Below, piece after piece: positions 1-64,000 of a DNA stretch of 64,000 nucleotides. Every line of letters starts with the position of its first letter. Within the stretch, counting starts at the first letter, position 1. Made by a program: the position numbers and the translations under genes. The stretch is from assembly GCF_002952775.1 (NCBI RefSeq), contig NZ_CP025066.1, forward strand, positions 1,116,001 through 1,180,000, written 5' to 3'. Under the pieces are notes generated by a model. It worked only from the letters and a program-made list of their open reading frames with translations. It was not told where the DNA came from and did no database searches. Source of the DNA: Halalkaliarchaeum desulfuricum. Lineage in GTDB: Archaea; Halobacteriota; Halobacteria; Halobacteriales; Haloferacaceae.

Positions 1-767
1 TCGAAGACCACATCAACGAACGGTACGACGACTTCGCGCTCGAAGAGTTGAACGCCGAGTCCCACCGGTTCGAGATCGAATTCGAGAAACTGTACCGGCG
101 GTTCTTCCAGGCGGGGAAAAAGAAGCGCTACGCGGGCCACATCGTCTGGAAGGAGGGCAAAGACGTCGACGACGTCGACATCACCGGCTTCGAGTACAAA
201 CGTTCCGACATCGCGCCCATCACAAAGGAGGTCCAGCGGGAGGTCATCGAGCGCATCGTCACCGGGGACGACCTGGAGTCCGACCTCGAGGGCGTGAAGG
301 CGTACCTGAGCGACGTCATCGACGACGTGCTCGCGGGCGAACTCTCCCCCGACGAGGTCGCGATCCCGGGCGGGATCGGCAAGCGCCTCGATGCGTATGA
401 AACCGACACCGCACAGGTCCGGGGGGCGAAGTACGCCAACCTGCTGCTCGGAACCAACTTCGACCGGGGCTCGAAACCCAAGCGGCTGTATCTAAAGAAG
501 GTTCATCCGGACTTCTGGCAGCGCATGGAAACGGAGAAGGGCCTCGATCCGCAGACGAACCCCCTGTACGGGGAGTTCAAGCGCGATCCGGACGTGATCT
601 GTTTCGAGTACGCCGACCAGATCCCCGAAGAGTTCGAGATCGACTGGGAGAAGATGCTCGAAAAGACCCTCAAGGGACCGATCGAGCGCGTGATCGAGGC
701 GCTGGGGATGTCGTGGGAGGAGGTCAAGACCGGACAACAACAGACCGGCCTCGGCAACTTCATGTGA
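1..767 (+). CDS. polB: DNA polymerase family B (PolB), C-terminal fragment
   Basis: This is the 3' end of a gene that begins before the window; the frame is open from base 3. It encodes the end of the palm and the thumb of a replicative family B DNA polymerase. A KKRYAG stretch at about 115-135 matches the conserved lysine motif that contacts the primer-template in archaeal PolB. The protein ends in Gln-Thr-Gly-Leu-Gly-Asn-Phe-Met (741-764), which fits a PCNA-binding PIP box (Q-x-x-L-x-x-F-aromatic/hydrophobic), as expected for a sliding-clamp client. No intein is visible in this part. The family call is firm. Whether this is the main replicative copy cannot be judged from the fragment. Confidence 0.9.
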   Translation, partial: EDHINERYDDFALEELNAESHRFEIEFEKLYRRFFQAGKKKRYAGHIVWKEGKDVDDVDITGFEYKRSDIAPITKEVQREVIERIVTGDDLESDLEGVKAYLSDVIDDVLAGELSPDEVAIPGGIGKRLDAYETDTAQVRGAKYANLLLGTNFDRGSKPKRLYLKKVHPDFWQRMETEKGLDPQTNPLYGEFKRDPDVICFEYADQIPEEFEIDWEKMLEKTLKGPIERVIEALGMSWEEVKTGQQQTGLGNFM

Positions 768-912
768 GTGCCGAAACCGGGAACAGTCTCACCTGGAAAC
801 GAACACGTTATTCGTGTTGTAAGAATATTTCTTTCTCCTACAAAAAATAGGCCACGAGAATCCGTAAGCATTATGCGTGTATCGCCCTTTTCGTCGGTGA
901 GACACAGCAACG

Positions 913-1827
913 ATGGCAACGCTTACTATTTCGAACCTCCACACCGAAGTCGCACAGGAAGACGGGGAAAAAATCCTCCGTGGCGTCGACCTGGAAGTCA
1001 GTTCCGGGGAGATCCACGCGCTGATGGGGCCGAACGGCTCCGGAAAGTCGACGCTCGCGAAAGTCATTGCCGGCCATCCCGCCTACGAAGTCACCGAGGG
1101 CTCGATCACGCTCGAGTTGACCGACGAGGACCTCTCGGATATCGACGCAGAGCTCGACGAAGACGACTACACCTGGGAGTTACTCGACCTCGAACCCAAC
1201 GAGCGTGCAGCGCTGGGAATCTTCCTGGGGTTCCAGTACCCCGCCGAGATCGAAGGCGTCACGATGACGAACTTCCTCCGGCAGGCGCTCAACGCCAAAC
1301 TGGAGGAACGCCAGGAGCTGTTCGAGGAAGACGGGGAGGAAGCCGAGACCGAAGACGAGGCGGGCTACGACACCTCGCCGATGGAAGGCCCCGCCGACGA
1401 CGGCGACGTGAGCGTCGCCGAGTTCCAGGGGCTGCTCCAGGAGAAGATGGAACAGCTCGACATGGACTCGAAGTTCGCCCAGCGGTACCTCAACGCCGGC
1501 TTCTCGGGCGGCGAGAAGAAACAAAACGAGGTGCTGCAGGCGGCCCTGCTCGAACCCGCGATCGCGGTGCTCGACGAGATCGACTCCGGGCTCGACATCG
1601 ACCGACTCCAGGACGTCTCGAACGGGATCAACGCGCTCCGGGACGAACAGGGAAGCGGCATCCTCCAGATCACCCACTACCAGCGCATCCTCGATTACGT
1701 CGAACCGGACTACGTCCACGTCATGATCGACGGCGAGATCGCCAAAAGCGGCGGCGCCGAACTCGCCCACGAACTCGAAGACGAGGGCTACGACTGGGTT
1801 CGCGATGAATTACAGGGGGCGGCGTAA
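913..1827 (+). CDS. sufC: Fe-S cluster assembly ATPase SufC
   Basis: This is the ABC-type ATPase of the SufBCD scaffold that builds Fe-S clusters in the cytosol. Visible motifs are Walker A GPNGSGKS (39-46), a Q-loop FQYP (107-110), the signature FSGGEKK (197-203) and Walker B with the SufC-typical DEIDSGLD (221-228). At 304 residues it is about 50 longer than bacterial SufC. The extra length is an acidic insert around residues 133-170 between the Q-loop and the signature, plus a shorter acidic stretch near 76-88. It is the first gene of sufC-sufB-sufD. The gap to sufB is 51 bases and contains a separate TATA element, so sufB may also be transcribed on its own. Confidence 0.97.
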
Positions 1828-1849
1828 ACATATGTCGTTACTCAAAGCC

Positions 1850-1857
1850 TACATAAG
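1850..1857 (+). promoter_or_regulatory. TATA element for sufB
   Basis: A TACATAAG element is centred about 26 bases before the sufB ATG at 1879. That is the spacing expected for a leaderless haloarchaeal transcript and suggests an internal promoter in the suf cluster. Confidence 0.5.
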
Positions 1858-1878
1858 CAAGCATACGTAATTACAACC

Positions 1879-3306
1879 ATGAGTTCAGAAGAACACCTCA
1901 AGCAGACGGACACGGAAGCCCGCTTCGAGTTCAAAAAAGAAGAGAAGTCGGCCTTCGCCGCCGAGAAGGGGCTGACCGAGGAGACGATCCGTGTCATCTC
2001 GGAGGACAAAGACGAACCCGAGTGGATGCTCCAGCGCCGCCTTCGCGCACTGGAGCAGTACAAGGAGATGCCGATGCCCACCGACTGGCCCGGACAGCCG
2101 GACCTCTCGGAACTCGATGTCGACCAGATCGTCCCGTACATCCGCCCGGACGTCGATGTTCGGGGCGGCGTCGACGACTGGACGGAGTTGCCCGACGAGA
2201 TCAAGGACACGTTCGACAAGCTCGGCATTCCCGAAGCCGAGAAGAACGCCCTCTCGGGCGTCGGTGCCCAGTACGAGTCGGAGGTCGTCTACCAGAACAT
2301 GCAAGAACAGTGGGAAGAGAAGGGCGTCATCTTCTGCAACATGGACAAGGCCGTCCAGGAGCACGAGGATCTCGTCCGCGAGCACTTCATGACGAAGTGC
2401 GTCCCCCCGAGCGACAACAAGTTCGCCGCGTTACACGGGGCGATCTGGTCCGGTGGCTCGTTCGTGTACGTTCCGGAGGGCGTCACCGTCGAGATGCCGG
2501 TGCAAGCGTACTTCCGGATGAACTCCGAGGGCATGGGCCAGTTCGAGCACACGCTCATCATCGCCGAGGAGGGCTCGGAGGTCCACTACATCGAGGGCTG
2601 TTCCGCGCCGAAGTACTCGGCGTTCAACCTCCACTCCGGCGGCGTGGAGGTGTTCGTCGGGGAGGACGCCCACGTGCAGTACTCCACCGTCCAGAACTGG
2701 TCGAAGAACACCTACAACCTCAACACGAAACGCGCCATCGCCGAGAAGGGCGGGCGCATGGAGTGGATCTCCGGGTCGATGGGGTCGAAAGCGACGATGC
2801 TGTACCCCTCGACGATCCTCAAGGGTCGCGGCGCGTCGGACAACCACATTACCATCGCCATGGCCGGCGAGGGCCAGGACATCGACACCGGCGCGAAGGT
2901 GTATCACAACGCGCCGAACACGAAATCGACGATCGAGTCGAAGTCGATCGCCAAGGACGGCGGCCGCACGAACTACCGCGGGCTCGTCCACATCGCCGAC
3001 GGCGCCGAGAACTCCTCGACGGCCGTCGAGTGTGACGCGCTGATGTTCGACAACGAATCGACGTCGGACACGATGCCGTACATGGAGATCAACGAATCGA
3101 AGGTCGACGTCGCCCACGAGGCGACAGTCGGAAAGATCGGCGACGAGGACATCTTCTACCTCCAGTCGCGCGGTCTCGACGACGACGACGCGAAACAGAT
3201 GATCGTCTCGGGGTTCATCGAGCCGATCACGGAGGAACTGCCCATCGAGTACGCCGTCGAGCTCAACCGGCTCGTCGAACTGGAGATGGAGGGAAGCCTC
3301 GGGTAA
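1879..3306 (+). CDS. sufB: Fe-S cluster assembly scaffold SufB
   Basis: SufB is the main scaffold subunit of the SufBC2D complex, on which nascent Fe-S clusters form. The 475-residue length and the right-handed beta-helix core are normal for the family. A cysteine at about residue 385, in the context ECDALM, matches the sulfur-accepting cysteine of bacterial SufB (Cys405 in E. coli). The N-terminal 60 residues are charged and helical, as in other archaeal SufB. It lies 51 bases after sufC and 15 bases before sufD. SufB and SufD are paralogues and both end in the conserved C-terminal helical domain. Confidence 0.97.
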   Translation: MSSEEHLKQTDTEARFEFKKEEKSAFAAEKGLTEETIRVISEDKDEPEWMLQRRLRALEQYKEMPMPTDWPGQPDLSELDVDQIVPYIRPDVDVRGGVDDWTELPDEIKDTFDKLGIPEAEKNALSGVGAQYESEVVYQNMQEQWEEKGVIFCNMDKAVQEHEDLVREHFMTKCVPPSDNKFAALHGAIWSGGSFVYVPEGVTVEMPVQAYFRMNSEGMGQFEHTLIIAEEGSEVHYIEGCSAPKYSAFNLHSGGVEVFVGEDAHVQYSTVQNWSKNTYNLNTKRAIAEKGGRMEWISGSMGSKATMLYPSTILKGRGASDNHITIAMAGEGQDIDTGAKVYHNAPNTKSTIESKSIAKDGGRTNYRGLVHIADGAENSSTAVECDALMFDNESTSDTMPYMEINESKVDVAHEATVGKIGDEDIFYLQSRGLDDDDAKQMIVSGFIEPITEELPIEYAVELNRLVELEMEGSLG

Positions 3307-3321
3307 TCCCCGAACGTCACC

Positions 3322-4533
3322 ATGAGTACGCAGGTAACAGCAAACCTCTCCGAGGACGTCGTTCGACAGCTCTCGGAGGAACGAAACGAGCCGGACTGGC
3401 TTACGAACACCCGCCTGGAGGCGCTTGCAGCGCTCGAGGGGCTCGATCTCCCGGACGTCATTCAGACGCCCGGGCGCCGGTGGACGAACCTCGAGGCGCT
3501 CGACTTCGAGTCGCTGGTCGATCCGCTCGACCAGTCCGACGAGACCATCAGAGACGTCGAGGGCGACGCGGAGGTACTGACGTTCCGCGAGGCGATCGAC
3601 GAGCACGAGGAACTCGTCCGCGAGACGTTCGGCTCCGTGATCGATCCGCACCACAACTACCTCACCGCGCTATCGACGGCGCTTTTCACGACCGGGACCG
3701 TCATCTACGTCCCGGAGGGCGTCGACGCGGGCGACGTGACGATCCGCGCGGAGATGAATTCCCGATCGCTGTTCAGTCAGACCCTCGTTGTCACCGAGAA
3801 ATCGGCGTCGGTGACGATCCTCGAGAGTATCGAATCGGGCGACGTCGAGGTGGACGGTCACCGCTACTTCAGTAACCTCGTGGAGGTCGTCGGCGGCGAG
3901 AACAGCTACGTCCAGTACGGCTCGCTCCAGAACGTCGACCGGGAGACGTACACGTACACGCTCAAACGCGGCGACGCCGACACCTACGCTACGGTGAACT
4001 GGATCGAGGGCAACCTCGGCTCCCAACTCACCCGTTCGGACGTCGAAACCGAACTCAACGGCGACGGCTCCGAGACGAAGATCGTCGGCGCCTTCTTCGG
4101 CCACGAGGAGCAGCACCTCGACATCAACGCCCGCGTGTGGCATCAGGCGGAACACACCACCGCCGATCTCGTCACCCGGGGCGTCCTCGACGACGAGGCG
4201 CGCTCGGTGTACGAGGGCGTCCAGGACGTCGGTCGCGACGCCTGGAACACCTCCTCCTACCAGCGGGAGAACACGCTGATGCTCTCCGACGAGTCCGAAG
4301 CCGACGCCTCGCCGAAGCTGATCATCCACAACCACGACACCGAGGCGAGCCACTCGGCGACGGTCGGGCAGGTCGACGCCGAGGAGATGTTCTACATGAC
4401 CTCCCGGGCGCTCGACCCGACGACCGCACGGAACATGCTCGTCGAGGGCTTTTTCGTGCCGGTGCTCGAGGAGATCGAGGTCGACGCGTTCCGCGAGGAG
4501 CTCCAGGAACTGATCGCCGCGCGGCTGCGGTAG
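3322..4533 (+). CDS. sufD: Fe-S cluster assembly protein SufD
   Basis: SufD is the paralogue and partner of SufB in the SufBC2D scaffold. The protein is 403 residues. It has the family's beta-helix core and, near residues 333-345, a His-rich stretch followed by SHSATVGQVD, which aligns with the SHGATVG region of bacterial SufD that faces the cluster-building interface. The C-terminal RXMLVEGFF segment is the usual end of the SufBD domain. Only 15 bases separate it from sufB, so the two are very likely cotranscribed. The downstream neighbour runs in the opposite direction and ends 22 bases away. Confidence 0.95.
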   Translation: MSTQVTANLSEDVVRQLSEERNEPDWLTNTRLEALAALEGLDLPDVIQTPGRRWTNLEALDFESLVDPLDQSDETIRDVEGDAEVLTFREAIDEHEELVRETFGSVIDPHHNYLTALSTALFTTGTVIYVPEGVDAGDVTIRAEMNSRSLFSQTLVVTEKSASVTILESIESGDVEVDGHRYFSNLVEVVGGENSYVQYGSLQNVDRETYTYTLKRGDADTYATVNWIEGNLGSQLTRSDVETELNGDGSETKIVGAFFGHEEQHLDINARVWHQAEHTTADLVTRGVLDDEARSVYEGVQDVGRDAWNTSSYQRENTLMLSDESEADASPKLIIHNHDTEASHSATVGQVDAEEMFYMTSRALDPTTARNMLVEGFFVPVLEEIEVDAFREELQELIAARLR

Positions 4534-4554
4534 ACGGCGACACCCTCCACTCTT

Positions 4555-4887
4555 TTATATAGGATCGGGGCCGGCTGCGCTCTGGACCAGCCAGCCGCCC
4601 TCCATGGACTCGTCTCGCTCTACGAGTTCGATTTCGGTCTCCGAGCCGACGCGTTCCCCGCCGTCGACCTGTTCGATCCGGAACGGGACGTCGAGGCTGT
4701 CGCCACAGCAGCCGACGTCGACGAACTCCTCGCGGATCTCCCCGACCGACACCCTCCCGAGCGTCCGCCGGAAGTAGCCCCGGTATCGGTCGGATTCGAC
4801 CTGATCGCGCCCCCAGTCACTCAGCGCCGACGGGTACGACAACACGACACGTTCGGCAGTGGGTGCGGCAGTGTCCGTGTCACTCAT
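4555..4887 (-). CDS. Conserved haloarchaeal protein of unknown function
   Basis: This is a 110-residue acidic protein that I do not recognise. I start it at the ATG at 4887 (Met-Ser-Asp-Thr-Asp); the frame is open for nine codons upstream, but that stretch is Cys/Ile-rich and unlike a haloarchaeal N terminus. The body is a compact alpha/beta pattern with a GCCGDS motif near the centre containing adjacent cysteines. There is no signal peptide or membrane segment. It converges on sufD, with the two stop codons about 20 bases apart, and is divergent from no obvious partner. Codon use matches the neighbours, so the gene is probably real. Confidence 0.6.
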   Translation of the reverse strand: MSDTDTAAPTAERVVLSYPSALSDWGRDQVESDRYRGYFRRTLGRVSVGEIREEFVDVGCCGDSLDVPFRIEQVDGGERVGSETEIELVERDESMEGGWLVQSAAGPDPI

Positions 4888-4954
4888 GCACAGACATATG
4901 GTTCGCGCGATCAAAAGGCGTCCGGCCGGAGCTGCACGGATCGAAAGCGCTGCC

Positions 4955-5785
4955 TCACAGGGCCGCTGCGGCCATCTCCTCCAGTTCGGGTCCGAACCGG
5001 ACGACGACGTACAGAAGCGAAAACAGCGTGGCGTTGTACGCGCCGTGGATGAGCGAGGGAACGACGAGGTTGTCGGTCACCTCGTAGGCGACCCCGAACA
5101 CCAGACTCGGGAAAAACAGGACTCCGAGCGCGAGGAGGTTGCCGGTCAGCGTCCCGCCCGTGAGCGCGAAGATGTGAATGCCGGCGAAGATGGCGCTCGC
5201 GAGCCCGATCCCGGCCACGGGACCGAGTACCTCCCGAAACCGTCCCTGGACGACCCCACGGAACAGCAGTTCCTCGCCGGGGCCGATGATCAAAAACGAT
5301 GCCGGGATCAAAAACAACAGGACCTCCGGATTCTGCATGCCGATCTCCGCCGCCTGGTTTGCACCTGCATCCGCTTCCACCTGGGTCAACAGGAACGCTC
5401 CGGCAAACGCCAACCCGAGCGCGGTTACGTAGCCACCGACGACGAGGAGAAGTTCGCGTAGCGACGGCACTGACGCGGGCAGACTGAACTCCTCGCGAGC
5501 GTCCTCGAACGCCGGCACCCGCTCGCGGAGGAACGCCGCCACCCTGGGACGGATACGGGGATACGCCAGCGCAACACCGGCACAGCCCACACCCTGAGTG
5601 AAGATCAGTGTGAGGACCAGCAACGACGCAGCAGTGAGTTCGATACCGATTCCAAAGAGCAGGGCCGCTGCGAAAAGGGTGAGGACCGTACCGAGCGCGA
5701 GGCCGAACGCGCCCACGAGCGTGCCGCTGACGATCGCGAACGCCGGACGGAGGATATCCCCTCGCTCGGTCGTGAGGGTCGACAT
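4955..5785 (-). CDS. CPBP family intramembrane metalloprotease (CAAX/Abi type)
   Basis: This is a polytopic membrane protein with the three signature motifs of the CPBP (CaaX protease and bacteriocin-processing) family: EELLFR (171-176), FAGIH (200-204) and H-x-x-x-N within HGAYN (247-251). The glutamates and histidines bind the catalytic metal inside the membrane. About seven to eight transmembrane segments are visible across the 276 residues. In bacteria the family includes prenyl-protein proteases and self-immunity proteins; archaeal substrates are mostly unknown. It stands alone, with no bacteriocin-like gene beside it, so a specific substrate cannot be inferred. Confidence 0.9.
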   Translation of the reverse strand: MSTLTTERGDILRPAFAIVSGTLVGAFGLALGTVLTLFAAALLFGIGIELTAASLLVLTLIFTQGVGCAGVALAYPRIRPRVAAFLRERVPAFEDAREEFSLPASVPSLRELLLVVGGYVTALGLAFAGAFLLTQVEADAGANQAAEIGMQNPEVLLFLIPASFLIIGPGEELLFRGVVQGRFREVLGPVAGIGLASAIFAGIHIFALTGGTLTGNLLALGVLFFPSLVFGVAYEVTDNLVVPSLIHGAYNATLFSLLYVVVRFGPELEEMAAAAL

Positions 5786-5838
5786 GGGTGACGATACGGG
5801 ACTGGCACCGAAAACGATTGCGTACTCGCGCGGTGTCG

Positions 5839-6402
5839 CTACCGACGCGTCAACTCATAGTGCATCACCGCGAGGGCAGTTCGCCCATCCCGGAGGTGCC
5901 CGTCGACGACGCCGGAAAGCAGGTCCGCGTAGTCGGTGGTCTCAACACGGATCGTTTCGTTGAAGTCGAGACCCCGGTCGGCCGTGGGCTCACATTCCCG
6001 GGCGAGGAAGTGATGATGCAGCGAGTTGGCGATCCCGTTTGTCGGCTCGACCGTGGTGAGGTGTTCGAGCGAGTCGGCCTCGTAGCCGGTTTCCTCCGCG
6101 AGTTCCCGTCTCGCTGCAGTTTCGAGGTCGGAGTCCCCCTCGTCGACGCTTCCGGCCGGGAGCCCGCGGTTCACCCGGCCGACGGCCTGTCGCCACTCTT
6201 CGATCACGACGACATCACCCTCCGGAGTGAACGGTAACACCACAACAGCAGGCGATTCGTCGACGTAGTGGTAGTCGGTGTCGGTGCCGTCCGGGAGCGT
6301 CACCTCGTCCCGCCGGACGTCGAATCCCGGGCAGGCGTAGTCGATCTCGGAGGCTGTCGTCTCCCAGGCCATGCCGCCCGGCATGGGGTCGTTCTCGCTC
6401 AC
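5839..6402 (-). CDS. Nudix hydrolase, ADP-ribose pyrophosphatase-like
   Basis: This is a Nudix enzyme of the ADP-ribose/nucleoside diphosphate sugar class, about 187 residues. The Nudix box lies around residues 84-108, with REL-x-EE-x-G intact; its first acidic residue is Asp and the spacing to the RE pair is one residue longer than the textbook box. A proline-rich lead-in (LPAGSVDEGD) is typical of ADPRases. I chose the GTG at 6402, three bases after the stop of the upstream flavin reductase gene, because a GAGG lies 7-10 bases before it. ATG starts at 6384 and 6372 are alternatives. The two genes are probably translationally coupled. Confidence 0.85.
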   Translation of the reverse strand: MSENDPMPGGMAWETTASEIDYACPGFDVRRDEVTLPDGTDTDYHYVDESPAVVVLPFTPEGDVVVIEEWRQAVGRVNRGLPAGSVDEGDSDLETAARRELAEETGYEADSLEHLTTVEPTNGIANSLHHHFLARECEPTADRGLDFNETIRVETTDYADLLSGVVDGHLRDGRTALAVMHYELTRR

Positions 6403-6404
6403 AC

Positions 6405-6971
6405 TCAGGCTCCCTCGTTGTGGTCGCTCTCGAACGTCGGCGGTTCGGGTTCGATGTTCGCGTACGTGACCGTCCGACGGCCGAGGGTCTCGAGTCGCGT
6501 TTCGAGCCCATCGTCGACGAGTTGCCCGTCCTGGAAGGCGCTTCCAGAATTCGGCACCGCAGCCTGATGCGGGAGCACCCAGGCGTCGAGCGCCCGGCAG
6601 ACAGACCGGAGGTGATCCAGCGCAGTAACCGGGAACGAGCCGCCGGCAACCGCGAGCAGTCCGACCGTCTTCCCCTCGAACTCGTCGAAGCCGCAGTGGT
6701 CGATCGCGTTCTTCAGGACGCCCGAGTACGAGCCGTGATACATCGGCGTTCCAAGAACGATCGCGTCGGATGTGCGCAGCGACCGTCTGAACGCCACGAC
6801 ATCGTCGCCAGCCTCGTCCTCGGGGTTCAACGGCGGGAGCATGTACTCCTCGAGATCGATCAGTTCGCCTGTGCCGCCGGCGTCGGTGACCCCCTCGAGG
6901 ACGATCTCGAGCGAACGGCGAGTCCGACTGGCGTTCCGGAGGCTCCCGGAAACTGCAACCACATGTGTCAT
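6405..6971 (-). CDS. NADPH-dependent FMN reductase-like flavoprotein
   Basis: This 188-residue flavodoxin-fold protein belongs to the NADPH-dependent FMN reductase family. The N-terminal phosphate-binding loop reads SGSLRNASRTR (8-18). A second flavin-contact loop, GTPMYHGSYSG, sits near residues 65-75 and is characteristic of the family. It would reduce FMN or quinone/azo-type acceptors in the cytosol. It is upstream of the Nudix gene with almost no gap, so they form a two-gene operon. A physiological link (redox cofactor or nucleotide clean-up) is only an inference. Confidence 0.9.
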   Translation of the reverse strand: MTHVVAVSGSLRNASRTRRSLEIVLEGVTDAGGTGELIDLEEYMLPPLNPEDEAGDDVVAFRRSLRTSDAIVLGTPMYHGSYSGVLKNAIDHCGFDEFEGKTVGLLAVAGGSFPVTALDHLRSVCRALDAWVLPHQAAVPNSGSAFQDGQLVDDGLETRLETLGRRTVTYANIEPEPPTFESDHNEGA

Positions 6972-7024
6972 ACCGGCAGGACGGACGGCGGCGGCTTAAA
7001 AGTCGTCGAAGGGGCGGGGGCCAG

Positions 7025-7969
7025 TTACCGCCTCGAGACACCGGCATAGCCGCAGGCGTCACAGGCGATCGTGGTACTGTCCCCCATTGTGTAGCCCGAA
7101 AGCGTCCCGTCACAGCGGGGACACCGGTCGCCCGGGGAACGCGTCGGCTCCGGCGGTTCGATCCCCGAAAGGAGCAGCCGGACGCGAACGCTCCCGTCCG
7201 CACCGCCCGGTTGGGACGATCCGGAGGTCTCCTCGTCGACTGCGGTCCCCCAGATGACGTGAGCCTCCCCGTCGATGCGATCCCGGACACATCCGACCAG
7301 AGATGCCGCGCCGTCGACGCTCAGATCAGGAGTCCCCGACACGTCGACGATCGCACCGCTTGCGGCCGCCACGTCGACGTCGGAAATCACACCCTCGAGC
7401 GCGGCGGAGACGGCGGTCTCCGGCGTCGATTCCGGACCGGTGCCACTGGAGAGTGTTCCCATCCCGTCAGGCGACAACAGCGTCTGAACGTCTGCCAGGT
7501 CGAGGTTCACCACCCCGGCCTCCTCGATCAGGGCAACGAGCTGTGAAATCGCCCCGGGGAGCCATCCGTCCCGGACGAGTACGACTGCGTCGGCGATCCC
7601 CTGGAGCCGGTCGATCGCCGCACGTTCGCTCACCCCGAACCGGGAGGGGACTCCGACGACAACGATCGAGAACGCGTCGTCGCCCCGGCACGAAGACTCG
7701 ACCGACGACAGCGTTTCACCGGCCTCGGGAGTCGGGTTCCGGGTTGCGGTGTCGGCGTCGGACCCCTCCATGCCGACGTCGCCGACGTCGACCGCGACGA
7801 CGGTCGCCTGCCGGTTTACCGACTGTCCCGCGTCGCTGGCCCCGGGAGCGAGCGAGCAGTCCCCACGGAACCCGTCGACTGCAGCAGCTCCGCGAGGACC
7901 ACAGCCGACGACCGAAAGCGACGACTCGACCGCGTCGGCAACGTGTCTGAGTTCCTCGTCGGTCGTCAT
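7025..7969 (-). CDS. Degenerate FtsZ-fold protein with C-terminal zinc ribbon
   Basis: The 314-residue protein aligns by eye with FtsZ. The T7 loop NLDLAD (155-160) keeps the N-x-D-x-x-D pattern that triggers GTP hydrolysis across the FtsZ filament interface. The following MGTLSSGTG, the segment GAIVDVSGTPDLS (205-217) and HVIWGTAVDE (237-246) match the FtsZ C-terminal domain. A T1-like glycine loop (VGCGPRGAA, 21-29) is present, but the Gly-rich tubulin signature GGGTGTG is missing and the N-terminal domain is much shortened. A CPRC...CDAC zinc ribbon (283-306) is appended. I start at ATG 7969; ATG 8002 is an alternative. GTP binding is doubtful, so it may act as a cap or regulator of filaments. 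Confidence 0.7.
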   Translation of the reverse strand: MTTDEELRHVADAVESSLSVVGCGPRGAAAVDGFRGDCSLAPGASDAGQSVNRQATVVAVDVGDVGMEGSDADTATRNPTPEAGETLSSVESSCRGDDAFSIVVVGVPSRFGVSERAAIDRLQGIADAVVLVRDGWLPGAISQLVALIEEAGVVNLDLADVQTLLSPDGMGTLSSGTGPESTPETAVSAALEGVISDVDVAAASGAIVDVSGTPDLSVDGAASLVGCVRDRIDGEAHVIWGTAVDEETSGSSQPGGADGSVRVRLLLSGIEPPEPTRSPGDRCPRCDGTLSGYTMGDSTTIACDACGYAGVSRR

Positions 7970-8084
7970 CGGCGTTGTCGAGAGTTTCGGACCGAGGCTC
8001 ATAAACTGTCCGCTGGAGCTACCACTTTCACTTTCACTCCGCCCGTGGAGGACGTACAAGGGGGGCGACGGCGGAGTTGTCTGT

Positions 8085-8267
8085 ATGGACGCGAAATCCG
8101 CACCGACCCCCCGATTCGGGTCCGACCTCGAGGTGGACGTCACCGACTGGACGGCCGAGGAACTGTCGCGGCGGAGCCGGGACTACCGCGTTCGCGGCTC
8201 GGAACTGTATCTCGAACGGCGGGGCGGGCGCACGTATCTCGTCGCCGACCCAGTCCCGGGGCGGTGA
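8085..8267 (+). CDS. Small haloarchaeal protein of unknown function
   Basis: This 60-residue ORF begins at ATG 8085 in the gap between two minus-strand genes. It is charged and has a plausible beta-hairpin pattern (YRVRGSELYLE then RTYLVAD), with no membrane segment and no cysteines. It is divergent from the FtsZ-like gene, starting 115 bases from it. It may be a real small gene because third-position bias follows haloarchaeal coding sequence, but I cannot assign a function. Confidence 0.5.
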   Translation: MDAKSAPTPRFGSDLEVDVTDWTAEELSRRSRDYRVRGSELYLERRGGRTYLVADPVPGR

Positions 8268-8303
8268 ACCCGCCAGGGAGTCGGTCGTCCGGGACCGCGA
8301 CCG

Positions 8304-8624
8304 TCAGGCGTTCCCATCGCCGCGTTTCAGCAGCCACACACCGATCAGTCCGAGTCCGATCGCCGGTACCAGGGGTAACACGAGATACGTCGCGAAAAAC
8401 GACAGTCCGAACGCGCCGACGGCGATGGGATACAGGTAGATCACTCCCGGGACGAGCAGGAACGCCACGAACACGACGCCGACGAGCAGCCAGCCGACGT
8501 GTCCGAGCCCCTCGGCGGGCTCTGCCGTCTCCTCGGGTTCCGCCGTGCCGTGGGCCTCCGCCGTGCCGTGGGCCTCCGCCGTGCCGTGGGCCTCCGCCGT
8601 GCCGTCGTTACGATCAGAACTCAC
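8304..8624 (-). CDS. Small membrane protein with N-terminal HGTAEA repeats
   Basis: This 106-residue protein has a hydrophilic N terminus followed by two to three transmembrane segments (about 45-65 and 70-98) and a short basic tail. Residues 8-28 are three nearly perfect copies of a six-residue unit His-Gly-Thr-Ala-Glu-Ala, encoded by 18-base direct repeats at about 8540-8600. That is a slippage-prone tract that would change length by whole repeats without breaking the frame. The start overlaps the end of the upstream oxidoreductase gene by 11 bases, so expression is probably coupled. The function is unknown. Confidence 0.7.
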   Translation of the reverse strand: MSSDRNDGTAEAHGTAEAHGTAEAHGTAEPEETAEPAEGLGHVGWLLVGVVFVAFLLVPGVIYLYPIAVGAFGLSFFATYLVLPLVPAIGLGLIGVWLLKRGDGNA

Positions 8625-9654
8625 TGTCGGGTTTTACGACTACCTTGCCAAAGCCCTCACGGTTCTCCAGCAGTTCGTGGGCCCGGGCGGTGCGGCTCAT
8701 CGGCAGCACCTCCCGGATCCGGGGTTCGAACGTCCCGTCCCAGACGAGCGAGAGCACGTCGTCCGCCTGGCCGGGCGTTGCCATCGTCGATCCGATCACG
8801 GACAGTTGGTTCCAGAAGATTCGGTTCAGGCCAGCTGGCGGGTTCGGCCCGGTCGTCGCCCCGCAGGTGACCAGGCGACCGCCCTTCGCGAGCGACTTCA
8901 GCGAGTCGTCGTACGTCGCCTCCCCGACGTGATCGACCACGACGTCGACGCCGCGTTTCCCGGTCAACTCCCGGATCGCCCCCGCGAAGTTCTGCGTCTC
9001 GTAGTTGATGAGGTGATCCGCCCCGCAGTCGTCGGCGTACTGCAGTTTCTCGTCGGTGGAGGCGGCCGCAAACACCTCGGCGCCGGCGTGGGCGGCGATC
9101 TGGACGGCCGCGTGGCCCACGCCGCCGGAGGCGCCCAAAACGAGCACCGTCTCCCCGGCCTCGAGATCGGCCCGATCGACGAGCATCCGCCAGGCGGTCT
9201 GGAACACGAGCGTCGCGGAGCCGGCGATCTCCCAGTCGACGTCGTCCGGGACGGGGATCAGGTTGTCCTCGGGGACCGCCGCGCGCTCGGCGTGGACCCC
9301 CGGGAGGTGCTCCCCGATGATCCGATACCGGACGCACATCGACTCGTCGCCGTCCCGACAGAACTCACAGCGTCCACAGCCCACCCCAGCCGAGAGGGCA
9401 ACGCGGTCCCCCTCGTCGAACCGGGTGACGTCCGGACCCGTCTCGAGTACGACGCCGGCGGCGTCGCTTCCGGGCACGTGGGGCATCTCGGGATCGATCC
9501 CCGGAAGCCCCCGGCGGGTCCAGATGTCCAGGTGGTTGAGCGCCCCCGCCTTCACATCGATCAGCACCTCGTTCCGACCGACATCGGGCTCCGGATAGTC
9601 GTCGTACGTGATGACACTCCGGTCCCCGTGCTCGGTGAATTGCACCGCCTTCAT
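8614..9654 (-). CDS. Zinc-binding alcohol dehydrogenase / quinone oxidoreductase
   Basis: This 346-residue medium-chain dehydrogenase/reductase has a GroES-like N-terminal domain and a Rossmann domain. The catalytic-zinc region HVPGSDAAG and a four-cysteine structural zinc lobe (Cys pattern in GCGRCEFCRDGDESMC, near residues 93-110) are both present, which favours a zinc alcohol dehydrogenase over zinc-free quinone reductase. The NAD(P) loop is LGASGGVGHAA (about 167-177). The ATG at 9654 gives the normal MKAVQF start. The substrate cannot be read from sequence. The small membrane-protein gene overlaps its 3' end. Confidence 0.9.
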   Translation of the reverse strand: MKAVQFTEHGDRSVITYDDYPEPDVGRNEVLIDVKAGALNHLDIWTRRGLPGIDPEMPHVPGSDAAGVVLETGPDVTRFDEGDRVALSAGVGCGRCEFCRDGDESMCVRYRIIGEHLPGVHAERAAVPEDNLIPVPDDVDWEIAGSATLVFQTAWRMLVDRADLEAGETVLVLGASGGVGHAAVQIAAHAGAEVFAAASTDEKLQYADDCGADHLINYETQNFAGAIRELTGKRGVDVVVDHVGEATYDDSLKSLAKGGRLVTCGATTGPNPPAGLNRIFWNQLSVIGSTMATPGQADDVLSLVWDGTFEPRIREVLPMSRTARAHELLENREGFGKVVVKPDSEF

Positions 9655-9766
9655 ACGTGATCGAGCGGTCGGAGCCGTGAAAACTGTACGGCATCGCGGG
9701 TCGGTCGGCAGGTCGACCCAAGGGGACGCAATCCCTTTGCGCCCGGAGTTCGAACCCCGCCCGTCG

Positions 9767-10531
9767 ATGTCGCCATCACCCCACCGCGCCGTGGCGATCA
9801 ACGTGGGCGCAAACACGTCGCTTCCCGGCTTTCGCGGGCCGATATACCCCGACGGGAGCTTCGAGTACGTCCCGATTCCCGAGCGAGAATCGACGGATCC
9901 CGACGCGTCGGTTCCGACGTACGGCGACCTTGCGGCCTCCCTCCGGACGCCGATCCCGGAGGAGTTGTTCGACCGGGAGGTCCACCTCGATCCGGAGTTC
10001 GCCGGCTATCCGTGTTGTGAACGGTACACGTACGGCGACGAACACGGCGTGAAAGCCGGTCCGCTGTCCAGACTCGACCCCGGCGACCGTCTCTACTTTT
10101 ATGCCACGCTCTCGAGCGTCGAATCCACCGGCGGGGCGGACAGTCACGACGGGAACAACTGGCTACCGCCGGAGTGGGGCGCGTTTCTCATCGGCCACTT
10201 CGAGGTAGAACAGAGCCTCACCGGGGAGGCGTACGCGGAACTGTCCCCAGGCGAGCGCGGGCCGTTCGCAAACAACGCCCACGTGAAGCGGACGGAAGTC
10301 GACGCCGCGGTGTTCGTCCTCGGAACCGACGAGTCCAGGCTGTACGACCGGGCCGTTCCGCTTTCGACACCGGAGGCCGGAAGCGAGGCGAACGACCTGG
10401 TCACCCGGCTGTCGAACGACTCCGGCCGGGGACCGTGGTGGCGGCGCGTCCTCCGGTTCGATCCCGACGCCGCCGGCGAGTTGGCAGCCGTCGTCCGCCG
10501 ACGGGCGCACGAATCCACCGGGGGAAAGTGA
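9767..10531 (+). CDS. Nmad3-like putative nucleotide-modification protein
   Basis: The 254-residue protein begins with AINVGANTSLPGFRGPI, then a YPDGSFEYVPIPE stretch. That opening, with LDPGDRLYFYATL further on, resembles the Nmad3 domain (nucleotide modification associated domain 3), which was defined by comparative genomics as a partner of DNA base-modification systems. A GYPCCERY segment near residue 80 has paired cysteines. No methyltransferase or other modification gene is beside it, so a role in DNA modification is not supported by the context. The family call is from memory of its opening motif and is moderate. Confidence 0.55.
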   Translation: MSPSPHRAVAINVGANTSLPGFRGPIYPDGSFEYVPIPERESTDPDASVPTYGDLAASLRTPIPEELFDREVHLDPEFAGYPCCERYTYGDEHGVKAGPLSRLDPGDRLYFYATLSSVESTGGADSHDGNNWLPPEWGAFLIGHFEVEQSLTGEAYAELSPGERGPFANNAHVKRTEVDAAVFVLGTDESRLYDRAVPLSTPEAGSEANDLVTRLSNDSGRGPWWRRVLRFDPDAAGELAAVVRRRAHESTGGK

Positions 10532-10576
10532 GCGCCCACCCGGCCGGAATTTACTCAGTTCCGTATCCGAGTAAAC

Positions 10577-10583
10577 TTATAAG
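10577..10583 (+). promoter_or_regulatory. TATA element for the gene at 10606
   Basis: The TTATAAG element is centred about 26 bases before the ATG at 10606, which fits a leaderless transcript and supports that start codon. Confidence 0.6.
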
Positions 10584-10605
10584 GTTCGAACGGCATACAC
10601 CGCAT

Positions 10606-10863
10606 ATGGAACCCAGCGACGCGGTGAAACAGCTCGAGTACGTCTTCGATGCGAACACCGACTCGGTCGGCGCACGTTGTGCGCCGATGTACGGCCGGAC
10701 GTTCGAGCGCGTCGCCGAGCACGGCACGGGACAGGACATCGTGACCGTCGCAGGCGAACTCGGCGCCCGAATCAGCGACGGACAGCGTCCGACCGCCGAC
10801 GAGGCAAACGCCCTCGCGAAGGAGGTGCTCGACCGACGGGCACTGACCGACGGCGGCGACTGA
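10606..10863 (+). CDS. Small conserved haloarchaeal protein
   Basis: This is an 85-residue, mainly helical protein starting at ATG 10606, 23 bases after a clear TATA element. It has one conserved-looking Cys-Ala-Pro-Met-Tyr-Gly segment in the centre and a long acidic C-terminal helix. No signal peptide or membrane segment is visible. The pattern (short, two to three amphipathic helices, own leaderless promoter) recalls haloarchaeal DNA-associated or regulatory small proteins, but I do not recognise the family. Confidence 0.65.
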   Translation: MEPSDAVKQLEYVFDANTDSVGARCAPMYGRTFERVAEHGTGQDIVTVAGELGARISDGQRPTADEANALAKEVLDRRALTDGGD

Positions 10864-10958
10864 ACCGCTCCAACCGCGTCGACGCTGTAGTTCTCCCTGA
10901 TACGGTTTCGTGGATCATCGACCACAACTGTTAGGCGCCGGCCACGCCGACGTGTACC

Positions 10959-13340
10959 GTGGACGACCTCGTCGCCTGGCTTCGGGATAGACCCTACTAC
11001 GAGGGACAGATCGTCACCCACGATCGACACCCGGCACGGGAACCGCAGTTTTCCGACGTCGAACTGGAGCCACGACTCCAGGGCCTTCTCGCGGATCGAG
11101 GGATCGATTCCCTGTACGCCCACCAGGCTGACGCCATCGAAGCGGTCCGGGAGGGAGACGACGTCGTGCTCGCGACCGAGACGGCAAGCGGGAAGTCACT
11201 CGCGTACACGGTGCCGGCGTTCGAGCGCGCGATGGACCACGGCGGCCGGACGCTGTATCTCGGCCCACAGAACGCCCTGATCGCCGATCAGCTGGAGACG
11301 CTCGCGGAACTGGCCCGGGGACTGGGGTTCGGCTCCCGGGTTTCAGTCGATCAGTACACCGGACGGCTGTCGAAGACCGAAAAGCGCGAGGTTCGCGATC
11401 GGCGGCCGACGGTGCTGCTTTCGAACCCCGACATGGTCCACTACGCGCTGTTGCCGCACGGCCACCGGCTGTGGGAGTGGCTGTTCTCCTCGCTTGAACT
11501 GGTCGTCGTCGACGAGGTGCACAGCTACCGGGGCGTGTTCGGCTCCCAGGTGGCGTTGACGCTCCGTCGGCTCCGCCGGCTCTGTGAACGGTTCGGCTCG
11601 GACCCGCAGTTCGTCTGCTGCTCGGCGACGATCGGCAACCCCGTCGAACACGCCTCGCGGGTGACCGGCCGACCTGCCGACGGGTTCCGGCTTGTCGACA
11701 CCGACGCCTCCGGTCGGGGTCCGCGCCACTGGATACTCTGGAACCCACCGGAGTACGACGCCGACTGGAGCGACCGGAGTGCGGGAGAGGGTGGTCGCAG
11801 GCGGTCGAGTCACGCCGAGTCGATGCGGCTGTTCGTCGACCTGCTCGTCCGCGGACACCAGACGCTGTCGTTCACCCGGGCGCGCCAGACCGCAGAGCGG
11901 TACGCCCAGGAGAGCGCCCGCGAACTCCGAGAGCGGGGACAGCGCGATCTGGCGGGGGCGGTGCAGGCGTATCAGGGATCGCTCCGGGGTGACCGTCGGC
12001 GGTCGATCGAACGACAGCTCGACGCGGGCGAGATCCGGGGCGTCTGGTCGACGAACGCGCTCGAACTCGGCGTCGACGTCGGCGGCCTCGACGCGGTGAT
12101 CCTCGACGGCTACCCCGGCACCCGGATGGAGACGTTCCAGCGGGCCGGCCGCGCCGGCAGGGGGTCGGAGCCGGCAGCAGTCATCATGGTCGCCGGCGAG
12201 GATCAGCTCGACCAGTATCTGATGGGTCATCCGGACGAACTGTTCGACGGCGATCCGGAGGAGGCGATCACGGATCCGGAGAACGACCGGCTCCTCCGGA
12301 ACCACGTCCCCTGTGCCGCAACCGAAAACTGGCTGTCGCCCGACGACGAGGGGTACTTCGGGGAGTCGTTCCCGGACGTCGTCGCCGATCTCGAGGCGTC
12401 CGGGACGCTCTCGCGACGGGAGACCGACGCCGGGCTCCGGTGGCTCTTCGACGGCGGCGGGAGCCCGCAGCACGGGATGAGCCTCCGACGGATCGACGAC
12501 AGAGAGGTGGACCTGCTCGACCGGCGGGACGGGGACGTTATCGCGTCGCTGGGGTTTTCGGACGCGCTCCGGGACGCCCATCCCGGCGCGATCTACCACC
12601 ACCAGGGGGAGACCTACGAGGTGGCCGAGCTGGATCTCGATCGCGACGTCGCCGAGCTTACCCCGACGTGGGCGGATTACTACACCCGTGTGCTCACGGA
12701 CAAGACGATCGAGGTCGACGAGGACCGCAAGCGACGGCCCCTCTCGGCCCGGCCGGAGACGTCCGTCCGCTTTGCGGATCTTTCGGTCACCGAGCAGGTG
12801 ACCGGCTACGAGCGCCGGGACGGCTCCACCGGGGAGCCGCTGGGGCGTGTCGACCTCGAGTTGCCCGAGACGACGCTGTCGACGACTGGACTGTACGTGA
12901 CGGTGCCGCCGGGCGTCGAACGGGGGATGCGGGCGCTGGGTCGGGAAAACGGGACGGGAGCCGCCGGCGAACTGGCGCTTGCGGGCGGGATCCACGCGGC
13001 CGAACACGGCGTGATTTCGCTTTTCCCGCTGGAGTTCCTCTGTGACCGGGCGGACGTCGGGGGGCTCTCGACGCCGCGTCATCCCCACACCGACCGGGCG
13101 ACGGTGTTCGTCTACGACGGCTACCCCGGTGGGGTCGGCCTCACCCGACGGGGATTCGAGGTCGCCGAGTCGCTGTTCGACCGGACCGCACGCCTGATCG
13201 ACGGCTGCGGCTGCGAGGACGGCTGTCCCGCCTGCGTGCAGTCGCCCCACTGTGGGAACGCGAACGAACCGCTCGAACCCGAGCCCGCGGTGGCGTTTTT
13301 AAATGAACTGGTTGGCGCCGACCGATCGGGCCGGAAGTGA
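10959..13340 (+). CDS. DEAD/DEAH-box helicase of the Hrq1/MrfA (YprA) family
   Basis: This superfamily 2 helicase has 793 residues. Motif I is TETASGKS (73-80), motif II is DEVH (185-188), motif III is CSATIGNP (about 221-228) and motif VI is QRAGRAGR (about 393-400). The C terminus ends in a four-cysteine cluster (CGCEDGCPACVQSPHCG, about 750-766) in a DUF1998/MZB-like domain. That architecture matches MrfA and the fungal Hrq1 helicases, which unwind 3'-5' and act in repair of crosslinked or bulky DNA damage. Translation begins at GTG 10959. It meets the KDPG aldolase gene end to end with no spacer. Confidence 0.9.
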   Translation: MDDLVAWLRDRPYYEGQIVTHDRHPAREPQFSDVELEPRLQGLLADRGIDSLYAHQADAIEAVREGDDVVLATETASGKSLAYTVPAFERAMDHGGRTLYLGPQNALIADQLETLAELARGLGFGSRVSVDQYTGRLSKTEKREVRDRRPTVLLSNPDMVHYALLPHGHRLWEWLFSSLELVVVDEVHSYRGVFGSQVALTLRRLRRLCERFGSDPQFVCCSATIGNPVEHASRVTGRPADGFRLVDTDASGRGPRHWILWNPPEYDADWSDRSAGEGGRRRSSHAESMRLFVDLLVRGHQTLSFTRARQTAERYAQESARELRERGQRDLAGAVQAYQGSLRGDRRRSIERQLDAGEIRGVWSTNALELGVDVGGLDAVILDGYPGTRMETFQRAGRAGRGSEPAAVIMVAGEDQLDQYLMGHPDELFDGDPEEAITDPENDRLLRNHVPCAATENWLSPDDEGYFGESFPDVVADLEASGTLSRRETDAGLRWLFDGGGSPQHGMSLRRIDDREVDLLDRRDGDVIASLGFSDALRDAHPGAIYHHQGETYEVAELDLDRDVAELTPTWADYYTRVLTDKTIEVDEDRKRRPLSARPETSVRFADLSVTEQVTGYERRDGSTGEPLGRVDLELPETTLSTTGLYVTVPPGVERGMRALGRENGTGAAGELALAGGIHAAEHGVISLFPLEFLCDRADVGGLSTPRHPHTDRATVFVYDGYPGGVGLTRRGFEVAESLFDRTARLIDGCGCEDGCPACVQSPHCGNANEPLEPEPAVAFLNELVGADRSGRK

Positions 13341-13997
13341 CTACCCCCGGGCAGCCGCGATCCGATCGCGGAACTCCCGGGCCGTCTCTGTAACCGACTC
13401 CGGCTCGCCGCGCTCGACGGCGTCGTAGTCCACGAGTGAACCGCCGGCGCCGACACAGATCGCGCCGGCCTCGATGTAGGCTTCGACGTTCTCGAGATCG
13501 ATCCCTCCGGTGGGCATCAGCGGGACGTCGCCCAGCGGCCCCCGGATCGCCGAGAGGTGTCCCGGACCGACTGTCGACGCCGGGAACACCTTCAGGAGGT
13601 CGGCCCCGGCCTCGCGCCCCCGGATTGCCTCCGTCGGCGTCATAACGCCTGGAGCGACCAGCGCGCCGTATCGGTTCGCCGTCTCGATTACGTCGGCGTG
13701 TAGCGACGGCGAGACGACGAACTCCGCGCCGGCAAGCAGGCAGCTCCGGGCAGTCTCCGAATCGAGAACCGTCCCCGCGCCGACGACGGCCTCCGGAACG
13801 CTCGCGTCGACCTCCGCGATCAGGTCGCTCGCGCCGTCGGTGTCGGCGGTGATCTCGATCGCGGTCACCCCGCCGGCCACAAGCGCGTCGGCGGTGTCGA
13901 TTACCGTGTCCGGTTCCCCGCCGCGCATGACCGCCACGACGCCGCTTTCCCGCAGCGCTTCGAACGTCTTCGGCGTTCCGTCGGTCTCGTGAGTCAT
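13341..13997 (-). CDS. kdgA: 2-keto-3-deoxy-6-phosphogluconate (KDPG) aldolase
   Basis: This 218-residue class I aldolase splits KDPG into pyruvate and glyceraldehyde 3-phosphate in the semi-phosphorylative Entner-Doudoroff pathway of haloarchaea. The Schiff-base lysine lies in DLLKVFPAS, and the VVAVMRGG, EITADT and GAGTVLD loops match the KDPG/KHG aldolase active site. PTGGID near the C terminus forms the phosphate-binding loop. The start at ATG 13997 removes a spurious 20-residue extension. It is convergent with the helicase gene and sits beside, not within, a sugar operon; no KDG kinase is visible in the window. Confidence 0.9.
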   Translation of the reverse strand: MTHETDGTPKTFEALRESGVVAVMRGGEPDTVIDTADALVAGGVTAIEITADTDGASDLIAEVDASVPEAVVGAGTVLDSETARSCLLAGAEFVVSPSLHADVIETANRYGALVAPGVMTPTEAIRGREAGADLLKVFPASTVGPGHLSAIRGPLGDVPLMPTGGIDLENVEAYIEAGAICVGAGGSLVDYDAVERGEPESVTETAREFRDRIAAARG

Positions 13998-14058
13998 GTC
14001 CCGGTGTGGGGCGAGCACCGGAATAAAACTACATACTACCGACCTCCAACCGCCCATA

Positions 14059-14841
14059 TCAGTCCGTTCGGGGGATTGCGGACGCCCCGATCGCGAAGGC
14101 GACGACCGCGAGCCCGATCACGACCGCGAGCTCCGGCTTCCAGGACATCGTCGGATCGAACGTGATCGCGCGCACGCCGCGGGAGAAGTAGGTGACCGGC
14201 GAGTGCTCGACGATCGGCAGGATCCAGGCGGGGAACATCTCGGCGTTTACGAACGCCTCCGAGAGGAACAAAAGCGGGAACGCGATCCCGTTCGAGGCGG
14301 CGATCGCGCCGTCCCGCGAGTCGGTGATCCGGCCCAGAACGGCGCCGACGCCGCAGAACAGCGCAGACGCGAACGCAACAAAGGGGATCAAACCCAGAAG
14401 CGCCGCAGAAAGCGGGATCGGTGCGCCGGTGAGCCCCACGACCAGAACCAGGATGAGGAGGCTCGCTGCACCGATGATGAGCACGTTGACGACGGTGTGG
14501 GAAAACAGCCACTCCGCCCGAGACAGCGGCGTCGTCGCGAGTTTCTCGAACCGGTTGTCCTCGCGGTGGCGGGCGACCTCGCTACCGATGCGCGAAAGCG
14601 GAGTAAACAGGACCACCGTGACGACGTACCCCGGGATGTAAAAGCCCGCAGGTTCCGCGAACAGCCCGCCGTCGGCCGTCTGCGTCTGGATGAGCGCCCC
14701 GAATATCAACACCAGCAGCGCCGGAAAGAGGAACGTGAAAAACACCGCCGTGCGCCGCCTGAAAAACGAGCGCCAGGCGGCGAGTGACTCGGCTCGAACG
14801 CGTCGAGCTCGCCTTCCGACGCGCCCGGGTCCGTCGCTCAT
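14059..14841 (-). CDS. ABC-2 type transporter permease
   Basis: This 260-residue membrane protein has six predicted helices and a conserved FPLLFLSEAF segment in the fifth helix region. Together these are typical of ABC-2 permeases of the DrrB/NodJ type that export drugs, lipids or polysaccharides. Its first four bases overlap the end of the ATPase gene (ATGA), so the two are translationally coupled. The substrate cannot be deduced. Confidence 0.92.
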   Translation of the reverse strand: MSDGPGRVGRRARRVRAESLAAWRSFFRRRTAVFFTFLFPALLVLIFGALIQTQTADGGLFAEPAGFYIPGYVVTVVLFTPLSRIGSEVARHREDNRFEKLATTPLSRAEWLFSHTVVNVLIIGAASLLILVLVVGLTGAPIPLSAALLGLIPFVAFASALFCGVGAVLGRITDSRDGAIAASNGIAFPLLFLSEAFVNAEMFPAWILPIVEHSPVTYFSRGVRAITFDPTMSWKPELAVVIGLAVVAFAIGASAIPRTD

Positions 14842-15857
14842 TCGTTTCCCCCGTCGGCGGAGACGGTCGGTTCCGCGGCCGCCGACGCCGTCGCCGGATC
14901 CTCGAGGGCGACTGCCGCGCCGGGTGGACGTCTTCCTTCGAACGTCTCCCCGGTCAAGGAGAGATACACGTCCTCGAGCGACGGTTCGGTCCAGGTCAAC
15001 GACTCGTAGCTCACGGCCGCCGATTCCAGGGCGTCGACCGCAGCCGGGATGTCCGCCGGGGTCACGTCGGAGAACACGACGTTCCCGCCGGCGGTTGTGA
15101 CCTCGAAGCCGGTCGCGTCGGCGAGAGAGTGGGTGACCTCGGCGAGCGAATCGGTGACATCTGTCGGCGCCACGGTGCCGCGGACGACCAGCCGGCTCCG
15201 ACCGCCGTACTCAGCGATCAGCGACGACGGCGTGCCGGCCGCCACGAGTTGGCCGTCCCGGAGCATTCCGACCCGGTCGGCGAGCCGCTCGACCTCCGCC
15301 ATCGAGTGGCTCGTGAGAAAAACCGTGGTCCCGCCCTCGGCGAGCCGGTCGATCAGGTTCCACAGCGATCGGCGGCCGGCGGGATCGATCGACGTGGTCG
15401 GCTCGTCGAGGAACAGTACGTCCGGGTCGTTCACCAGCGCGGTCCCCACGCAGGTTCGTCGGCGCTGTCCCCCCGAGAGGTTCTCGTACCAGGTATCTGC
15501 GTCGTCCTCGAGCCCGACGTCTGCGAGCACGTCGACGACCGGTCTGGGGTCGTCGTACAGCCCCGCGTAGTAGCCGATCAACTCGCGGGCCGTGAGGCGG
15601 GCAGGTGGGGAAAACGACTGCGGGAGGAGCCCGATCCGCTGGCGGTCGACCTCGGTCGGTTCAGCGTCCAGAACAGTTATCGACCCGCCGTACCGGATCG
15701 TCCCCGAGAGCGCCCGAACCAGCGTCGTCTTCCCCGCGCCGTTCGGACCGATGAGCCCGAACACCTCGCCCGTGTCGACGGACAGGGAGACCCCCGAAAG
15801 CGCCGTGGTCTCGCCGTACCGCTTGCGTACGTCCTCGGCGACGAGCGCCGCGTCCAT
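14838..15857 (-). CDS. ABC transporter ATP-binding protein (exporter type)
   Basis: This 339-residue ATPase has Walker A GPNGAGKT (37-44), signature LSGGQRRR (about 133-140) and Walker B VLFLDEPTTSID. The first 230 residues are the nucleotide-binding domain. The last 100 form the DrrA-type C-terminal extension found in ABC-2 exporters of drug-resistance or membrane-lipid type. It is upstream of and overlaps its permease by four bases, giving a complete two-component exporter. A physiological substrate is not indicated by neighbours. Confidence 0.94.
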   Translation of the reverse strand: MDAALVAEDVRKRYGETTALSGVSLSVDTGEVFGLIGPNGAGKTTLVRALSGTIRYGGSITVLDAEPTEVDRQRIGLLPQSFSPPARLTARELIGYYAGLYDDPRPVVDVLADVGLEDDADTWYENLSGGQRRRTCVGTALVNDPDVLFLDEPTTSIDPAGRRSLWNLIDRLAEGGTTVFLTSHSMAEVERLADRVGMLRDGQLVAAGTPSSLIAEYGGRSRLVVRGTVAPTDVTDSLAEVTHSLADATGFEVTTAGGNVVFSDVTPADIPAAVDALESAAVSYESLTWTEPSLEDVYLSLTGETFEGRRPPGAAVALEDPATASAAAEPTVSADGGNE

Positions 15858-15931
15858 ACCTTCCGAAAGCCAGCGACGGCCCTAAGCGTTCCTTTTCGTT
15901 CCGGGAACCGAGTCCCCCATCCGGAGGGCGA

Positions 15932-17377
15932 TCAAAACAGCGTCGCGTCGAAAAGCACCGCAAGCAGCGCGAGCCCCAGATACGCGTTCGAGGCGTGAAA
16001 CGCCCGGAACGCGGCCGTTTCGGTCCGTTCGAAGTGAAGCCGGATTACGGCCCACAGGAACACGGCCCCCACGACGACGGTCGTGGCCGCGAACAGCCAC
16101 CCCAGTTCGGTCCACGCTGCCAGGGCGGCCGCCACCGCGAGCGTGGCGCCCAGATACCAGACGATGTGTCTCCGGGTGGCCGTCTCGCCGCGAACCACCG
16201 GCATCATCGGGAAGCCGCCGCGGGCGTAGTCCTCCTTGTACGCCAGCGCGAGGTTGTAGAAGTGGGCGGGCGTCCACGCAAAGATCAACGTTGCGAGCAG
16301 CACCCCTCCGAGACCGATCTCGCCGGTGACCGCCGCCCAGCCGATGAGCGCGGGCAGCGCCCCCGCGGCACCGCCGATGACCGTGTTCTGGACGGTGTTG
16401 GGCTTCAACACCAGCGTGTAGATCACGCTGTAAAACACGATTGCGACGAGTCCAAGCGCCGCCGCGAGCAGGTTTACCCACGCGAAGAGTGCAAGCGAGA
16501 TGCCCGCGAGGATGATCCCGAACGCGACTGCGTTGCCGACCGGAACCAGGTCGGTCGCCAGCGGTCGATCGCTCGTCCGCTGCATCCGCCTGTCGACGTC
16601 CCGCTCGAGGACGTGATTGAACGTGCCCGAGGCGCCGATCGCGAGTGCACCCCCCACGAGTGTCGCCGCGACGACTCCCGGCGTGAAGCCTGGACCGCCG
16701 GCAAGCGCCATCGCGGCGGCGGCGACCAGACACAGCAGCCACATCAGCCGTGGCTTCATCAGGCTGTAGTACGCTCGCACGGTGAGTTTCGCGCGAGCGA
16801 TCCGGGAGGTCGGCAGATCCGGTCGCTCCGGAGACGGTGTTCCCACACCGTCGGCCGGGGGAGCCCCTGAACCGTCCGTCGAGTCGCCGGCGGTATCGAC
16901 TTCCCGACCGGACTGCTCACCGTGGCCGGTGAGGATTTCGAGTCGCCACGCGAGTGCAGCGAGCGTGCTGGCAAAGATGAGGACGCCGAGCGCGAGATGA
17001 ATCGCGGACAGGGAAGCGCTCGCGCCGGCCACCGCCACGACTGCGCCGATCCCGGCCTGAAGGGGGTACAACACGACCGCGAGGCCGAGTGCCGCCTTGA
17101 CCCGGGCTTCGACGCCGCGTCGCCACGCGAGAAGCGTCGTGAACACCAGAACGACACCGACGACGATCGCCGCGAGGCGGTGGCCGATGGCGATCCAGCC
17201 GTCGGTCGTCGCCGGAAGACTCGACCCGTCCCCGCAGGCCGGCCACGCCATACAGGCCGACGCCGCGTCCGTCACCGCCGTGACCGCGCCGGCAACCACC
17301 AGCAGATACACCCCCATCGCCGTCGCGGCCAGCATTCCGGGAAGGGAAATCGAAGGGAAACGGGTCACTATCCGCAC
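15932..17377 (-). CDS. ctaB: Fusion of half-size heme A synthase (CtaA/COX15-like) and heme O synthase (CtaB)
   Basis: The 481-residue membrane protein has two parts. Residues 10-150 form four helices with heme-ligand-type histidines (IGHRLA and AIHLAL) and a Cys pair in ACMAWPAC, like one half of CtaA. After a hydrophilic linker (about 151-195) comes a UbiA prenyltransferase with N-x-x-x-D-x-x-x-D in NHVLERDVDRRM and the second site YKEDYARGGFP, which is heme O synthase. It farnesylates, or in archaea geranylgeranylates, protoheme for terminal oxidases. Half-size CtaA is known in other archaea. Translation starts at GTG 17377. Whether the N-terminal half still hydroxylates heme O is uncertain. 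Confidence 0.9.
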   Translation of the reverse strand: MRIVTRFPSISLPGMLAATAMGVYLLVVAGAVTAVTDAASACMAWPACGDGSSLPATTDGWIAIGHRLAAIVVGVVLVFTTLLAWRRGVEARVKAALGLAVVLYPLQAGIGAVVAVAGASASLSAIHLALGVLIFASTLAALAWRLEILTGHGEQSGREVDTAGDSTDGSGAPPADGVGTPSPERPDLPTSRIARAKLTVRAYYSLMKPRLMWLLCLVAAAAMALAGGPGFTPGVVAATLVGGALAIGASGTFNHVLERDVDRRMQRTSDRPLATDLVPVGNAVAFGIILAGISLALFAWVNLLAAALGLVAIVFYSVIYTLVLKPNTVQNTVIGGAAGALPALIGWAAVTGEIGLGGVLLATLIFAWTPAHFYNLALAYKEDYARGGFPMMPVVRGETATRRHIVWYLGATLAVAAALAAWTELGWLFAATTVVVGAVFLWAVIRLHFERTETAAFRAFHASNAYLGLALLAVLFDATLF

Positions 17378-17740
17378 CTAGGGCGCGTTCCACATATATG
17401 TTCCGCGCCTCCGTCGGCCGATTCGACGGTACGAAGACCAGTCACGTGGCGCCTCCGAAAAGCGACCGGAACGGTCCGGCGCCGCCGCGCCGGGAAAATC
17501 GAGGCGTGGACGGTGGCAGGGTGCGCGGCGTCGGGGGGTGATCCGCGCGCTGGGGATGTCGCCGGACGAGGGGGTAGCGTCCGGACGGTGGTGGGCGACC
17601 ACGCGTGTCGGGCGGCGCGTCGAACGACGGGAACCGTCCGGTAAACCGGACTAATGACTGGAAACTGAAAGAAATGACGCTTTGTTCCGAGCGGGTCGAG
17701 AGGGATTATTTGGAGACTTCGCCCCGTTAAAGGGAGCGTA
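17378..17740. other. Intergenic region with a perfect hairpin, no gene seen
   Basis: No ORF with coding-like composition is visible between ctaB and the AIR-synthase-like gene. The notable element is a perfect six-base inverted repeat GTCCGG/CCGGAC with a TAAA loop at 17636-17651, followed by an AT-rich segment. That segment contains ACTGAAAGAAAT at 17664-17675, which recurs at 34044-34055. Confidence 0.4.
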
Positions 17741-18748
17741 TCACTCCTCGAGAAGCCGCTCGTACACCGGCCACGACGCGTCACCGTCCGGCGGGGATGT
17801 CTCCTCGCCGTCGACGACGACTCCGCTGCCGGCCTCGACCCGACCGGCGATCCCGACCGGCGTTCCCCGTTCCCGGAGCGCCTCGACCACGTCGTCGGTG
17901 TCGTCTGGATCGACAGCGATCACGAGCGTCCCCGCGCTGGTCGCACGCCACGGGTCCATTCCCAGCGCCTCACAGACCGTCACAACGGGCGACTGCGTGG
18001 GAACGGCGTCGGTGTCGACGGCGAGGCGGACGCCGCCACTACGGGCGACCTCGTGGAGTGCGCCCACCAGCCCACCCTCGGTGACATCGTGCATCGCGGT
18101 TACCCGTCCGGCGGCTGCCGCCGTCACCGCGTCACGCACCCCGTCTAAGTCGTCCAGTCCGGACTGGACGGTTGCAAGCGTCGACGGGTCGACGTCGACC
18201 GCATCGGGGAACAGCGACGACAGCAGGCCGGCAGACTCGACCGCCGGTCCGCGGGTGACGAGCAGGTCGTCCCCGGGTCGGGCGCCGTCCGGACGGACGA
18301 CCGCTTCCGGATCCCCGACCGCCATCGCGGTCGCGCCGCCGACCCACGGATACGAACACCCCTCGTACCGGGCCGTGTGTCCGGTGACGACGCTCACGCC
18401 GAGATCGCGGCACTCCTCGTGGATCGCGTCCCACGTCTGCGCGAACTCCCCGTCGCTCATCGACGGGGGAAGCGTGAAGGCGATAGAGAGATGCGAAGGC
18501 GGGAGTCCGGAGACGGCGACGTCAGAGAGGACGATCCGAACCGCGAACCGGCCGGCACGCCGAAAGCCGAGCTGGGGGAGGATCGACACTGGATCCGTCG
18601 CCATCACCACGGCGGTGTCCTCGACGGTGACGACCCCGAAGTCGACGCCGTGTTTCGGCCCGAGCGCGACGTCGTCCCGCGTTGCGCCCAGCTTCGGTTC
18701 GATCTGTGATTCGAAGAACTCCCGATCGACCTTTCCGGTGTCCGACAT
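17741..18748 (-). CDS. AIR synthase-related protein (PurM/ThiL/HypE superfamily)
   Basis: This 335-residue protein has the PurM-like two-domain layout. The N-terminal half shows the dimerisation sheet with VLSDVAVSGLPP, the usual metal/ATP-binding Asp of the family. The C-terminal half has MHDVTEGGLVGAL, the glycine-rich ATP motif best conserved in HypE. It lacks a C-terminal Cys, so it is not a canonical HypE carbamoyl-dehydration enzyme. No hydrogenase or purine genes are adjacent. The start at ATG 18748 is chosen over an upstream in-frame ATG at 18769. It probably phosphorylates or dehydrates a small molecule with ATP, identity unknown. Confidence 0.8.
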   Translation of the reverse strand: MSDTGKVDREFFESQIEPKLGATRDDVALGPKHGVDFGVVTVEDTAVVMATDPVSILPQLGFRRAGRFAVRIVLSDVAVSGLPPSHLSIAFTLPPSMSDGEFAQTWDAIHEECRDLGVSVVTGHTARYEGCSYPWVGGATAMAVGDPEAVVRPDGARPGDDLLVTRGPAVESAGLLSSLFPDAVDVDPSTLATVQSGLDDLDGVRDAVTAAAAGRVTAMHDVTEGGLVGALHEVARSGGVRLAVDTDAVPTQSPVVTVCEALGMDPWRATSAGTLVIAVDPDDTDDVVEALRERGTPVGIAGRVEAGSGVVVDGEETSPPDGDASWPVYERLLEE

Positions 18749-18835
18749 CGGTTCGAACAATGCCGGCACCGGATTTGTAGGCTTCGCACGTGGTCTCGGC
18801 AGGAGTCGTCGTGTTGTGCCGGCGAGGGAATCGGT

Positions 18836-19243
18836 TCACCGCTCCCGATCTCGGATCCGGTCCCTGGCGCTTTCGGGCGACTCCGTCTCCAGCAGCGCCT
18901 CGACCTTCCGCTCGAACTCCTCGTCGTCGAGGTGACCGCGTGCGTACCGATCCCGCAGCGTCGCGAGCGCCTCGTCGTCCGTCTCCTCGCGTTCCCGTGC
19001 GCGCTCGCCGTGCGCTGCCTGCTCCGATCCCGTCTCCCGCCCGGTTAACAGGAGATAGCCGACGCCGAGCACCAGCGCGCAGAACAGCAGCCAGCCGCCG
19101 AACATCAGTGGCCCGAACACCATCATTCCCTCACCCATCATCGTCGATCCTCCGAACGAAAACATCGAGCCGAGCAGGAGCGGGACGAAAAGCAATACCG
19201 CTCCCGCAAGAAGCAGTGTTCGGAGCAAACCGGTGTCACTCAT
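18836..19243 (-). CDS. SHOCT domain membrane protein
   Basis: This 135-residue protein has two transmembrane helices (about 7-28 and 44-66) separated by a Met/Gly-rich loop, then a charged cytoplasmic tail. The tail ends in a SHOCT-like helix hairpin (DEALATLRDRYARGHLDDEEF, shortened here, about 92-120), a short domain found at protein C termini in bacteria and archaea and thought to mediate oligomerisation. It is divergent from the hydrolase gene. The specific role is unknown. Confidence 0.85.
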   Translation of the reverse strand: MSDTGLLRTLLLAGAVLLFVPLLLGSMFSFGGSTMMGEGMMVFGPLMFGGWLLFCALVLGVGYLLLTGRETGSEQAAHGERAREREETDDEALATLRDRYARGHLDDEEFERKVEALLETESPESARDRIRDRER

Positions 19244-19385
19244 GGATGCAGGTACGCCGCCGAGTTTTTTCCCCCTTTTCGTTGGCCGATCGTGTCTGTC
19301 GTGGGCCGGAAAGTTTCCTTTCTGCAGGACACCCCCATCGTCGATTTGGAATCGAATCCGAACGGTCGGCCCGTCGGTCGCCAGG

Positions 19386-19395
19386 ATTTATAAAT
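19386..19395 (+). promoter_or_regulatory. TATA element for the alpha/beta hydrolase gene
   Basis: ATTTATAAAT, a perfect palindromic TATA box, is centred about 28 bases before ATG 19419 and supports that start as leaderless. Confidence 0.65.
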
Positions 19396-19418
19396 CCGGG
19401 GCGAGCGTACGTCCGGAC

Positions 19419-20348
19419 ATGTCCGGAGACGAAACCGCGAGCGGGGACGACCTCCCGGAGATCCCCCCGGAGGTGCCGGGAGAGTCGGTCCGGATCCGAA
19501 CGAACGGGACCGAGTTGCACGCCGTTCGCGCCGGGCCCTCGGAGGGTCCACTCGTCGTATTATTACACGGTTTTCCGGAGTTCTGGTACGGGTGGCACGA
19601 GGCAATCGCGCCGCTTTCCAACGCGGGCTATCGCGTCATCGTCCCCGATCAGCGCGGGTACAACAAAAGCGAGAAACCGTCGGGGGTGTCGCCGTACCAC
19701 ATCGACGAACTCGCCGCCGACGTGGCCGGGATCGTCGAGGCGCACGGGCGTGAAACCGCCGGTGTCGTCGGCCACGACTGGGGCGCAGCGGTCGGGTGGT
19801 GGCTCGCGATGCACCGTCCCGAGCGGGTTTCGTCGTTCGTGGCCGTCAACGCCCCACACCCGACCGTCATGTATCGCCGGCTCAGGGAGCGGTGGACCCA
19901 GCGACTCCGCAGCTGGTACATCCTCGGGTTCCAGCTCCCACGGATCCCGGAAGCGGTCGCCCGCGCCGGAAACTGGCGACTGCTCGTCCGGGGAATGCAA
20001 AAAAGCAGCCTCCCCGGGACGTTCTCGCCGGTCGACTTCCGGCGGTATCGACGAGCCTGGAGTCGTCCGGGGGCGTTCACTGCGATGGTGAACTGGTACC
20101 GGGCCGTCGGCCGCGACCGTCCCCGTCCGGAGTCGGCGCGCGTGGAACCGGAGACGCTCGTGATCTGGGGTACACAGGATCAATACCTGGAACATCAGAT
20201 GGCAAGGGAGAGCCTCGAGTACTGCGATGACGGTCGGTTGAAGACCCACGAGGACGCGACCCACTGGGTACAACACGAGGAACCCGTCGCCGTCGCCGAC
20301 GAGATACGGGACCACCTCGACGCGTTCACGCGGGTCGCCCGCGAGTAG
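19419..20348 (+). CDS. Alpha/beta hydrolase, epoxide hydrolase-like
   Basis: The 309-residue enzyme has HGFPEFW (50-56) for the oxyanion hole and the nucleophile elbow GHDWGA (118-123) with Asp120 as nucleophile. The acid is Asp254 in WGTQDQ and the histidine is at about 282 in ATHW. An aspartate nucleophile with HGFPEFW is characteristic of soluble epoxide hydrolases and haloalkane/fluoroacetate dehalogenases; HGFPE favours epoxide hydrolase. The cap domain (about 145-240) is basic and Trp/Arg-rich. It has its own strong TATA element. The substrate is unknown. Confidence 0.9.
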   Translation: MSGDETASGDDLPEIPPEVPGESVRIRTNGTELHAVRAGPSEGPLVVLLHGFPEFWYGWHEAIAPLSNAGYRVIVPDQRGYNKSEKPSGVSPYHIDELAADVAGIVEAHGRETAGVVGHDWGAAVGWWLAMHRPERVSSFVAVNAPHPTVMYRRLRERWTQRLRSWYILGFQLPRIPEAVARAGNWRLLVRGMQKSSLPGTFSPVDFRRYRRAWSRPGAFTAMVNWYRAVGRDRPRPESARVEPETLVIWGTQDQYLEHQMARESLEYCDDGRLKTHEDATHWVQHEEPVAVADEIRDHLDAFTRVARE

Positions 20349-20421
20349 CGACCACAGTAGCTGGATCCACGATCGCGAAACGAGGATCGACCCAGGAGCG
20401 CCGAGAGGGCGCCGGTCCGCG

Positions 20422-21069
20422 CTACGCTTCGGTAGTTCCCGCCGGAGCGGTGTCACCGCGATACACTCGATACACGGGGCCGGCGAGCAACAGGGCGCCC
20501 AGAAGTGCGAGTCCGGCGACGAACCGCCAGTCCAGAACCAGCCCGTCGGCGAGCAGCGACTCCGCGGAGACGCCGATCAGGACGCCCGCGATCACCCAGG
20601 GGAGTTCGCCGGCGGCCGTCCCCAGAAGGAACGGGCGCGGCGGAACCCGGGCGGCGCCACACGCGACCGTGATCACGTCCGAGGGCGCCGGGAGCAACCG
20701 ACTCGCCGTCACGGTCCGCACGCCGCCACCCGCGTCGACGAGGCGTGCGCCCGCCGCCGAAACCCGGCCGTCGGGGACCGTTCGGACCGCAATGAGGTAC
20801 GGCGGCACAGCCGTCAGCGTGAGCAACCCGACGCCGATCGGGACACCCCACAGGCCGTAGCCGTACCCCGCAGCGATCGCAAGCGGCGTGGTCGGCCACG
20901 CGAGAAACGGTCGAACGACCGCGACCGCGAGCAAAACTGCACCGAACGCGACCGGACGGTCGGCGAGCCAGACGAGCGCGGACAGCGCACGCTCCGGCGA
21001 GGTCGTCCACGCCCCCACCAGGACGACGACGAGCACGGCAGTCCCGATCGCGATTCGTCGACGGTTCAC
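20422..21069 (-). CDS. VTT (TVP38/TMEM64-like) membrane protein
   Basis: This 215-residue polytopic protein has the VTT/SNARE-associated domain. Marks are the early AAGYGYGLWG segment and the later SRLLPAPSDVITVACGAAR with conserved Arg and Pro-x-x-x-x-N/D-x-x-x, followed by GTAAGELPWV. Such proteins (DedA, TVP38, TMEM41B) act as lipid scramblases or small-molecule membrane transporters. I use the GTG at 21069. An in-frame ATG at 21147 lies about 30 bases from an AT-rich element near 21174-21181 and is an alternative. It is divergent from the next gene. Confidence 0.8.
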   Translation of the reverse strand: MNRRRIAIGTAVLVVVLVGAWTTSPERALSALVWLADRPVAFGAVLLAVAVVRPFLAWPTTPLAIAAGYGYGLWGVPIGVGLLTLTAVPPYLIAVRTVPDGRVSAAGARLVDAGGGVRTVTASRLLPAPSDVITVACGAARVPPRPFLLGTAAGELPWVIAGVLIGVSAESLLADGLVLDWRFVAGLALLGALLLAGPVYRVYRGDTAPAGTTEA

Positions 21070-21205
21070 GGTCGATCCCTCGACGGTTGTTCCCGGCCTT
21101 CCGGACAAACGCTTTGTGGTCGGTCGTGGGGCCTCGACCGCGAACATCCGTCCGCGATCGACCGGTGCGAAAACCGTTATTGTCTCCCCCGGACAAGGTG
21201 GCTGC

Positions 21206-21571
21206 GTGAGCGAGCGACAGCGCAAACGGGAACTCGGTCTCGAGCTGCTTGCCAACCTCGAGGACGAGGATCTCCCGATGTCGGCGGTCGTCGACCGGAT
21301 CGAGACGATCACCACGAGCCCCTCGCTCACCCGGGAGATCCTCGACACTGCCGACCGGCGCGGACTGATCGACCGGGAGGACGGGCGGATCCGTGTCCGA
21401 CGGGGCGGAACGTTCGTCAGGTTCGAGAGTCAGGTGATCCAGCGCGATGGAGAGTTCGAGTGCCGACGGTGTGGAGCCTCGATCGCGACCGGCCACTTCG
21501 TCCGGTTCGACGCCGGCGAGCTCGGCCCGTTCGGCTCCTCGTGTGTCAGAAAAGTCCTCGGACGCGAGTGA
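21206..21571 (+). CDS. Winged-helix and zinc-ribbon protein
   Basis: This 121-residue protein starts at GTG 21206. The N-terminal 70 residues read as a winged helix (helix, DLPMSAVVDRIETI, then SLTREILDTADRRGLI and a beta wing). The C-terminal part has C-x-x-C (CRRC, about residue 82) and a later Cys near 113 in GSSCVRK, suggesting a small zinc site. It is likely a DNA- or RNA-binding regulator of a haloarchaea-specific family; I cannot name the family with confidence. It shares a short AT-rich promoter region with the divergent VTT gene. Confidence 0.7.
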   Translation: MSERQRKRELGLELLANLEDEDLPMSAVVDRIETITTSPSLTREILDTADRRGLIDREDGRIRVRRGGTFVRFESQVIQRDGEFECRRCGASIATGHFVRFDAGELGPFGSSCVRKVLGRE

Positions 21572-21587
21572 GACTGACGAGTCGGCG

Positions 21588-22814
21588 TTATCGTCCGCGG
21601 CGGAGCTCCTCGATCAACTGTTCGATGAGCTGTGACTGCTGATCGAGCCGCTCACCCTGCCGTTCGACGGTCTCTCGAAGCGTTTCGACCTCCTCGAGGA
21701 GCCGTTCGAAGTCTCCGTCCGCGGCGCGTGCGGGCTCGAACGTTCCTTCGAATCCGTTGTCGGTTCCGGCGTCGGTTCCGGCGTCGGTTCCGGCGTCGGT
21801 TCCGGCGTCGGTTCCGGCGTCGGTCCCGTCGTGAGTCGCCGAATCGGGTGTCGCCTCCTGCGCGGCACCACGTCCGGCGGTCGTACCGGTTCCGGCTTCC
21901 GCCCCAGAATCACCGGACTCGGCGGTGGAAAGCACATCGTCGATCGCGTCGTCGACAGCGTCGACTCGTGCGGTTTCGGACCCGTCCTCGCTTTCGGTTC
22001 CCGACGCCGGACTCGCCGCGTCGGACGGTGACGAGACCCCCGCAGTCCCAGAGCCGGTCTCCGAAACGGAGATACCGTCGTCGGTATCGTCGCCTTCGGC
22101 CGGTTCCGCCGAGAGGGGATCCGGGCCTTCCCCGAAGTCGGTCGGATCGGGGGCCTCCTCCCCGCCCTCCTCGTCCGGTTGGACCGCGAGCCGGAACTCC
22201 TCGAGGCTGGCCACGTCGTAGTGGTCACACAGCGCGTCCACGAGCGTCTCCTGGACCGCCCGGGCCTGTTCGTTTGGCGCCTTGAACCGTTGCTGTCGGC
22301 CGTCGACCGTCAACACGACCGACGTGGCGACCGATCCTTCCTCGAACTGCAGGTCTGAGACGTCGTCGTAGTGGAACTCCTCGTAGTCGTCGTCCCACAC
22401 GGCGGCGCCGATGTGCTTGACGACGCGGTCGCTGGTGACGACGAGCGTCAGTTCGCTGAATCGGAAGGTTCTGAGCGCAGACTCGCCCGGATCCGTGATC
22501 CCGGCCGCGCTGAGCGTCCCGGCGAGCACCGGGTGTAGTGCGTCCTCGAGCCGCTTTGCCGGAATCGAGACCGTCCGCTCGCCGTCGAGGCCGTAATCGA
22601 AGGTGAGTTTCGCCTTCCGTCGCCCCCGAGAGACGGTGAGACGTTCGGCGCCGTGGGGGTACTCCTCGACGGATTCGTCGGAGAGCAACCCCTCCGCGCG
22701 GTAAACGAGGGTCCGAGACGGCGTCACGACGAGCCGGTCGTCGCCGCCCAGCGGGACCGTCGCGACGGCCTCCTCGTCGTCCAGACGTGTCGCGAGTGTC
22801 TCGGGCAGACTCAT
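21588..22814 (-). CDS. Haloarchaeal protein with tandem PH-like domains, repeat linker and C-terminal coiled coil
   Basis: The 408-residue protein appears to have two bacterial-PH-like beta domains (about 1-105 and 115-200; each contains LVVT...R then a strand-rich stretch). A long acidic linker follows, with a Gly-Thr-Asp-Ala repeat encoded by 12-base tandem copies at about 21760-21828. The end is a coiled coil (about 370-405, LLEEVETLRETVERQGERL shortened). I place the start at ATG 22814, not the in-frame ATG 22835, because a TATA box at 22839-22848 is about 29 bases before 22814 but would overlap the immediate upstream bases of 22835. The function is unknown. Confidence 0.7.
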   Translation of the reverse strand: MSLPETLATRLDDEEAVATVPLGGDDRLVVTPSRTLVYRAEGLLSDESVEEYPHGAERLTVSRGRRKAKLTFDYGLDGERTVSIPAKRLEDALHPVLAGTLSAAGITDPGESALRTFRFSELTLVVTSDRVVKHIGAAVWDDDYEEFHYDDVSDLQFEEGSVATSVVLTVDGRQQRFKAPNEQARAVQETLVDALCDHYDVASLEEFRLAVQPDEEGGEEAPDPTDFGEGPDPLSAEPAEGDDTDDGISVSETGSGTAGVSSPSDAASPASGTESEDGSETARVDAVDDAIDDVLSTAESGDSGAEAGTGTTAGRGAAQEATPDSATHDGTDAGTDAGTDAGTDAGTDAGTDNGFEGTFEPARAADGDFERLLEEVETLRETVERQGERLDQQSQLIEQLIEELRRGR

Positions 22815-22838
22815 CACCTCCGACGTGTCCTTCATGCG

Positions 22839-22848
22839 ATATAAATCC
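22839..22848 (-). promoter_or_regulatory. TATA element deciding the start at 22814
   Basis: Read on the minus strand this is GATTTATATC, centred about 29 bases before ATG 22814. It is too close to ATG 22835 to serve that codon, so it argues for the shorter protein. Confidence 0.55.
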
Positions 22849-22964
22849 GCGGGATCGACGGTCGGATGGGTCCGAACGAGAGTCACGTGACGGGACACGG
22901 CATCGAAACCGAGACGATTGTCCCTCCGACACCCATTTAACTGGCGATAGCTTACCTGACGTCA

Positions 22965-23408
22965 ATGGCGGTCCAAGCGACCAGCGCTGGAGCCATCCTC
23001 TTCCGCGACACCCGCGATCGGAGGGAGTATCTCCTCCTGAAGAGCCGACCGGGGGACTGGGAGTTCCCCAAAGGCGGGGTCGAAGGCGACGAGGAGCTCC
23101 AGCAGACGGCGATACGGGAGGTCAAAGAGGAGGCCGGAATCGAAGAGTTCCGGCTGATCGACGGCTTCCGCGAGGACTACGATTACGTCTTCGAAGCGAA
23201 CGGCAAAACGATCCACAAGACGGTTCACCTGTTCATCGCGCACTCGTTCGAGGCGAGCGCGGAGCTGTCGAAGGAGCACCGCGACCTCCAGTGGCGCGAT
23301 TACGAACAGGCGATAAACACCATCACCCAGGACGGTCCCCGGGAGATACTCGAGGAGGCACACGAGTATCTCGATTCCGTGCTCGAGGACCAGGAGAGCT
23401 ACGTTTGA
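22965..23408 (+). CDS. Bis(5'-nucleosyl)-tetraphosphatase-type Nudix hydrolase
   Basis: This 147-residue Nudix enzyme has a perfect box, G-x5-E-x7-REVKEEAGI, at residues 37-59. The overall layout (AGAILFR at the N terminus, WEFPKGGVE before the box, HKTVHLFIAH in the middle) is that of asymmetric Ap4A hydrolases, which cleave diadenosine tetraphosphate to ATP and AMP. It probably removes stress-related dinucleotides in the cytosol. It is followed by a 16-base tandem repeat array before the next gene. Confidence 0.88.
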   Translation: MAVQATSAGAILFRDTRDRREYLLLKSRPGDWEFPKGGVEGDEELQQTAIREVKEEAGIEEFRLIDGFREDYDYVFEANGKTIHKTVHLFIAHSFEASAELSKEHRDLQWRDYEQAINTITQDGPREILEEAHEYLDSVLEDQESYV

Positions 23409-23479
23409 TTCGGTAGCCGGCCCGATTTATGCGATGAACCGGTTGCCGGCCCGAATTCGCGGCCGACCAGGGGGTCGTT

Positions 23480-23582
23480 CCGCGGGCTGACCGTTCCGCG
23501 GGCTGACCGTCCCGCGGGCTGACCGTTCCGCGGGCTGACCGTCCCGCGGGCTGACCGTTCCGCGGGCTGACCGTCCCGCGGG
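23480..23582. repeat. 16-bp tandem repeat, six copies plus a partial copy
   Basis: The unit is CCGCGGGCTGACCGTY. Copies run 23480-23495, 23496-23511, 23512-23527, 23528-23543, 23544-23559 and 23560-23575, with a partial copy to 23582. The last base alternates strictly T, C, T, C, T, C, so the true duplicated unit is probably 32 bases. Each unit contains the palindrome CCGCGG. It lies between the Nudix stop and the next ATG (23619). There are no spacers, so it is not a CRISPR array. Confidence 0.95.
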
Positions 23583-23618
23583 ATACATGCTTTTCGGCGT
23601 GGGGTCCAAGGTACTGGC

Positions 23619-25820
23619 ATGTCTGATCCGCTATCCCGGAACCGTCTCGGCGAGGAGGCCAGCCCGTACCTCCGGCAACACGCCGACAACCCCGTGAACT
23701 GGCAGCCGTGGGACGAAACAGCGCTTTCGGCCGCCCGCGAGCGGGACCGCCCGATCTTCCTCTCTATCGGCTACTCGGCGTGTCACTGGTGTCACGTAAT
23801 GGAGTCGGAGTCGTTCGCCGACGAGTCGATCGCGGCGGTGATAAACGAGGAGTTCGTCCCGATCAAGGTCGACCGCGAGGATCGGCCCGACGTCGACAGT
23901 CTCTACATGACGGTGTGTCAGCTCGTCACCGGGGGCGGTGGCTGGCCGCTTTCGGCGTGGCTCACGCCGGAGGGGAAGCCGTTCTACGTGGGGACGTACT
24001 TCCCGCCGGAGCCGCAACGCGGCCGACCCGGATTCGAAGAGCTCTGCCGGCGGATCGCCGACTCCTGGGCAGATCCTGCCCAGCGAGAGGAGATGGAGTC
24101 GCGCGCCGAACAGTGGATTCAGGCGGCCCGAAGTAACCTCGAATCGGTCGGAGGGTCCTCGGGGAGCCCGAAAGCGGCCGGCGGCGATGGGGGCGATCCG
24201 CTCGGTCTGGACGACGAGACGGGAAGCGATCTGCTCGCCTCGGCGACGAACGCCGCGCTGCGAAGCGCGGACGCGGATCACGGCGGATTCGGCTCCGACG
24301 GCCCGCAGTTTCCACAGCCCGGACGCCTCGACCTGCTTTTGTACGGCGCCACGGAAGGGGGCAGGGAGGCCGCACTGTCTGCTGTGACGCGGACGCTGGA
24401 CGCGATGGCAGCCGGCGGGATGTACGACCACGTCGGCGGGGGATTCCACAGGTACGCCGTCGACCGGGAGTGGACGGTCCCGCACTTCGAGAAGATGCTG
24501 TACGACAACGCGTTGCTACCCCCGGTGTATCTGGACGCGTATCGGATCACGGGAACCGAGGAGTACGCCCGGGTCGCTACCGAGACGTTCGATTTCCTGA
24601 CCCGGGAGTTCCAGGGAGATCACGGCGGGTTCGCCGCCACGCTCGACGCCGAAAGCGAACCGCCCGCCGGGCGCGACGGCGGCCCGACCGAGGGCGCGTT
24701 TTACGTCTGGACCCCCGAAGAGGTGCGAGACGTGCTTTCGGAGCCGGCTGCAACCGTCGTTTGCGAGCGGTACGGGATCACCGACGGCGGGAACTTCGAG
24801 GGAGGAACCACCGTCCCGACGATTTCGAAGGGTGTCGACGCGATCGCCGACGACCACGACATGTCCCTGGAGGCGGTCGAGGAGGCGATCGAAGACGGCC
24901 GCGAGTCGCTGTTCCAGGCTCGGGAGAGCCGTCCCCGCCCCGACCGCGACGGGAAGGTGATCGCGGCGTGGAACGGACTCGCGATCTCGGCGTTCGCACG
25001 GGGCGCGCTGGTTCTTGGAGACGACGGGCTCGCAGACACCGCCCGGGAGGCGCTTTCGTTCCTTCGGGATCGACTGTGGAACTCCGACGCTGGAAAGGCT
25101 GGGCGGCTGGACCGCCGGTGGCTCGATGGTGACGTGGTGGGCCCGGGCTATCTCGACGATTACGCGTTCCTCGCGCGGGGTGCGTTCGACCTGTACCAGG
25201 CGACCGGAGACGTCGAACCCCTTTCGGTTGCACTCTCGCTCTCCAGAGCCGCAGTCGCGGAGTTCTGGGACGAAGAGGACGGGACGCTGTACTACACGCC
25301 CGAATCGGGAGAAGAGCTCCAGGTCCGTCCTCAGGAGTTCACCGACGGATCGACGCCGTCGAGCCTCGGCGTCGCGACTGAGCTTTTCGTCGAACTCGAC
25401 GCGTTCGCGCCGGAGGCCGGGTTCCGCGACCGTGCAGACCGCATCCTCCGGACCCACGCCGACCGGATCCGGGCGAGCCCGATCGAACACGTCTCCCTCG
25501 TCCGGGCTGCCGAGCGTCGACGGCGAGGGTCACTCGAGTTGACGATCGCTGCCGACGAACTCCCGAACGCCTGGCGGAAAACCCTCTCGGAACGGTACCT
25601 TCCGGGATCGGTCCTCGCACGTCGGCCGCCGACAGCGGCCGGACTCGGCGAGTGGCTCGAGACGCTGGGGCTGTCGGAGGCACCCCCCATCTGGGAGAAC
25701 AGAGCGGCAGTCGACGGCGAGCCGACAGTGTACGCCTGCCGGGAGTTCAGCTGCTCGCCGCCGCGTCACTCGATCGACGACGCGATCGACTGGTTCGAGA
25801 CGGAAAGCGATCCGAAATAG
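23619..25820 (+). CDS. Thioredoxin-domain protein of the YyaL/SPATA20 (DUF255) family
   Basis: The 733-residue protein opens with the diagnostic NRL-x-x-E-x-SPYLRQHADNPVNW region and has a thioredoxin-like domain with the redox pair C-H-W-C (55-58). The rest is an (alpha/alpha)6-barrel of the kind found in sugar epimerases and isomerases (about 210-620). The family occurs from bacteria to mammals (SPATA20) with no settled reaction; roles in redox control of carbohydrate metabolism have been proposed. Length and domain order are normal. It begins 36 bases after the tandem repeat array, which may sit in its promoter region. Confidence 0.9.
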   Translation: MSDPLSRNRLGEEASPYLRQHADNPVNWQPWDETALSAARERDRPIFLSIGYSACHWCHVMESESFADESIAAVINEEFVPIKVDREDRPDVDSLYMTVCQLVTGGGGWPLSAWLTPEGKPFYVGTYFPPEPQRGRPGFEELCRRIADSWADPAQREEMESRAEQWIQAARSNLESVGGSSGSPKAAGGDGGDPLGLDDETGSDLLASATNAALRSADADHGGFGSDGPQFPQPGRLDLLLYGATEGGREAALSAVTRTLDAMAAGGMYDHVGGGFHRYAVDREWTVPHFEKMLYDNALLPPVYLDAYRITGTEEYARVATETFDFLTREFQGDHGGFAATLDAESEPPAGRDGGPTEGAFYVWTPEEVRDVLSEPAATVVCERYGITDGGNFEGGTTVPTISKGVDAIADDHDMSLEAVEEAIEDGRESLFQARESRPRPDRDGKVIAAWNGLAISAFARGALVLGDDGLADTAREALSFLRDRLWNSDAGKAGRLDRRWLDGDVVGPGYLDDYAFLARGAFDLYQATGDVEPLSVALSLSRAAVAEFWDEEDGTLYYTPESGEELQVRPQEFTDGSTPSSLGVATELFVELDAFAPEAGFRDRADRILRTHADRIRASPIEHVSLVRAAERRRRGSLELTIAADELPNAWRKTLSERYLPGSVLARRPPTAAGLGEWLETLGLSEAPPIWENRAAVDGEPTVYACREFSCSPPRHSIDDAIDWFETESDPK

Positions 25821-25868
25821 CTGCCGTCCGGGACGCACTTAACTAACTGGGACGCGAAGTTCGGCGGG

Positions 25869-27152
25869 ATGGAACGGTACGATCTCCTCTACAGGCTCTA
25901 CGACGAGTTCGACACCGAGACGCTCCGAGAGTACCAGGACTTCGTCGACCTGTTCCCGCCTGTCGACTCCCGGGTCGCACTCGACCACTGGCAGGACGCA
26001 AACGACGAACTCGACCGCCGGAAAGAAGAGATCCGGACCGCGTTCCCCACCGGCGGCGTGTTCGCGGAGGTGGCCGCCAGGGCCGACCGGGAGTCGGCGT
26101 TCACCGCGCTGGATCTCCTCAACACCTACGATCGGGCCCTGAACGCGCTGGTACTCGACGTCGACGAAACGCTCCGATCCGCGGGGGGAACCGACAACGA
26201 GATCCCGCGCGACACGCTGCACGTGTTGACAGAGTTCCACGAAGCGGGGGTGCCGATCGTCATCTGCACCGGTCAGACCCTCGAGAACGTAAAGGGGTTC
26301 ATGATCCAGGGGCTGGGCAACGAGATCGTCCACTCCGGGAGGATGAGCATCGTCTACGAGGCCGGGACCGGCGTGTTTACGCCCGGCCACGGCTCCCGGA
26401 CGAAACAGCTCCTGTACGAGGATCTCGACGAGGGGGTTCGCTCCGTCTTCGACGAGATCCGCTCCAGGGTGTTGCCGGACGCGCCCGAGCAGATCCGCCG
26501 CGGGTGTCACCTCCAGGGCAACGAGTTCAACGTCACGCTCAAACCCAACTTCGAGACCGGAAGTTCCCGCGCCGAGGCCGTGATCGACTCGGGGCTCGTG
26601 TACCTGCTCGATCTGCTCGGGGAGGCAGTCGCCGGACGCGTCGACGACGACGGCGACGTGGATCGAACCCACTCCACCGAGGAGTTCGACCTCGAGGTGG
26701 GCCCAGCGTGGGCCCGGGCGTTCTACGCCGCCGTCGACCCGGAGATCCGCGACGTGCTGGAAACCGAAGGGGAAACCGCCCCGATCGGAGCCGACGACGT
26801 CCCCGACCCCGTGCGGGCGCTCTTCGAACGGATCGACGTCGCCTACTACCACGCAGACGCCGCCGAGATCGGCTCGCTGGAACTCAACAAGGTCGCCGGG
26901 GTCGAAGCCGCCCTCGACGTGCTCGATATCGAGGACCCGTTCGTGCTTGTCATGGGCGACAGCAAGTCCGATCTACGGGTGATGCGATGGGCGGAAGAAC
27001 ACGACACCGGAATCGCGGCTGCACCCGCACACGCCTCCACAGACGTACTCGAACACGTCATGGACACCGACGACCTGGTGTTCGAACGGGGACAGTCCGC
27101 ATCGCTTTTGCGCACCGCCTTCGTGATGAACCTGCTTGCCCGGATCGAGTGA
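25869..27152 (+). CDS. HAD-superfamily hydrolase (haloarchaeal)
   Basis: This 427-residue protein has a helical N-terminal region (1-90), then the HAD nucleophile motif DVDETL (97-102, where the first Asp attacks phosphate). Motif II is the Thr in ICTGQT, and motif IV is MGDSKSDLRVM (about 362-372). The size of the cap between motifs suggests a Cof/sucrose-phosphatase-like type IIB phosphatase. Substrates of such large haloarchaeal HAD proteins are not known to me. It follows the YyaL gene by 48 bases in the same direction and may be cotranscribed. Confidence 0.85.
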   Translation: MERYDLLYRLYDEFDTETLREYQDFVDLFPPVDSRVALDHWQDANDELDRRKEEIRTAFPTGGVFAEVAARADRESAFTALDLLNTYDRALNALVLDVDETLRSAGGTDNEIPRDTLHVLTEFHEAGVPIVICTGQTLENVKGFMIQGLGNEIVHSGRMSIVYEAGTGVFTPGHGSRTKQLLYEDLDEGVRSVFDEIRSRVLPDAPEQIRRGCHLQGNEFNVTLKPNFETGSSRAEAVIDSGLVYLLDLLGEAVAGRVDDDGDVDRTHSTEEFDLEVGPAWARAFYAAVDPEIRDVLETEGETAPIGADDVPDPVRALFERIDVAYYHADAAEIGSLELNKVAGVEAALDVLDIEDPFVLVMGDSKSDLRVMRWAEEHDTGIAAAPAHASTDVLEHVMDTDDLVFERGQSASLLRTAFVMNLLARIE

Positions 27153-27237
27153 AATACGCAGACTGAGTCGGGTCGGCAGCCGTCGTTCGTGTCCCTGACA
27201 GAACACTTATGCCGAAGCAACCCCCCAATATAGGGTA

Positions 27238-27831
27238 GTGCCCGGGTCGTCCAGCGATGCGAAGGGGGGGGAGCTACTCCAGCGGGACGAGCCCCAACGC
27301 CGGGAAACACAGGACGTCTACGAGGTCCTGCGCAACGAGCGACGCAGATACGCCCTCCACGCGCTGTCCGTCGCCGACGGACCCGTTGCAGTCGGCGATC
27401 TCGCGGACCGGGTGGCAGCGTGGGAACACGACACCACCGTGGCGGAGGTGACCGAACGCGAACGGCATCGGGTGTACACCTCCCTGCAGCAGGTTCACAT
27501 CCCGCGACTCGACGAGGCCGGTCTCGTGCGGTTCGACGAGGATAGAGGGATCGTCGATCCCTCACCGGAGATCGAGACGTACGACGTCTACCTCGACGTC
27601 GTCGGCGCAGAGGAGATATCCTGGAGCGGCTACTACCTCGGGCTGTCGCTGGTCACGCTTGCGGTGTTCGGGCTGGTGGCCCTCGAACTGTACCCGTTCA
27701 CGTTGCTCCCGGTCGAAGCCTGGATCGCTGGCGTCGTCGTCGGATTCATGGGATCGGCGGTGATCCACGTGTGGTCGGTCCGGCGAACTACCGGCGGGTT
27801 TGCAGGTTCCCCCGACGTCGATGACACCTAA
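27238..27831 (+). CDS. Membrane-anchored DUF7344-type winged-helix protein
   Basis: This 197-residue protein has a winged-helix domain with the family hallmarks VLRNERRRYALHAL (about 31-44), AAWEHDT, RHRVYTSLQQVHIPRLDEAG and ISWSGYYLGL. Two transmembrane helices follow (about 135-155 and 160-182). It is one of four paralogues in this window (also at 32479, 54001 and 54670). Proteins of this kind are predicted membrane-tethered transcription regulators. Translation seems to start at GTG 27238; a TTATG element near 27206-27212 could be its promoter. It faces the surface-protein gene cluster that follows on the other strand. Confidence 0.8.
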   Translation: MPGSSSDAKGGELLQRDEPQRRETQDVYEVLRNERRRYALHALSVADGPVAVGDLADRVAAWEHDTTVAEVTERERHRVYTSLQQVHIPRLDEAGLVRFDEDRGIVDPSPEIETYDVYLDVVGAEEISWSGYYLGLSLVTLAVFGLVALELYPFTLLPVEAWIAGVVVGFMGSAVIHVWSVRRTTGGFAGSPDVDDT

Positions 27832-27834
27832 CGG

Positions 27835-29145
27835 CTAGGATGCCCCGTCAGAACGCCCGTCTTCACCGGAACTACCGTTTCCGTCGGCGGGCCCGGGGAC
27901 GTGGCCGTCTCTCGATACTGTTCCGTTCTCTCCATCCCCAGCCGGAGCGTCGTCCTCCGGTTCGGGCTCGGAGGCGGACGTAGCGACGCTTTCCTCTGAT
28001 TCGAATACGTCGTCAGTCGTCGAATCACCGCCGCTATCCTGCGGCAAAACTGACTCGTCGCTGCCGTCGCGATCCCGCCCGGGATCGGGACCCGCTGGCG
28101 GTTCGTACGTGTACACGTACTCGTCGGTGATCACGAAGAACGCGTTCCGTTCGGGATCTTCGACGACTCCCGCGGAGTTGTCGATCGCGAAGTCGACGAG
28201 ATCCTGTAGCGACGCGGCGCGGGCCGTCGGCCGCCGGAGCGCTTCCTCGGGCAGCGAGATCCGGGTCACCCACTCGTCGAACTCGGATCTGTCGTCTCGG
28301 AACGCGAGCCAGTCGCGCTCGGCGTCGTCGACCGCGAACCGCCCGGTGTGGCGCCCCGCAGCGACGCCTGCCGCGCCAACGAGGCCCAAAAGCAGGAGAA
28401 TCGGCGCGATGACGCCTCCAAGAACTCCCGGCTCGACCGGTTCGGAGACGGGTTCGGTTCGCTCGAACACCTCACTCTGGGGCCCGGGGTCGTCGACGCT
28501 GTAGGTCGTTCCGTCCAGTTCGAGCGGTAGCTCGTAGGTCAGTTCGGCTGCCTCCCGATCGCCGTCGAAGGTCCCCTCGATCGTCACCGTCGTCTCGACG
28601 AACAGTTCGAGCGTCCCCGGATCCGCACCGATCTCGTCGCGGATCTGCCCGATCCGCTCGTCGAGTGCAGTGGTGTTGATCGAGAACGACGTCTCGACCG
28701 TTCCGTCCGGATCCATCCCGTCGGTCGACGCCGTATCCAGCGCGTCAGTTTCCGACCAGTAAACCGTCTCAGTCTCCTGGTCTACCGACCTCGCGACGAG
28801 CGTGCTCTCGGCGTCGATCGAGACGTCCGACGCCTCGGTTGCGGTGTAGCCCACTTCGAAGACGCCAGAGAGAGTCGGCGCGATCGCGCCGAAGTAGGTG
28901 GTCCGATCCTCGAGTTCGGTTCCGACAGGGAACACGGTGTTGTCCTCCGTGACTGTCGCGCTGTGGCTCCACTCCGCGTCGACGCTCCAGGAGGAGATCA
29001 CCTCGGACGTGGTCTCCTCGGGCGGATCGACGTACGCACCGTAAGCGAACCATCCCCCGGCGAGCGCCAAAAGCAAGAATACGGCAAGCAGGACGCCCCA
29101 GTTGGAATCGACGAACGCACGGATCCGGAGGGTGCGTTCGTTCAT
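27835..29145 (-). CDS. DUF5305 membrane protein
   Basis: This 436-residue protein has an N-terminal helix (about 16-37), a 200-residue extracellular beta-rich domain (WSVDAEWSHSATV to the TIEGTF region) and a second helix (about 243-265). A cytoplasmic region with a beta domain (DEYVYTYEPP) and a long Ser/Asp/Gly-rich tail follows. This is the DUF5305 layout found near signal peptidase and DUF1102 surface-protein genes in haloarchaea. It is the last gene of a minus-strand set (31914 to 27835) that also holds the rhomboid and the CARDB/DUF1102 protein. A partner role in assembly of surface structures is an inference. Confidence 0.8.
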   Translation of the reverse strand: MNERTLRIRAFVDSNWGVLLAVFLLLALAGGWFAYGAYVDPPEETTSEVISSWSVDAEWSHSATVTEDNTVFPVGTELEDRTTYFGAIAPTLSGVFEVGYTATEASDVSIDAESTLVARSVDQETETVYWSETDALDTASTDGMDPDGTVETSFSINTTALDERIGQIRDEIGADPGTLELFVETTVTIEGTFDGDREAAELTYELPLELDGTTYSVDDPGPQSEVFERTEPVSEPVEPGVLGGVIAPILLLLGLVGAAGVAAGRHTGRFAVDDAERDWLAFRDDRSEFDEWVTRISLPEEALRRPTARAASLQDLVDFAIDNSAGVVEDPERNAFFVITDEYVYTYEPPAGPDPGRDRDGSDESVLPQDSGGDSTTDDVFESEESVATSASEPEPEDDAPAGDGENGTVSRDGHVPGPADGNGSSGEDGRSDGAS

Positions 29146-29347
29146 GGCGGCGTTCCTCCGCGACTCGTTCGATCACTCTTGTGTCGCTTTCGACCACGAG
29201 ATCTACCTCGGCTCGGTTCGCGAGAACTCGGTCGACGCCACCCGTTGCTGGCGGCTCTCTCCCCCCGCATGCCCCGACGACGTGACATTGTTGTTACTTT
29301 TGCACCGTTTGCCGGTCGCCGTCTTATAGTTTCGGTCGATGGGGTGC

Positions 29348-30247
29348 TCACTCGGCGTCCCCGTGGGAGGTCTCTGCCAGCACGTGAGTCACCTCGCCCA
29401 CGTACGTCGCGACGAACGCGACCGCGAATCCCAGGAAATGGACGTAGAGGTTGACGACGCGATTGGCTGCGACGAGCTCCGAGGGGAACCCGACCAGAGG
29501 GTAGCCGACGAGCAGAATTACACCGACGACGGGGAGTTCGACGTATCCGAACGGCCGTACTGGACGTGCCGGGGAGCCGAACGTCTTTCGGGCGCGACGC
29601 TCCCGGACGAAGATGTAGCCGCCATACACGACGGCCAGAACACCCGAGACGACCGCGATCGCCACCGTCGCGTCCGACCGCGGGAGAACGATTCCGCTGA
29701 TGATCCCGACAACGAGGAAAAACAGCACCGGGAGGTCTCGCGAGCGCAGGTCCGAGACGAATAGCGGACGGACGTAGTTGTACAGCGCGACCGGAAGGAT
29801 GCCGAAAAACGCCATGATGAGCCCGGAGCTGCCGTACCCGATCGCGGCCCGTGGGAAAGCGAGGTTCAGTCCCGACAGCACGAACGGCCCCGCCAGCCAC
29901 ACCGTGGCGAACATCGTCCAGAACAGTCTGCGACGGCTTGCCAAGACCGATAGTAGATAGGTCGTCGGCACGACGAGCGCGTACCCGAGCATGTTCGCGA
30001 GGAGGTGATCGCTGCGGAGGTGAACGAAGTGAGAGACGTACGCAGTGATCACCGTCGGATCGGTGTAGGCGAACGTCAGTGCACGCTTCGTCTCCTCCGG
30101 AAGCAGAAAGGTTCCCGCGATCAACACAGGAAACACCGCAAGCACCACAAGTTCGCGGGGACGAACGAGCGTCCACAGCGCCGTCGAGAACGGAGGCAGT
30201 TCGCCGTCATCAACGCGCAAATCCTCCGATTCGCGTGTACCGTTCAT
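29348..30247 (-). CDS. Rhomboid family intramembrane serine protease
   Basis: This 299-residue polytopic protein has all the catalytic marks of a rhomboid. His76 and His81 with Asn85 lie in SHFVHLRSDHLLANMLGY (oxyanion-side loop and TM2), the catalytic Ser141 is in G-S-S-G-L-I-M-A-F-F-G, and His270 is in LYVHFLGFAVAF. A long segment between TM4 and TM6 (about 150-260) is larger than in GlpG. It is only 10 bases downstream of the DUF1102/CARDB gene, whose product has a single C-terminal membrane anchor and so is a natural candidate substrate. Rhomboids cleave such anchors within the membrane. Confidence 0.85.
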   Translation of the reverse strand: MNGTRESEDLRVDDGELPPFSTALWTLVRPRELVVLAVFPVLIAGTFLLPEETKRALTFAYTDPTVITAYVSHFVHLRSDHLLANMLGYALVVPTTYLLSVLASRRRLFWTMFATVWLAGPFVLSGLNLAFPRAAIGYGSSGLIMAFFGILPVALYNYVRPLFVSDLRSRDLPVLFFLVVGIISGIVLPRSDATVAIAVVSGVLAVVYGGYIFVRERRARKTFGSPARPVRPFGYVELPVVGVILLVGYPLVGFPSELVAANRVVNLYVHFLGFAVAFVATYVGEVTHVLAETSHGDAE

Positions 30248-30258
30248 GAATTAGAGCG

Positions 30259-31914
30259 TCATCTCCGCGGCATCCGCCTGACGAGATATGTCGTTGCCAG
30301 GACGATGGCGAGGAACAAAACGAGCCCGACGGTCCGCTCGAGATCGAGCCCGGCGGGCTCCTCGATCCAGTCGAACGGCTCGTCGATCTCGGCCGGGGTG
30401 TCCTCGGGTTCGGGCGTCTCTGCCGGCGGTTCCTCGGGGGCGGGCGTCTCGGCCGGCGGTTCCTCGGTTTCCGGCGGCTCCTCTGTCGGCGGAGCCTCGA
30501 CGGTGACGTTTCCGACCACCTCCCCATCGACGGTGATCTCGTAAACGCCCGGCTCGTCGAACGGGTGGTCGAACGTGACGGTCGTCCACTCACCGGCCGG
30601 TACAGTGACCGTCGGCGTCGCGATCACCGTTCCGTTCGCCTCCAGGGTGAGCTGGACGTCTCCCCCGGCGAGGCCGTCGTTTGCGAGCGTCACGGTGATC
30701 GTCGTCGGTTCGTCGACCGCGACGGTCGATGGCTCGAGGGTCGTCTCCTCGACGCGCAGGACCGGGGCGTCGACGCCGACCGCGTACACCGGGAACCCAT
30801 CCGAGTCGGTCCGGAGGAGCACACCCTCGTCTGTCGTTTCCACGACCTCCGTTTCGAGGGGGGTCCAGCTCTCGTTTGCCGGATCGAAGCCGTACAGCCG
30901 GATCGACTCCGGATCGAGTTCGGCGATCGGACCGGGATCGCGTACCGTTCCGGGCGTCTCGATGCCGGGCGTCGCGAGCCGTTCCGACGACACGAAGACG
31001 TCGTAACTGCGGTCCGTCACCTCCGTCGCATCCCCGACCCTCGGCTCGTACTCGGCGGTGAAGTAGCCGAGCGGGGCGGCGCCGGTTTCGGTCGGATCGA
31101 GCGCGGACCGGTCGGAGAAGGGGATGGGGCTCCCCTCGAGACGGACGTCGACGGTGTCGTCGAACGTCATCGTGAACGACACCGACTCGAGCGTGACTCC
31201 GTCGGCAATCTTCACCGAGCAGGCGTCGATACGGGTCTCCTCTCCACCCATGGCGTTGTACACCGTCCCCTCACACACGTTGGGTTCCGGCGAGGAGAAG
31301 GCGAAACGAGTCCGGGTCGTTGTCACGGTCTTTTCCTCCATCTCCGTCTCTGTGGGGAACTTGGCGTAGATCGTGAAGTTGCTCGCCACCAGGCCCGGCT
31401 CTACGCCGGTAGAGTCGACAGACAGGCCGATCGATGCTGTCTCGTTCGGTTCCAGCGTGAGGTTCGCGTTCTCGCCTTCGATCGGGTCGCCGTCGCTGGT
31501 GAAGGTGAGTATTTCACTTTCCGCGACGTCGGTGTCCGGATCGTCGCCGTGCTCGATCCACACCTTCACCGGCGTTTCATTCTGAATCGTCGACGCGTTG
31601 TACGTCACCGTGAACACGTCGTGTATCGTCGTCCCCGCTTCCACGTTGACGCCCCGCTCCCCATCGATGTTCGGGTTGGAAGCGCCGATGGCGATTTCGA
31701 TCTCGTCGTCCTCGTTTAAGTAGGCGTACTTGCCATTCGGACCATCGTGCGGTTCGAGCTCCAGATGTCCGGTCGCGTCGACCTCGTCGTCCGGGCCGAT
31801 CACGTCGATCCCGTCCTCGAACGTGAGCCCGTCAATCGGGGCGCCGGCTGTCGCCACTATCACGAGGCCGCTGGCGAGCACAGCCGCGAGGAGCAAGAAC
31901 TGCGTCCGGTCCAT
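30259..31914 (-). CDS. Exported DUF1102/CARDB protein with Pro/Glu stalk and C-terminal anchor
   Basis: The 551-residue protein starts at ATG 31914 with an N-terminal hydrophobic signal (about 4-24). A DUF1102-like domain follows (marks: LEPHDGPNGKYAYLNEDDE and GTTIHDVFTVTYN, about 45-130). Residues 150-370 are beta-rich. A CARDB-type Ig domain is seen around 385-475 (VDEPTTITVTLANDG). A Pro-Glu-Thr repeat stalk (about 478-522) leads to one membrane helix (about 527-546) and a short Arg tail. The layout is that of a surface protein held by a C-terminal tripartite-like anchor. No PGF motif for archaeosortase is present. The adjacent rhomboid may release or process it. Confidence 0.8.
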   Translation of the reverse strand: MDRTQFLLLAAVLASGLVIVATAGAPIDGLTFEDGIDVIGPDDEVDATGHLELEPHDGPNGKYAYLNEDDEIEIAIGASNPNIDGERGVNVEAGTTIHDVFTVTYNASTIQNETPVKVWIEHGDDPDTDVAESEILTFTSDGDPIEGENANLTLEPNETASIGLSVDSTGVEPGLVASNFTIYAKFPTETEMEEKTVTTTRTRFAFSSPEPNVCEGTVYNAMGGEETRIDACSVKIADGVTLESVSFTMTFDDTVDVRLEGSPIPFSDRSALDPTETGAAPLGYFTAEYEPRVGDATEVTDRSYDVFVSSERLATPGIETPGTVRDPGPIAELDPESIRLYGFDPANESWTPLETEVVETTDEGVLLRTDSDGFPVYAVGVDAPVLRVEETTLEPSTVAVDEPTTITVTLANDGLAGGDVQLTLEANGTVIATPTVTVPAGEWTTVTFDHPFDEPGVYEITVDGEVVGNVTVEAPPTEEPPETEEPPAETPAPEEPPAETPEPEDTPAEIDEPFDWIEEPAGLDLERTVGLVLFLAIVLATTYLVRRMPRR

Positions 31915-32478
31915 CGTTTGATACTTTTGTCCTCGGGTTCGCGTCCGTCTCGTCGGTCGCCGCCGACCAGCTCCGCCGTCGATCGGTCCCCCACCGGGGT
32001 TTCCCCAGCACCCACCACCAGGCGTCCGTAACGCAAACACCGCTTCCGGTTGCACATAGTGACCGTGTATATAAGGTATTGATCCGTTTGAAGCGGCGCC
32101 ACAGGACAGTTTTTTGGTTCGATGACGCTCAGGGGGTCCCTGAGACGTTTTACGCCCGCCGAAGTGTCACCACGAGACAGCCCAGATCGATCGTCAGCCG
32201 GGCGATCATCGGCGCGACACACGATCGTCGCGAGAACGGTTAGAGCACGGTTGAAATTCCCGATACGGACGGAGCGGGGGAGGGACGCCAGAAATCGGGT
32301 GGTTCGGCCGGCCGCTAATCGTCGATTAAACGCGAGAATCAATCGACATAGCTCCGAGTACAGGATCCCGACAGGAGATAGACGTCTGACACCAACTCTC
32401 AAGAGCCGCCTGAACGGGGGTGGAAGGTAGAACGGTCGTTTATCTTTAAGAGTATTCGCAGCAACAGATATAGTTGAG
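31915..32478. promoter_or_regulatory. Divergent promoter region with palindromes
   Basis: This 564-base gap separates the minus-strand surface-protein set from the plus-strand DUF7344/DUF1102 pair, and no coding ORF is visible in it. It holds a TATATAA element near 32067-32076 usable on the minus strand. It also holds CTCAGGG-GGT-CCCTGAG (32128-32144), TAATCG-T-CGATTA (32316-32328) and a TTTAAG element (32444-32450) for the plus-strand gene. The palindromes are candidate operators, possibly for the adjacent winged-helix proteins. Confidence 0.5.
32128..32144. promoter_or_regulatory. Perfect 7-bp inverted repeat (candidate operator)
   Basis: CTCAGGG and CCCTGAG are separated by GGT in the divergent intergenic region. 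No T-run follows, so an operator is more likely than a terminator. Confidence 0.4.
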
Positions 32479-33069
32479 ATGGGTGTCGCGTCAGCCACTG
32501 GCCGCGGGGGGACCGGCCGAGTTACGGAAAACGAGTTGTTCGAGGTGTTAGCCAACCGGCGGCGCCGGTACGCGTTGCACGCGCTCAAACGCGACGCGGA
32601 GGGCGCAGACGGGCAGGTCGACCTGGGGACGCTGGCCGAGCAGGTCGCCGCCTGGGAGAACGAGGTAGATCCTGGGGAGGTGTCCTACGACGAGCGAAAG
32701 CGGGTATACACTGCCTTACAGCAATCCCACCTCCCGAAAATGGACGAGGTGGGGATCGTCTCGTTCAACAAGGACCGAGGGGTGGTCGAGCCGACGCCCG
32801 CGATGGACGACGTCGAGATCTATATGGACGTCATCCACGGGAACGAGATCCCATGGAGCGAGTACTACCTCGGTCTCTCGGTGGTGTCGGCGGCGCTGTA
32901 CGCCGCCGTCTGGATTGGGGTGTACCCGTTCACGCTGTTGCCCGACCTCTCGTGGGGCGTGTTCATCGTAGTCGCGTTCCTGGTGTCATCGCTCGCACAC
33001 CGGTACTACACCTCCGAGATGCGGCTGGGGACGGGCGAGATGCCGCCGGAGATGGAACGCGAGAGGTGA
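32479..33069 (+). CDS. Membrane-anchored DUF7344-type winged-helix protein
   Basis: This 196-residue paralogue of the gene at 27238 shares VLANRRRRYALHAL (about 16-29), AAWENEVDPGEVSYDERKR, YTALQQSHLPKMDEVG and IPWSEYYLGL, then two C-terminal transmembrane helices (about 133-170). It is six bases upstream of the DUF1102-like gene and so is cotranscribed with it. That places a putative membrane-tethered regulator at the head of a surface-protein operon. A TTTAAG element about 30 bases before the ATG is the likely promoter. Confidence 0.82.
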   Translation: MGVASATGRGGTGRVTENELFEVLANRRRRYALHALKRDAEGADGQVDLGTLAEQVAAWENEVDPGEVSYDERKRVYTALQQSHLPKMDEVGIVSFNKDRGVVEPTPAMDDVEIYMDVIHGNEIPWSEYYLGLSVVSAALYAAVWIGVYPFTLLPDLSWGVFIVVAFLVSSLAHRYYTSEMRLGTGEMPPEMERER

Positions 33070-33075
33070 TCAGCC

Positions 33076-33819
33076 ATGAGCCCACTCACGCGGTTGAGCG
33101 TCCTGTTTGCGGTACTGGGGATCCTGCTGCTGGTCGCCGGGACCGGCGGCTTCTCGGCGATGACTGCCGATCGAGGCGTCGACGTGAGTGTGGTTCCAGA
33201 CGACGAGGCGTACGTGGGGATCGAAAAGGTAGGCGACCAAGTGTACGAGGACGACCGGATTCACCTGTTGACGATCACCAACCAGTTCGCGAGCGAGATG
33301 GACGAACTCTCGGTGACTGTCGACGGCGAGAGTGATGTAATTGTCACCGGTTTAGTGAAACCGGGGGAAACGTCTCTCAGTCCAGGTGAGCGTACTAACG
33401 TGACGGCAGAGTGTACGAGGACAACCGAGCGGGGTTCAGTCGAACTCGACATCACCGGCGAGGCAGGAGCCGCGAGTTTTGATATCACCCGGGAGATCGA
33501 CGTCGACTGCGGTCCGACCACCGATACTGAATCGGAGACACTCGAGAACGTGAACACGACTGGTGACGGAACTGGAAACCTGACCGTTACATTCCTCGGT
33601 TTCGGACAGGTCGAGTTCTCCGACGATATCGACGGCGAGTACAACGTGACCGTTACGATGCACAGCGGTACTGAGGAAGACGTGACCGTGGACCTCTCCG
33701 ACAGCGACAATAAAATTGACCGCGAGTGGGGCGGAAAGATCGCGAGCATCACTGTAGACGAACAGACCGTGGATAACCCGCTCGGAAACGGAGCCCCCGG
33801 AAACCGATCCGATAACTAA
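33076..33819 (+). CDS. Exported DUF1102-like protein
   Basis: This 247-residue protein has an N-terminal hydrophobic signal (about 5-28) ending in TGGFSAMTADRGVDVSVVPDD. That is the typical DUF1102 opening, followed by EAYVGIEK and a beta-sandwich of alternating Thr/Val strands (to about 210). The end is Gly/Asn-rich with no C-terminal anchor. DUF1102 proteins have been linked to TasA/camelysin-like filament subunits in archaea, so this may be a secreted fibre subunit. It is coupled to the upstream DUF7344 gene with a six-base gap. Confidence 0.75.
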   Translation: MSPLTRLSVLFAVLGILLLVAGTGGFSAMTADRGVDVSVVPDDEAYVGIEKVGDQVYEDDRIHLLTITNQFASEMDELSVTVDGESDVIVTGLVKPGETSLSPGERTNVTAECTRTTERGSVELDITGEAGAASFDITREIDVDCGPTTDTESETLENVNTTGDGTGNLTVTFLGFGQVEFSDDIDGEYNVTVTMHSGTEEDVTVDLSDSDNKIDREWGGKIASITVDEQTVDNPLGNGAPGNRSDN

Positions 33820-33834
33820 GGTATTCGTCTTCGG

Positions 33835-34091
33835 CCGGCGCCTGAAGTTACACATTATCTGACGCCCGAACGAACTGTTCAACTAATAAATTTTTAGATA
33901 GAAAGGAACATTTATACAGTACCTACATAGTTGGGAAAATAGATGACATAGCAAACTTCGACAGGCGGTGCGAACGACCTGGGGACTTGCTCCGACACGT
34001 AAGTCGAGGACGGGCGTAACCGCACATCCGCCAGTCGTTGAGGACTGAAAGAAATCATACCAGTCGGGTAGCGACCGAGCGCTATACAACG
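33835..34091 (+). other. AT-rich segment and structured leader before the Tat-exported gene
   Basis: A low-GC pocket (about 33885-33955) contains ATTTATAC at 33910-33917. About 45 bases on, CGACAGGCGG (33959-33968) can pair with CCGCCAGTCG (34028-34037, nine of ten positions). Inside, TGCG (33969-33972) can pair with CGCA (34021-34024), and GACTT with AAGTC. The fold closes just before GTTGAGGACTGAAAGAAAT. It could be a structured 5' leader, a free-standing small RNA, or a relic of a mobile-element end. Confidence 0.35.
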
Positions 34092-34763
34092 ATGAGTGAC
34101 GACCATACCGATACAGACGGACAGTCGAATCGCACGCGAAGAGGACTCCTCCGGGGACTGGGGACGACCGCCGGTACCACGCTTTTGGCGGCCGGTCTCG
34201 CAAACCACATCGTCGGCTCGACGGCCGCCGTCGACGCCGAGGCCTCGGAGTTCACCGCCGCCGACACGCCCACCGTCGAGGACAACGACGGCGATGTGGA
34301 GAAGGTGTACGTGGCTCCAGTGATCGAGGTGGACTGGATGAACTTCTCCGAAGGGGTCGACGAGGTCGAGGTGACGCTGGAAGCGACTGTGGACGGTCAG
34401 ACAGACGAAATTTATGACGTAGTGTTGGAAGACATCGATGACGAATCGAGTGATGAGGTCGAGAGTACAGATACAAGTAGCACAGGCCAATTTTCGGATA
34501 CTAATAGTTGGTTCCAAATCACCTTTACCCAGCACGACATCACCGACGTCGACTCCGACATTACCGAGGACGACTTCAGCGACAATTCGCTCGATGCGGG
34601 CGACTCGAAGGTGACGACGGTGGATCTCGACCTCGTCGTCGACGTCCGGGGATACGAAAGCGAGAACGGAACCGTCTCGATCTCGGACTCCTTCGACGTC
34701 GAGGTCGAGAACCCCGACGGCGAGACGGAAGTCGACGGCGACGCCAACACCGACGCCGAATAG
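34092..34763 (+). CDS. Tat-exported beta-rich protein of unknown function
   Basis: This 223-residue protein starts at ATG 34092 and carries a twin-arginine signal (Arg16-Arg17, RRGLLRGLG, then TTLLAAGLA). Folded export and a probable cleavage near STAAVDAEA are implied. The mature part is very acidic and strand-rich. A central Ser/Asp/Thr stretch around 115-140 has lower GC and more A/T-ending codons than the rest (about 34410-34510), hinting at a recently changed segment. No cysteine for lipidation and no C-terminal anchor is seen. It is probably a soluble or surface-associated partner of the DUF1102 proteins upstream. Confidence 0.7.
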   Translation: MSDDHTDTDGQSNRTRRGLLRGLGTTAGTTLLAAGLANHIVGSTAAVDAEASEFTAADTPTVEDNDGDVEKVYVAPVIEVDWMNFSEGVDEVEVTLEATVDGQTDEIYDVVLEDIDDESSDEVESTDTSSTGQFSDTNSWFQITFTQHDITDVDSDITEDDFSDNSLDAGDSKVTTVDLDLVVDVRGYESENGTVSISDSFDVEVENPDGETEVDGDANTDAE

Positions 34764-34848
34764 GCCAGACGGGGCGATCGGCCCGGCTGCTGGGTCGGTT
34801 TCCGAAACGTGTCTATCGAGCGACGAGACTGCGGGCGCGGACCGGGTG

Positions 34849-34856
34849 TTTTAATT
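34849..34856 (+). promoter_or_regulatory. TATA element for the gene at 34879
   Basis: TTTTAATT is centred about 26-27 bases before ATG 34879, as expected for a leaderless transcript. Confidence 0.55.
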
Positions 34857-34878
34857 CGCCGCGGCTACTAGCATACAT

Positions 34879-35061
34879 ATGGGTTTTGGAAGCTACGACG
34901 AGTCCGAACAACAGGATCAGGAAGTGGACGCGGACGAAAGCAAGGGCGTCAACGTCCACGAGAACGACCACGAGGGGAAACTCACGTTCGAGTCGGACGC
35001 CTCGACTGACGACCTCGTGGACCGGCTCGCGGAAATCAAAGACGACGACGACGAAGAGTAG
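34879..35061 (+). CDS. Small acidic haloarchaeal protein (DUF5786-type)
   Basis: This is a 60-residue, highly acidic protein opening with MGFGSYDESEQQ. That opening, together with KGVNVHENDHEGKLTFE, recalls the DUF5786 family of haloarchaea. The C-terminal 25 residues form a helix ending in a run of Asp/Glu. There is no cysteine or membrane segment. The function is unknown. It has its own TATA element and is a convergent neighbour of the MTA phosphorylase gene. Confidence 0.75.
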   Translation: MGFGSYDESEQQDQEVDADESKGVNVHENDHEGKLTFESDASTDDLVDRLAEIKDDDDEE

Positions 35062-35097
35062 CGGTCCGTCCCGGCCCGATCTCTCCCTTTCTCTCTT

Positions 35098-35967
35098 TTA
35101 AAGGTACTCGCCGACGAGCGGCTCCACCCGATCGCGGGTCTCCTCCGGTATCGCCTCCGTCGGCGTGTTCACGGTGCCTTCGAGCGCCGAGTGCGCCTCG
35201 CAGGTGTGATCCTCTGGCAGCGTCCGGACGGCTTCCTCGACGGTCGCCTCAATAGCGCGCTGGTTCCGCTCGGCGTTCTCGAGCACTTCCTCCAGGGTCA
35301 CCTGGCTGTCCTCCTTCCAGACGTCGTAGTCGGTGACGCCACAGATCGTCGCGTAGGCGATTTCCGCCTCGCGGGCCAGTTTCGCCTCCGGGATCGTGGT
35401 CATCCCGACCAGGTCCCACCCCTGCGAGCGGTAGAACTCGCTTTCCGCCTTCGTGGAGAACTGCGGCCCCTCGATGCAGACGTACGTCCCGCCCTTCACG
35501 ACGTCGGCGTCGATCCCGCGGTCCGAGACCGCCTCCCGAGCCGACTCGGTCAGGTGATCGACCAGTTCCGGGCTGTACGGCTCCGCGAACGGCTGGTGAA
35601 CCACGATCCCGTCGCCATAGAAGGACAGCTCCCGGTGTTTCGTCCGATCGTAGATGTTGTCCGGGATCACGAGCGTTCCCGGCGGGAGTTCTTCTTTGAG
35701 GCTGCCGACCGCGTTCGACGCAAAGACGTGGGTGACGCCCGCGAGCTTCAGGGCGTACATGTTCGCGCGGTACGGCAGGTCGCTCGGCGACTTGCCGTGG
35801 TTCGGTCCGTGACGGGGCAGAAACGCAACCTCGCGGCCGGTGTCGCCAAACTCGCCGATTGTCACCGGCGCGCTCGGCTCGCCGTACGGGGTCGCGTACT
35901 CCTTCTTCCGGACGTTCCCCAGTGGAAGCGCCTCGTAAATGCCGCTGCCGCCGATGAATCCGATCAT
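35098..35967 (-). CDS. mtnP: S-methyl-5'-thioadenosine phosphorylase
   Basis: This 289-residue purine nucleoside phosphorylase family enzyme cleaves MTA (or, in some archaea, MTI) to adenine and methylthioribose 1-phosphate, recycling methionine from polyamine-related reactions. Visible motifs are GGSGIYE (phosphate loop, 6-12), LPRHGPNH, ASNAVGSL and CIEGPQFSTKAES. NTPTEAI near the C terminus is followed by a short tail. The ATG at 35967 is supported by a TATA element 28 bases upstream. Distinguishing MTAP from MTIP specificity would need more than the visible motifs. Confidence 0.9.
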   Translation of the reverse strand: MIGFIGGSGIYEALPLGNVRKKEYATPYGEPSAPVTIGEFGDTGREVAFLPRHGPNHGKSPSDLPYRANMYALKLAGVTHVFASNAVGSLKEELPPGTLVIPDNIYDRTKHRELSFYGDGIVVHQPFAEPYSPELVDHLTESAREAVSDRGIDADVVKGGTYVCIEGPQFSTKAESEFYRSQGWDLVGMTTIPEAKLAREAEIAYATICGVTDYDVWKEDSQVTLEEVLENAERNQRAIEATVEEAVRTLPEDHTCEAHSALEGTVNTPTEAIPEETRDRVEPLVGEYL

Positions 35968-35991
35968 GCCCGAGACTGGGCCCCGTCGGAA

Positions 35992-35999
35992 CTTATAAG
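35992..35999 (-). promoter_or_regulatory. TATA element for the MTA phosphorylase gene
   Basis: CTTATAAG, palindromic, is centred 28 bases before ATG 35967. Confidence 0.6.
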
Positions 36000-36041
36000 C
36001 GACGCGTTGGCGTCGAGGATGCGTTCGACGGCACCTGGTCG

Positions 36042-38168
36042 CTAGGCTTCCGGGACTTCCCGGTCCGATCGGTCCCATCGCGACCGGCGGACGGCACGTC
36101 TGAGGTCCTTCTCCGTGAACCGTTCGGAATCGGCAACGGTCGTCTCCCGAGTTTCGATAATCGAATCGTCGAAGGCTGCCAACTCCAGGAGTTCGTCCCT
36201 GGACATCGGGGTATGATCGCTCCGACGAGTCCCGAGTAAATGTGCTCGATCGTTCATCCAACTCGCGTGGAAATGCAGCTCTTCTCCGACCCGATGAGTA
36301 ACCGAAAGGAAGCTGTCCGTCGTCACCTCGTAATGCTCGGCGCCAACTGGCTCGAAATTGACGACGTAGGGGGCAGAAGAGTTTTGTCCAGCCACGAACT
36401 GGTGACCCGGTTCGCCAACAAATCTAACCCCGTATTGGTCGCCGAACGAAGAGACACGAACGCTCTGTCCCAGCGACAATCCCACCTCCAACACTTCGAG
36501 GAATTCCCGTAACTGATCGACCGAGACGGCACCCGCGATGACAGCTCCGGCAACGCCGCCGTTGCGGATCACCGACGCGACCGCCGTCACGGATGGACTG
36601 TCCTCGAAGACGACGAACCGTGTCCGAACGTCTTCGATCTCCGAAAGCCGAACGGTGCCGTCCGCGCACGTAACCTCGTCGCTTTCTGCCGGTAACGCGG
36701 CGTACACCATGTCGTATTCACCCCCGAAGAGCGCCCGGAAGCGCTCGCGCTCCGGCCGAACGATTGTTTCGACTGCATCGATCCCGATCCCGCCATCCGA
36801 CAGTCCCTCCAGCGTTTCCCGCCATCGCTGTCCCCGCTCCGGGCTGTCGGTGACGAGTGCGACCGTCGCCGCTCCGGGAGACGCCGGCGGGAGATCAAAC
36901 GCGTTTTCGTACGTCTCGGGGTTCAAAAAGGCGGTGTTCGGAGGGAGAGCCTCCGACCTCACCGATGGGACGTTGCCGTCGGCCGAAACGTCCGGCAGAC
37001 GGCCGTCGAGCCGGCCATACGGGACGGTTTCGCCGTTCCCCTCGCCGTCATTACCGACGACGGGGGATTCGCTGACGCGTATCGGCGAAAGCGTATGCAC
37101 CAGGTATGGGAGCAGTTCGACGTCCGCCGGATCGGATCGGAGGACGGCCGTCGTACTCCAGTTGGGGTAGTACGGTTCCAGTACCGATCGCTCCACCTCC
37201 AGATACTCGAGCAACTGGGCCGACAGCGTGGCGTCATAGAGGTTCGGCGGATAAAACGGGAGATCCGGTCCCAGCTCCTCGTACTCGTAGCGCTGTGACG
37301 GAATGTATCCCCCGATCCGAACCAGTGAATCCAGAAGTAGACACCGCTTCAACAGTTCTTCGACCGTCTCGGAAAGCGATCGACCCGAGGATCGAAGCGG
37401 TTCGGTGTAACCGTTCTCCAGATGAATTGCGGCCTCATCGCCGGGTTCGACCCTCGCCCCCAAATAAAACGCAAGCGGTGCGATCCGATAGACGTCCGGA
37501 TACGTCGGTGGGATCTCGATCCGGACGCCGGTTTCGGGACGGTTAATCGAGTCGGGAATCTCGAGCCGGTCACCCCGACGGATCCGCGGCGGATGCCCAC
37601 GGAGCGTCGGCCACGATCGCTCGGCGGAGAACTCCTTTATCGAGGAGCAGAGATGCGATATCGCCTCCATTGCGGCCGTCGGATCGTCGGGAACGACGAT
37701 CGTCCCCTCCGGTCGGGTATGAAGCGACCGGGACCCGACGGTCACCGTCGTCGAGTCGTCGAACTCGATGGTAAAGGAGTCGTCGTCGTTCCGTCCGGAG
37801 GTGGAAAACCCGATGTCCTCTACCCGGATGTATGTTCGAACGTCACCGACCACCTCAAATAAATACGCACTCCGGGGGTATTCAACCGGGTCGAGAAGCT
37901 TTTCGAGGTAGTCGCCGCCCTCATCGTAAAGCTGGACGATCCCGTGTGACGGCAGACGAATCGATTCGGTCTCGAATGAAACTGCCCGATCGACCGGAAA
38001 CACGAACAGGTCGGTGAGCGCCGGCACCGGATCTATTTCCCGGTCGGCCTCGACGATCAGTTCCTTCCCCTCGATCAGATCGCGGACGTGAAGCGTCTCC
38101 CCTTCGGGCGTGAACGCTATCCGCGTCTCCGTGTCGAGACCTCCCATAGTTCCAGAGTCACTCGCCAT
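36042..38168 (-). CDS. Large haloarchaeal protein with a degenerate CHAT (caspase-like) domain
   Basis: This 708-residue protein starts at ATG 38168. I do not recognise the N-terminal 450 residues; they are strand-rich and contain no membrane helix. Residues about 482-590 follow the CHAT pattern: YDMVYAALP where CHAT has a His-Gly motif, then CADGTVRLSEIED, then RTRFVVFEDSPS where CHAT has the catalytic Cys strand, then VIRNGGVAGAVIAGAVSVDQ and a final GLSLGQSVRVS. Both catalytic residues appear to be replaced, so it is probably a non-cleaving CHAT relative used for binding. The GC is slightly lower than its neighbours. The tail is basic. Confidence 0.6.
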   Translation of the reverse strand: MASDSGTMGGLDTETRIAFTPEGETLHVRDLIEGKELIVEADREIDPVPALTDLFVFPVDRAVSFETESIRLPSHGIVQLYDEGGDYLEKLLDPVEYPRSAYLFEVVGDVRTYIRVEDIGFSTSGRNDDDSFTIEFDDSTTVTVGSRSLHTRPEGTIVVPDDPTAAMEAISHLCSSIKEFSAERSWPTLRGHPPRIRRGDRLEIPDSINRPETGVRIEIPPTYPDVYRIAPLAFYLGARVEPGDEAAIHLENGYTEPLRSSGRSLSETVEELLKRCLLLDSLVRIGGYIPSQRYEYEELGPDLPFYPPNLYDATLSAQLLEYLEVERSVLEPYYPNWSTTAVLRSDPADVELLPYLVHTLSPIRVSESPVVGNDGEGNGETVPYGRLDGRLPDVSADGNVPSVRSEALPPNTAFLNPETYENAFDLPPASPGAATVALVTDSPERGQRWRETLEGLSDGGIGIDAVETIVRPERERFRALFGGEYDMVYAALPAESDEVTCADGTVRLSEIEDVRTRFVVFEDSPSVTAVASVIRNGGVAGAVIAGAVSVDQLREFLEVLEVGLSLGQSVRVSSFGDQYGVRFVGEPGHQFVAGQNSSAPYVVNFEPVGAEHYEVTTDSFLSVTHRVGEELHFHASWMNDRAHLLGTRRSDHTPMSRDELLELAAFDDSIIETRETTVADSERFTEKDLRRAVRRSRWDRSDREVPEA

Positions 38169-38260
38169 CTGCCTTAGTAGTTGGTCCGAACAACCTTTTT
38201 TGAAAACTGGGAAAGAACTTCTCTGGAGCCGACGGACGCCATTCACCCGACCTGATTGTG

Positions 38261-38320
38261 GCTCACTTCAGTATCGCTCACTTCAGTATCGCTCACTTCA
38301 ATATCGCTCACTTCAGTCGC
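38261..38320. repeat. Four 15-bp tandem repeats at the 3' end of the Lrp gene
   Basis: The unit GCTCACTTCAGTATC occurs at 38261-38275, 38276-38290, 38291-38305 (one change) and 38306-38320 (the diverged copy that holds the Lrp stop codon). Since 15 is a multiple of three, each extra copy carries the same in-frame TGA, so the array extends the untranslated 3' end without altering the protein. Confidence 0.9.
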
Positions 38321-38736
38321 TCCTGGAGAAACGAGGGGTGTGCCGCCGTGATCCCCTCGATTCCCAGGATGTCCTCCGCGATGACGTCACCGAGTTCGTC
38401 CCCGTTTCCGGCCCGGACTTCCGCCATCAGCATGTGATCTCCCGAAGACGTGTACAGCGATTCGACAGCGTCGAGCTGCTTGAGTTCCCGTGTCGCCTCG
38501 ACATACCGCCCGCTGTCGACGTCCATCCCGACCATCGCGATCGACTGCGAGGAGAGTTTCTTCGGGTCGACCTCCGCGGAGTAGCCGACGATGACTCCCT
38601 CCTCCTCCAGTTTGCGGATGTACTTCCGGACGGTGGGTTTCGAAACCCCGGCCTGTTGTGCGATTTCGGCGTACGACGCCTGGGCGTCCTCCTCGAGAGC
38701 CTCGAGGATTCGATCCTCCGTCGGGGCAGCGCTCAT
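38308..38736 (-). CDS. lrpA1: Lrp/AsnC family transcription regulator
   Basis: This 142-residue regulator has an N-terminal winged helix (YAEIAQQAGVSKPTVRKYIRK, shortened, about 22-42) and a C-terminal RAM ligand-binding domain (VGMDVDSG, LYTSSGDHMLMAEV). In Halobacterium a similar regulator, LrpA1, is encoded beside porAB, and here the gene is also next to porB. Regulation of the oxoacid oxidoreductase or amino-acid genes is a reasonable inference. The symbol rests on that remembered context. The 3' end carries an in-frame tandem repeat. Confidence 0.8.
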   Translation of the reverse strand: MSAAPTEDRILEALEEDAQASYAEIAQQAGVSKPTVRKYIRKLEEEGVIVGYSAEVDPKKLSSQSIAMVGMDVDSGRYVEATRELKQLDAVESLYTSSGDHMLMAEVRAGNGDELGDVIAEDILGIEGITAAHPSFLQERLK

Positions 38737-38922
38737 GTCACCTGTTTTGGCCGGACAGGAAAAATACCTTCCGAATTACAAAAACGTTTGTCGACCACCA
38801 GACCACGCTCTTCCGCTACGACAACACAGGGTTTGGTCGGCCGAAAAAAGCGCCTCAGTCTGCGATTTTAGTGATCGAAGGGGGTTCCGACCGTCGGATC
38901 GACGCGTCGGCCGCGAGTCTGG

Positions 38923-39861
38923 CTACCGGTGTTTGTCGATGAACTCGTCGTAGGCGCGTTCCCACTCGTAATCGTCGTCGAAGTACCGCTCCGCCAACGG
39001 CGTCTCGGGCATCTCGCCGATGCGCTGTTTCTCCCCCTGATAGGAGGGCCGCGTCTCGTCGACGTAGAACCGACCGGTAAGCACTTCGCCCTCGTACAGC
39101 GCCTCCTCGGCGGTGCGCATCGCCTCCTGGGCCTCGACGCGGTCGTGGACGTCGAAGTCGTAGTCGTCGGAGTCCTGGACGTCGGTGTACGGGACGTACT
39201 GGCGAGCGTCCTTGTTCCAGGTCGGACACTGCGTGAGGAAATCGATGTGGGCGAAGCCGTCGTGCTGGATCGCCTCAGTGAGGATCTCCTTCGCCTGGTT
39301 CGGATTCACCGCGGCGGTCCGGGCGACGTACGAGGCGCCCGAAGTCAGCGCCAGCGACAGCGGGCGGATGGGTTCCTTCGCGCTGCCGTGGGGCTGGGTC
39401 TTTGACTTGTGCCCCTTGGGGCTCGTCGGGGAGGTCTGCCCCTTTGTGAGCCCGAAGATCTCGTTGTTGAACACGACGTAGGTCATGTCGTGGTTCTCCC
39501 GGGCGGTGTGCATGAAGTGGTTCCCGCCGATCCCGTAGCCGTCGCCGTCGCCGCCGGCAGCGATGACCTCGAGCCCGGGGTTCGCCAGCTTCGCCGCGCG
39601 GGCGACAGGCAGCGACCGGCCGTGGATGGTGTGGAAACCGTAGCTGTCGAGATAGCTGTTGAGTTTGCCCGAACAGCCGATACCGGTCACCAGAAGCGTC
39701 TCCTCGGGCGTCCGTCCGACCTCGGGAAGCGCCTGTTTCAGCGCCTTCAGGACGCCGAAGTCGCCACAGCCGGGACACCAGGTCGGCTGCGGCTCGATTC
39801 CCGGCGTGAACTCCTCTCGGTCGATCTCTCGTTCCTCTCCGATTGCGTTGAATGCACTCAT
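38923..39861 (-). CDS. porB: Pyruvate (2-oxoacid):ferredoxin oxidoreductase, beta subunit
   Basis: This 312-residue thiamine-diphosphate subunit shows the Fe-S cysteines CPGCG (29 and 32), GIGCSGK (63) and LTQCPTW (about 210). Its ThDP-Mg motif is GGDGDGYGIGGNH (103-115), with NNEIFGLTKGQTSPTS after it. With the alpha subunit it decarboxylates a 2-oxoacid to acyl-CoA and reduces ferredoxin. The 631 + 312-residue pair fits, from memory, the pyruvate enzyme of Halobacterium better than the shorter 2-oxoglutarate enzyme (KorAB); substrate assignment is therefore moderate. It follows porA with a three-base gap. Confidence 0.85.
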   Translation of the reverse strand: MSAFNAIGEEREIDREEFTPGIEPQPTWCPGCGDFGVLKALKQALPEVGRTPEETLLVTGIGCSGKLNSYLDSYGFHTIHGRSLPVARAAKLANPGLEVIAAGGDGDGYGIGGNHFMHTARENHDMTYVVFNNEIFGLTKGQTSPTSPKGHKSKTQPHGSAKEPIRPLSLALTSGASYVARTAAVNPNQAKEILTEAIQHDGFAHIDFLTQCPTWNKDARQYVPYTDVQDSDDYDFDVHDRVEAQEAMRTAEEALYEGEVLTGRFYVDETRPSYQGEKQRIGEMPETPLAERYFDDDYEWERAYDEFIDKHR

Positions 39862-39864
39862 GAG

Positions 39865-41760
39865 TTAATCACCCGCTGCAGGTACGAACGTCGTTTCAAT
39901 GCCCGGCACGTCGTCGTTGCCGTCGATCATCGTCGACTCGAACCCGTCGACGATGTCGGCCGGCTCGAACGGGTTGCCGTTGTACTTCAGCAGGCTCGAC
40001 AGCTTCTCGCCGTAGCGACCAAGCTCCTTCTGGGTGAGCCCGCGGAACTGTGCCGACGCGTTCATCTCCACCACCAGCACCTCATCGACGCTCTCGAGGA
40101 ACGCCTCGACCTCCTCGACAGGATACGGCACGAGATCGGAGACGCCCAGCGACTTGACCGAGTGACCAGCTGCGTTCAGTTCGTCGACCGCCTCCTCGAC
40201 GGTTCCCTGCTGGCTACCCCACGTGAGGATTCCGTATTCGGCGTCTTCGGGGCCGTGTGGCGTCTGGTTGCCCTCGTCGTCGAGGTCCGCCCGGATCGCT
40301 TCGACCTTTTGGCTCCGCCGGTCGACCTGCGCGACCCGGTTTTCCGGACTCTCGCTTATGTGGCCCGAGGGCTCGTGTTCGTTGCCCGACGCGAGGAACC
40401 GGCCACCCTTCTGGCCGGGCAGCGACCGCGGGCTCACGCCGTCTGCGACGTCGTGCTGGTATCGCTCGTACTTGCCCGCGGCGTTGTGCGGCGCGTCCTC
40501 GAGTTCCGCCTCCGTCAGCGTCGATCCCAGATCCGGGTTCGGCTCCCGGTCGAACGTGCTCTCGGGGACGCTTATCAGCTCCCCGCCGAGCTTCTGGTCG
40601 TACAGGACGATCGCCGGGATCTGGTACTCGTAGGCGATCCGGAACGCCGTCCGTGTCTGGTCGTACGCTTCCTCGACGGTTCCCGGGGCGAACACCACGC
40701 GGTGGGTGTCACCCTGGGAAGTGTACAGGACGTGCTCGAGGTCGCCCTGCTCTGTCTTCGTCGGCATCCCCGTGGAGGGGCCGGCGCGCATCGCCTCGAC
40801 GAACACTACCGGCGTCTCGGTCATCTCCGCCAGCCCGAGCGGCTCCGACATCAGCGCGAACCCGCCGCCGGAGGAGCCCGACATCGCCTTGACGCCGGCG
40901 TGGGACGCCCCGAGCGCCAGCGCCGCCGCCGCGATCTCGTCTTCGACCTGCTCGGAGATCCCCCCGAGCTGCGACATACTCTGGGTCATGATGGTGAATA
41001 CCTCCGTCCACGGCGTCATCGGATAGCCGGCGATGAACCGGCATCCCTCGTCGATGGCACCGTAGGAGATGGCCTCCGATCCGGACAGCAGAAGCTGCGG
41101 TTCGTCGTGCTCCCCGGACGGAACCGCCACGTCGTGGGCGTCCGGGTCGTGCTCCTCTTTGACCTGGTCGTACGCCGTCTGGAGGATCTCGAGGTTCGGC
41201 TCGAGGATCTTCTCGGGCATCGCCTCGCGCATGAGGTCCTGGATGTACTCTAAGTCCATTCCGATCAACGCACACGTCACACCGACGCCGGCCGTGTTCC
41301 GCATGACCTCCCGCCCCTGCTCTCGGGCCATCCCGCGGAGGTCGATCGGATACACGTGCCAGTTGTTCTCCTCGGCTCGTCGGTCGAACTCCTCGATCTC
41401 GCCTGCGTCGAGCAGCCCCGAATCGTAGACGATCACGCCACCCTCGCGGAGCTCGTCGAGGTTCTCCGAGAGCGGTTTGAGTTCTTCGTTCCCGTAGTAG
41501 GCGTCCTCCTGTGGGTTCCGAGCGAAGGAGTCCCCCAACGCGAGGAGGAAATTGTATCCGTTCCCCCGCGACTTGACGGGTTCGCTCGACGCCCGGATTT
41601 CCGTGTACGTGTGGCCGCCCCGGATCCGCGACGGGTAGTGGCGGTGCGTGAACACGTGCAGTCCCGACCGCATCAACGCCTTGGCGAAGTTCTGGCTGGT
41701 CGAGGCGATGCCGTCACCCGAACCGCCGGAAATCCGCCAGATGAGTTCACTTTCAGTCAT
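39865..41760 (-). CDS. porA: Pyruvate (2-oxoacid):ferredoxin oxidoreductase, alpha subunit (gamma-alpha fusion)
   Basis: The 631-residue subunit has the gamma domain at the N terminus (WRISGGSGDGIASTSQNFAK, shortened, about 8-28, to about 185). The alpha domain follows from about 205 (SGSEAISYGAIDEGCRFIAGYPMTP), with SSGGGFALMSEPLG in the ThDP pyrimidine-binding region and a C-terminal transketolase-like domain (TWGSQQGTVEEAV). This gamma-alpha fusion with a small beta subunit is the archaeal two-subunit form. It is cotranscribed with porB. The haloarchaeal enzyme replaces pyruvate dehydrogenase in aerobic metabolism. The 2-oxoglutarate enzyme is the alternative reading. Confidence 0.85.
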   Translation of the reverse strand: MTESELIWRISGGSGDGIASTSQNFAKALMRSGLHVFTHRHYPSRIRGGHTYTEIRASSEPVKSRGNGYNFLLALGDSFARNPQEDAYYGNEELKPLSENLDELREGGVIVYDSGLLDAGEIEEFDRRAEENNWHVYPIDLRGMAREQGREVMRNTAGVGVTCALIGMDLEYIQDLMREAMPEKILEPNLEILQTAYDQVKEEHDPDAHDVAVPSGEHDEPQLLLSGSEAISYGAIDEGCRFIAGYPMTPWTEVFTIMTQSMSQLGGISEQVEDEIAAAALALGASHAGVKAMSGSSGGGFALMSEPLGLAEMTETPVVFVEAMRAGPSTGMPTKTEQGDLEHVLYTSQGDTHRVVFAPGTVEEAYDQTRTAFRIAYEYQIPAIVLYDQKLGGELISVPESTFDREPNPDLGSTLTEAELEDAPHNAAGKYERYQHDVADGVSPRSLPGQKGGRFLASGNEHEPSGHISESPENRVAQVDRRSQKVEAIRADLDDEGNQTPHGPEDAEYGILTWGSQQGTVEEAVDELNAAGHSVKSLGVSDLVPYPVEEVEAFLESVDEVLVVEMNASAQFRGLTQKELGRYGEKLSSLLKYNGNPFEPADIVDGFESTMIDGNDDVPGIETTFVPAAGD

Positions 41761-41930
41761 AGTTTTTGGCCGCGGCCCGTTCGGGCCGAGTATCCTGGAC
41801 TTGCGAGGGCGAGGTAAAAGGGCTTGCTATGAATTACCACAAATCGATCGTTATGAATCCCCTAGTTCCGGAAAACGTTGCTTCCGGGACGACGCGTCTT
41901 TCGACGAAAAAATGAAACGCAGAGGGGGGA

Positions 41931-43778
41931 TCAGTAGCTGCGTGTCTTCGGCTCGTAGGTTTTCGCTTCGCCCTCGAGAACGACCGGCCGGAACCACAGC
42001 TCCGGATCGCCGTCGTTCCACGAGAGCATGGTGTGTTTGAGCCACTCGTCGTCCTTGCGCGTCTGGTGTTCCTTCCGCCAGTGGGCACCCCGGAACTCCT
42101 CGCGAGCCAGCGCGCCGATGGTGATCGCCTCCGCCAGATCCAGCAGGTTCCGGGTTTCGATCGTCTGGAGCAGGTCGGTGTTGAACGTCCGCGACGGATC
42201 CGCGACAGCGACGTCCTGATACCGCCCCCGTGCGCGCCGAATGCCCCGAAGCGCCTGTTCGAGTCCCTCTTCCTCGCGGAACACGTTGACGTATTGGGTC
42301 ATCGACTCCTGCAGTTCGGCCCGGATCTCCGCGTGGTGGACGCCGTCGTCGCGCTCCAGGAGAGTCTCCACGCGCTCGCGTTCGTTCGCGACCGCGCGCT
42401 CGACGATGTCGGTTCCCCCGGGTTCCGATCCCTCGGGTTCCGTTCCGCCGTCGGAGGCGACGGGTTCGCCGGAGGCGTCGACCTCGCCGAGTTCGACCGA
42501 CGCCGCGATATCGCCGGGTTCGTACTCGCCGCGTTTGCCCGTCTCGATTTTCGCCTCCCCGATCTCTTTGCCCCCGGCATGATGTCCGGCGCGCTTGCCG
42601 AAGACGGTCAGCTCGGGCAGGGCGTTCCCTCCCAATCGGTTGGCACCGTGGACCGACGCACAGGCACACTCGCCGGCGGCGTACAACCCCTCGATGCACG
42701 TCTCGCCGTTCTCGTCGGTCTCGATCCCGCCCATCGCGTAGTGCTGCCCCGGCTTTACCGGCATGGGCTCCTCGAGTGGATCGACGCCCTCGAAGTCCTC
42801 CGCGAGGTGGACGATGTTCTCCAGCCGGTCGATGATGCGCTCCTCGCCCAGGTGGCGCATGTCCAGATGGACGTACTCGTCTTCGATTCCCCGACCCTCG
42901 TTCACCTCGGTGAGCTCCGCCCGGGAAACCACGTCCCTGGAGGCCAACTCGCCGGCGTTGTTCGCGTAGCCGCGCTCGAACATGAACCGCTCTCCCTCCG
43001 CGTTGTAGAGGATTCCCCCCTCCCCGCGGACGCCCTCGGTGATCAACACCCCCGTCGAGGGCAGCGTCGTCGGGTGGAACTGGATGAACTCCATGTCCTC
43101 CAGGGGCACCCCCGCACGGTAGGCCATTGCGGTGCCGTCGCCGGTGCATGCGACCGCGTTCGTGGTGTGATCGTACACCTGTCCGGGGCCCCCGGTCGCG
43201 AGGATCACCCCGTCGTTCGCTTTGAACCCCGCGATCTCGCCGGTTTTGACGTCGTAGGCGACGACGCCGTGACACGTCCTGTCCTCCGGGCGTTCTTCGT
43301 CGGTAACCGCGAGCCGCGTGACGTGCCATTCGTCGTACACCTCGACGCCGCGCTTTACGAGCTGTTCGTACAGTGTGTGAAGCAACTGGTGTCCGGTTTC
43401 GGCGCCGGCGTATGTCGTCCGGGGGAACGACAGCCCGCCGAACGGTCGCTGACTCATCCGACCGTCGTCATCGCGGGAAAAGGCCATCCCCCAGTGCTCC
43501 AGCTGGACGGTTTCCTCTGGGCTGTCCTGGCACAACGTCTCGATGGCCGGCGCGTCCCCGAGGTAGTCGGAGCCTTTCATCGTGTCGTAGGCGTGGTCTT
43601 CCCAGGAGTCGCCATCCCGGAGCGCGGCGTTGATGCCGCCCTCCGCTGCGCCGGTGTGGGACCGGACCGGATGGAGCTTCGTGACGATGGCCACGTCGGC
43701 CCCCGCTTCCTGTGCCGCGATCGCCGCCCGAAGGCCGGCACCGCCTCCGCCGACCACGATGACGTCGTATTCGTACAT
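41931..43778 (-). CDS. sdhA2: Succinate dehydrogenase/fumarate reductase flavoprotein, second copy
   Basis: This 615-residue flavoprotein is complete. It has the FAD loop GGGGAGLRAA (10-19), the FAD-linking His41 in RSHTGAAEGG, the active-site Arg in GVRGEGGILYN, the Arg in LASRDVVSRA, and HYAMGGIETD. It is a paralogue of the sdhA that follows sdhB (43887-45719), 108 bases downstream of it in the same direction. A tract of about 371 bases (42760-43130) differs from the other copy by one base, and another (43648-43726) is identical, while the rest has diverged. Both copies look functional. Whether it replaces SdhA or forms a second complex is unknown. Confidence 0.85.
   Translation of the reverse strand: MYEYDVIVVGGGGAGLRAAIAAQEAGADVAIVTKLHPVRSHTGAAEGGINAALRDGDSWEDHAYDTMKGSDYLGDAPAIETLCQDSPEETVQLEHWGMAFSRDDDGRMSQRPFGGLSFPRTTYAGAETGHQLLHTLYEQLVKRGVEVYDEWHVTRLAVTDEERPEDRTCHGVVAYDVKTGEIAGFKANDGVILATGGPGQVYDHTTNAVACTGDGTAMAYRAGVPLEDMEFIQFHPTTLPSTGVLITEGVRGEGGILYNAEGERFMFERGYANNAGELASRDVVSRAELTEVNEGRGIEDEYVHLDMRHLGEERIIDRLENIVHLAEDFEGVDPLEEPMPVKPGQHYAMGGIETDENGETCIEGLYAAGECACASVHGANRLGGNALPELTVFGKRAGHHAGGKEIGEAKIETGKRGEYEPGDIAASVELGEVDASGEPVASDGGTEPEGSEPGGTDIVERAVANERERVETLLERDDGVHHAEIRAELQESMTQYVNVFREEEGLEQALRGIRRARGRYQDVAVADPSRTFNTDLLQTIETRNLLDLAEAITIGALAREEFRGAHWRKEHQTRKDDEWLKHTMLSWNDGDPELWFRPVVLEGEAKTYEPKTRSY
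42760..43130. repeat. Tract nearly identical to 44701-45071 (gene conversion between sdhA copies)
   Basis: These 371 bases match 44701-45071 at a constant offset of 1941 with one mismatch (42810 against 44751); 42811-43130 is a perfect 320-base match. Flanking coding sequence is clearly diverged. Confidence 0.95.
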
Positions 43779-43886
43779 TTATCTCCTCTCTGTATAAGAA
43801 ATACAGCAACCTAATTGTACTGTTCGTTCCAGTCGGCAATTGCCGAGGCTGCGATCGCAAGAAGCCGCGACCGCCAGCGAGCCGGG

Positions 43887-45719
43887 TTAGTAGCTTCGCT
43901 CTTTCGGCTCGTAGTTTTGCATCTCGCCCTCGAGGACTACCGGCCGGTACCAGAGCTTCGGATCGCCGTCGTTCCACGAGACGAAGGTGTGTTTGAGCCA
44001 CTCGTCGTCCTTGCGGGTTTGGTGCTTCTCGCGCCAGTGAGCGCCACGGAACTCCTCGCGGGCCAGCGCGCCGACCACGATCGTTTCCGCGACGTCGATG
44101 ACGTTGCGCGTCTCCAGCGCCTGGATCAGGTCGGTGTTGAACGTCCGCGAGGGATCCTCCACGTGCACCTCCTGATACAGGCTCCGGGCCTCCAGGACGT
44201 CACGGAGCGCCTGCTCGAGACCGCTCTCCTCGCGGAACACGTTGACGTGCTGGCCCATCGTGTCCTGGACCGTCGCCCGAATTCTGGCGTGGTTGACGCC
44301 GTCATCGCGTTCGAGCAGCCGATCGATCCGCGCCCGTTCGGACTCCGCCGCGTTCTCGACGAGGTCGGCCGGCGAGGCGGCCATCGCGCCGCCGTCCGCG
44401 ACCGGGGCGGGCTCGACGCCGGCGGTCCCGAGCGCGACCGGCGGCTCGAAGTCGGCCTCCTCGGCGTCGTCGGTCCTGCCGGTCGGGACCTCAGGTTCCT
44501 CGATTTCCCCGCCTGCGGCGTCTCGACCGGCGCGCTCGCCGAACACGAGCAGTTCCGCGAGCGAGTTCCCGCCCAGGCGGTTCGCACCGTGCATCGAGAC
44601 GCAGGCGCATTCGCCGGCGGCGTACAATCCATCGATGCGAGTCCGGCCGTTCTCGTCGGTCTCGATCCCGCCCATCGTGTAGTGACAGCCGGGTTTGACG
44701 GGCATGGGCTCCTCGAGTGGATCGACGCCCTCGAAGTCCTCCGCGAGGTGAACGATGTTCTCCAGCCGGTCGATGATGCGCTCCTCGCCCAGGTGGCGCA
44801 TGTCCAGATGGACGTACTCGTCTTCGATTCCCCGACCCTCGTTCACCTCGGTGAGCTCCGCCCGGGAAACCACGTCCCTGGAGGCCAACTCGCCGGCGTT
44901 GTTCGCGTAGCCGCGCTCGAACATGAACCGCTCTCCCTCCGCGTTGTAGAGGATTCCCCCCTCCCCGCGGACGCCCTCGGTGATCAACACCCCCGTCGAG
45001 GGCAGCGTCGTCGGGTGGAACTGGATGAACTCCATGTCCTCCAGGGGCACCCCCGCACGGTAGGCCATTGCCATCCCGTCGGCCGAGTTGGAGATGGCGT
45101 TCGTGGTGTGTTCGAACACCTGACCGGCGCCGCCGGTCGCGAGGACCACGCCGTTACGGGCGTGAAAGCCCGCTACCTCGCCGGTCCCGATGTCGATCGC
45201 GACGACGCCGTGACAGCGTCGATCTGCCGGGTCGTCCTCGTCGGTCACGACGAGTCGCGTCACGTACCACTCGTCGTAGACCGTGATGCCGCGTTTTACC
45301 ACCTGTTCGTACATCGTATGGAGCAGATGGTGACCGGTCTCGGCCCCGGCGTAGGCGGTCCGCGGGAACGCCATTCCGCCGAACGGTCGCTGGGAGATGC
45401 GACCGTCCTCCTCGCGAGAGAACGCCATCCCCCACCGTTCGAGTTGAACGACCTCCCGCGGGATGTTCTCGGCGAACGTCTCGACCGCGGGGGCGTCGGC
45501 GAGGTAGTCCGACCCCTTCATCGTCTCGTAGGCGTGATCCTCCACCGAGTCGTCCGGGTGGAGGGCGGCGTTGACGCCGCCTTCCGCCGCGCCGGTGTGG
45601 GACCGGACCGGATGGAGCTTCGTGACGATGGCCACGTCGGCCCCCGCTTCCTGTGCCGCGATCGCCGTGCGGAGACCGGCGCCGCCCGCGCCGACCACGA
45701 TGACGTCGTATTCGTGCAT
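43887..45719 (-). CDS. sdhA: Succinate dehydrogenase flavoprotein subunit SdhA
   Basis: This 610-residue flavoprotein of complex II oxidises succinate to fumarate and passes electrons to SdhB. It follows sdhB directly in the usual haloarchaeal order C-D-B-A. The FAD loop, the covalent-FAD His41 in RSHTGAAEGG, the substrate Arg in GVRGEGG and HYTMGGIE are all present. The C-terminal third carries an alanine/glycine/proline-rich acidic insert (about 430-480) that is longer than in bacterial SdhA and differs from the second copy. It shares near-identical DNA tracts with the second sdhA. Confidence 0.95.
   Translation of the reverse strand: MHEYDVIVVGAGGAGLRTAIAAQEAGADVAIVTKLHPVRSHTGAAEGGVNAALHPDDSVEDHAYETMKGSDYLADAPAVETFAENIPREVVQLERWGMAFSREEDGRISQRPFGGMAFPRTAYAGAETGHHLLHTMYEQVVKRGITVYDEWYVTRLVVTDEDDPADRRCHGVVAIDIGTGEVAGFHARNGVVLATGGAGQVFEHTTNAISNSADGMAMAYRAGVPLEDMEFIQFHPTTLPSTGVLITEGVRGEGGILYNAEGERFMFERGYANNAGELASRDVVSRAELTEVNEGRGIEDEYVHLDMRHLGEERIIDRLENIVHLAEDFEGVDPLEEPMPVKPGCHYTMGGIETDENGRTRIDGLYAAGECACVSMHGANRLGGNSLAELLVFGERAGRDAAGGEIEEPEVPTGRTDDAEEADFEPPVALGTAGVEPAPVADGGAMAASPADLVENAAESERARIDRLLERDDGVNHARIRATVQDTMGQHVNVFREESGLEQALRDVLEARSLYQEVHVEDPSRTFNTDLIQALETRNVIDVAETIVVGALAREEFRGAHWREKHQTRKDDEWLKHTFVSWNDGDPKLWYRPVVLEGEMQNYEPKERSY
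44701..45071. repeat. Partner tract of 42760-43130
   Basis: This is the second copy of the 371-base near-identical segment, inside sdhA. A second identical pair of tracts, 45589-45667 against 43648-43726, lies at the same offset of 1941. Confidence 0.95.
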
Positions 45720-45750
45720 AGTTTGATCTGAGTGTCTTCTCGCGTCTGGA

Positions 45751-46707
45751 TCACCAGAACTTCAGGTTGTGTTTGACCGCTTCACGCTTGAGCGCCTGGA
45801 TGTGCTCGGTGAGCGGGATGTCCTTCGGACACACCTCGGTACAGGAGAACTGGGTCTGACACCGCCAGACGCCGTTCTCTTCCTCGATGAGCTGCAACCG
45901 GTGTTCCGTCATGTCCTCGCCCTCCCGCTCGTCCATGGCGAACCGGTACGCCTTGTTGAGCGCGGCAGGGCCGAGATACTCGTTGTTCCCGGCGGCGATG
46001 TTGCACGAGGACATACAGGCGGCACACCAGATACACCGCGTAGACATCTTGATCTTCTCTCGGTTCTCCCGCGTCTGTCGCTGCTCTTCGAGTTCGTCCT
46101 CGGGGAGTTCGTTCGTCTGGAAGTACGGCTCGACCGCCTCCATCTGGTCGTAGAAGTGCTCCATGTCGACGACGAGGTCCTTTTCGACCGCCGAATGCGG
46201 GAGCGGTTCGACCATGACGGGTTCGCTCATGTCGCTGATCTGCGTCTTGCAGGCGAGTCGCTGTCTCCCGTTGACAAACAGCGCGTCCGACCCACAGATC
46301 GCCTGCCGACAGGAGTGTCTGAAGGTGAGGGAGGGATCGTAGTTGTCCCGCGCCCAGATCAGCGCGTCCAGGACGGTCATCCCCTTCGTGAACGGAACGT
46401 GGAAGTCATCGAAGTAAGGCTCCGTCTTGCCTTCGACGTCGGGATCGTACCTGAACACGCGTAGATGGACGGTGTCGTCGGCCGACGCCGCCACGTCTTC
46501 GGCCTCGCGTTGGGCCTCCGCGTCGCGTTCGGCTGCACGCTCACGTTTGGCCTCCCTGCGTCGTTCGCCCGGCGAGGGTACATCCGGTTCTGTCTCGGTC
46601 GCGGTTCCGGTTTCGGCCGCCGCGTCCGTTTCCGCTTCCGTTTCGGCTGCCACGTTCGTTTCTGCCTCCGTTTCGGCCGCCGCAGTTTCAGTTGCGTCTG
46701 TACTCAT
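45751..46707 (-). CDS. sdhB: Succinate dehydrogenase iron-sulfur subunit SdhB
   Basis: The 318-residue subunit carries the three-cluster cysteine set: CRQAICGSDALFVNGRQRLAC (shortened, [2Fe-2S]) plus CIWCAACMSSC and CTEVCP for the [4Fe-4S] and [3Fe-4S] clusters. The first 60 residues are an unusual acidic Ala-Glu-Thr repeat region (about 8-45) built of near-repeats, followed by a charged helix. This is an N-terminal extension relative to bacterial SdhB and is probably a haloadaptive tail. It lies three bases after sdhD and just before sdhA. Confidence 0.95.
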   Translation of the reverse strand: MSTDATETAAAETEAETNVAAETEAETDAAAETGTATETEPDVPSPGERRREAKRERAAERDAEAQREAEDVAASADDTVHLRVFRYDPDVEGKTEPYFDDFHVPFTKGMTVLDALIWARDNYDPSLTFRHSCRQAICGSDALFVNGRQRLACKTQISDMSEPVMVEPLPHSAVEKDLVVDMEHFYDQMEAVEPYFQTNELPEDELEEQRQTRENREKIKMSTRCIWCAACMSSCNIAAGNNEYLGPAALNKAYRFAMDEREGEDMTEHRLQLIEEENGVWRCQTQFSCTEVCPKDIPLTEHIQALKREAVKHNLKFW

Positions 46708-46710
46708 GGT

Positions 46711-47082
46711 TCAAAACACCCCGATCCCGGCCCAGGCGTTCGCTGTCCTGATTCCCTGTACGATCACGACGACGCTGGCGACGACGAGGATCCACTTCAC
46801 CGCGGTGCGCTTCGTGCCCGAAAGCCCCTGATTTATGAGCGCATTGTACACGCCGTTGACGCCGTGGAACGTCGCCGTAATCAAAAACAGCACCATTAGC
46901 GAGTAGTAGCTCCACTGTTCCATGCGTCCGGCTGTCAACGCGAACGACACCTCGTCGGCGTGATAGACGAAGTGCAGCAAAAAGAAGTGGAACGCCAGCA
47001 CGACGATCAAAAACGCCGCCGTGATCCGCTGGAGCAGCCACATCGTCCCGCCGTGTTGGAAGGAAGAGTACTGTTGTGCCAT
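46711..47082 (-). CDS. sdhD: Succinate dehydrogenase membrane subunit SdhD
   Basis: This 123-residue hydrophobic subunit has three transmembrane helices. Heme or quinone-site histidines are plausible in the first helix region (FHFFLLHFVYH) and at FHGVNGVYN in the second. It anchors the SdhAB pair and forms, with SdhC, the quinone-reducing site. Its start is one base after the sdhC stop and its stop is three bases before sdhB, so the operon is tightly packed. Confidence 0.9.
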   Translation of the reverse strand: MAQQYSSFQHGGTMWLLQRITAAFLIVVLAFHFFLLHFVYHADEVSFALTAGRMEQWSYYSLMVLFLITATFHGVNGVYNALINQGLSGTKRTAVKWILVVASVVVIVQGIRTANAWAGIGVF

Positions 47083-47083
47083 C

Positions 47084-47509
47084 TCAGAACGCCCCCGCGA
47101 TGAACGTCGGTACCGACGCGACGGTGATTGCGCCCGTCAGTATCAACGACGCGTAAAAGCTCTTGTCCTGTGACTCCAGGCCGATCCCCAGGTCGATGAA
47201 CAGCAGCCGCGTCCCGTTCAGGATGTGGAACACGGCGACAGCGAGCAATCCGACTTCGAGAACGCGAACCAGCAACAGTTCCTCGAGCGTCACGATCGTC
47301 TGGGTGTAGATGTCGTTTCCGGCCGCGATCACCGACGGGTCCTGACTCGCTGCGGGGATCGCCGTACTGAGCACGGCGATGTGGGTAAACAGGTATCCCA
47401 CGAGCACCCAGCCGGTGAACTTGTGGAAGATCCAGGCCCACATCCCGGCCGAGAACTCCCGCCAGCGGCTAAAGTCCTCGATCACGCCCCTGTTGTACGA
47501 CTGACTCAT
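47084..47509 (-). CDS. sdhC: Succinate dehydrogenase cytochrome b subunit SdhC
   Basis: The 141-residue subunit has three predicted helices. [19 protein letters not shown] (shortened, about 15-33) is the SdhC family motif, and His residues in [14 protein letters not shown] and VFHILNG are the heme b candidates. It is the first gene of sdhC-sdhD-sdhB-sdhA. The ATG at 47509 is chosen over longer in-frame extensions because a TATA element lies about 29 bases upstream. Confidence 0.92.
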
Positions 47510-47534
47510 AACGTTTGGGCGGTCGTCGCGGGGG

Positions 47535-47544
47535 GGTATAGTAG
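47535..47544 (-). promoter_or_regulatory. TATA element for the sdh operon
   Basis: Read on the minus strand this is CTACTATACC, about 29 bases before ATG 47509 of sdhC. Confidence 0.6.
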
Positions 47545-47607
47545 TTACGTAGTCTCCGACAATTAGGGAACACCCGAGCGTAACGCGGGAACCGGGGGGA
47601 GCGACTC

Positions 47608-48612
47608 TCACCCCCGTGATTCGAGTACCCGCCGAACCTCCGGCTCGAGTTCGACCAGGTGACACAGCGGGTTGCCGGGATACACGACTGGATTTTCGAG
47701 TATGCCGACCAGAACGCCGGTGAACGGCGCCTCGATGGCGACGTCGTCCGCCTTGAACGGGTTCGTGATCGTCGCGATCTGCTCGCCTTCCCGCACGAGT
47801 TCGCCGCGCGAGGCGTGCATGTCGACGATTCCGCCCCCGTCCGCGCGGATCCACGTCTTCTCTGTGCCGCCGGCGACGATGGTCCGCCATCCGGGCCACC
47901 GGACCGCGGCAGATTCCAGTATCCCGTACTCCGCGAAAACCGACTGGACGCCAGCGAGCGCGTCGTCGATCAGATCCCGCTGGAACCGGTGTGCCTCCCC
48001 CATCTCGACGGTGATCGTCGGCGTTCCGGCGTTCGTCGCTTCCCCTCTGAGCGTCCCGTCCGGGGGCTCACTGTCGATGACCACCTTCGATCCGAACGCC
48101 ATCGCGAGCCGGTGGACCTCCTCGTCGGTCATGTCCGCTCTCACGTGGAGCATGTTCGTCCGTCCCCGGGTCGAGGTGTGGAAGTCGATTCCGACGTCAC
48201 ACGGCTCGATGAAGTTCGTGAAGATCCGGTGGGCCATCCGTTTCGAACTCGTCGATTCGGGATCACCCGGGAACGAACGGTTCAGATCCCGATCGTAGAT
48301 CGGTAGATATCGCTGTTGAGCGATGAACCCCGGGACGTTGAGGACGGGCAGACAGACCAGCGTCCCGGCGAGGTCGGACAGCTCCCACTCGTGGGCGACC
48401 TCCCGGACCACCTCGATACCGTTGAGTTCGTCGCCATGAGACGCTGCAGAGAGAAACGCGGTCGGACCGGGGCGCTCGCCGTTGATGATCGTCACTGGGA
48501 TGCGAACCGGATCCCCCAGATACGTCTCGCTGATCCGATACCGGAAGTTCTGTCGCTCCCCGGGTTCTACCTTCCCCCCATTGAACGTGAAAACGTCCCC
48601 GGACGCGGCCAT
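47608..48612 (-). CDS. Succinylglutamate desuccinylase/aspartoacylase-like zinc enzyme
   Basis: This 334-residue M14-family (AstE/AspA-like) hydrolase has zinc ligands His and Glu in ASHGDELNG and His in DFHTSTRG, and the general-base Glu in VEMGEAH. A C-terminal barrel-like domain (about 230-325) contains the [20 protein letters not shown] segment usual for the family. It removes an acyl group from an N-acyl amino acid or related amide. It is divergent from the RimK-type ligase gene; such pairs recur in haloarchaea and bacteria, and a shared role in removing or making glutamate-type adducts is an inference. The start at 48612 has a TTTAAG element about 27 bases before it. Confidence 0.85.
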
Positions 48613-48733
48613 GACCGGGATCAAACGTGCGTGGACTTAAATGATCGGACAGCACGGCGAGACTCCGGAACGGCAGGGAACTGAAGACTGAAAAACCGGC
48701 AAACATATTGACGTACCCCAAATATGTGGATTC

Positions 48734-50080
48734 ATGTCTGAGGAGCCAGTCCGAGTCGGCGTACTGTCGCTGCACAACAGCAAGGAGACGAAAGCGATCT
48801 GCAACGCGATCGACGACCTGGGACACGAAGGGATCTGGCTCCGGCGAGAGAACGCGGCAGTCTCTATCGAGGACGGCGAGGTGAGCGTCGAACCCGACAT
48901 CGACGTCATCGCGAACCGGCTGTTGCTCTCGAACACCGAAGAGCCAGCCGAAGCACTCGGCCTCGCGACGACGTTCAACCGGATCCGGCCGATGCTCAAC
49001 GAGCCGGGGGCGGTGCTCACGGCGATCCACAAGTTCGCAACCGCCGCGACGCTGGCCGACTGGAACATCCGCGTTCCGGACGCCTTGCTTGCGCTGTCGA
49101 ACCAGCGGCTCAACCAGGGCCGCGAACGGTTCGGCGAGGTGGGCGTCTACAAAACCGCGATCGGGACCCACGGCGGCGGCACCTGGAAGGTAGATCTCAC
49201 CGAGCCGGTGAACCCGAAGGTCGGGAACCGGCAGGCGTTCCTCCAGGAGTTGATCGACAGGGACGGCGAAAAACACCGGGACCTGCGTGTGTACGTCGTG
49301 GGCGATCAGATCGTCGGCGCGATGTACCGGTACGCACCCGAAGGCGACTGGCGGACGAACGTCGCGCTCGGGGGTGCCGTCGAGGACGCTGACGACATGC
49401 CCGAAGAGGCCGCCGAAACCGCGCTGTACGCGACCGAAGTCATCGGGCTCGACTACGCCGGCGTCGACCTCGTCGAGGGCTACGACGGCTGGTACGTACT
49501 GGAGGTGAACCCGACGGCAGGGTTCAAGGGGTTGTTCGAGGCGACCGGTGTCTCGCCCGCCCCGCACATCGCCAAACACGCGATCGAAACCGTCGGCGGC
49601 GAGGTCGACGAGAAGCGCGTCGAGGGGCTCTCGACGGCGCTCGACGACTCCCGGCCGGCCTCGGCACCGAGACCGATCCGGACCGATCTGGGCGAGACGC
49701 CGCTCATCGGCTACATCGAGGAAGTACTGGTCATCGGTACCAGCGGCTCGAAGCAGGCCCACGCCAAGTCCGACACCGGCGCAACCCGAACGAGCATCGA
49801 CACCCAACTCGCCGCCGATATCGGAGCCGGACCCATAAAGAGTATGACCCGCGTGAAGTCCGGAAGCATGAAGACCGGCAAGGCCCGACCCGTCGTCGAT
49901 CTCGTGATCGGAATCGGCGGCAACCAGCACACCGTCACCGCAAGCGTCGAGGACCGCTCGCACATGGACTACCCGCTGTTGCTCGGCCGCGACATCCTCC
50001 AGCACTACCGCGTCGACGTGCGAAAGCGGGTCGACGACGCGGTCGAGGAAGACGAACGCGAAGAAGAGTATCTCGAATAG
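48734..50080 (+). CDS. RimK-type ATP-grasp ligase fused to a RimB-like retropepsin domain
   Basis: The 448-residue protein has an ATP-grasp ligase (1-310; lysine-rich YKTAIGTHGGG loop and VLEVNPTAGFKG with the metal-binding Glu and Asn), as in RimK. RimK-type ligases add glutamate or other amino acids to peptide or small-molecule carboxylates. Residues about 325-440 form an aspartic-protease-like fold (Pfam Zn_protease, RimB type): SDTGATRTSID carries the catalytic Asp of D-T-G, and YPLLLGRDIL is the second retropepsin mark. A ligase and a potential cleavage enzyme in one chain suggests build-and-trim activity on a glutamate tail. The start is ATG 48734. Confidence 0.8.
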   Translation: MSEEPVRVGVLSLHNSKETKAICNAIDDLGHEGIWLRRENAAVSIEDGEVSVEPDIDVIANRLLLSNTEEPAEALGLATTFNRIRPMLNEPGAVLTAIHKFATAATLADWNIRVPDALLALSNQRLNQGRERFGEVGVYKTAIGTHGGGTWKVDLTEPVNPKVGNRQAFLQELIDRDGEKHRDLRVYVVGDQIVGAMYRYAPEGDWRTNVALGGAVEDADDMPEEAAETALYATEVIGLDYAGVDLVEGYDGWYVLEVNPTAGFKGLFEATGVSPAPHIAKHAIETVGGEVDEKRVEGLSTALDDSRPASAPRPIRTDLGETPLIGYIEEVLVIGTSGSKQAHAKSDTGATRTSIDTQLAADIGAGPIKSMTRVKSGSMKTGKARPVVDLVIGIGGNQHTVTASVEDRSHMDYPLLLGRDILQHYRVDVRKRVDDAVEEDEREEEYLE

Positions 50081-50159
50081 CGACTTGCTCTCGTCGTTCT
50101 CGAACAGTAGTTCCAGCGGTACGGCTCCTGAGCGGCTCCCGTTTTCGACATTCCGACGG

Positions 50160-50957
50160 TCAGGTCCCGGACAACAGTCTCGCACCCACGGGGGAGACGT
50201 GGGTGCGTTCGGGCAGAATACCGTCCACGTCCACGGCGAAGACGGTCTCGCCGAACAGCGCCATCCCGGCAGCCCCACCGGCGGCCTCGACACGTTCGAT
50301 CTGTCGGTCGACGAACGACGTCGCGATTCCGGTTTCGGCGACGTATTCCCGGGAGCGTTCCGCCAGTTGCCGCAGCGTCGGCTCGGAATCGAGCGCGTCG
50401 AGTCCCCGGATTCCCGCACGGCGGGCAGCAGTCATGAACGCCTCGTCGTCCAGCATCGTGGCGGTGTCGATCCCGCCGGCCGTGGCGTACTCGATCGGTG
50501 AAGACGGAACCGTTCGTCGGATCCCCGCGTCAGTGGTCCACAGCAGGCCGCCGCGTTCCTGAATGAACACGTCGCCCTGGCCAGTTCCGGCCGCCATCTC
50601 CGCACGGTGGGCGGCGTCGACGAGTTCGGCCCGCGATCGGGGGAGATCGAACGCGTCGGCCGCGGCGATCGCCGTCGCCAGCGTCGCCGCCCCGCTGGCC
50701 CCGAACCCGTGGCCCAGCGGTACCTCCGGGCGCACGTCGACCGACGCAGTCACCCCGAGATCCGAACATAGCCCCTCGACCGGCTCGAAGGGGGCCGGTT
50801 CCCCTTCGACGGTAACCGAGATCGTGTCGGCCGGTTCGAGTTCGACGACGACACCGTCCCGGATCGCGAAGCTCGCACCCCTGGAGGCGCCGCCCTCCGC
50901 GGGTGGCGGGGCAAAGAGTCCGGTGACACTTCCCGGGGCGAACGCTCGGATGACCAT
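50160..50957 (-). CDS. Archaeal pantoate kinase (GHMP kinase family)
   Basis: This 265-residue GHMP-superfamily kinase has PLGHGFGASGAATLA (about 82-96) as the phosphate-binding motif. The overall layout (short N-terminal APGSVTGLF, then IQERGGLLW) matches archaeal pantoate kinase. That enzyme, with phosphopantothenate synthetase, replaces the bacterial PanC/PanK route to coenzyme A by phosphorylating pantoate before beta-alanine is added. It is nine bases from the sirtuin gene and runs in the same direction. Confidence 0.85.
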   Translation of the reverse strand: MVIRAFAPGSVTGLFAPPPAEGGASRGASFAIRDGVVVELEPADTISVTVEGEPAPFEPVEGLCSDLGVTASVDVRPEVPLGHGFGASGAATLATAIAAADAFDLPRSRAELVDAAHRAEMAAGTGQGDVFIQERGGLLWTTDAGIRRTVPSSPIEYATAGGIDTATMLDDEAFMTAARRAGIRGLDALDSEPTLRQLAERSREYVAETGIATSFVDRQIERVEAAGGAAGMALFGETVFAVDVDGILPERTHVSPVGARLLSGT

Positions 50958-50966
50958 ACTCGGAGG

Positions 50967-51734
50967 TCACTCCGGATCACACTTCAACACTCGCGTTGCG
51001 AGGGCGGGCAGCAGTTCGGTGACGTCCTCGCGAAACGTGTACGTCGCCCGCGATGCGTACCGGGTTCGCTCGAAATTAATGATCGCGAGTACGCCGTCCC
51101 GCTGGTAGCTCGGCAACGACGCGGCCGGATCCACCTGGAGCGAGGAGCCAGCGGCGACGATCACGTCGCTGTCTTCCGCCAGCCGACGGGCACGTCCGAG
51201 AACGTCTTTGGGCAGTAGTTCGCCGAACAGCACGACGTCCGGCTTATACACCCCGCCACACTCCCCGCAGGTCGGCGGGTTCTCCCCCGACCGGATCCGG
51301 TCGTGGATCGCTTGGGCGGGCTTTCGCCGACCACACCGGTGACACACAACGCGTTCGGCGTTGCCGTGCAACTCCAGTACCGTCCCGGTTCCAGCGGCAG
51401 TGTGTAATCCGTCGGTGTTCTGAGTGACGACGGCGTCGAGGATTCCGGCGTTTTCGAGGTCCGCGAGCGCCTCGTGTGCCGGATTCGGTTCGATGTCGTC
51501 GGGCCGCAATAGCTCGTTCAGCTCCAGCCGATCCTCCCAGAACCCTTCGGGATCCCGTTCGAAGCGAGTGACGTGGAAATCCGCCTCCGAGAACTCCTCC
51601 CCCCAGATCCCGTCCTCGCCCCGGAACGTCGGGATCCCCGAGGCCGCCGACAGCCCTGCTCCGGTGAGCGCGATGGCGGTGTCGGCCTCCCGGAGGTCTC
51701 TAGCGAGCGCCTCGAGATCGTCGCTCCGTTCCAT
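50967..51734 (-). CDS. cobB: Sir2-type NAD-dependent protein deacylase
   Basis: This 255-residue sirtuin has GAGLSAASGIPTFR (about 26-39) for NAD binding, TQNTDGLHTAAG (about 108-119) and LHGNAERVVCHRCG with the catalytic His. The zinc site is C-H-R-C and C-G-E-C. The C-terminal VAAGSSLQV completes the NAD pocket. It removes acyl groups from lysines, using NAD. The gene lies directly upstream of pantoate kinase, nine bases apart. Its start is ATG 51734. Confidence 0.92.
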   Translation of the reverse strand: MERSDDLEALARDLREADTAIALTGAGLSAASGIPTFRGEDGIWGEEFSEADFHVTRFERDPEGFWEDRLELNELLRPDDIEPNPAHEALADLENAGILDAVVTQNTDGLHTAAGTGTVLELHGNAERVVCHRCGRRKPAQAIHDRIRSGENPPTCGECGGVYKPDVVLFGELLPKDVLGRARRLAEDSDVIVAAGSSLQVDPAASLPSYQRDGVLAIINFERTRYASRATYTFREDVTELLPALATRVLKCDPE

Positions 51735-51776
51735 ATTTTCGGTAGGGGCCGAAGCGTATTGAGCATCCGGGCGACG

Positions 51777-52499
51777 TCAGTCGTCCCCGCCTCCGACTGC
51801 TTCGGTAAAGGAGTCGAACCGGTCGCGGATGTCCGGTCCTTCCGACTCGCCGGGGAGGATGTCGCCCAGCGCCGCCCCGAAGGCGGCGGCCGTCCAGATG
51901 ACGGAAATCCGGGCGAACGCAACGCCGGGATCCTCCCACCCCTCGACCCGGCCCCACATCGTCATGAGTGTCGTCGCCGTGATGAACGAGACGGCCAGTA
52001 CACCGAGGAGCCGGCGGGGAACGATGCCGAGGATTCGCTGGACGTCGACGTCCCGGAAGTCGGCGTAGTACATCAGCCCGGCCGACAGGAGAACGATGAA
52101 CGCCACGTTCGCGAGGAGGAACACCGGGACACCGCCGACAGTCACCGCGAGGAAGTGATCGCCGATGTCGTAGACACCGTCCTCGACCAGAAGCGGCAGC
52201 GAGATCAGGATGCTACCGACGAACGACTCCGCGATGTCCCGGGTCGTGTACTTGCTCACTCGCCGGGTGAACGCCCGGCTACCCGGCATCCGCTCGACGA
52301 GATCGATCGTCTGGCGGACCTTCCGCTGCTCGTGCTCGGCGTCGACGGTCTCTTCGAGCGCTGCAAGCTCCGTGAGGAGATCCGACACGTCCGGGTTCTC
52401 TCGGTCGATCTCGTGTCGGTTCCTTCCCCGTTCGATTTCGGGATCGGTTCGCGACCGGGCCGGCGGATCATCCGCTCTGGGATCGGGTTCGTCGGTCAT
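51777..52499 (-). CDS. DUF2391 membrane protein (first of a tandem pair)
   Basis: This 240-residue protein has a hydrophilic acidic N terminus with a coiled-coil-like segment (about 30-60, EETVDAEHEQRKVRQTI). Then comes a MPGSRAFTRRVSKYTTRD motif and four to five transmembrane helices ending in FGAALGDILPGES. This matches the archaeal DUF2391 family, with no known activity. The pair partner is immediately upstream and shares the motif, the membrane core and the LPGES tail. The start is ATG 52499, from a frame open upstream. Confidence 0.75.
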   Translation of the reverse strand: MTDEPDPRADDPPARSRTDPEIERGRNRHEIDRENPDVSDLLTELAALEETVDAEHEQRKVRQTIDLVERMPGSRAFTRRVSKYTTRDIAESFVGSILISLPLLVEDGVYDIGDHFLAVTVGGVPVFLLANVAFIVLLSAGLMYYADFRDVDVQRILGIVPRRLLGVLAVSFITATTLMTMWGRVEGWEDPGVAFARISVIWTAAAFGAALGDILPGESEGPDIRDRFDSFTEAVGGGDD

Positions 52500-52539
52500 C
52501 GACCGAACGGTACGCGGACGCCCGGCGAAAAACTCCCGG

Positions 52540-53220
52540 CTACGTTTCGGAATCGGGACGGTCAAGCAGCTCGCTTACGTCCGTCCCGGTCGACTCGCCG
52601 GGGAGGATGTCGCCCAGCGCCGCCCCGAAGGCGGCCGCCGCCCAGATGACCGTGACCCGTCCGACGGTCTCGAAGGAGGTCGGATCCTCGGCGGCGAGGC
52701 GGCCCCACATGTACATCATCAGCGTCGCCGTCAGTAGCGAGATCGCGAGGACGCCGATCAGCCGACGTGGGATGATGCCGAACACCGGGCGATGGATCTG
52801 GACGTCACGGAAGTCGGTGTAGTACAACATTCCGGCAGTGAGAACGACGACGAACACGACGTTCGCGATGAAGAACGGCGGGACCGAGGCGATTGTGACG
52901 GACGTGAGATAGTCGGCGATCTCGAAAACGCCGTCCTCGACCAGAAGCGGCAGGGAAAACAGGACTGCCCCGACGAACGCCTCCGCCATGTCCCGGGTCG
53001 TGTACTTGCTCACTCGCCGGGTGAACGCCCGGCTACCGGGCATTCGCTCGACGAGGGCGATCGTTTGACGCACCTTGCGTCGTTCGTGGTCGTCGTCGAC
53101 GGTGGTCTCCAGCCGCTCGAGTTTCGCAATCAGGTCGTCGATATTTGGATCGTCCGGACCCGCGTTTCCCGAACTCTCAGTGTGAGGTGTTCCCATTTCG
53201 GAGTCGTTCGGTTCCGTCAT
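52540..53220 (-). CDS. DUF2391 membrane protein (second of a tandem pair)
   Basis: This 226-residue paralogue of the previous gene has the same N-terminal coiled-coil segment, MPGSRAFTRRVSKYTTRD (about 60-77), four to five membrane helices and FGAALGDILPGES. The DNA is similar in blocks near both conserved ends, so the pair arose by tandem duplication. A TATA element at 53242-53250 is about 26 bases before ATG 53220. The function is unknown; the conserved basic motif before the first helix suggests a lipid- or nucleic-acid-facing surface. Confidence 0.75.
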   Translation of the reverse strand: MTEPNDSEMGTPHTESSGNAGPDDPNIDDLIAKLERLETTVDDDHERRKVRQTIALVERMPGSRAFTRRVSKYTTRDMAEAFVGAVLFSLPLLVEDGVFEIADYLTSVTIASVPPFFIANVVFVVVLTAGMLYYTDFRDVQIHRPVFGIIPRRLIGVLAISLLTATLMMYMWGRLAAEDPTSFETVGRVTVIWAAAAFGAALGDILPGESTGTDVSELLDRPDSET

Positions 53221-53241
53221 GTTCCAAACGACAACGGACTG

Positions 53242-53250
53242 GATATAAAT
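53242..53250 (-). promoter_or_regulatory. TATA element for the DUF2391 gene at 53220
   Basis: On the minus strand this is ATTTATATC, about 26 bases before the ATG. It supports leaderless translation of the DUF2391 gene. Confidence 0.6.
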
Positions 53251-53323
53251 GTGTGCCGTCGGCCCACACACTGGCCGTAGTTGAGAAGAGTTAAATCGAA
53301 GGCAGCAATACGTGCGGTTGCAC

Positions 53324-53398
53324 GCTCGCTTGGTGTAGCCCGGCCAATCATATCGGCCTTTCGAGCCGATGACAGGGGTTCAAATCCCCTAGCGAGCA
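53324..53398 (+). tRNA. trnE: tRNA-Glu (UUC anticodon)
   Basis: A full cloverleaf is present. The acceptor stem GCTCGCT/AGCGAGC (53324-53330 with 53391-53397) is followed by the discriminator A at 53398. The anticodon stem is TCGGC/GCCGA with loop CTTTCGA, giving anticodon TTC (UUC) for glutamate. The T arm is AGGGG/CCCCT with TTCAAAT. No intron and no encoded CCA are seen. A TTAAAT element about 30 bases upstream is the likely promoter. The downstream 60 bases hold a GGTCAC/GTGATCC inverted repeat and a T-run that may end transcription. Confidence 0.95.
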
Positions 53399-53486
53399 CT
53401 CTTCTGAGGAACGAAGTGACGAGAGAAGTGCATAGCGAGAGCGGGTCACCTTTTCAGTGATCCACACCCGCCACGTCGCCCCTTTT

Positions 53487-53867
53487 TCAGTGAACGACGA
53501 CGTCGAGTGTGCGGGACCGGGGCCCATCACACTCCACCAGCAGGATCGCCTGCCACGTCCCCAGGTCCGGCTCGCCGTCACGAACTGGAACCGTAACGCT
53601 CTCACTCAAAAGGAGCGCCCGGAGATGGGAGTCGGCGTTGTCGTCGATCCGGTCGTGTTCCCACCCCTCGTCGGGAACGAGCTCCGAGAGAAACGTCTCC
53701 ACGTCCCCGAGGAGCCGCTCTTCGGGCTCGTTGACGACGAGGCCGGCGGTGGTGTGGCGAACGAACACGGTGGCGACGCCGTCTGCGGACGGCGGGAGAA
53801 CGTCCGTCACCTGCTCTGTCACGTCGTGAACCGCAGTTCCGGTCTCGGTATCGACGGTGAAACGCAT
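53487..53867 (-). CDS. YjbQ family protein (UPF0047)
   Basis: This 126-residue beta-rich protein of the YjbQ family has the conserved VRHTTAGLVVNEPE (about 36-49) and DADSH-type segment (NADSHLRALLLSESVTVPV), with DLGTWQAILLVECDGPR at the end. Members have been linked to thiamine phosphate synthesis or to phosphate-ester chemistry, with no settled reaction. The start is ATG 53867, supported by a TATAAAAG element about 29 bases upstream. Confidence 0.85.
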   Translation of the reverse strand: MRFTVDTETGTAVHDVTEQVTDVLPPSADGVATVFVRHTTAGLVVNEPEERLLGDVETFLSELVPDEGWEHDRIDDNADSHLRALLLSESVTVPVRDGEPDLGTWQAILLVECDGPRSRTLDVVVH

Positions 53868-53891
53868 CTCGATCGGAGTTTGCCGGGCACA

Positions 53892-53900
53892 GTATAAAAG
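53892..53900 (-). promoter_or_regulatory. TATA element for the YjbQ gene
   Basis: On the minus strand this is CTTTTATAC, about 29 bases before ATG 53867. Confidence 0.55.
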
Positions 53901-54000
53901 GTACCCCGGAAATGACGAACTCCCCGGCAGCAACCCGAAACGTTCTTTTCGACGACAGAGTTAATACGTAGAAACCTATCTAATACAATAGATAATCTTT

Positions 54001-54639
54001 ATGAAATCAACACAGAAGCCACAGCTAGATCTGCAGTTTTCGACGACGCCGGTTTCCTCCCGACGGCAGCAACAGACCTTCGGACCGTCAGCTACGTGCG
54101 TGGCGTCTACAGGAACGGAACTCTCCCTGGACGCGACGTTCGCGACGTTGAGCAACCGACGGCGCCGCGATGTGCTCCGATACCTGAAGGGGAATCCGGG
54201 CGAGTCGAGCGTCCGGACGCTCACCGAGCGGATCGCCGCCTGGGAGAATGACGTCGACCCCTCCGAAGTGTCCTATCGACAACGGAAACGGGTGTACACG
54301 TCACTCCACCAGACGCATCTCCCGAAACTGGCGGACGGCGGATTTATCGAGTACGAACCTCACAGGGGTCGGGTCGCCTTGACGCCCGCCGCAGCCGAAC
54401 TGGACGTCTATCTCGAGACGGTCGGGAAACACGAACTTCCCTGGAGCGAATACTACCTCGGACTCGGCGCCGTCTCGCTTGCGGCGACCGTCGCCCTCGC
54501 CCTCGGCGTCCTTCCGGCGGGGATTATCACCGGAACGACGCTTTCGGCCGTCGTGGGCCTCGTGCTGTTCGTTTCGGCACTCGTGCACGTTGTTTCGAGC
54601 CGGCGGATGCGACTCGAAGACGACACATCCCCTCGGTGA
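54001..54639 (+). CDS. Membrane-anchored DUF7344-type winged-helix protein
   Basis: The 212-residue protein has a 45-residue N-terminal extension rich in Ser/Gln/Thr, then the DUF7344 winged helix (TLSNRRRRDVLRYL, AAWENDVDPSEVSYRQRKR, YTSLHQTHLPKLADGG). The PWSEYYLGLGAVSL segment leads into two membrane helices (about 148-195). It is convergent with another DUF7344 gene 30 bases away. An AT-rich promoter region lies upstream (about 53950-54000). Membrane-tethered regulation of nearby genes is inferred from domain layout only. Confidence 0.82.
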   Translation: MKSTQKPQLDLQFSTTPVSSRRQQQTFGPSATCVASTGTELSLDATFATLSNRRRRDVLRYLKGNPGESSVRTLTERIAAWENDVDPSEVSYRQRKRVYTSLHQTHLPKLADGGFIEYEPHRGRVALTPAAAELDVYLETVGKHELPWSEYYLGLGAVSLAATVALALGVLPAGIITGTTLSAVVGLVLFVSALVHVVSSRRMRLEDDTSPR

Positions 54640-54669
54640 AGACGAGACCGGACAACAAGGAAGCGCAAA

Positions 54670-55272
54670 CTAGAGCCGATCGAACACTGTCTCGCCCTGT
54701 TTTGCGGTGTAAAACGTCGCTGCGATCGCGATCAGCGCGAGCGCGACGAGCGCCCACGTCCCCGGCGCGACCGCCGCGAATCCGGGAACACCGAGCGCGG
54801 CGGAGAGCGTCAAGAGGATTCCGAGAACCGCGAGCCCCAGATACAACTCGTTCCGTGAGAGGCCGTATCGGGGCACCACTTCGAGATAGACGGTTACCTG
54901 ATCGGCCTGATCCGTGAGATCGACGGTCTTTTCATCGGTGTCGTAGTCGACGATTCCGAGATCGTCGAGCTTCGGGAGATGCGTCTGGTGGAGGGACACG
55001 TACACGCTCTGCCGGAGGTTCCCCGGCGGCGGACGCTCTCCCGTTTCCATCGCCGCGACGTGTTCGGCCAGGTCGCTCACGCTCGTCGGTTCCGAACGCT
55101 CCGAGAGTCGCTCGAGTGCGAGGCGGCGTCGCTCGTTTCGGAGCACGTCGTGGATCTCGGTCTCCGCGAGATTGCCCGCGTCGGCCCCTTCCCGGGCAGT
55201 CGATCCGGACGCGGTCGCCCCCTCCGTCTCGGTCGCCCCCTTCGCCGACGGTTCGGCACCCCCCGTTGTCAT
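54670..55272 (-). CDS. Membrane-anchored DUF7344-type winged-helix protein
   Basis: The 200-residue protein has a 35-residue acidic N terminus, then VLRNERRRLALERL, VSLHQTHLPKLDDLG and a shorter AAMETG segment in place of AAWEN. The LSRNELYLGLAVLG motif is followed by two membrane helices (about 142-185). It is the most divergent of the four paralogues in the window, with an Asn-Glu in place of the usual Ser-Glu/Ser-Gly before Tyr-Leu-Gly. The start is ATG 55272. Confidence 0.8.
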   Translation of the reverse strand: MTTGGAEPSAKGATETEGATASGSTAREGADAGNLAETEIHDVLRNERRRLALERLSERSEPTSVSDLAEHVAAMETGERPPPGNLRQSVYVSLHQTHLPKLDDLGIVDYDTDEKTVDLTDQADQVTVYLEVVPRYGLSRNELYLGLAVLGILLTLSAALGVPGFAAVAPGTWALVALALIAIAATFYTAKQGETVFDRL

Positions 55273-55340
55273 ACACAACAGTCGTCACGCTGCTGATATC
55301 AATCCTGCGCTGTTGACGGCTGGCAGGGCCAGCCGGCAAC

Positions 55341-57413
55341 TCATGCGAGCCAGTCGTCCGGCTTCGTGTCGTAATCGACGTCGTTTGCCGCCAACTGGTC
55401 GAACAAGTCGTCGTCGAGTTCGTGCTCCTCGAACTCGTCGCCGTCGTATCGGATCCGGACGCCGACCTCGGTCCCCTCCGGCTCCTGCGAGCGCCGCCTG
55501 GCGACCTCGATCTCGCGGTCGTCGTACTCGACCCGGATCGTCGCGAGGTTCACCGGCCGCCCCCACAGCCGGAAGACGCGTTCGAGCGTCGCGCGTGCCT
55601 GCTGCTCGTCGATCGCAACCCCGTTGTACTGGTGACCCAACAGCAGTTCACCCGCGTTGTCGAAGTTGCCGTCGTAGACGGCGATCGTCGGCTTCCCGAA
55701 GTTGGTGAACCGCAACAGCAGCTTCTTTTTCACGTCCGCGGCGTCGGTCGACGCGACCCGATACTCCTGGGCAGTCCGGGAGTACTCGTAGGTGAAGTAG
55801 TCGTACTCGTCGACGAACTCCTGTGTGAGGAACTCGTCGATGAACGTCACGTCGTTGTGGCTCTCCCGCACTTCGAAGAGGCGATCCCAGCCGGCGGAGT
55901 AGGGGACGTCCGCGATCGCCTCCTCGATGCTCCCGTAGCGCTCGTCGTCGAAGAGATACCGCGCACGCCGCTCGAGTTGCGATCGGCTCACCCGTTCCAG
56001 AACGCCGTAGTTGTGCGGTTTGACGAGGGAGTAGTGACGCTCTGCGAGTCCCTCGTAGGTGAGCAGTTTCCAAGGATATCGATCGGCGTCGACGGCTTCC
56101 TCGTCGTCGGGAGAGATTCCCCCGTCGCGGGTCCGTCTGGCGGCCTCAAGCGCCGGCGCGTCCACCCGCGGATCGTCGGGATCCAGCCGGTCGAGCGTCT
56201 CGAAGCCGACGTTCGCGACGGTCTCGTCGGGTTCGAGGAGGTCACGGACGTACCCCAGATCGACCGTCTCCTCGAAGTTCCGCCAGGTGACGCCCTCGAC
56301 CCGGAGCAGTCGCTCCAGGACTTCGCGCCGGTTGGTGCGGTTTTCGACGTACTCCCACAGCTCCCGGCCGAGTTTGTAAGGGTTCAGCCCGGGCGAGGCG
56401 AGCACCCGCGACATGTGGTCGGCGTAGGTGAGGAACTCGTCCGTGCCGGCGAACTGCTCGTCTGCCATCATCAGCGACTCCCAGTAACTCGCCCACCCCT
56501 CGTTTGCCACCTTGGTCATCTTCTGGGGGGCGAAGTAGTACGCCTCCTCCCGAAGCATCGAGAGGACATCTGTCTGCCACTCCGGACGTTCGACGGCTTT
56601 CCCCTCGTCTTCGTCGTACTGTTTACCCCGTGCGAGAAGGTATCCGAGCACGTCACGCCTCGGTTCCGACGGGGTGCCCTCGGATTCCGCGTCCAGCCAC
56701 TCCTCGTCGAAGACTGCCTCCCGAACCTCCGTTGATATCTCGAGATCGGCGAACTCCTCTCGGCGTCCGTCCTCCGCTCCATCGGATTCGTCGCCGCCGG
56801 AGACCCCGTCGCCGGATGGCCCGCCGCCGGACCCGTCGTCGGGGTCGCCAGAAAGCGGCCGGTACTGGTCGATCGTGTCTTCAAGACAACTGACCGCGTC
56901 GATGAACCGTTCGACATCGTCGCGGGGGATTTCGGGGTCTTCCATGTACTCCTCGATCGCATCGGCGTGGCGGGACAGCATCGCCGCGGCGGCGGGGCCT
57001 TCCTCCCCCCGATCCGCGTACAGCCGATACCACTCGTTGTTCCGGAAGAAGTCCGCGTGGGCCTCGACGTGGGTGATGACTGCCTTCTGGTCGGCCAGGG
57101 AGTTCGACTCCTGGAGGAACGCGTTCGCGGGGTCGTCGTTGTTGACAATCTCGAACGCCTTCCCGAGCCCGTGCTGGTCGCGCTTCCGCTGGCGATCGTA
57201 CTTCATTCCCCATCGCCAGTGAGGATACCGTCGCTGGAAGCCGTCGTACGCGATCAGGTGGTTCATCTCCTCGTGGTCGACGACCCAGTAGTTCACCGGA
57301 TACGGGTCGAGTCCGAGCTTCCGGGCCAGGTTCCGGGCCTCCCGAACCGGTCGCGAAAGCTGAGTGGCCTCCCGCTTTGCGAGCAGCCTCTCGTCCCTGT
57401 ATGCGTTGCTCAT
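55341..57413 (-). CDS. spoVR: SpoVR family protein
   Basis: The 690-residue protein begins with the SpoVR domain (NYWVVDHEEMNHLIAYDGF and RYPHWRWGMKYD marks; VEAHADFFRNNEWY near 120). An acidic Ser/Gly/Asp-rich insert around 185-215 breaks the domain. The second half has EGWASYWESLMM, SPGLNPYKLG and the family's conserved YNGV and DxRE-type C terminus. SpoVR/YcgB is a stress-module protein of unknown biochemistry. It is the last gene of prkA1-prkA2-DUF444-spoVR, 25 bases after DUF444. Confidence 0.92.
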   Translation of the reverse strand: MSNAYRDERLLAKREATQLSRPVREARNLARKLGLDPYPVNYWVVDHEEMNHLIAYDGFQRRYPHWRWGMKYDRQRKRDQHGLGKAFEIVNNDDPANAFLQESNSLADQKAVITHVEAHADFFRNNEWYRLYADRGEEGPAAAAMLSRHADAIEEYMEDPEIPRDDVERFIDAVSCLEDTIDQYRPLSGDPDDGSGGGPSGDGVSGGDESDGAEDGRREEFADLEISTEVREAVFDEEWLDAESEGTPSEPRRDVLGYLLARGKQYDEDEGKAVERPEWQTDVLSMLREEAYYFAPQKMTKVANEGWASYWESLMMADEQFAGTDEFLTYADHMSRVLASPGLNPYKLGRELWEYVENRTNRREVLERLLRVEGVTWRNFEETVDLGYVRDLLEPDETVANVGFETLDRLDPDDPRVDAPALEAARRTRDGGISPDDEEAVDADRYPWKLLTYEGLAERHYSLVKPHNYGVLERVSRSQLERRARYLFDDERYGSIEEAIADVPYSAGWDRLFEVRESHNDVTFIDEFLTQEFVDEYDYFTYEYSRTAQEYRVASTDAADVKKKLLLRFTNFGKPTIAVYDGNFDNAGELLLGHQYNGVAIDEQQARATLERVFRLWGRPVNLATIRVEYDDREIEVARRRSQEPEGTEVGVRIRYDGDEFEEHELDDDLFDQLAANDVDYDTKPDDWLA

Positions 57414-57438
57414 CTGTCGTCACTCCCGTGGGCGTCTG

Positions 57439-58752
57439 TCATTCGGTGTCACTCTCCGTGCTCAGGATCTCGTAAATCGCGTCGGTCACGTCGTCGGCCT
57501 CGGACACCCGCGCGACGGCGACGTCGTCTGCGTCTCCGAACGCCTCCAGCAGTTCGTCGGCGTGGGTGGCGTTGACCGCGCCGCCGCCGGGCTGGGTCTC
57601 CACGTAGGCGTGGAGGTTGGCGTCGATCTCCCGCATCAGCGGGATCACGCGCTCGCGGGTGTCGTTCGCGGAGTTCTCGCTGTCGCCGGCGGCGAAGACG
57701 TACCGGTTCCACTCCTCGAACGGGTACTCCTCGAGGATTTCGGCAGCCAGTTCGTAGGCCGCGGAGATCCGCGTTCCACCGCCCGACTGGATGCCGAAGA
57801 ACTCCCCGCGTTCGACCTCCCACGCCTCGGCGTCGTGGGCGACGTACCTGAACTGTGCCTCGTCGTACTTGCCGGTGAGATACCAGTCGAGCGGTGTGAG
57901 CACCCGCTCGACGAGTTCGCGTTTCCGCTCGCGCATCGACCCCGACACGTCCCGAATGTTTACTACGACGACGTTCTTCTGTCTCCGTTCGATTATCTCC
58001 GGGTGGCGGTAGCGTTCGTCCTCCCGGCGGAACGGAATCTTCTGGATCCCCTCCTGCCGGAGCCGAACCGAGACCGGCTCCCGCTCGACGTGCTCTTCCA
58101 GATCCTCGAAGCTCTCCCAGCGGTCGGTCTCCCCGGCCAGGTCGGCCGCGGCGTCGGCGATCCACGCACGCGAGACCGGAATCCGCTTTCCGCGAGCCCA
58201 CCGGTAGACGTCGTCGACGTCCGCCCCCGAGACGCGCAGCCCCTCCCGGACGTACTCCCCGTCGAAGTCCGTCGCGAGTTTCCGTTTGAGGCCGCGCTTG
58301 AACAGCTCCTCGAAGTCCAGCGTCGAGTCGGGGCCGGTGCGGGTGACGTCGGTGAACTCCCCTTCGATCTCCTCGAGGACGCGTTTCCCCTTCGGTTCGA
58401 GATCGAGACCGAGTTCCTCGTCGAGTTCCTGGGCGAACTCCTCGGGATCCATCTCGTAGTACTCGTGATCCCCGCTTTCGTCTCCCGGCTCGCCGTCCTC
58501 CTCGCCGTCACCGTCTCCGTCCTCTCCGGGAACCGAAACCGGCTGTCCCGGCTGTGCGCCCTCGCCTTTCCCGACACCACCCATCGACCGGCGATCGTAC
58601 TCGAAGGACGGCAGATCGACGATCTTGACGGGGACCCGGACACGGTCCGGTGATGATCCGGTCAAATCGCCGTGCGAGATGAACTCCGAGAGGTCCTGTC
58701 TGCGCTGCTCTCCGACGTCGCTGAACCGATCGAGGTCGTCTTTCAGTCCCAT
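57439..58752 (-). CDS. DUF444 (YeaH-like) von Willebrand A protein
   Basis: This 437-residue YeaH/DUF444 protein has an N-terminal charged region with a Gly/Asp/Glu-rich low-complexity stretch (about 55-95). A von Willebrand A domain follows, with MIDAS motif RDVSGSM (about 273-279) and later [10 protein letters not shown] and FAAGDSENS. The vWA fold binds metal and protein partners. It overlaps the prkA2 end by 10 bases and is followed by spoVR, the conserved order of the bacterial yeaGH-ycgB module. Confidence 0.92.
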
Positions 58753-61085
58753 TCGTGTGCCACCTCCCGGAGGACGCGTCCGGTCGTCAGTTCGGCCGAC
58801 GCGGGGGAGTAGCCGCGTTCGCACAGCCGGTCGATCGTCTGTCGCTTCACCGTGGCGGTTTCGGTGTCTACAGGGGGGTCCGCCCACTGGCCGGGATCGA
58901 AGTCCGGAAACAGTCGCCTGACGTCGTCCCAACTGTCGGCCTCGAGCACCGTCTGGATGATCGGGACCTCCTGGAGGTCGACCCGCTCGACGGAGAAGTC
59001 CTCGTCCCGGTGCTCCCACGCGTACCTGTTCAGCGCCGCAATCACCTTCGTCCGCCGGAACTCCGCCACGTCGTCACCCGGCGATGAGCCCTCGTAATCG
59101 GCCTCGTCGAACCGACCGAGCTGTTCGGTTTCGAACAGTTTCATCACCAGCGGGTCCGGCTCCACCTCGCCCCGGGAAGTGTCGACGGTGCCGCCGGTGT
59201 CCCAGGCGTACACGTGCTCGACGTATTCGGTGACAGCCGCCTCGTCGACGCCAACCTCCGAGAGCATCGCGTCGAGGACGTCGGCCTCCTGGCGGTCCCG
59301 AACGTGGGACTTCACCGCTGCGACCCGGCTTTCGAACTCCGTGGTTTCCGCCCGGGAAAACACCGGGGCGGTAGCCAACCCGTTCGCCATCGCGTCGAGC
59401 ACGTCGTCGGGCATGATCACGTTCTCGACTGAAAGCTCCGGATGGGACCGATCCCGTGGCTCCTCCAGGAGCTCGGCGATCACGTCGCGGGTGAAGGTCA
59501 CGGGGATCCCGCTTCGTCCATCGTGGCTGCGGGTTCTGGCGCCGCCTCGATCTCCGGTTCTTCCGCCGTCTCTGCCGCCGTCCCGGCCCCCTTCGCCGCC
59601 GAAATCGAACTCGTCGATCTCGCGGCGCTCGTCGCCGGTCTGAACGTACCCCTGCTCGAGCAGGATCGCCGTCTCGACGGTTCCGAGATCCGGGGGAAGC
59701 CGATCTGCGTCGAGACGAGTCACGACGTTGTAGGTTGCCGCCGCCGCAACTGCGTGTGGAGCAAGCTCCCGGACCAGGCCGGTGCCGTCATGGATCGGCA
59801 CGTGGACGGCCTCCCGGACCCGCTCGTCGGGGTCGATCCCCGCGGCGGTCGCCCACACCTCGCTTTCCCCGGTCAGCTCGCGACGGATCAGCTCCGCTTC
59901 GAGCGTCCGATCGGTGAGATACCGGAACTCGTGGCGATCCAGACGGCGTTTGAGCGCCTTCAGCGGATCAGTGCCGTCCCGGTCGGCGTACTGGTCCAGT
60001 TCGACATCGAGATCCGGGTTCGAGATGACGATCAGCTGCGTGTCGACGTCCATCCCGATCCCCTTGTCGAGCTTGACGTGACCCTCGTCTGGAACGTTGA
60101 GCAACTTTCGCAGCAGGTCGGCGTGCTGGCTCGCGTCCTCGACGACCGAAAGCAGGCCGTTCCCCTGGGAGAGCACGCCGTCGTAGGAGAACGCCTGCGG
60201 GTTTTTCCGCCCCCGTGAATCGAGCTCCCGGAGCATCCCGGGCATCCACGAGCCGACGAGCCGCTCTTTGGGTGTGCCGTCGTCTTCCGCATGGAGGATA
60301 CCGATCCCCCGGCCGACGTCGACGAGGTAGTTTTTCACCCGGCAGTGCTCGCCGTCGGTCACCGCTGAAAAGAGATCGTTCCGACCGGATCGCCGGTACC
60401 GCTCTTCGAGGTAGTCGTACGCCTCCCGGCTGAACGGGTCGAGTTCGCCCGGCACCGAGATCTCGCCGTCGACCAGCTCCGAGAGGTCGTCGACGATTTC
60501 TTCGCGGACCTCCCGGGGGAAGACCGACAGCGGGTGGACCTGCACCGGACTCGCGTGCCAGTCTTCCTCGTCGGCGTAGCCGTCCCCGTAGCCGAGGCTC
60601 CGATCCTGTGTGGCGCCGGCGACGTTCCACTCGAGGGTGTACCGGCGCCCCTCCGGCGTTCGGGAGTAGCCCCGGAGCCCGTTGACGAGACACCGCTTCA
60701 GCTCCGACTTCCCGGTGGCGGTGGGGCCGTCGAACCAGATGATCTTCTCGGTTTTTCCCCGGCCCGTGACGATCGCCCGCAGATCGTCGACGAACGCGTT
60801 GAGTGTCGCGGTGTTGCCAAGAACCGCGTGTTCGCCGTCGCCGTACGGGTCGTCGAAGAATCGATAGCGGGTCATGCGCTCGCCCCGTTCGAACACGGTC
60901 CGGGTGCCCGCAGACTCGATCGCATCGAGGAGGTATCTGGCCGCCCCCGCCGCGATCTGTGGGTCGCTGAACGCGGCATCGACGTACTCGCTCAGGCTCA
61001 TCGGGGGCTCGAACGCCTCCGAAAGCGCCTCGTCTGCGGCCCGGCGGTAGGCGTCGGCGTCCGCCGGCCGGCCCCCCTCAGACAT
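58743..61085 (-). CDS. prkA2: PrkA-type serine protein kinase, second copy
   Basis: This 780-residue AAA-type PrkA protein has Walker [14 protein letters not shown] (about 117-129) and a long AAA_PrkA domain. The C-terminal kinase-related region begins near 410. Between about 480 and 525 it has a Gly/Arg/Asp-rich low-complexity insert absent from the first copy. It overlaps prkA1 by eight bases and DUF444 by ten, so the operon is translationally coupled. Known PrkA proteins (E. coli YeaG, Bacillus PrkA) phosphorylate protein targets during stress or sporulation. Two diverged copies may form a hetero-oligomer. Confidence 0.88.
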
Positions 61086-63153
61086 CCTCCTCGAGTTCGC
61101 TTTTGGCGACCTCGGCGCCGGCGAACTCGAGCACCTCCCGGGCTCCCGCCGCCGAGTACCCCTGTTCTTCCAGGGCGTCGATCCAGGCGGCACGGTCGTC
61201 GTCGTCCGTCTCGCTTGCGGACACGAGCGCGGAGAAGTTGATGTTGTGCTTTTTGTCGTCCCAGAGCTTCCGTTCCAGCGCCCGCCGCAGCCGGTCGTTC
61301 TCGTGGGGATCGAACGTGGTTCCCTCCCGGGCCCGCCGGGAGATCCAGTTGGAGATCTCCTGCCGGAAGTCGTCCTTGCGATCCGCCGGGATGTCGAGCC
61401 GCTCTTCGACCGCACGGAGGAACGTCTCGTCGGGCTCCCCCTCGCGGCCGGTGAGTTCGTCCTCGACGGTGGTGTCGTCGATGTAGGCCATGACGTGATC
61501 CACGTACTTTTCACCCTGCCGGCGCAGCTCCTCGATGTCGTACGCCAGCGCGTGTCGGACGTCCTCGATCGCCCGCTCTTTGTACTCCTCGCGGACCAGT
61601 TCGAGCAGCCGCTCGTACTGCTTCAGGTTGTCGGCGTCGATCGAGCCGTGGCTCTCGAGGTTCGCCTCGAAGTGACGGAACGTCGAAAGCGGCGAGAGGT
61701 ATCCGCGCTCCCGGTGGGTCGCGTCCATGATCGCCTCGGCGATCTCGTCGCCGATGAACCTGGCCGACACGCCCGACATCCCTTCTGCGATCTCGGCGCG
61801 CGAGTCGCCGTCCTCCCTGAGTTTTTTCACGTCGACGGCGTCGGCCTCGTCGAGTTCGCCGTTGTACGCTTTCGCCTTCTGTAACAGCGAGACCGACTCG
61901 TCAGAGGGCTCCTCGATCCGGGTCAACACGCCGAACAGTCCCGCCATCTCCAGGGTGTGGGGTTCGACGTTCACGTCCGGGACATCGGCGTTGCGCAGCA
62001 TCTTCCTGTAGATGTTCGCCTCCGACTCGTACTCGAGGACGTACGGGTAGTCGATGCGTTTCGTCCGGTCGTTGAACGCCTCCATCTTCTCGTCGCCCGT
62101 CTTCTCGCGGTACTCCGGCATGTTCGTCCGGCCGACGATCACCTGGTCGATGTCGATCCGGGGGTTGTTCTTCGGCTTGATCGTCCGCTCCTGGGTGGCG
62201 TGCAGGAAGTCGTAGAGGAACTCCCGCTGGAGTTTCAGCAGCTCCTCCCCCGAGAAGATCCCACGGTTGGCGTTACAGAACGCACCGGCGTAATCGAACG
62301 CTCGCGGGTCAGATTCGCCGTACACAGCGAGCTTCGAGTAGTTGACGTCGCCGGTCAGTTCGGTCTCGTCCTGGTTTTTCTTGTCCTTCGGTTCGAACGT
62401 CTCGATGCACTGGCGCTTGTTCTCGCTTGCGGTCAGTCGGACGATCTCGACGTGATTCTCCATGACTGCCTCGAGATCATCGCCGTAGTGGGAGAGCAAC
62501 GCGTCCATGTAGAACTCGCTTGCCGGATCCAGTGACTGGTCGTTCCGGATCGTGTACGGCGCGTCCAGCCGCTCGTTGAGATCCTCGATGATCTCGTCGC
62601 GCTGTCCCGCCGGGAGCAGCACGAGCGGATCCTGATTCATGGGCGACCGGACCTCGTCGTCGGCCGGGTCCTGATCCCGGATGACGTCACACAGGTTCGT
62701 CCACCGGAACGTGTACATCCGGCCGGCATCCTCGAGGGTGTACGCCTCGAAGTAGCGCCGCACCAGCCAGTCGAAGTGAGACTTTCCGGAACCGACCGGC
62801 CCGAGCAACAGCTTGATCCGCTTTTCGGGCCCGAGCCCGCGTGCCCCCGACTTCACTTTGTTGACGAACTCGTGGATCGCCTCGTGGATCTCTCGGCCGT
62901 AAAAGACGTGTTCGCCGTCGTGCAGCGGGTCCTCGGAGGCGAGCCGGTACTCGACGACGCCACGCTGTTCGTCGTAGGTGGTGCCGTAGTGGTCGAACAT
63001 GTCCGCGACCCGCTGGTGGGCGTTGCGGGCGATGTGCGGGTCCTCGTACAGTTCCTCGAGATACCACTCGAACGACTTCGCCTCTCGCAGATCCGATGGT
63101 ACCGACTCGCGATACTCTCGGCTGATCTCCTCGAGCGTCCGCCCGGACGTCAT
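61078..63153 (-). CDS. prkA1: PrkA-type serine protein kinase, first copy
   Basis: This 691-residue PrkA protein has Walker A LGPVGSGKSHFDWL (about 114-127). Its central region NPRIDIDQVIVGRTNMPEY and DRTKRIDYPYVLEYE carry the AAA_PrkA sensor features, and the C-terminal PrkA kinase domain runs about 415-665. It is the first gene of the stress-module operon. The ATG at 63153 follows a repeat-rich region (63160-63290), and a TATTTAAA at 63463-63470 could start a leader of about 290 bases. Its stop overlaps the prkA2 start by eight bases. Confidence 0.9.
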   Translation of the reverse strand: MTSGRTLEEISREYRESVPSDLREAKSFEWYLEELYEDPHIARNAHQRVADMFDHYGTTYDEQRGVVEYRLASEDPLHDGEHVFYGREIHEAIHEFVNKVKSGARGLGPEKRIKLLLGPVGSGKSHFDWLVRRYFEAYTLEDAGRMYTFRWTNLCDVIRDQDPADDEVRSPMNQDPLVLLPAGQRDEIIEDLNERLDAPYTIRNDQSLDPASEFYMDALLSHYGDDLEAVMENHVEIVRLTASENKRQCIETFEPKDKKNQDETELTGDVNYSKLAVYGESDPRAFDYAGAFCNANRGIFSGEELLKLQREFLYDFLHATQERTIKPKNNPRIDIDQVIVGRTNMPEYREKTGDEKMEAFNDRTKRIDYPYVLEYESEANIYRKMLRNADVPDVNVEPHTLEMAGLFGVLTRIEEPSDESVSLLQKAKAYNGELDEADAVDVKKLREDGDSRAEIAEGMSGVSARFIGDEIAEAIMDATHRERGYLSPLSTFRHFEANLESHGSIDADNLKQYERLLELVREEYKERAIEDVRHALAYDIEELRRQGEKYVDHVMAYIDDTTVEDELTGREGEPDETFLRAVEERLDIPADRKDDFRQEISNWISRRAREGTTFDPHENDRLRRALERKLWDDKKHNINFSALVSASETDDDDRAAWIDALEEQGYSAAGAREVLEFAGAEVAKSELEEDV

Positions 63154-63627
63154 CGTTTCCTCCCGGTCGTCGACACGGGCGTCGGCACGGTCGTCGACAC
63201 GGGCGTCGGCACGGGCGTCGTTTCACGTTCGTACTCGATACGTTCGTGGTCGGTGCGTTCGTGGTCGGTTCGGGTTCGTTTCCGGGGCGCGTCGTCCGCC
63301 CGGAACGCGTTGGACGAGGTCATTGTTATGTGTGTTCAGCTACCACACCTCCGCGGCGACCGGACGTCGAAGCGGACGACACATCGTTCGGGGACCAGCG
63401 GACGGGGGTGGTCGGCGTGTCCGGTCCGGTACCGGGACTACTATGTTCATGAGAATTAAAGATATTTAAATGTATCGTGACCCCTTGTTATTCCACAGTG
63501 AAAAGCCAAAGACGAAGAGAAGTCATGTGGAATGATATCATGTAAAAAATGAGCCTCCTTTAAGTACTACACCGAGAAACCGTCACTGGAGCGGGATCGC
63601 TTTGCGGCTGTAGCTCACAATGGGGGT
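63154..63627. promoter_or_regulatory. Upstream region of prkA1 with short repeats and palindromes
   Basis: No coding ORF is convincing here. Bases about 63165-63230 contain a 12-base degenerate tandem repeat (GACGCCCGTGYC-like on the minus strand). Bases about 63236-63285 have a second short repeat (CGTTCGTGGTCGGT-like). An AT-rich element TATTTAAA (63463-63470) could be the prkA1 TATA box. ATTCCACA at 63490-63497 pairs with TGTGGAAT at 63526-63533, and ATGATATCAT (63532-63541) is a perfect palindrome. Confidence 0.5.
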
Positions 63628-64000
63628 ATGGACCTGCCGACGTTGCCGGACGGATGGACGGTGTGGAACGACGGATCGGACGGGCGTGTCGTGCTCACGT
63701 ATCGGCCGGACGTGTTCGACTCCAGTGCGTTTCCCGCTCCCTGTCTGCCGACGCTCTACGTGACCGACGGGCCGCGTGATTCGCGTCCGGCAGCCGCACG
63801 CCGGGAGAAACGCGGCTGGCAGGTGGTGCTATTCCTGGAACCGGAGATCGAACTCGAACGTCGAGCCTACGACGATTGCAGTGAGGCGCTCGAGGGGGCC
63901 GTCTCGCTGGCCGAGCAGTTCGCCGCCGGCGAGATCGAGTTCCGCGAGGCGTACCAGCTGCCACGCGAGGCGTATCTCGCAAAGCTCGACGAGCTGGTGG
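63628..64000 (+). CDS. Small haloarchaeal protein, N-terminal part (cut by window end)
   Basis: The gene opens at ATG 63628 and is still open at the window edge, giving 124 codons. It starts with LPTLPDGWTVWNDGSDGRVVLTY, shortened here, and has PAPCLPTLYVTDG in the middle and WQVVLFLEPEIELE further on. The pattern resembles a haloarchaeal family I remember as DUF5820, with low certainty on the number. There is no signal or membrane segment. It is divergent from prkA1. Confidence 0.7.
   Translation, partial: MDLPTLPDGWTVWNDGSDGRVVLTYRPDVFDSSAFPAPCLPTLYVTDGPRDSRPAAARREKRGWQVVLFLEPEIELERRAYDDCSEALEGAVSLAEQFAAGEIEFREAYQLPREAYLAKLDELV

Follow-up and report, generated by a model that had tools for sequence, protein, structure and literature searches.

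A haloarchaeal FtsZ-fold protein family, putatively from the FtsZ1 side, that lacks the GTP pocket and carries a predicted C-terminal zinc ribbon

ARC3 of chloroplasts regulates true FtsZ. It is itself FtsZ-like and has an additional C-terminal part, and in this it resembles the protein family described here, but its origin is different and MORN repeats stand in place of the zinc ribbon. MciZ is a small peptide unrelated to FtsZ. It caps filaments by binding one FtsZ face, the bottom one (PMC8936486), whereas the present family, for which a similar role is proposed below, would imitate a neighbouring subunit and so bind the top face. In the FtsZ filament, T7, S9, H8 and H10 of the upper subunit contact the nucleotide face of the lower subunit, and the T7 residues of the upper subunit help to hydrolyse the GTP of the lower one; in S. 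aureus FtsZ, D210 and D213 of T7 (with N208) serve catalysis (PMC8936486). In bacteria, mutations in the bottom (T7) interface were reported to be toxic, whereas those in the top interface were not (PMC8936486).

Archaeal FtsZ1 (H. volcanii FtsZ1; M. jannaschii FtsZ, PDB 1w5a/2vap) shares with the family the two-domain fold, an M(T/S)DDEL-like leader, T7, S9 and the C-terminal domain. Compared with FtsZ1, the family lacks T4 (GGGTGTG), the S2-T3-H3 segment and the tail peptide, has a shortened T6/H7 and has an added ribbon. FtsZl1 and FtsZl2 (Makarova and Koonin 2010, PMC2875224) are likewise divergent proteins of the FtsZ superfamily, and FtsZl1 also occurs in a haloarchaeon. However, both keep GGGTG(S/T)G, and FtsZl1 has no recognisable T7 or FtsZ C-domain (PMC2875224), which is the reverse of the situation in the family. 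FtsZl1 and FtsZl2 were rejected as identities, as they are defined by a retained T4 plus a coiled coil (FtsZl1) or a C-terminal region of about 300 aa (FtsZl2), whereas the present protein of 314 aa has no T4 and ends in a ribbon. In the passages on non-canonical members of a survey of archaeal tubulin-like proteins (PMC9856176), CetZ and 'non-canonical TSF' proteins appear, like the family, as extra haloarchaeal members of the tubulin superfamily; those passages describe no pocketless or zinc-ribbon family, and the main text of the survey makes no mention of zinc. An earlier description of the family was not found in the open-licence literature searched.

The gene is located in a stretch of 64,000 nt, referred to as the window, and encodes 314 aa on the reverse strand, with the stop codon included in the coordinates. 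The start at MTTDEELR is common to the relatives, and the upstream ATG at 8002 (MSLGPK...) is overlapped by a TATA-like box. The features of the gene are as follows.

7025..7969 (-): coding sequence of the 314-aa protein, a GTP-pocketless, putative FtsZ1-side paralogue with a C-terminal zinc ribbon
8000..8005 (-): putative TATA-like box (TTTATG), about 31-36 nt 5' of the start codon, read by eye
7862..7969 (-): leader (MTTDEELR...), S1 (VVGCG) and degenerate T1/H1
7679..7810 (-): S4-equivalent strand and the place of T4 (GGGTGTG), now a variable, unconserved stretch
7571..7678 (-): S5-H5-S6 of the FtsZ N-domain, kept
7481..7522 (-): T7 loop and start of H8 (EAGVVNLDLADVQT), with N155, D157, D160 and T163 invariant in the family
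7220..7432 (-): FtsZ C-terminal domain, residues 180-250, matched by PF12327
7235..7261 (-): strand S9 (HVIWGTAVD), part of the longitudinal FtsZ contact, with W240 and G241 invariant
7040..7132 (-): predicted zinc ribbon CPRC-x16-CDACGYAG, at the position of the C-terminal tail peptide in haloarchaeal FtsZ1

Similar A/T-rich boxes were seen by eye 5' of the starts of many relatives, which suggests that each gene has its own promoter and is transcribed singly. In the same window, 8304-8624 (-) encodes a small predicted membrane protein whose N-terminus contains a short in-frame repeat, GTAEAH three times and then GTAEPEETAEPAE.

The preliminary description of this DNA had recognised FtsZ in the C-terminal part of the protein. 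The Pfam FtsZ_C domain was matched at 1.4e-11, above its cut-off, and phmmer against the PDB aligned residues 132-249 with M. jannaschii FtsZ1 at 3e-17; the family profile reached the latter at 5.5e-41 and covered nearly the whole FtsZ part. TIGR00065 (NCBIfam) scored 53.5 bits, below its cut-off of 295.2. PF00091, the Tubulin/FtsZ GTPase domain of Pfam, was not matched in the 314-aa protein; elsewhere in the genome this model detects four genes, which from their sequences we named FtsZ1, FtsZ2 and two CetZ. The AlphaFold model, based on 24 aligned family sequences, gave a pLDDT of 85 and a pTM of 0.83, and its best Foldseek match was M. jannaschii FtsZ at 6e-17, the best PDB fold matches listed all being FtsZ. 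A separate prediction for a divergent Haloarcula member (pLDDT 86) matched FtsZ at 2e-15. The two-domain FtsZ fold was thus found in both predicted structures, and the N-domain, described earlier as short, is a reduced FtsZ nucleotide domain and not another fold. In an hhalign comparison with the FtsZ1/FtsZ2 profile, residues 2-252 were aligned (probability 99.8%, E 6e-30), with gaps at S2-H2-S3-T3-H3 and the first half of H7 of FtsZ and no counterpart of GGGTGTG. The elements kept, named by us from the FtsZ fold, are S1, S4, S5-H5-S6, T7-H8 and the entire C-domain.

The strongest signal in the family is that of a one-faced subunit, in which the GTP face is lost and the T7 face is kept. Neither the window protein nor any aligned relative has GGGTGTG, and the S2-T3-H3 segment is gone in all family members; no member has the normal nucleotide pocket that would have spoken against the preliminary description. 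That description had also called the T7 loop (N-x-D-x-x-D) intact, and indeed N155-L-D157-L-A-D160 follows this pattern with N155, D157 and D160 invariant. The 17 family-invariant columns comprise M1, V20, N155, D157, D160, T163, V208, W240, G241 and eight ribbon residues. By element, conservation in the family is highest at S9 (0.69), T7 with the start of H8 (0.66) and the ribbon (0.65), whereas T1/H1 (0.36) and T4/H4 (0.14), which in FtsZ bind the nucleotide, score low; S8 and H10 are also fairly well conserved, and Gly22 of S1/T1 is kept in 92% of the members. Bottom-face columns lie above the rest of the retained region, and the circular-shift control gave 1/171, the unshifted position only. 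Among positions fixed at ≥90% in the set of archaeal FtsZ sequences used, retention in the family is 84% in the T7/S9 face, 42% in the other part of the C-domain and 20% in the N-domain, which bears out the asymmetry proposed earlier; the permutation p of 0.002 is indicative only, because the split between face and rest was set from the contacts in PMC8936486 after the invariant columns had been seen.

In the case of descent, the family forms one clade in the tree (support 100/99), and the family together with all FtsZ1 is split from FtsZ2 (100/100). Grouping the family with haloarchaeal FtsZ2 was rejected by the AU test (p 2e-5). The best tree, in which the M. jannaschii row was a sequence entered by hand, places the family as sister to haloarchaeal FtsZ1 with weak support (79/45), and this exact position is unsure because the branches of the family are long. 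MTTDEELR, the leader of the window protein, is similar to M(T/S)DDEL at the start of haloarchaeal FtsZ1. From these comparisons, the family is assigned as an FtsZ1-side paralogue. Identity with CetZ was rejected: the CetZ proteins of the same genome keep the GTPase domain and are both found by PF00091, unlike the window gene, and the solved structures matched were FtsZ and none was CetZ.

The homologue search proposed in the preliminary description revealed a scattered family. A protein search of 392 genomes of the haloarchaeal order, followed by a profile search of the same set, identified it in 25 genomes and 6 of 96 genera, with one full-length copy each; a scan of genome contigs with the single protein gave no match, whereas the profile scan did. 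Family members score 272-352 bits with the profile and true FtsZ at most about 155. Carriers include Halorubrum, Natronomonas, Haloarcula and Halobellus species, whereas among the genomes searched no Haloferax copy was seen. In 164 genomes that belong to the phylum but not to the order, no match at family level turned up. The sister species, the only other genome of the genus compared, has a copy in the same gene order with approximately 85% identity. No family member was found in viral contigs and no plasmid match spanned 80% of the protein; an origin from a mobile element or virus was therefore rejected. With simple pairwise methods, dN/dS against the sister species was 0.26 (NG86) and 0.18 (YN00), and it was below 0.5 in every other pair tested. 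The gene is under purifying selection and is not a pseudogene. A decaying FtsZ1 copy without function, which the lost GTP pocket and the patchy presence might suggest, is refuted by these values and by the residues that stay invariant across 24 divergent members with every reading frame open, and it is given next to no weight.

The added ribbon had been proposed earlier to be a second binding module, and its conservation, which equals that of T7, supports this reading of the sequence. All four cysteines (C283-P-R-C286 and C303-D-A-C306) are invariant in the family, and the two CxxC pairs lie on a predicted beta hairpin with strands at 289-295 and 298-303 in the model, as in a zinc ribbon. The FPG/IleRS zinc finger was weakly matched by 19 of 24 members (best 1.5e-6), and the profile also picked up ribosomal eS31/S27ae ribbons at 2e-4. 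Since these are the best relatives, the sequence hints at a nucleic-acid binder. Zinc ribbons, however, often bind protein, the ribbon matches of single members are mostly under the Pfam cut-offs, the ribbon hits of the window protein are weak, and the Arg usual at the FPG position is Ser in that protein. Small proteins whose zinc ribbon closely resembles the ribbon of the family were observed at L160:3433-3852, L161:2895-3314 and L144:11723-11902, those of L160 and L161 being fused to a helix-hairpin-helix domain; such proteins may be the source from which the ribbon was recruited.

The neighbourhoods, which the preliminary description had also proposed to compare, were uninformative. No gene family recurs in all lineages within approximately 9 kb of the 24 relatives, and an operon partner was rejected; the neighbourhoods differ by lineage. 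In the window, the flanking genes encode an FMN reductase, a NUDIX hydrolase and an alcohol dehydrogenase, with no obvious link. In Haloarcula, two genes that we read from sequence as glycoside-hydrolase-like flank a site at which the family gene is either there or cleanly missing; where present, it lies 0.6-5 kb from salactin and near a FlaD/E-domain gene, a ParA-like gene and cheW. Salactin as a partner is not supported: it was found in every Haloarcula-group genome tested, with or without the family gene, it lies far from the family gene in other lineages, and it was undetected in several carriers, the genome of the window (G000) included, while the sister species (G556) has it. As a separate observation, salactin in the Haloarcula group adjoins the FlaD/E-domain gene, the ParA-like ATPase gene and cheW in a conserved order (L152:15026-18882; equivalents in L150, L155, L159 and L185-L188), which suggests a link to motility or positioning; salactin synteny has been described as poor even inside Halobacterium (PMC10746226).

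The reading that we tentatively prefer, at a probability of roughly 0.4, is that of an FtsZ1-derived pseudo-subunit that acts as an end cap or monomer binder while its ribbon holds a second partner. The fold, the catalytic T7 loop and S9 of the bottom face are kept and the top face (T1, T3, T4 and the first half of H7) is lost; because of this, docking on GTP-loaded FtsZ1 with the chain ended there is the simplest reading. The bottom face would dock onto the top face of an FtsZ1 that is either a free monomer or the last subunit at the nucleotide-exposing end of a filament; by the tentative polarity in PMC8936486, this would be the minus end. The docked protein would complete the GTPase site and take no further subunit, and would thus be a GTP-sensing end cap. 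The ribbon might then link the filament end, or the monomer that has been bound, to another partner, for which a nucleic acid or a protein is most plausible, and the net effect could be slower end turnover, anchoring of the filament or a thinner monomer pool. The preliminary description had considered a cap or poison of FtsZ or CetZ filaments. The asymmetry between the two faces is real, but a poison is weakened by the report that top-interface mutants are non-toxic in bacteria (PMC8936486), which makes strong inhibition unexpected, so that a mild end cap, tether or monomer binder is preferred; there is better reason to expect FtsZ1 than CetZ as the target, since the protein appears to be an FtsZ1-side paralogue. 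The presence of FtsZ1, FtsZ2 and two CetZ alongside the window gene favours the end-cap reading, whereas the lack of a conserved neighbourhood with division genes counts against it. The patchy distribution and the clean presence or absence at the Haloarcula locus also count against it, as they mean that division does not depend on the family protein.

T7 and S9 could also have been kept for folding and not for docking. The FtsZ fold would then serve a new purpose, as a scaffold or adaptor that has given up contact with FtsZ, with the ribbon and some other surface doing the work and with T7/S9 conserved for structure (H8 capping, domain hinge). The fair conservation of S8 and H10, the patchy distribution and the lack of a common neighbourhood with division genes agree with such a scaffold. 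However, retention is concentrated at the association face, and it is hard to see what a subunit that never encounters GTP would need the catalytic N/D/D of T7 for; we consider a scaffold somewhat unlikely.

Two further explanations were considered. The ribbon could sit on DNA or RNA and the T7 face on FtsZ1, so that nucleoid or ribosomes would be coupled to ring placement as an analogue of nucleoid occlusion. The FPG/IleRS-like and eS31-like matches and the open question of ring placement in archaea (PMC7617429) speak for this regulator, but the mostly sub-cut-off scores of individual ribbons, the protein-binding habit of zinc ribbons and the Ser at the FPG position weaken it, and it is judged improbable. 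More improbable still is a self-assembling or otherwise nucleotide-dependent filament, in which the altered N-domain binds another ligand or pairs directly with the T7 loop of a neighbouring copy. Homotypic contacts would then account for the retention of T7, and the high retention of Gly22 agrees with this, but T1/H1 and T4/H4 are poorly conserved and contain a variable insert, and therefore no conserved partner face is available.

It is still an open question how FtsZ rings are positioned and restricted in archaea (PMC7617429). In this context, the end-cap reading would make the family a dedicated, undescribed one-faced subunit of the tubulin superfamily, namely an FtsZ1 mimic that caps or captures FtsZ1 via T7 while its ribbon ties the end to nucleic acid, for lineage-specific control of the division site in some haloarchaea; in this full form the proposal is unlikely, if far from negligible. 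As a conserved FtsZ1 paralogue that has shed the GTP face and kept exactly those residues that meet the GTP of another subunit, the protein is a ready-made candidate regulator, and family members may bind or control division filaments at their ends. If true, this would show a route by which a cytoskeletal NTPase evolves into a cap for its own ancestor.
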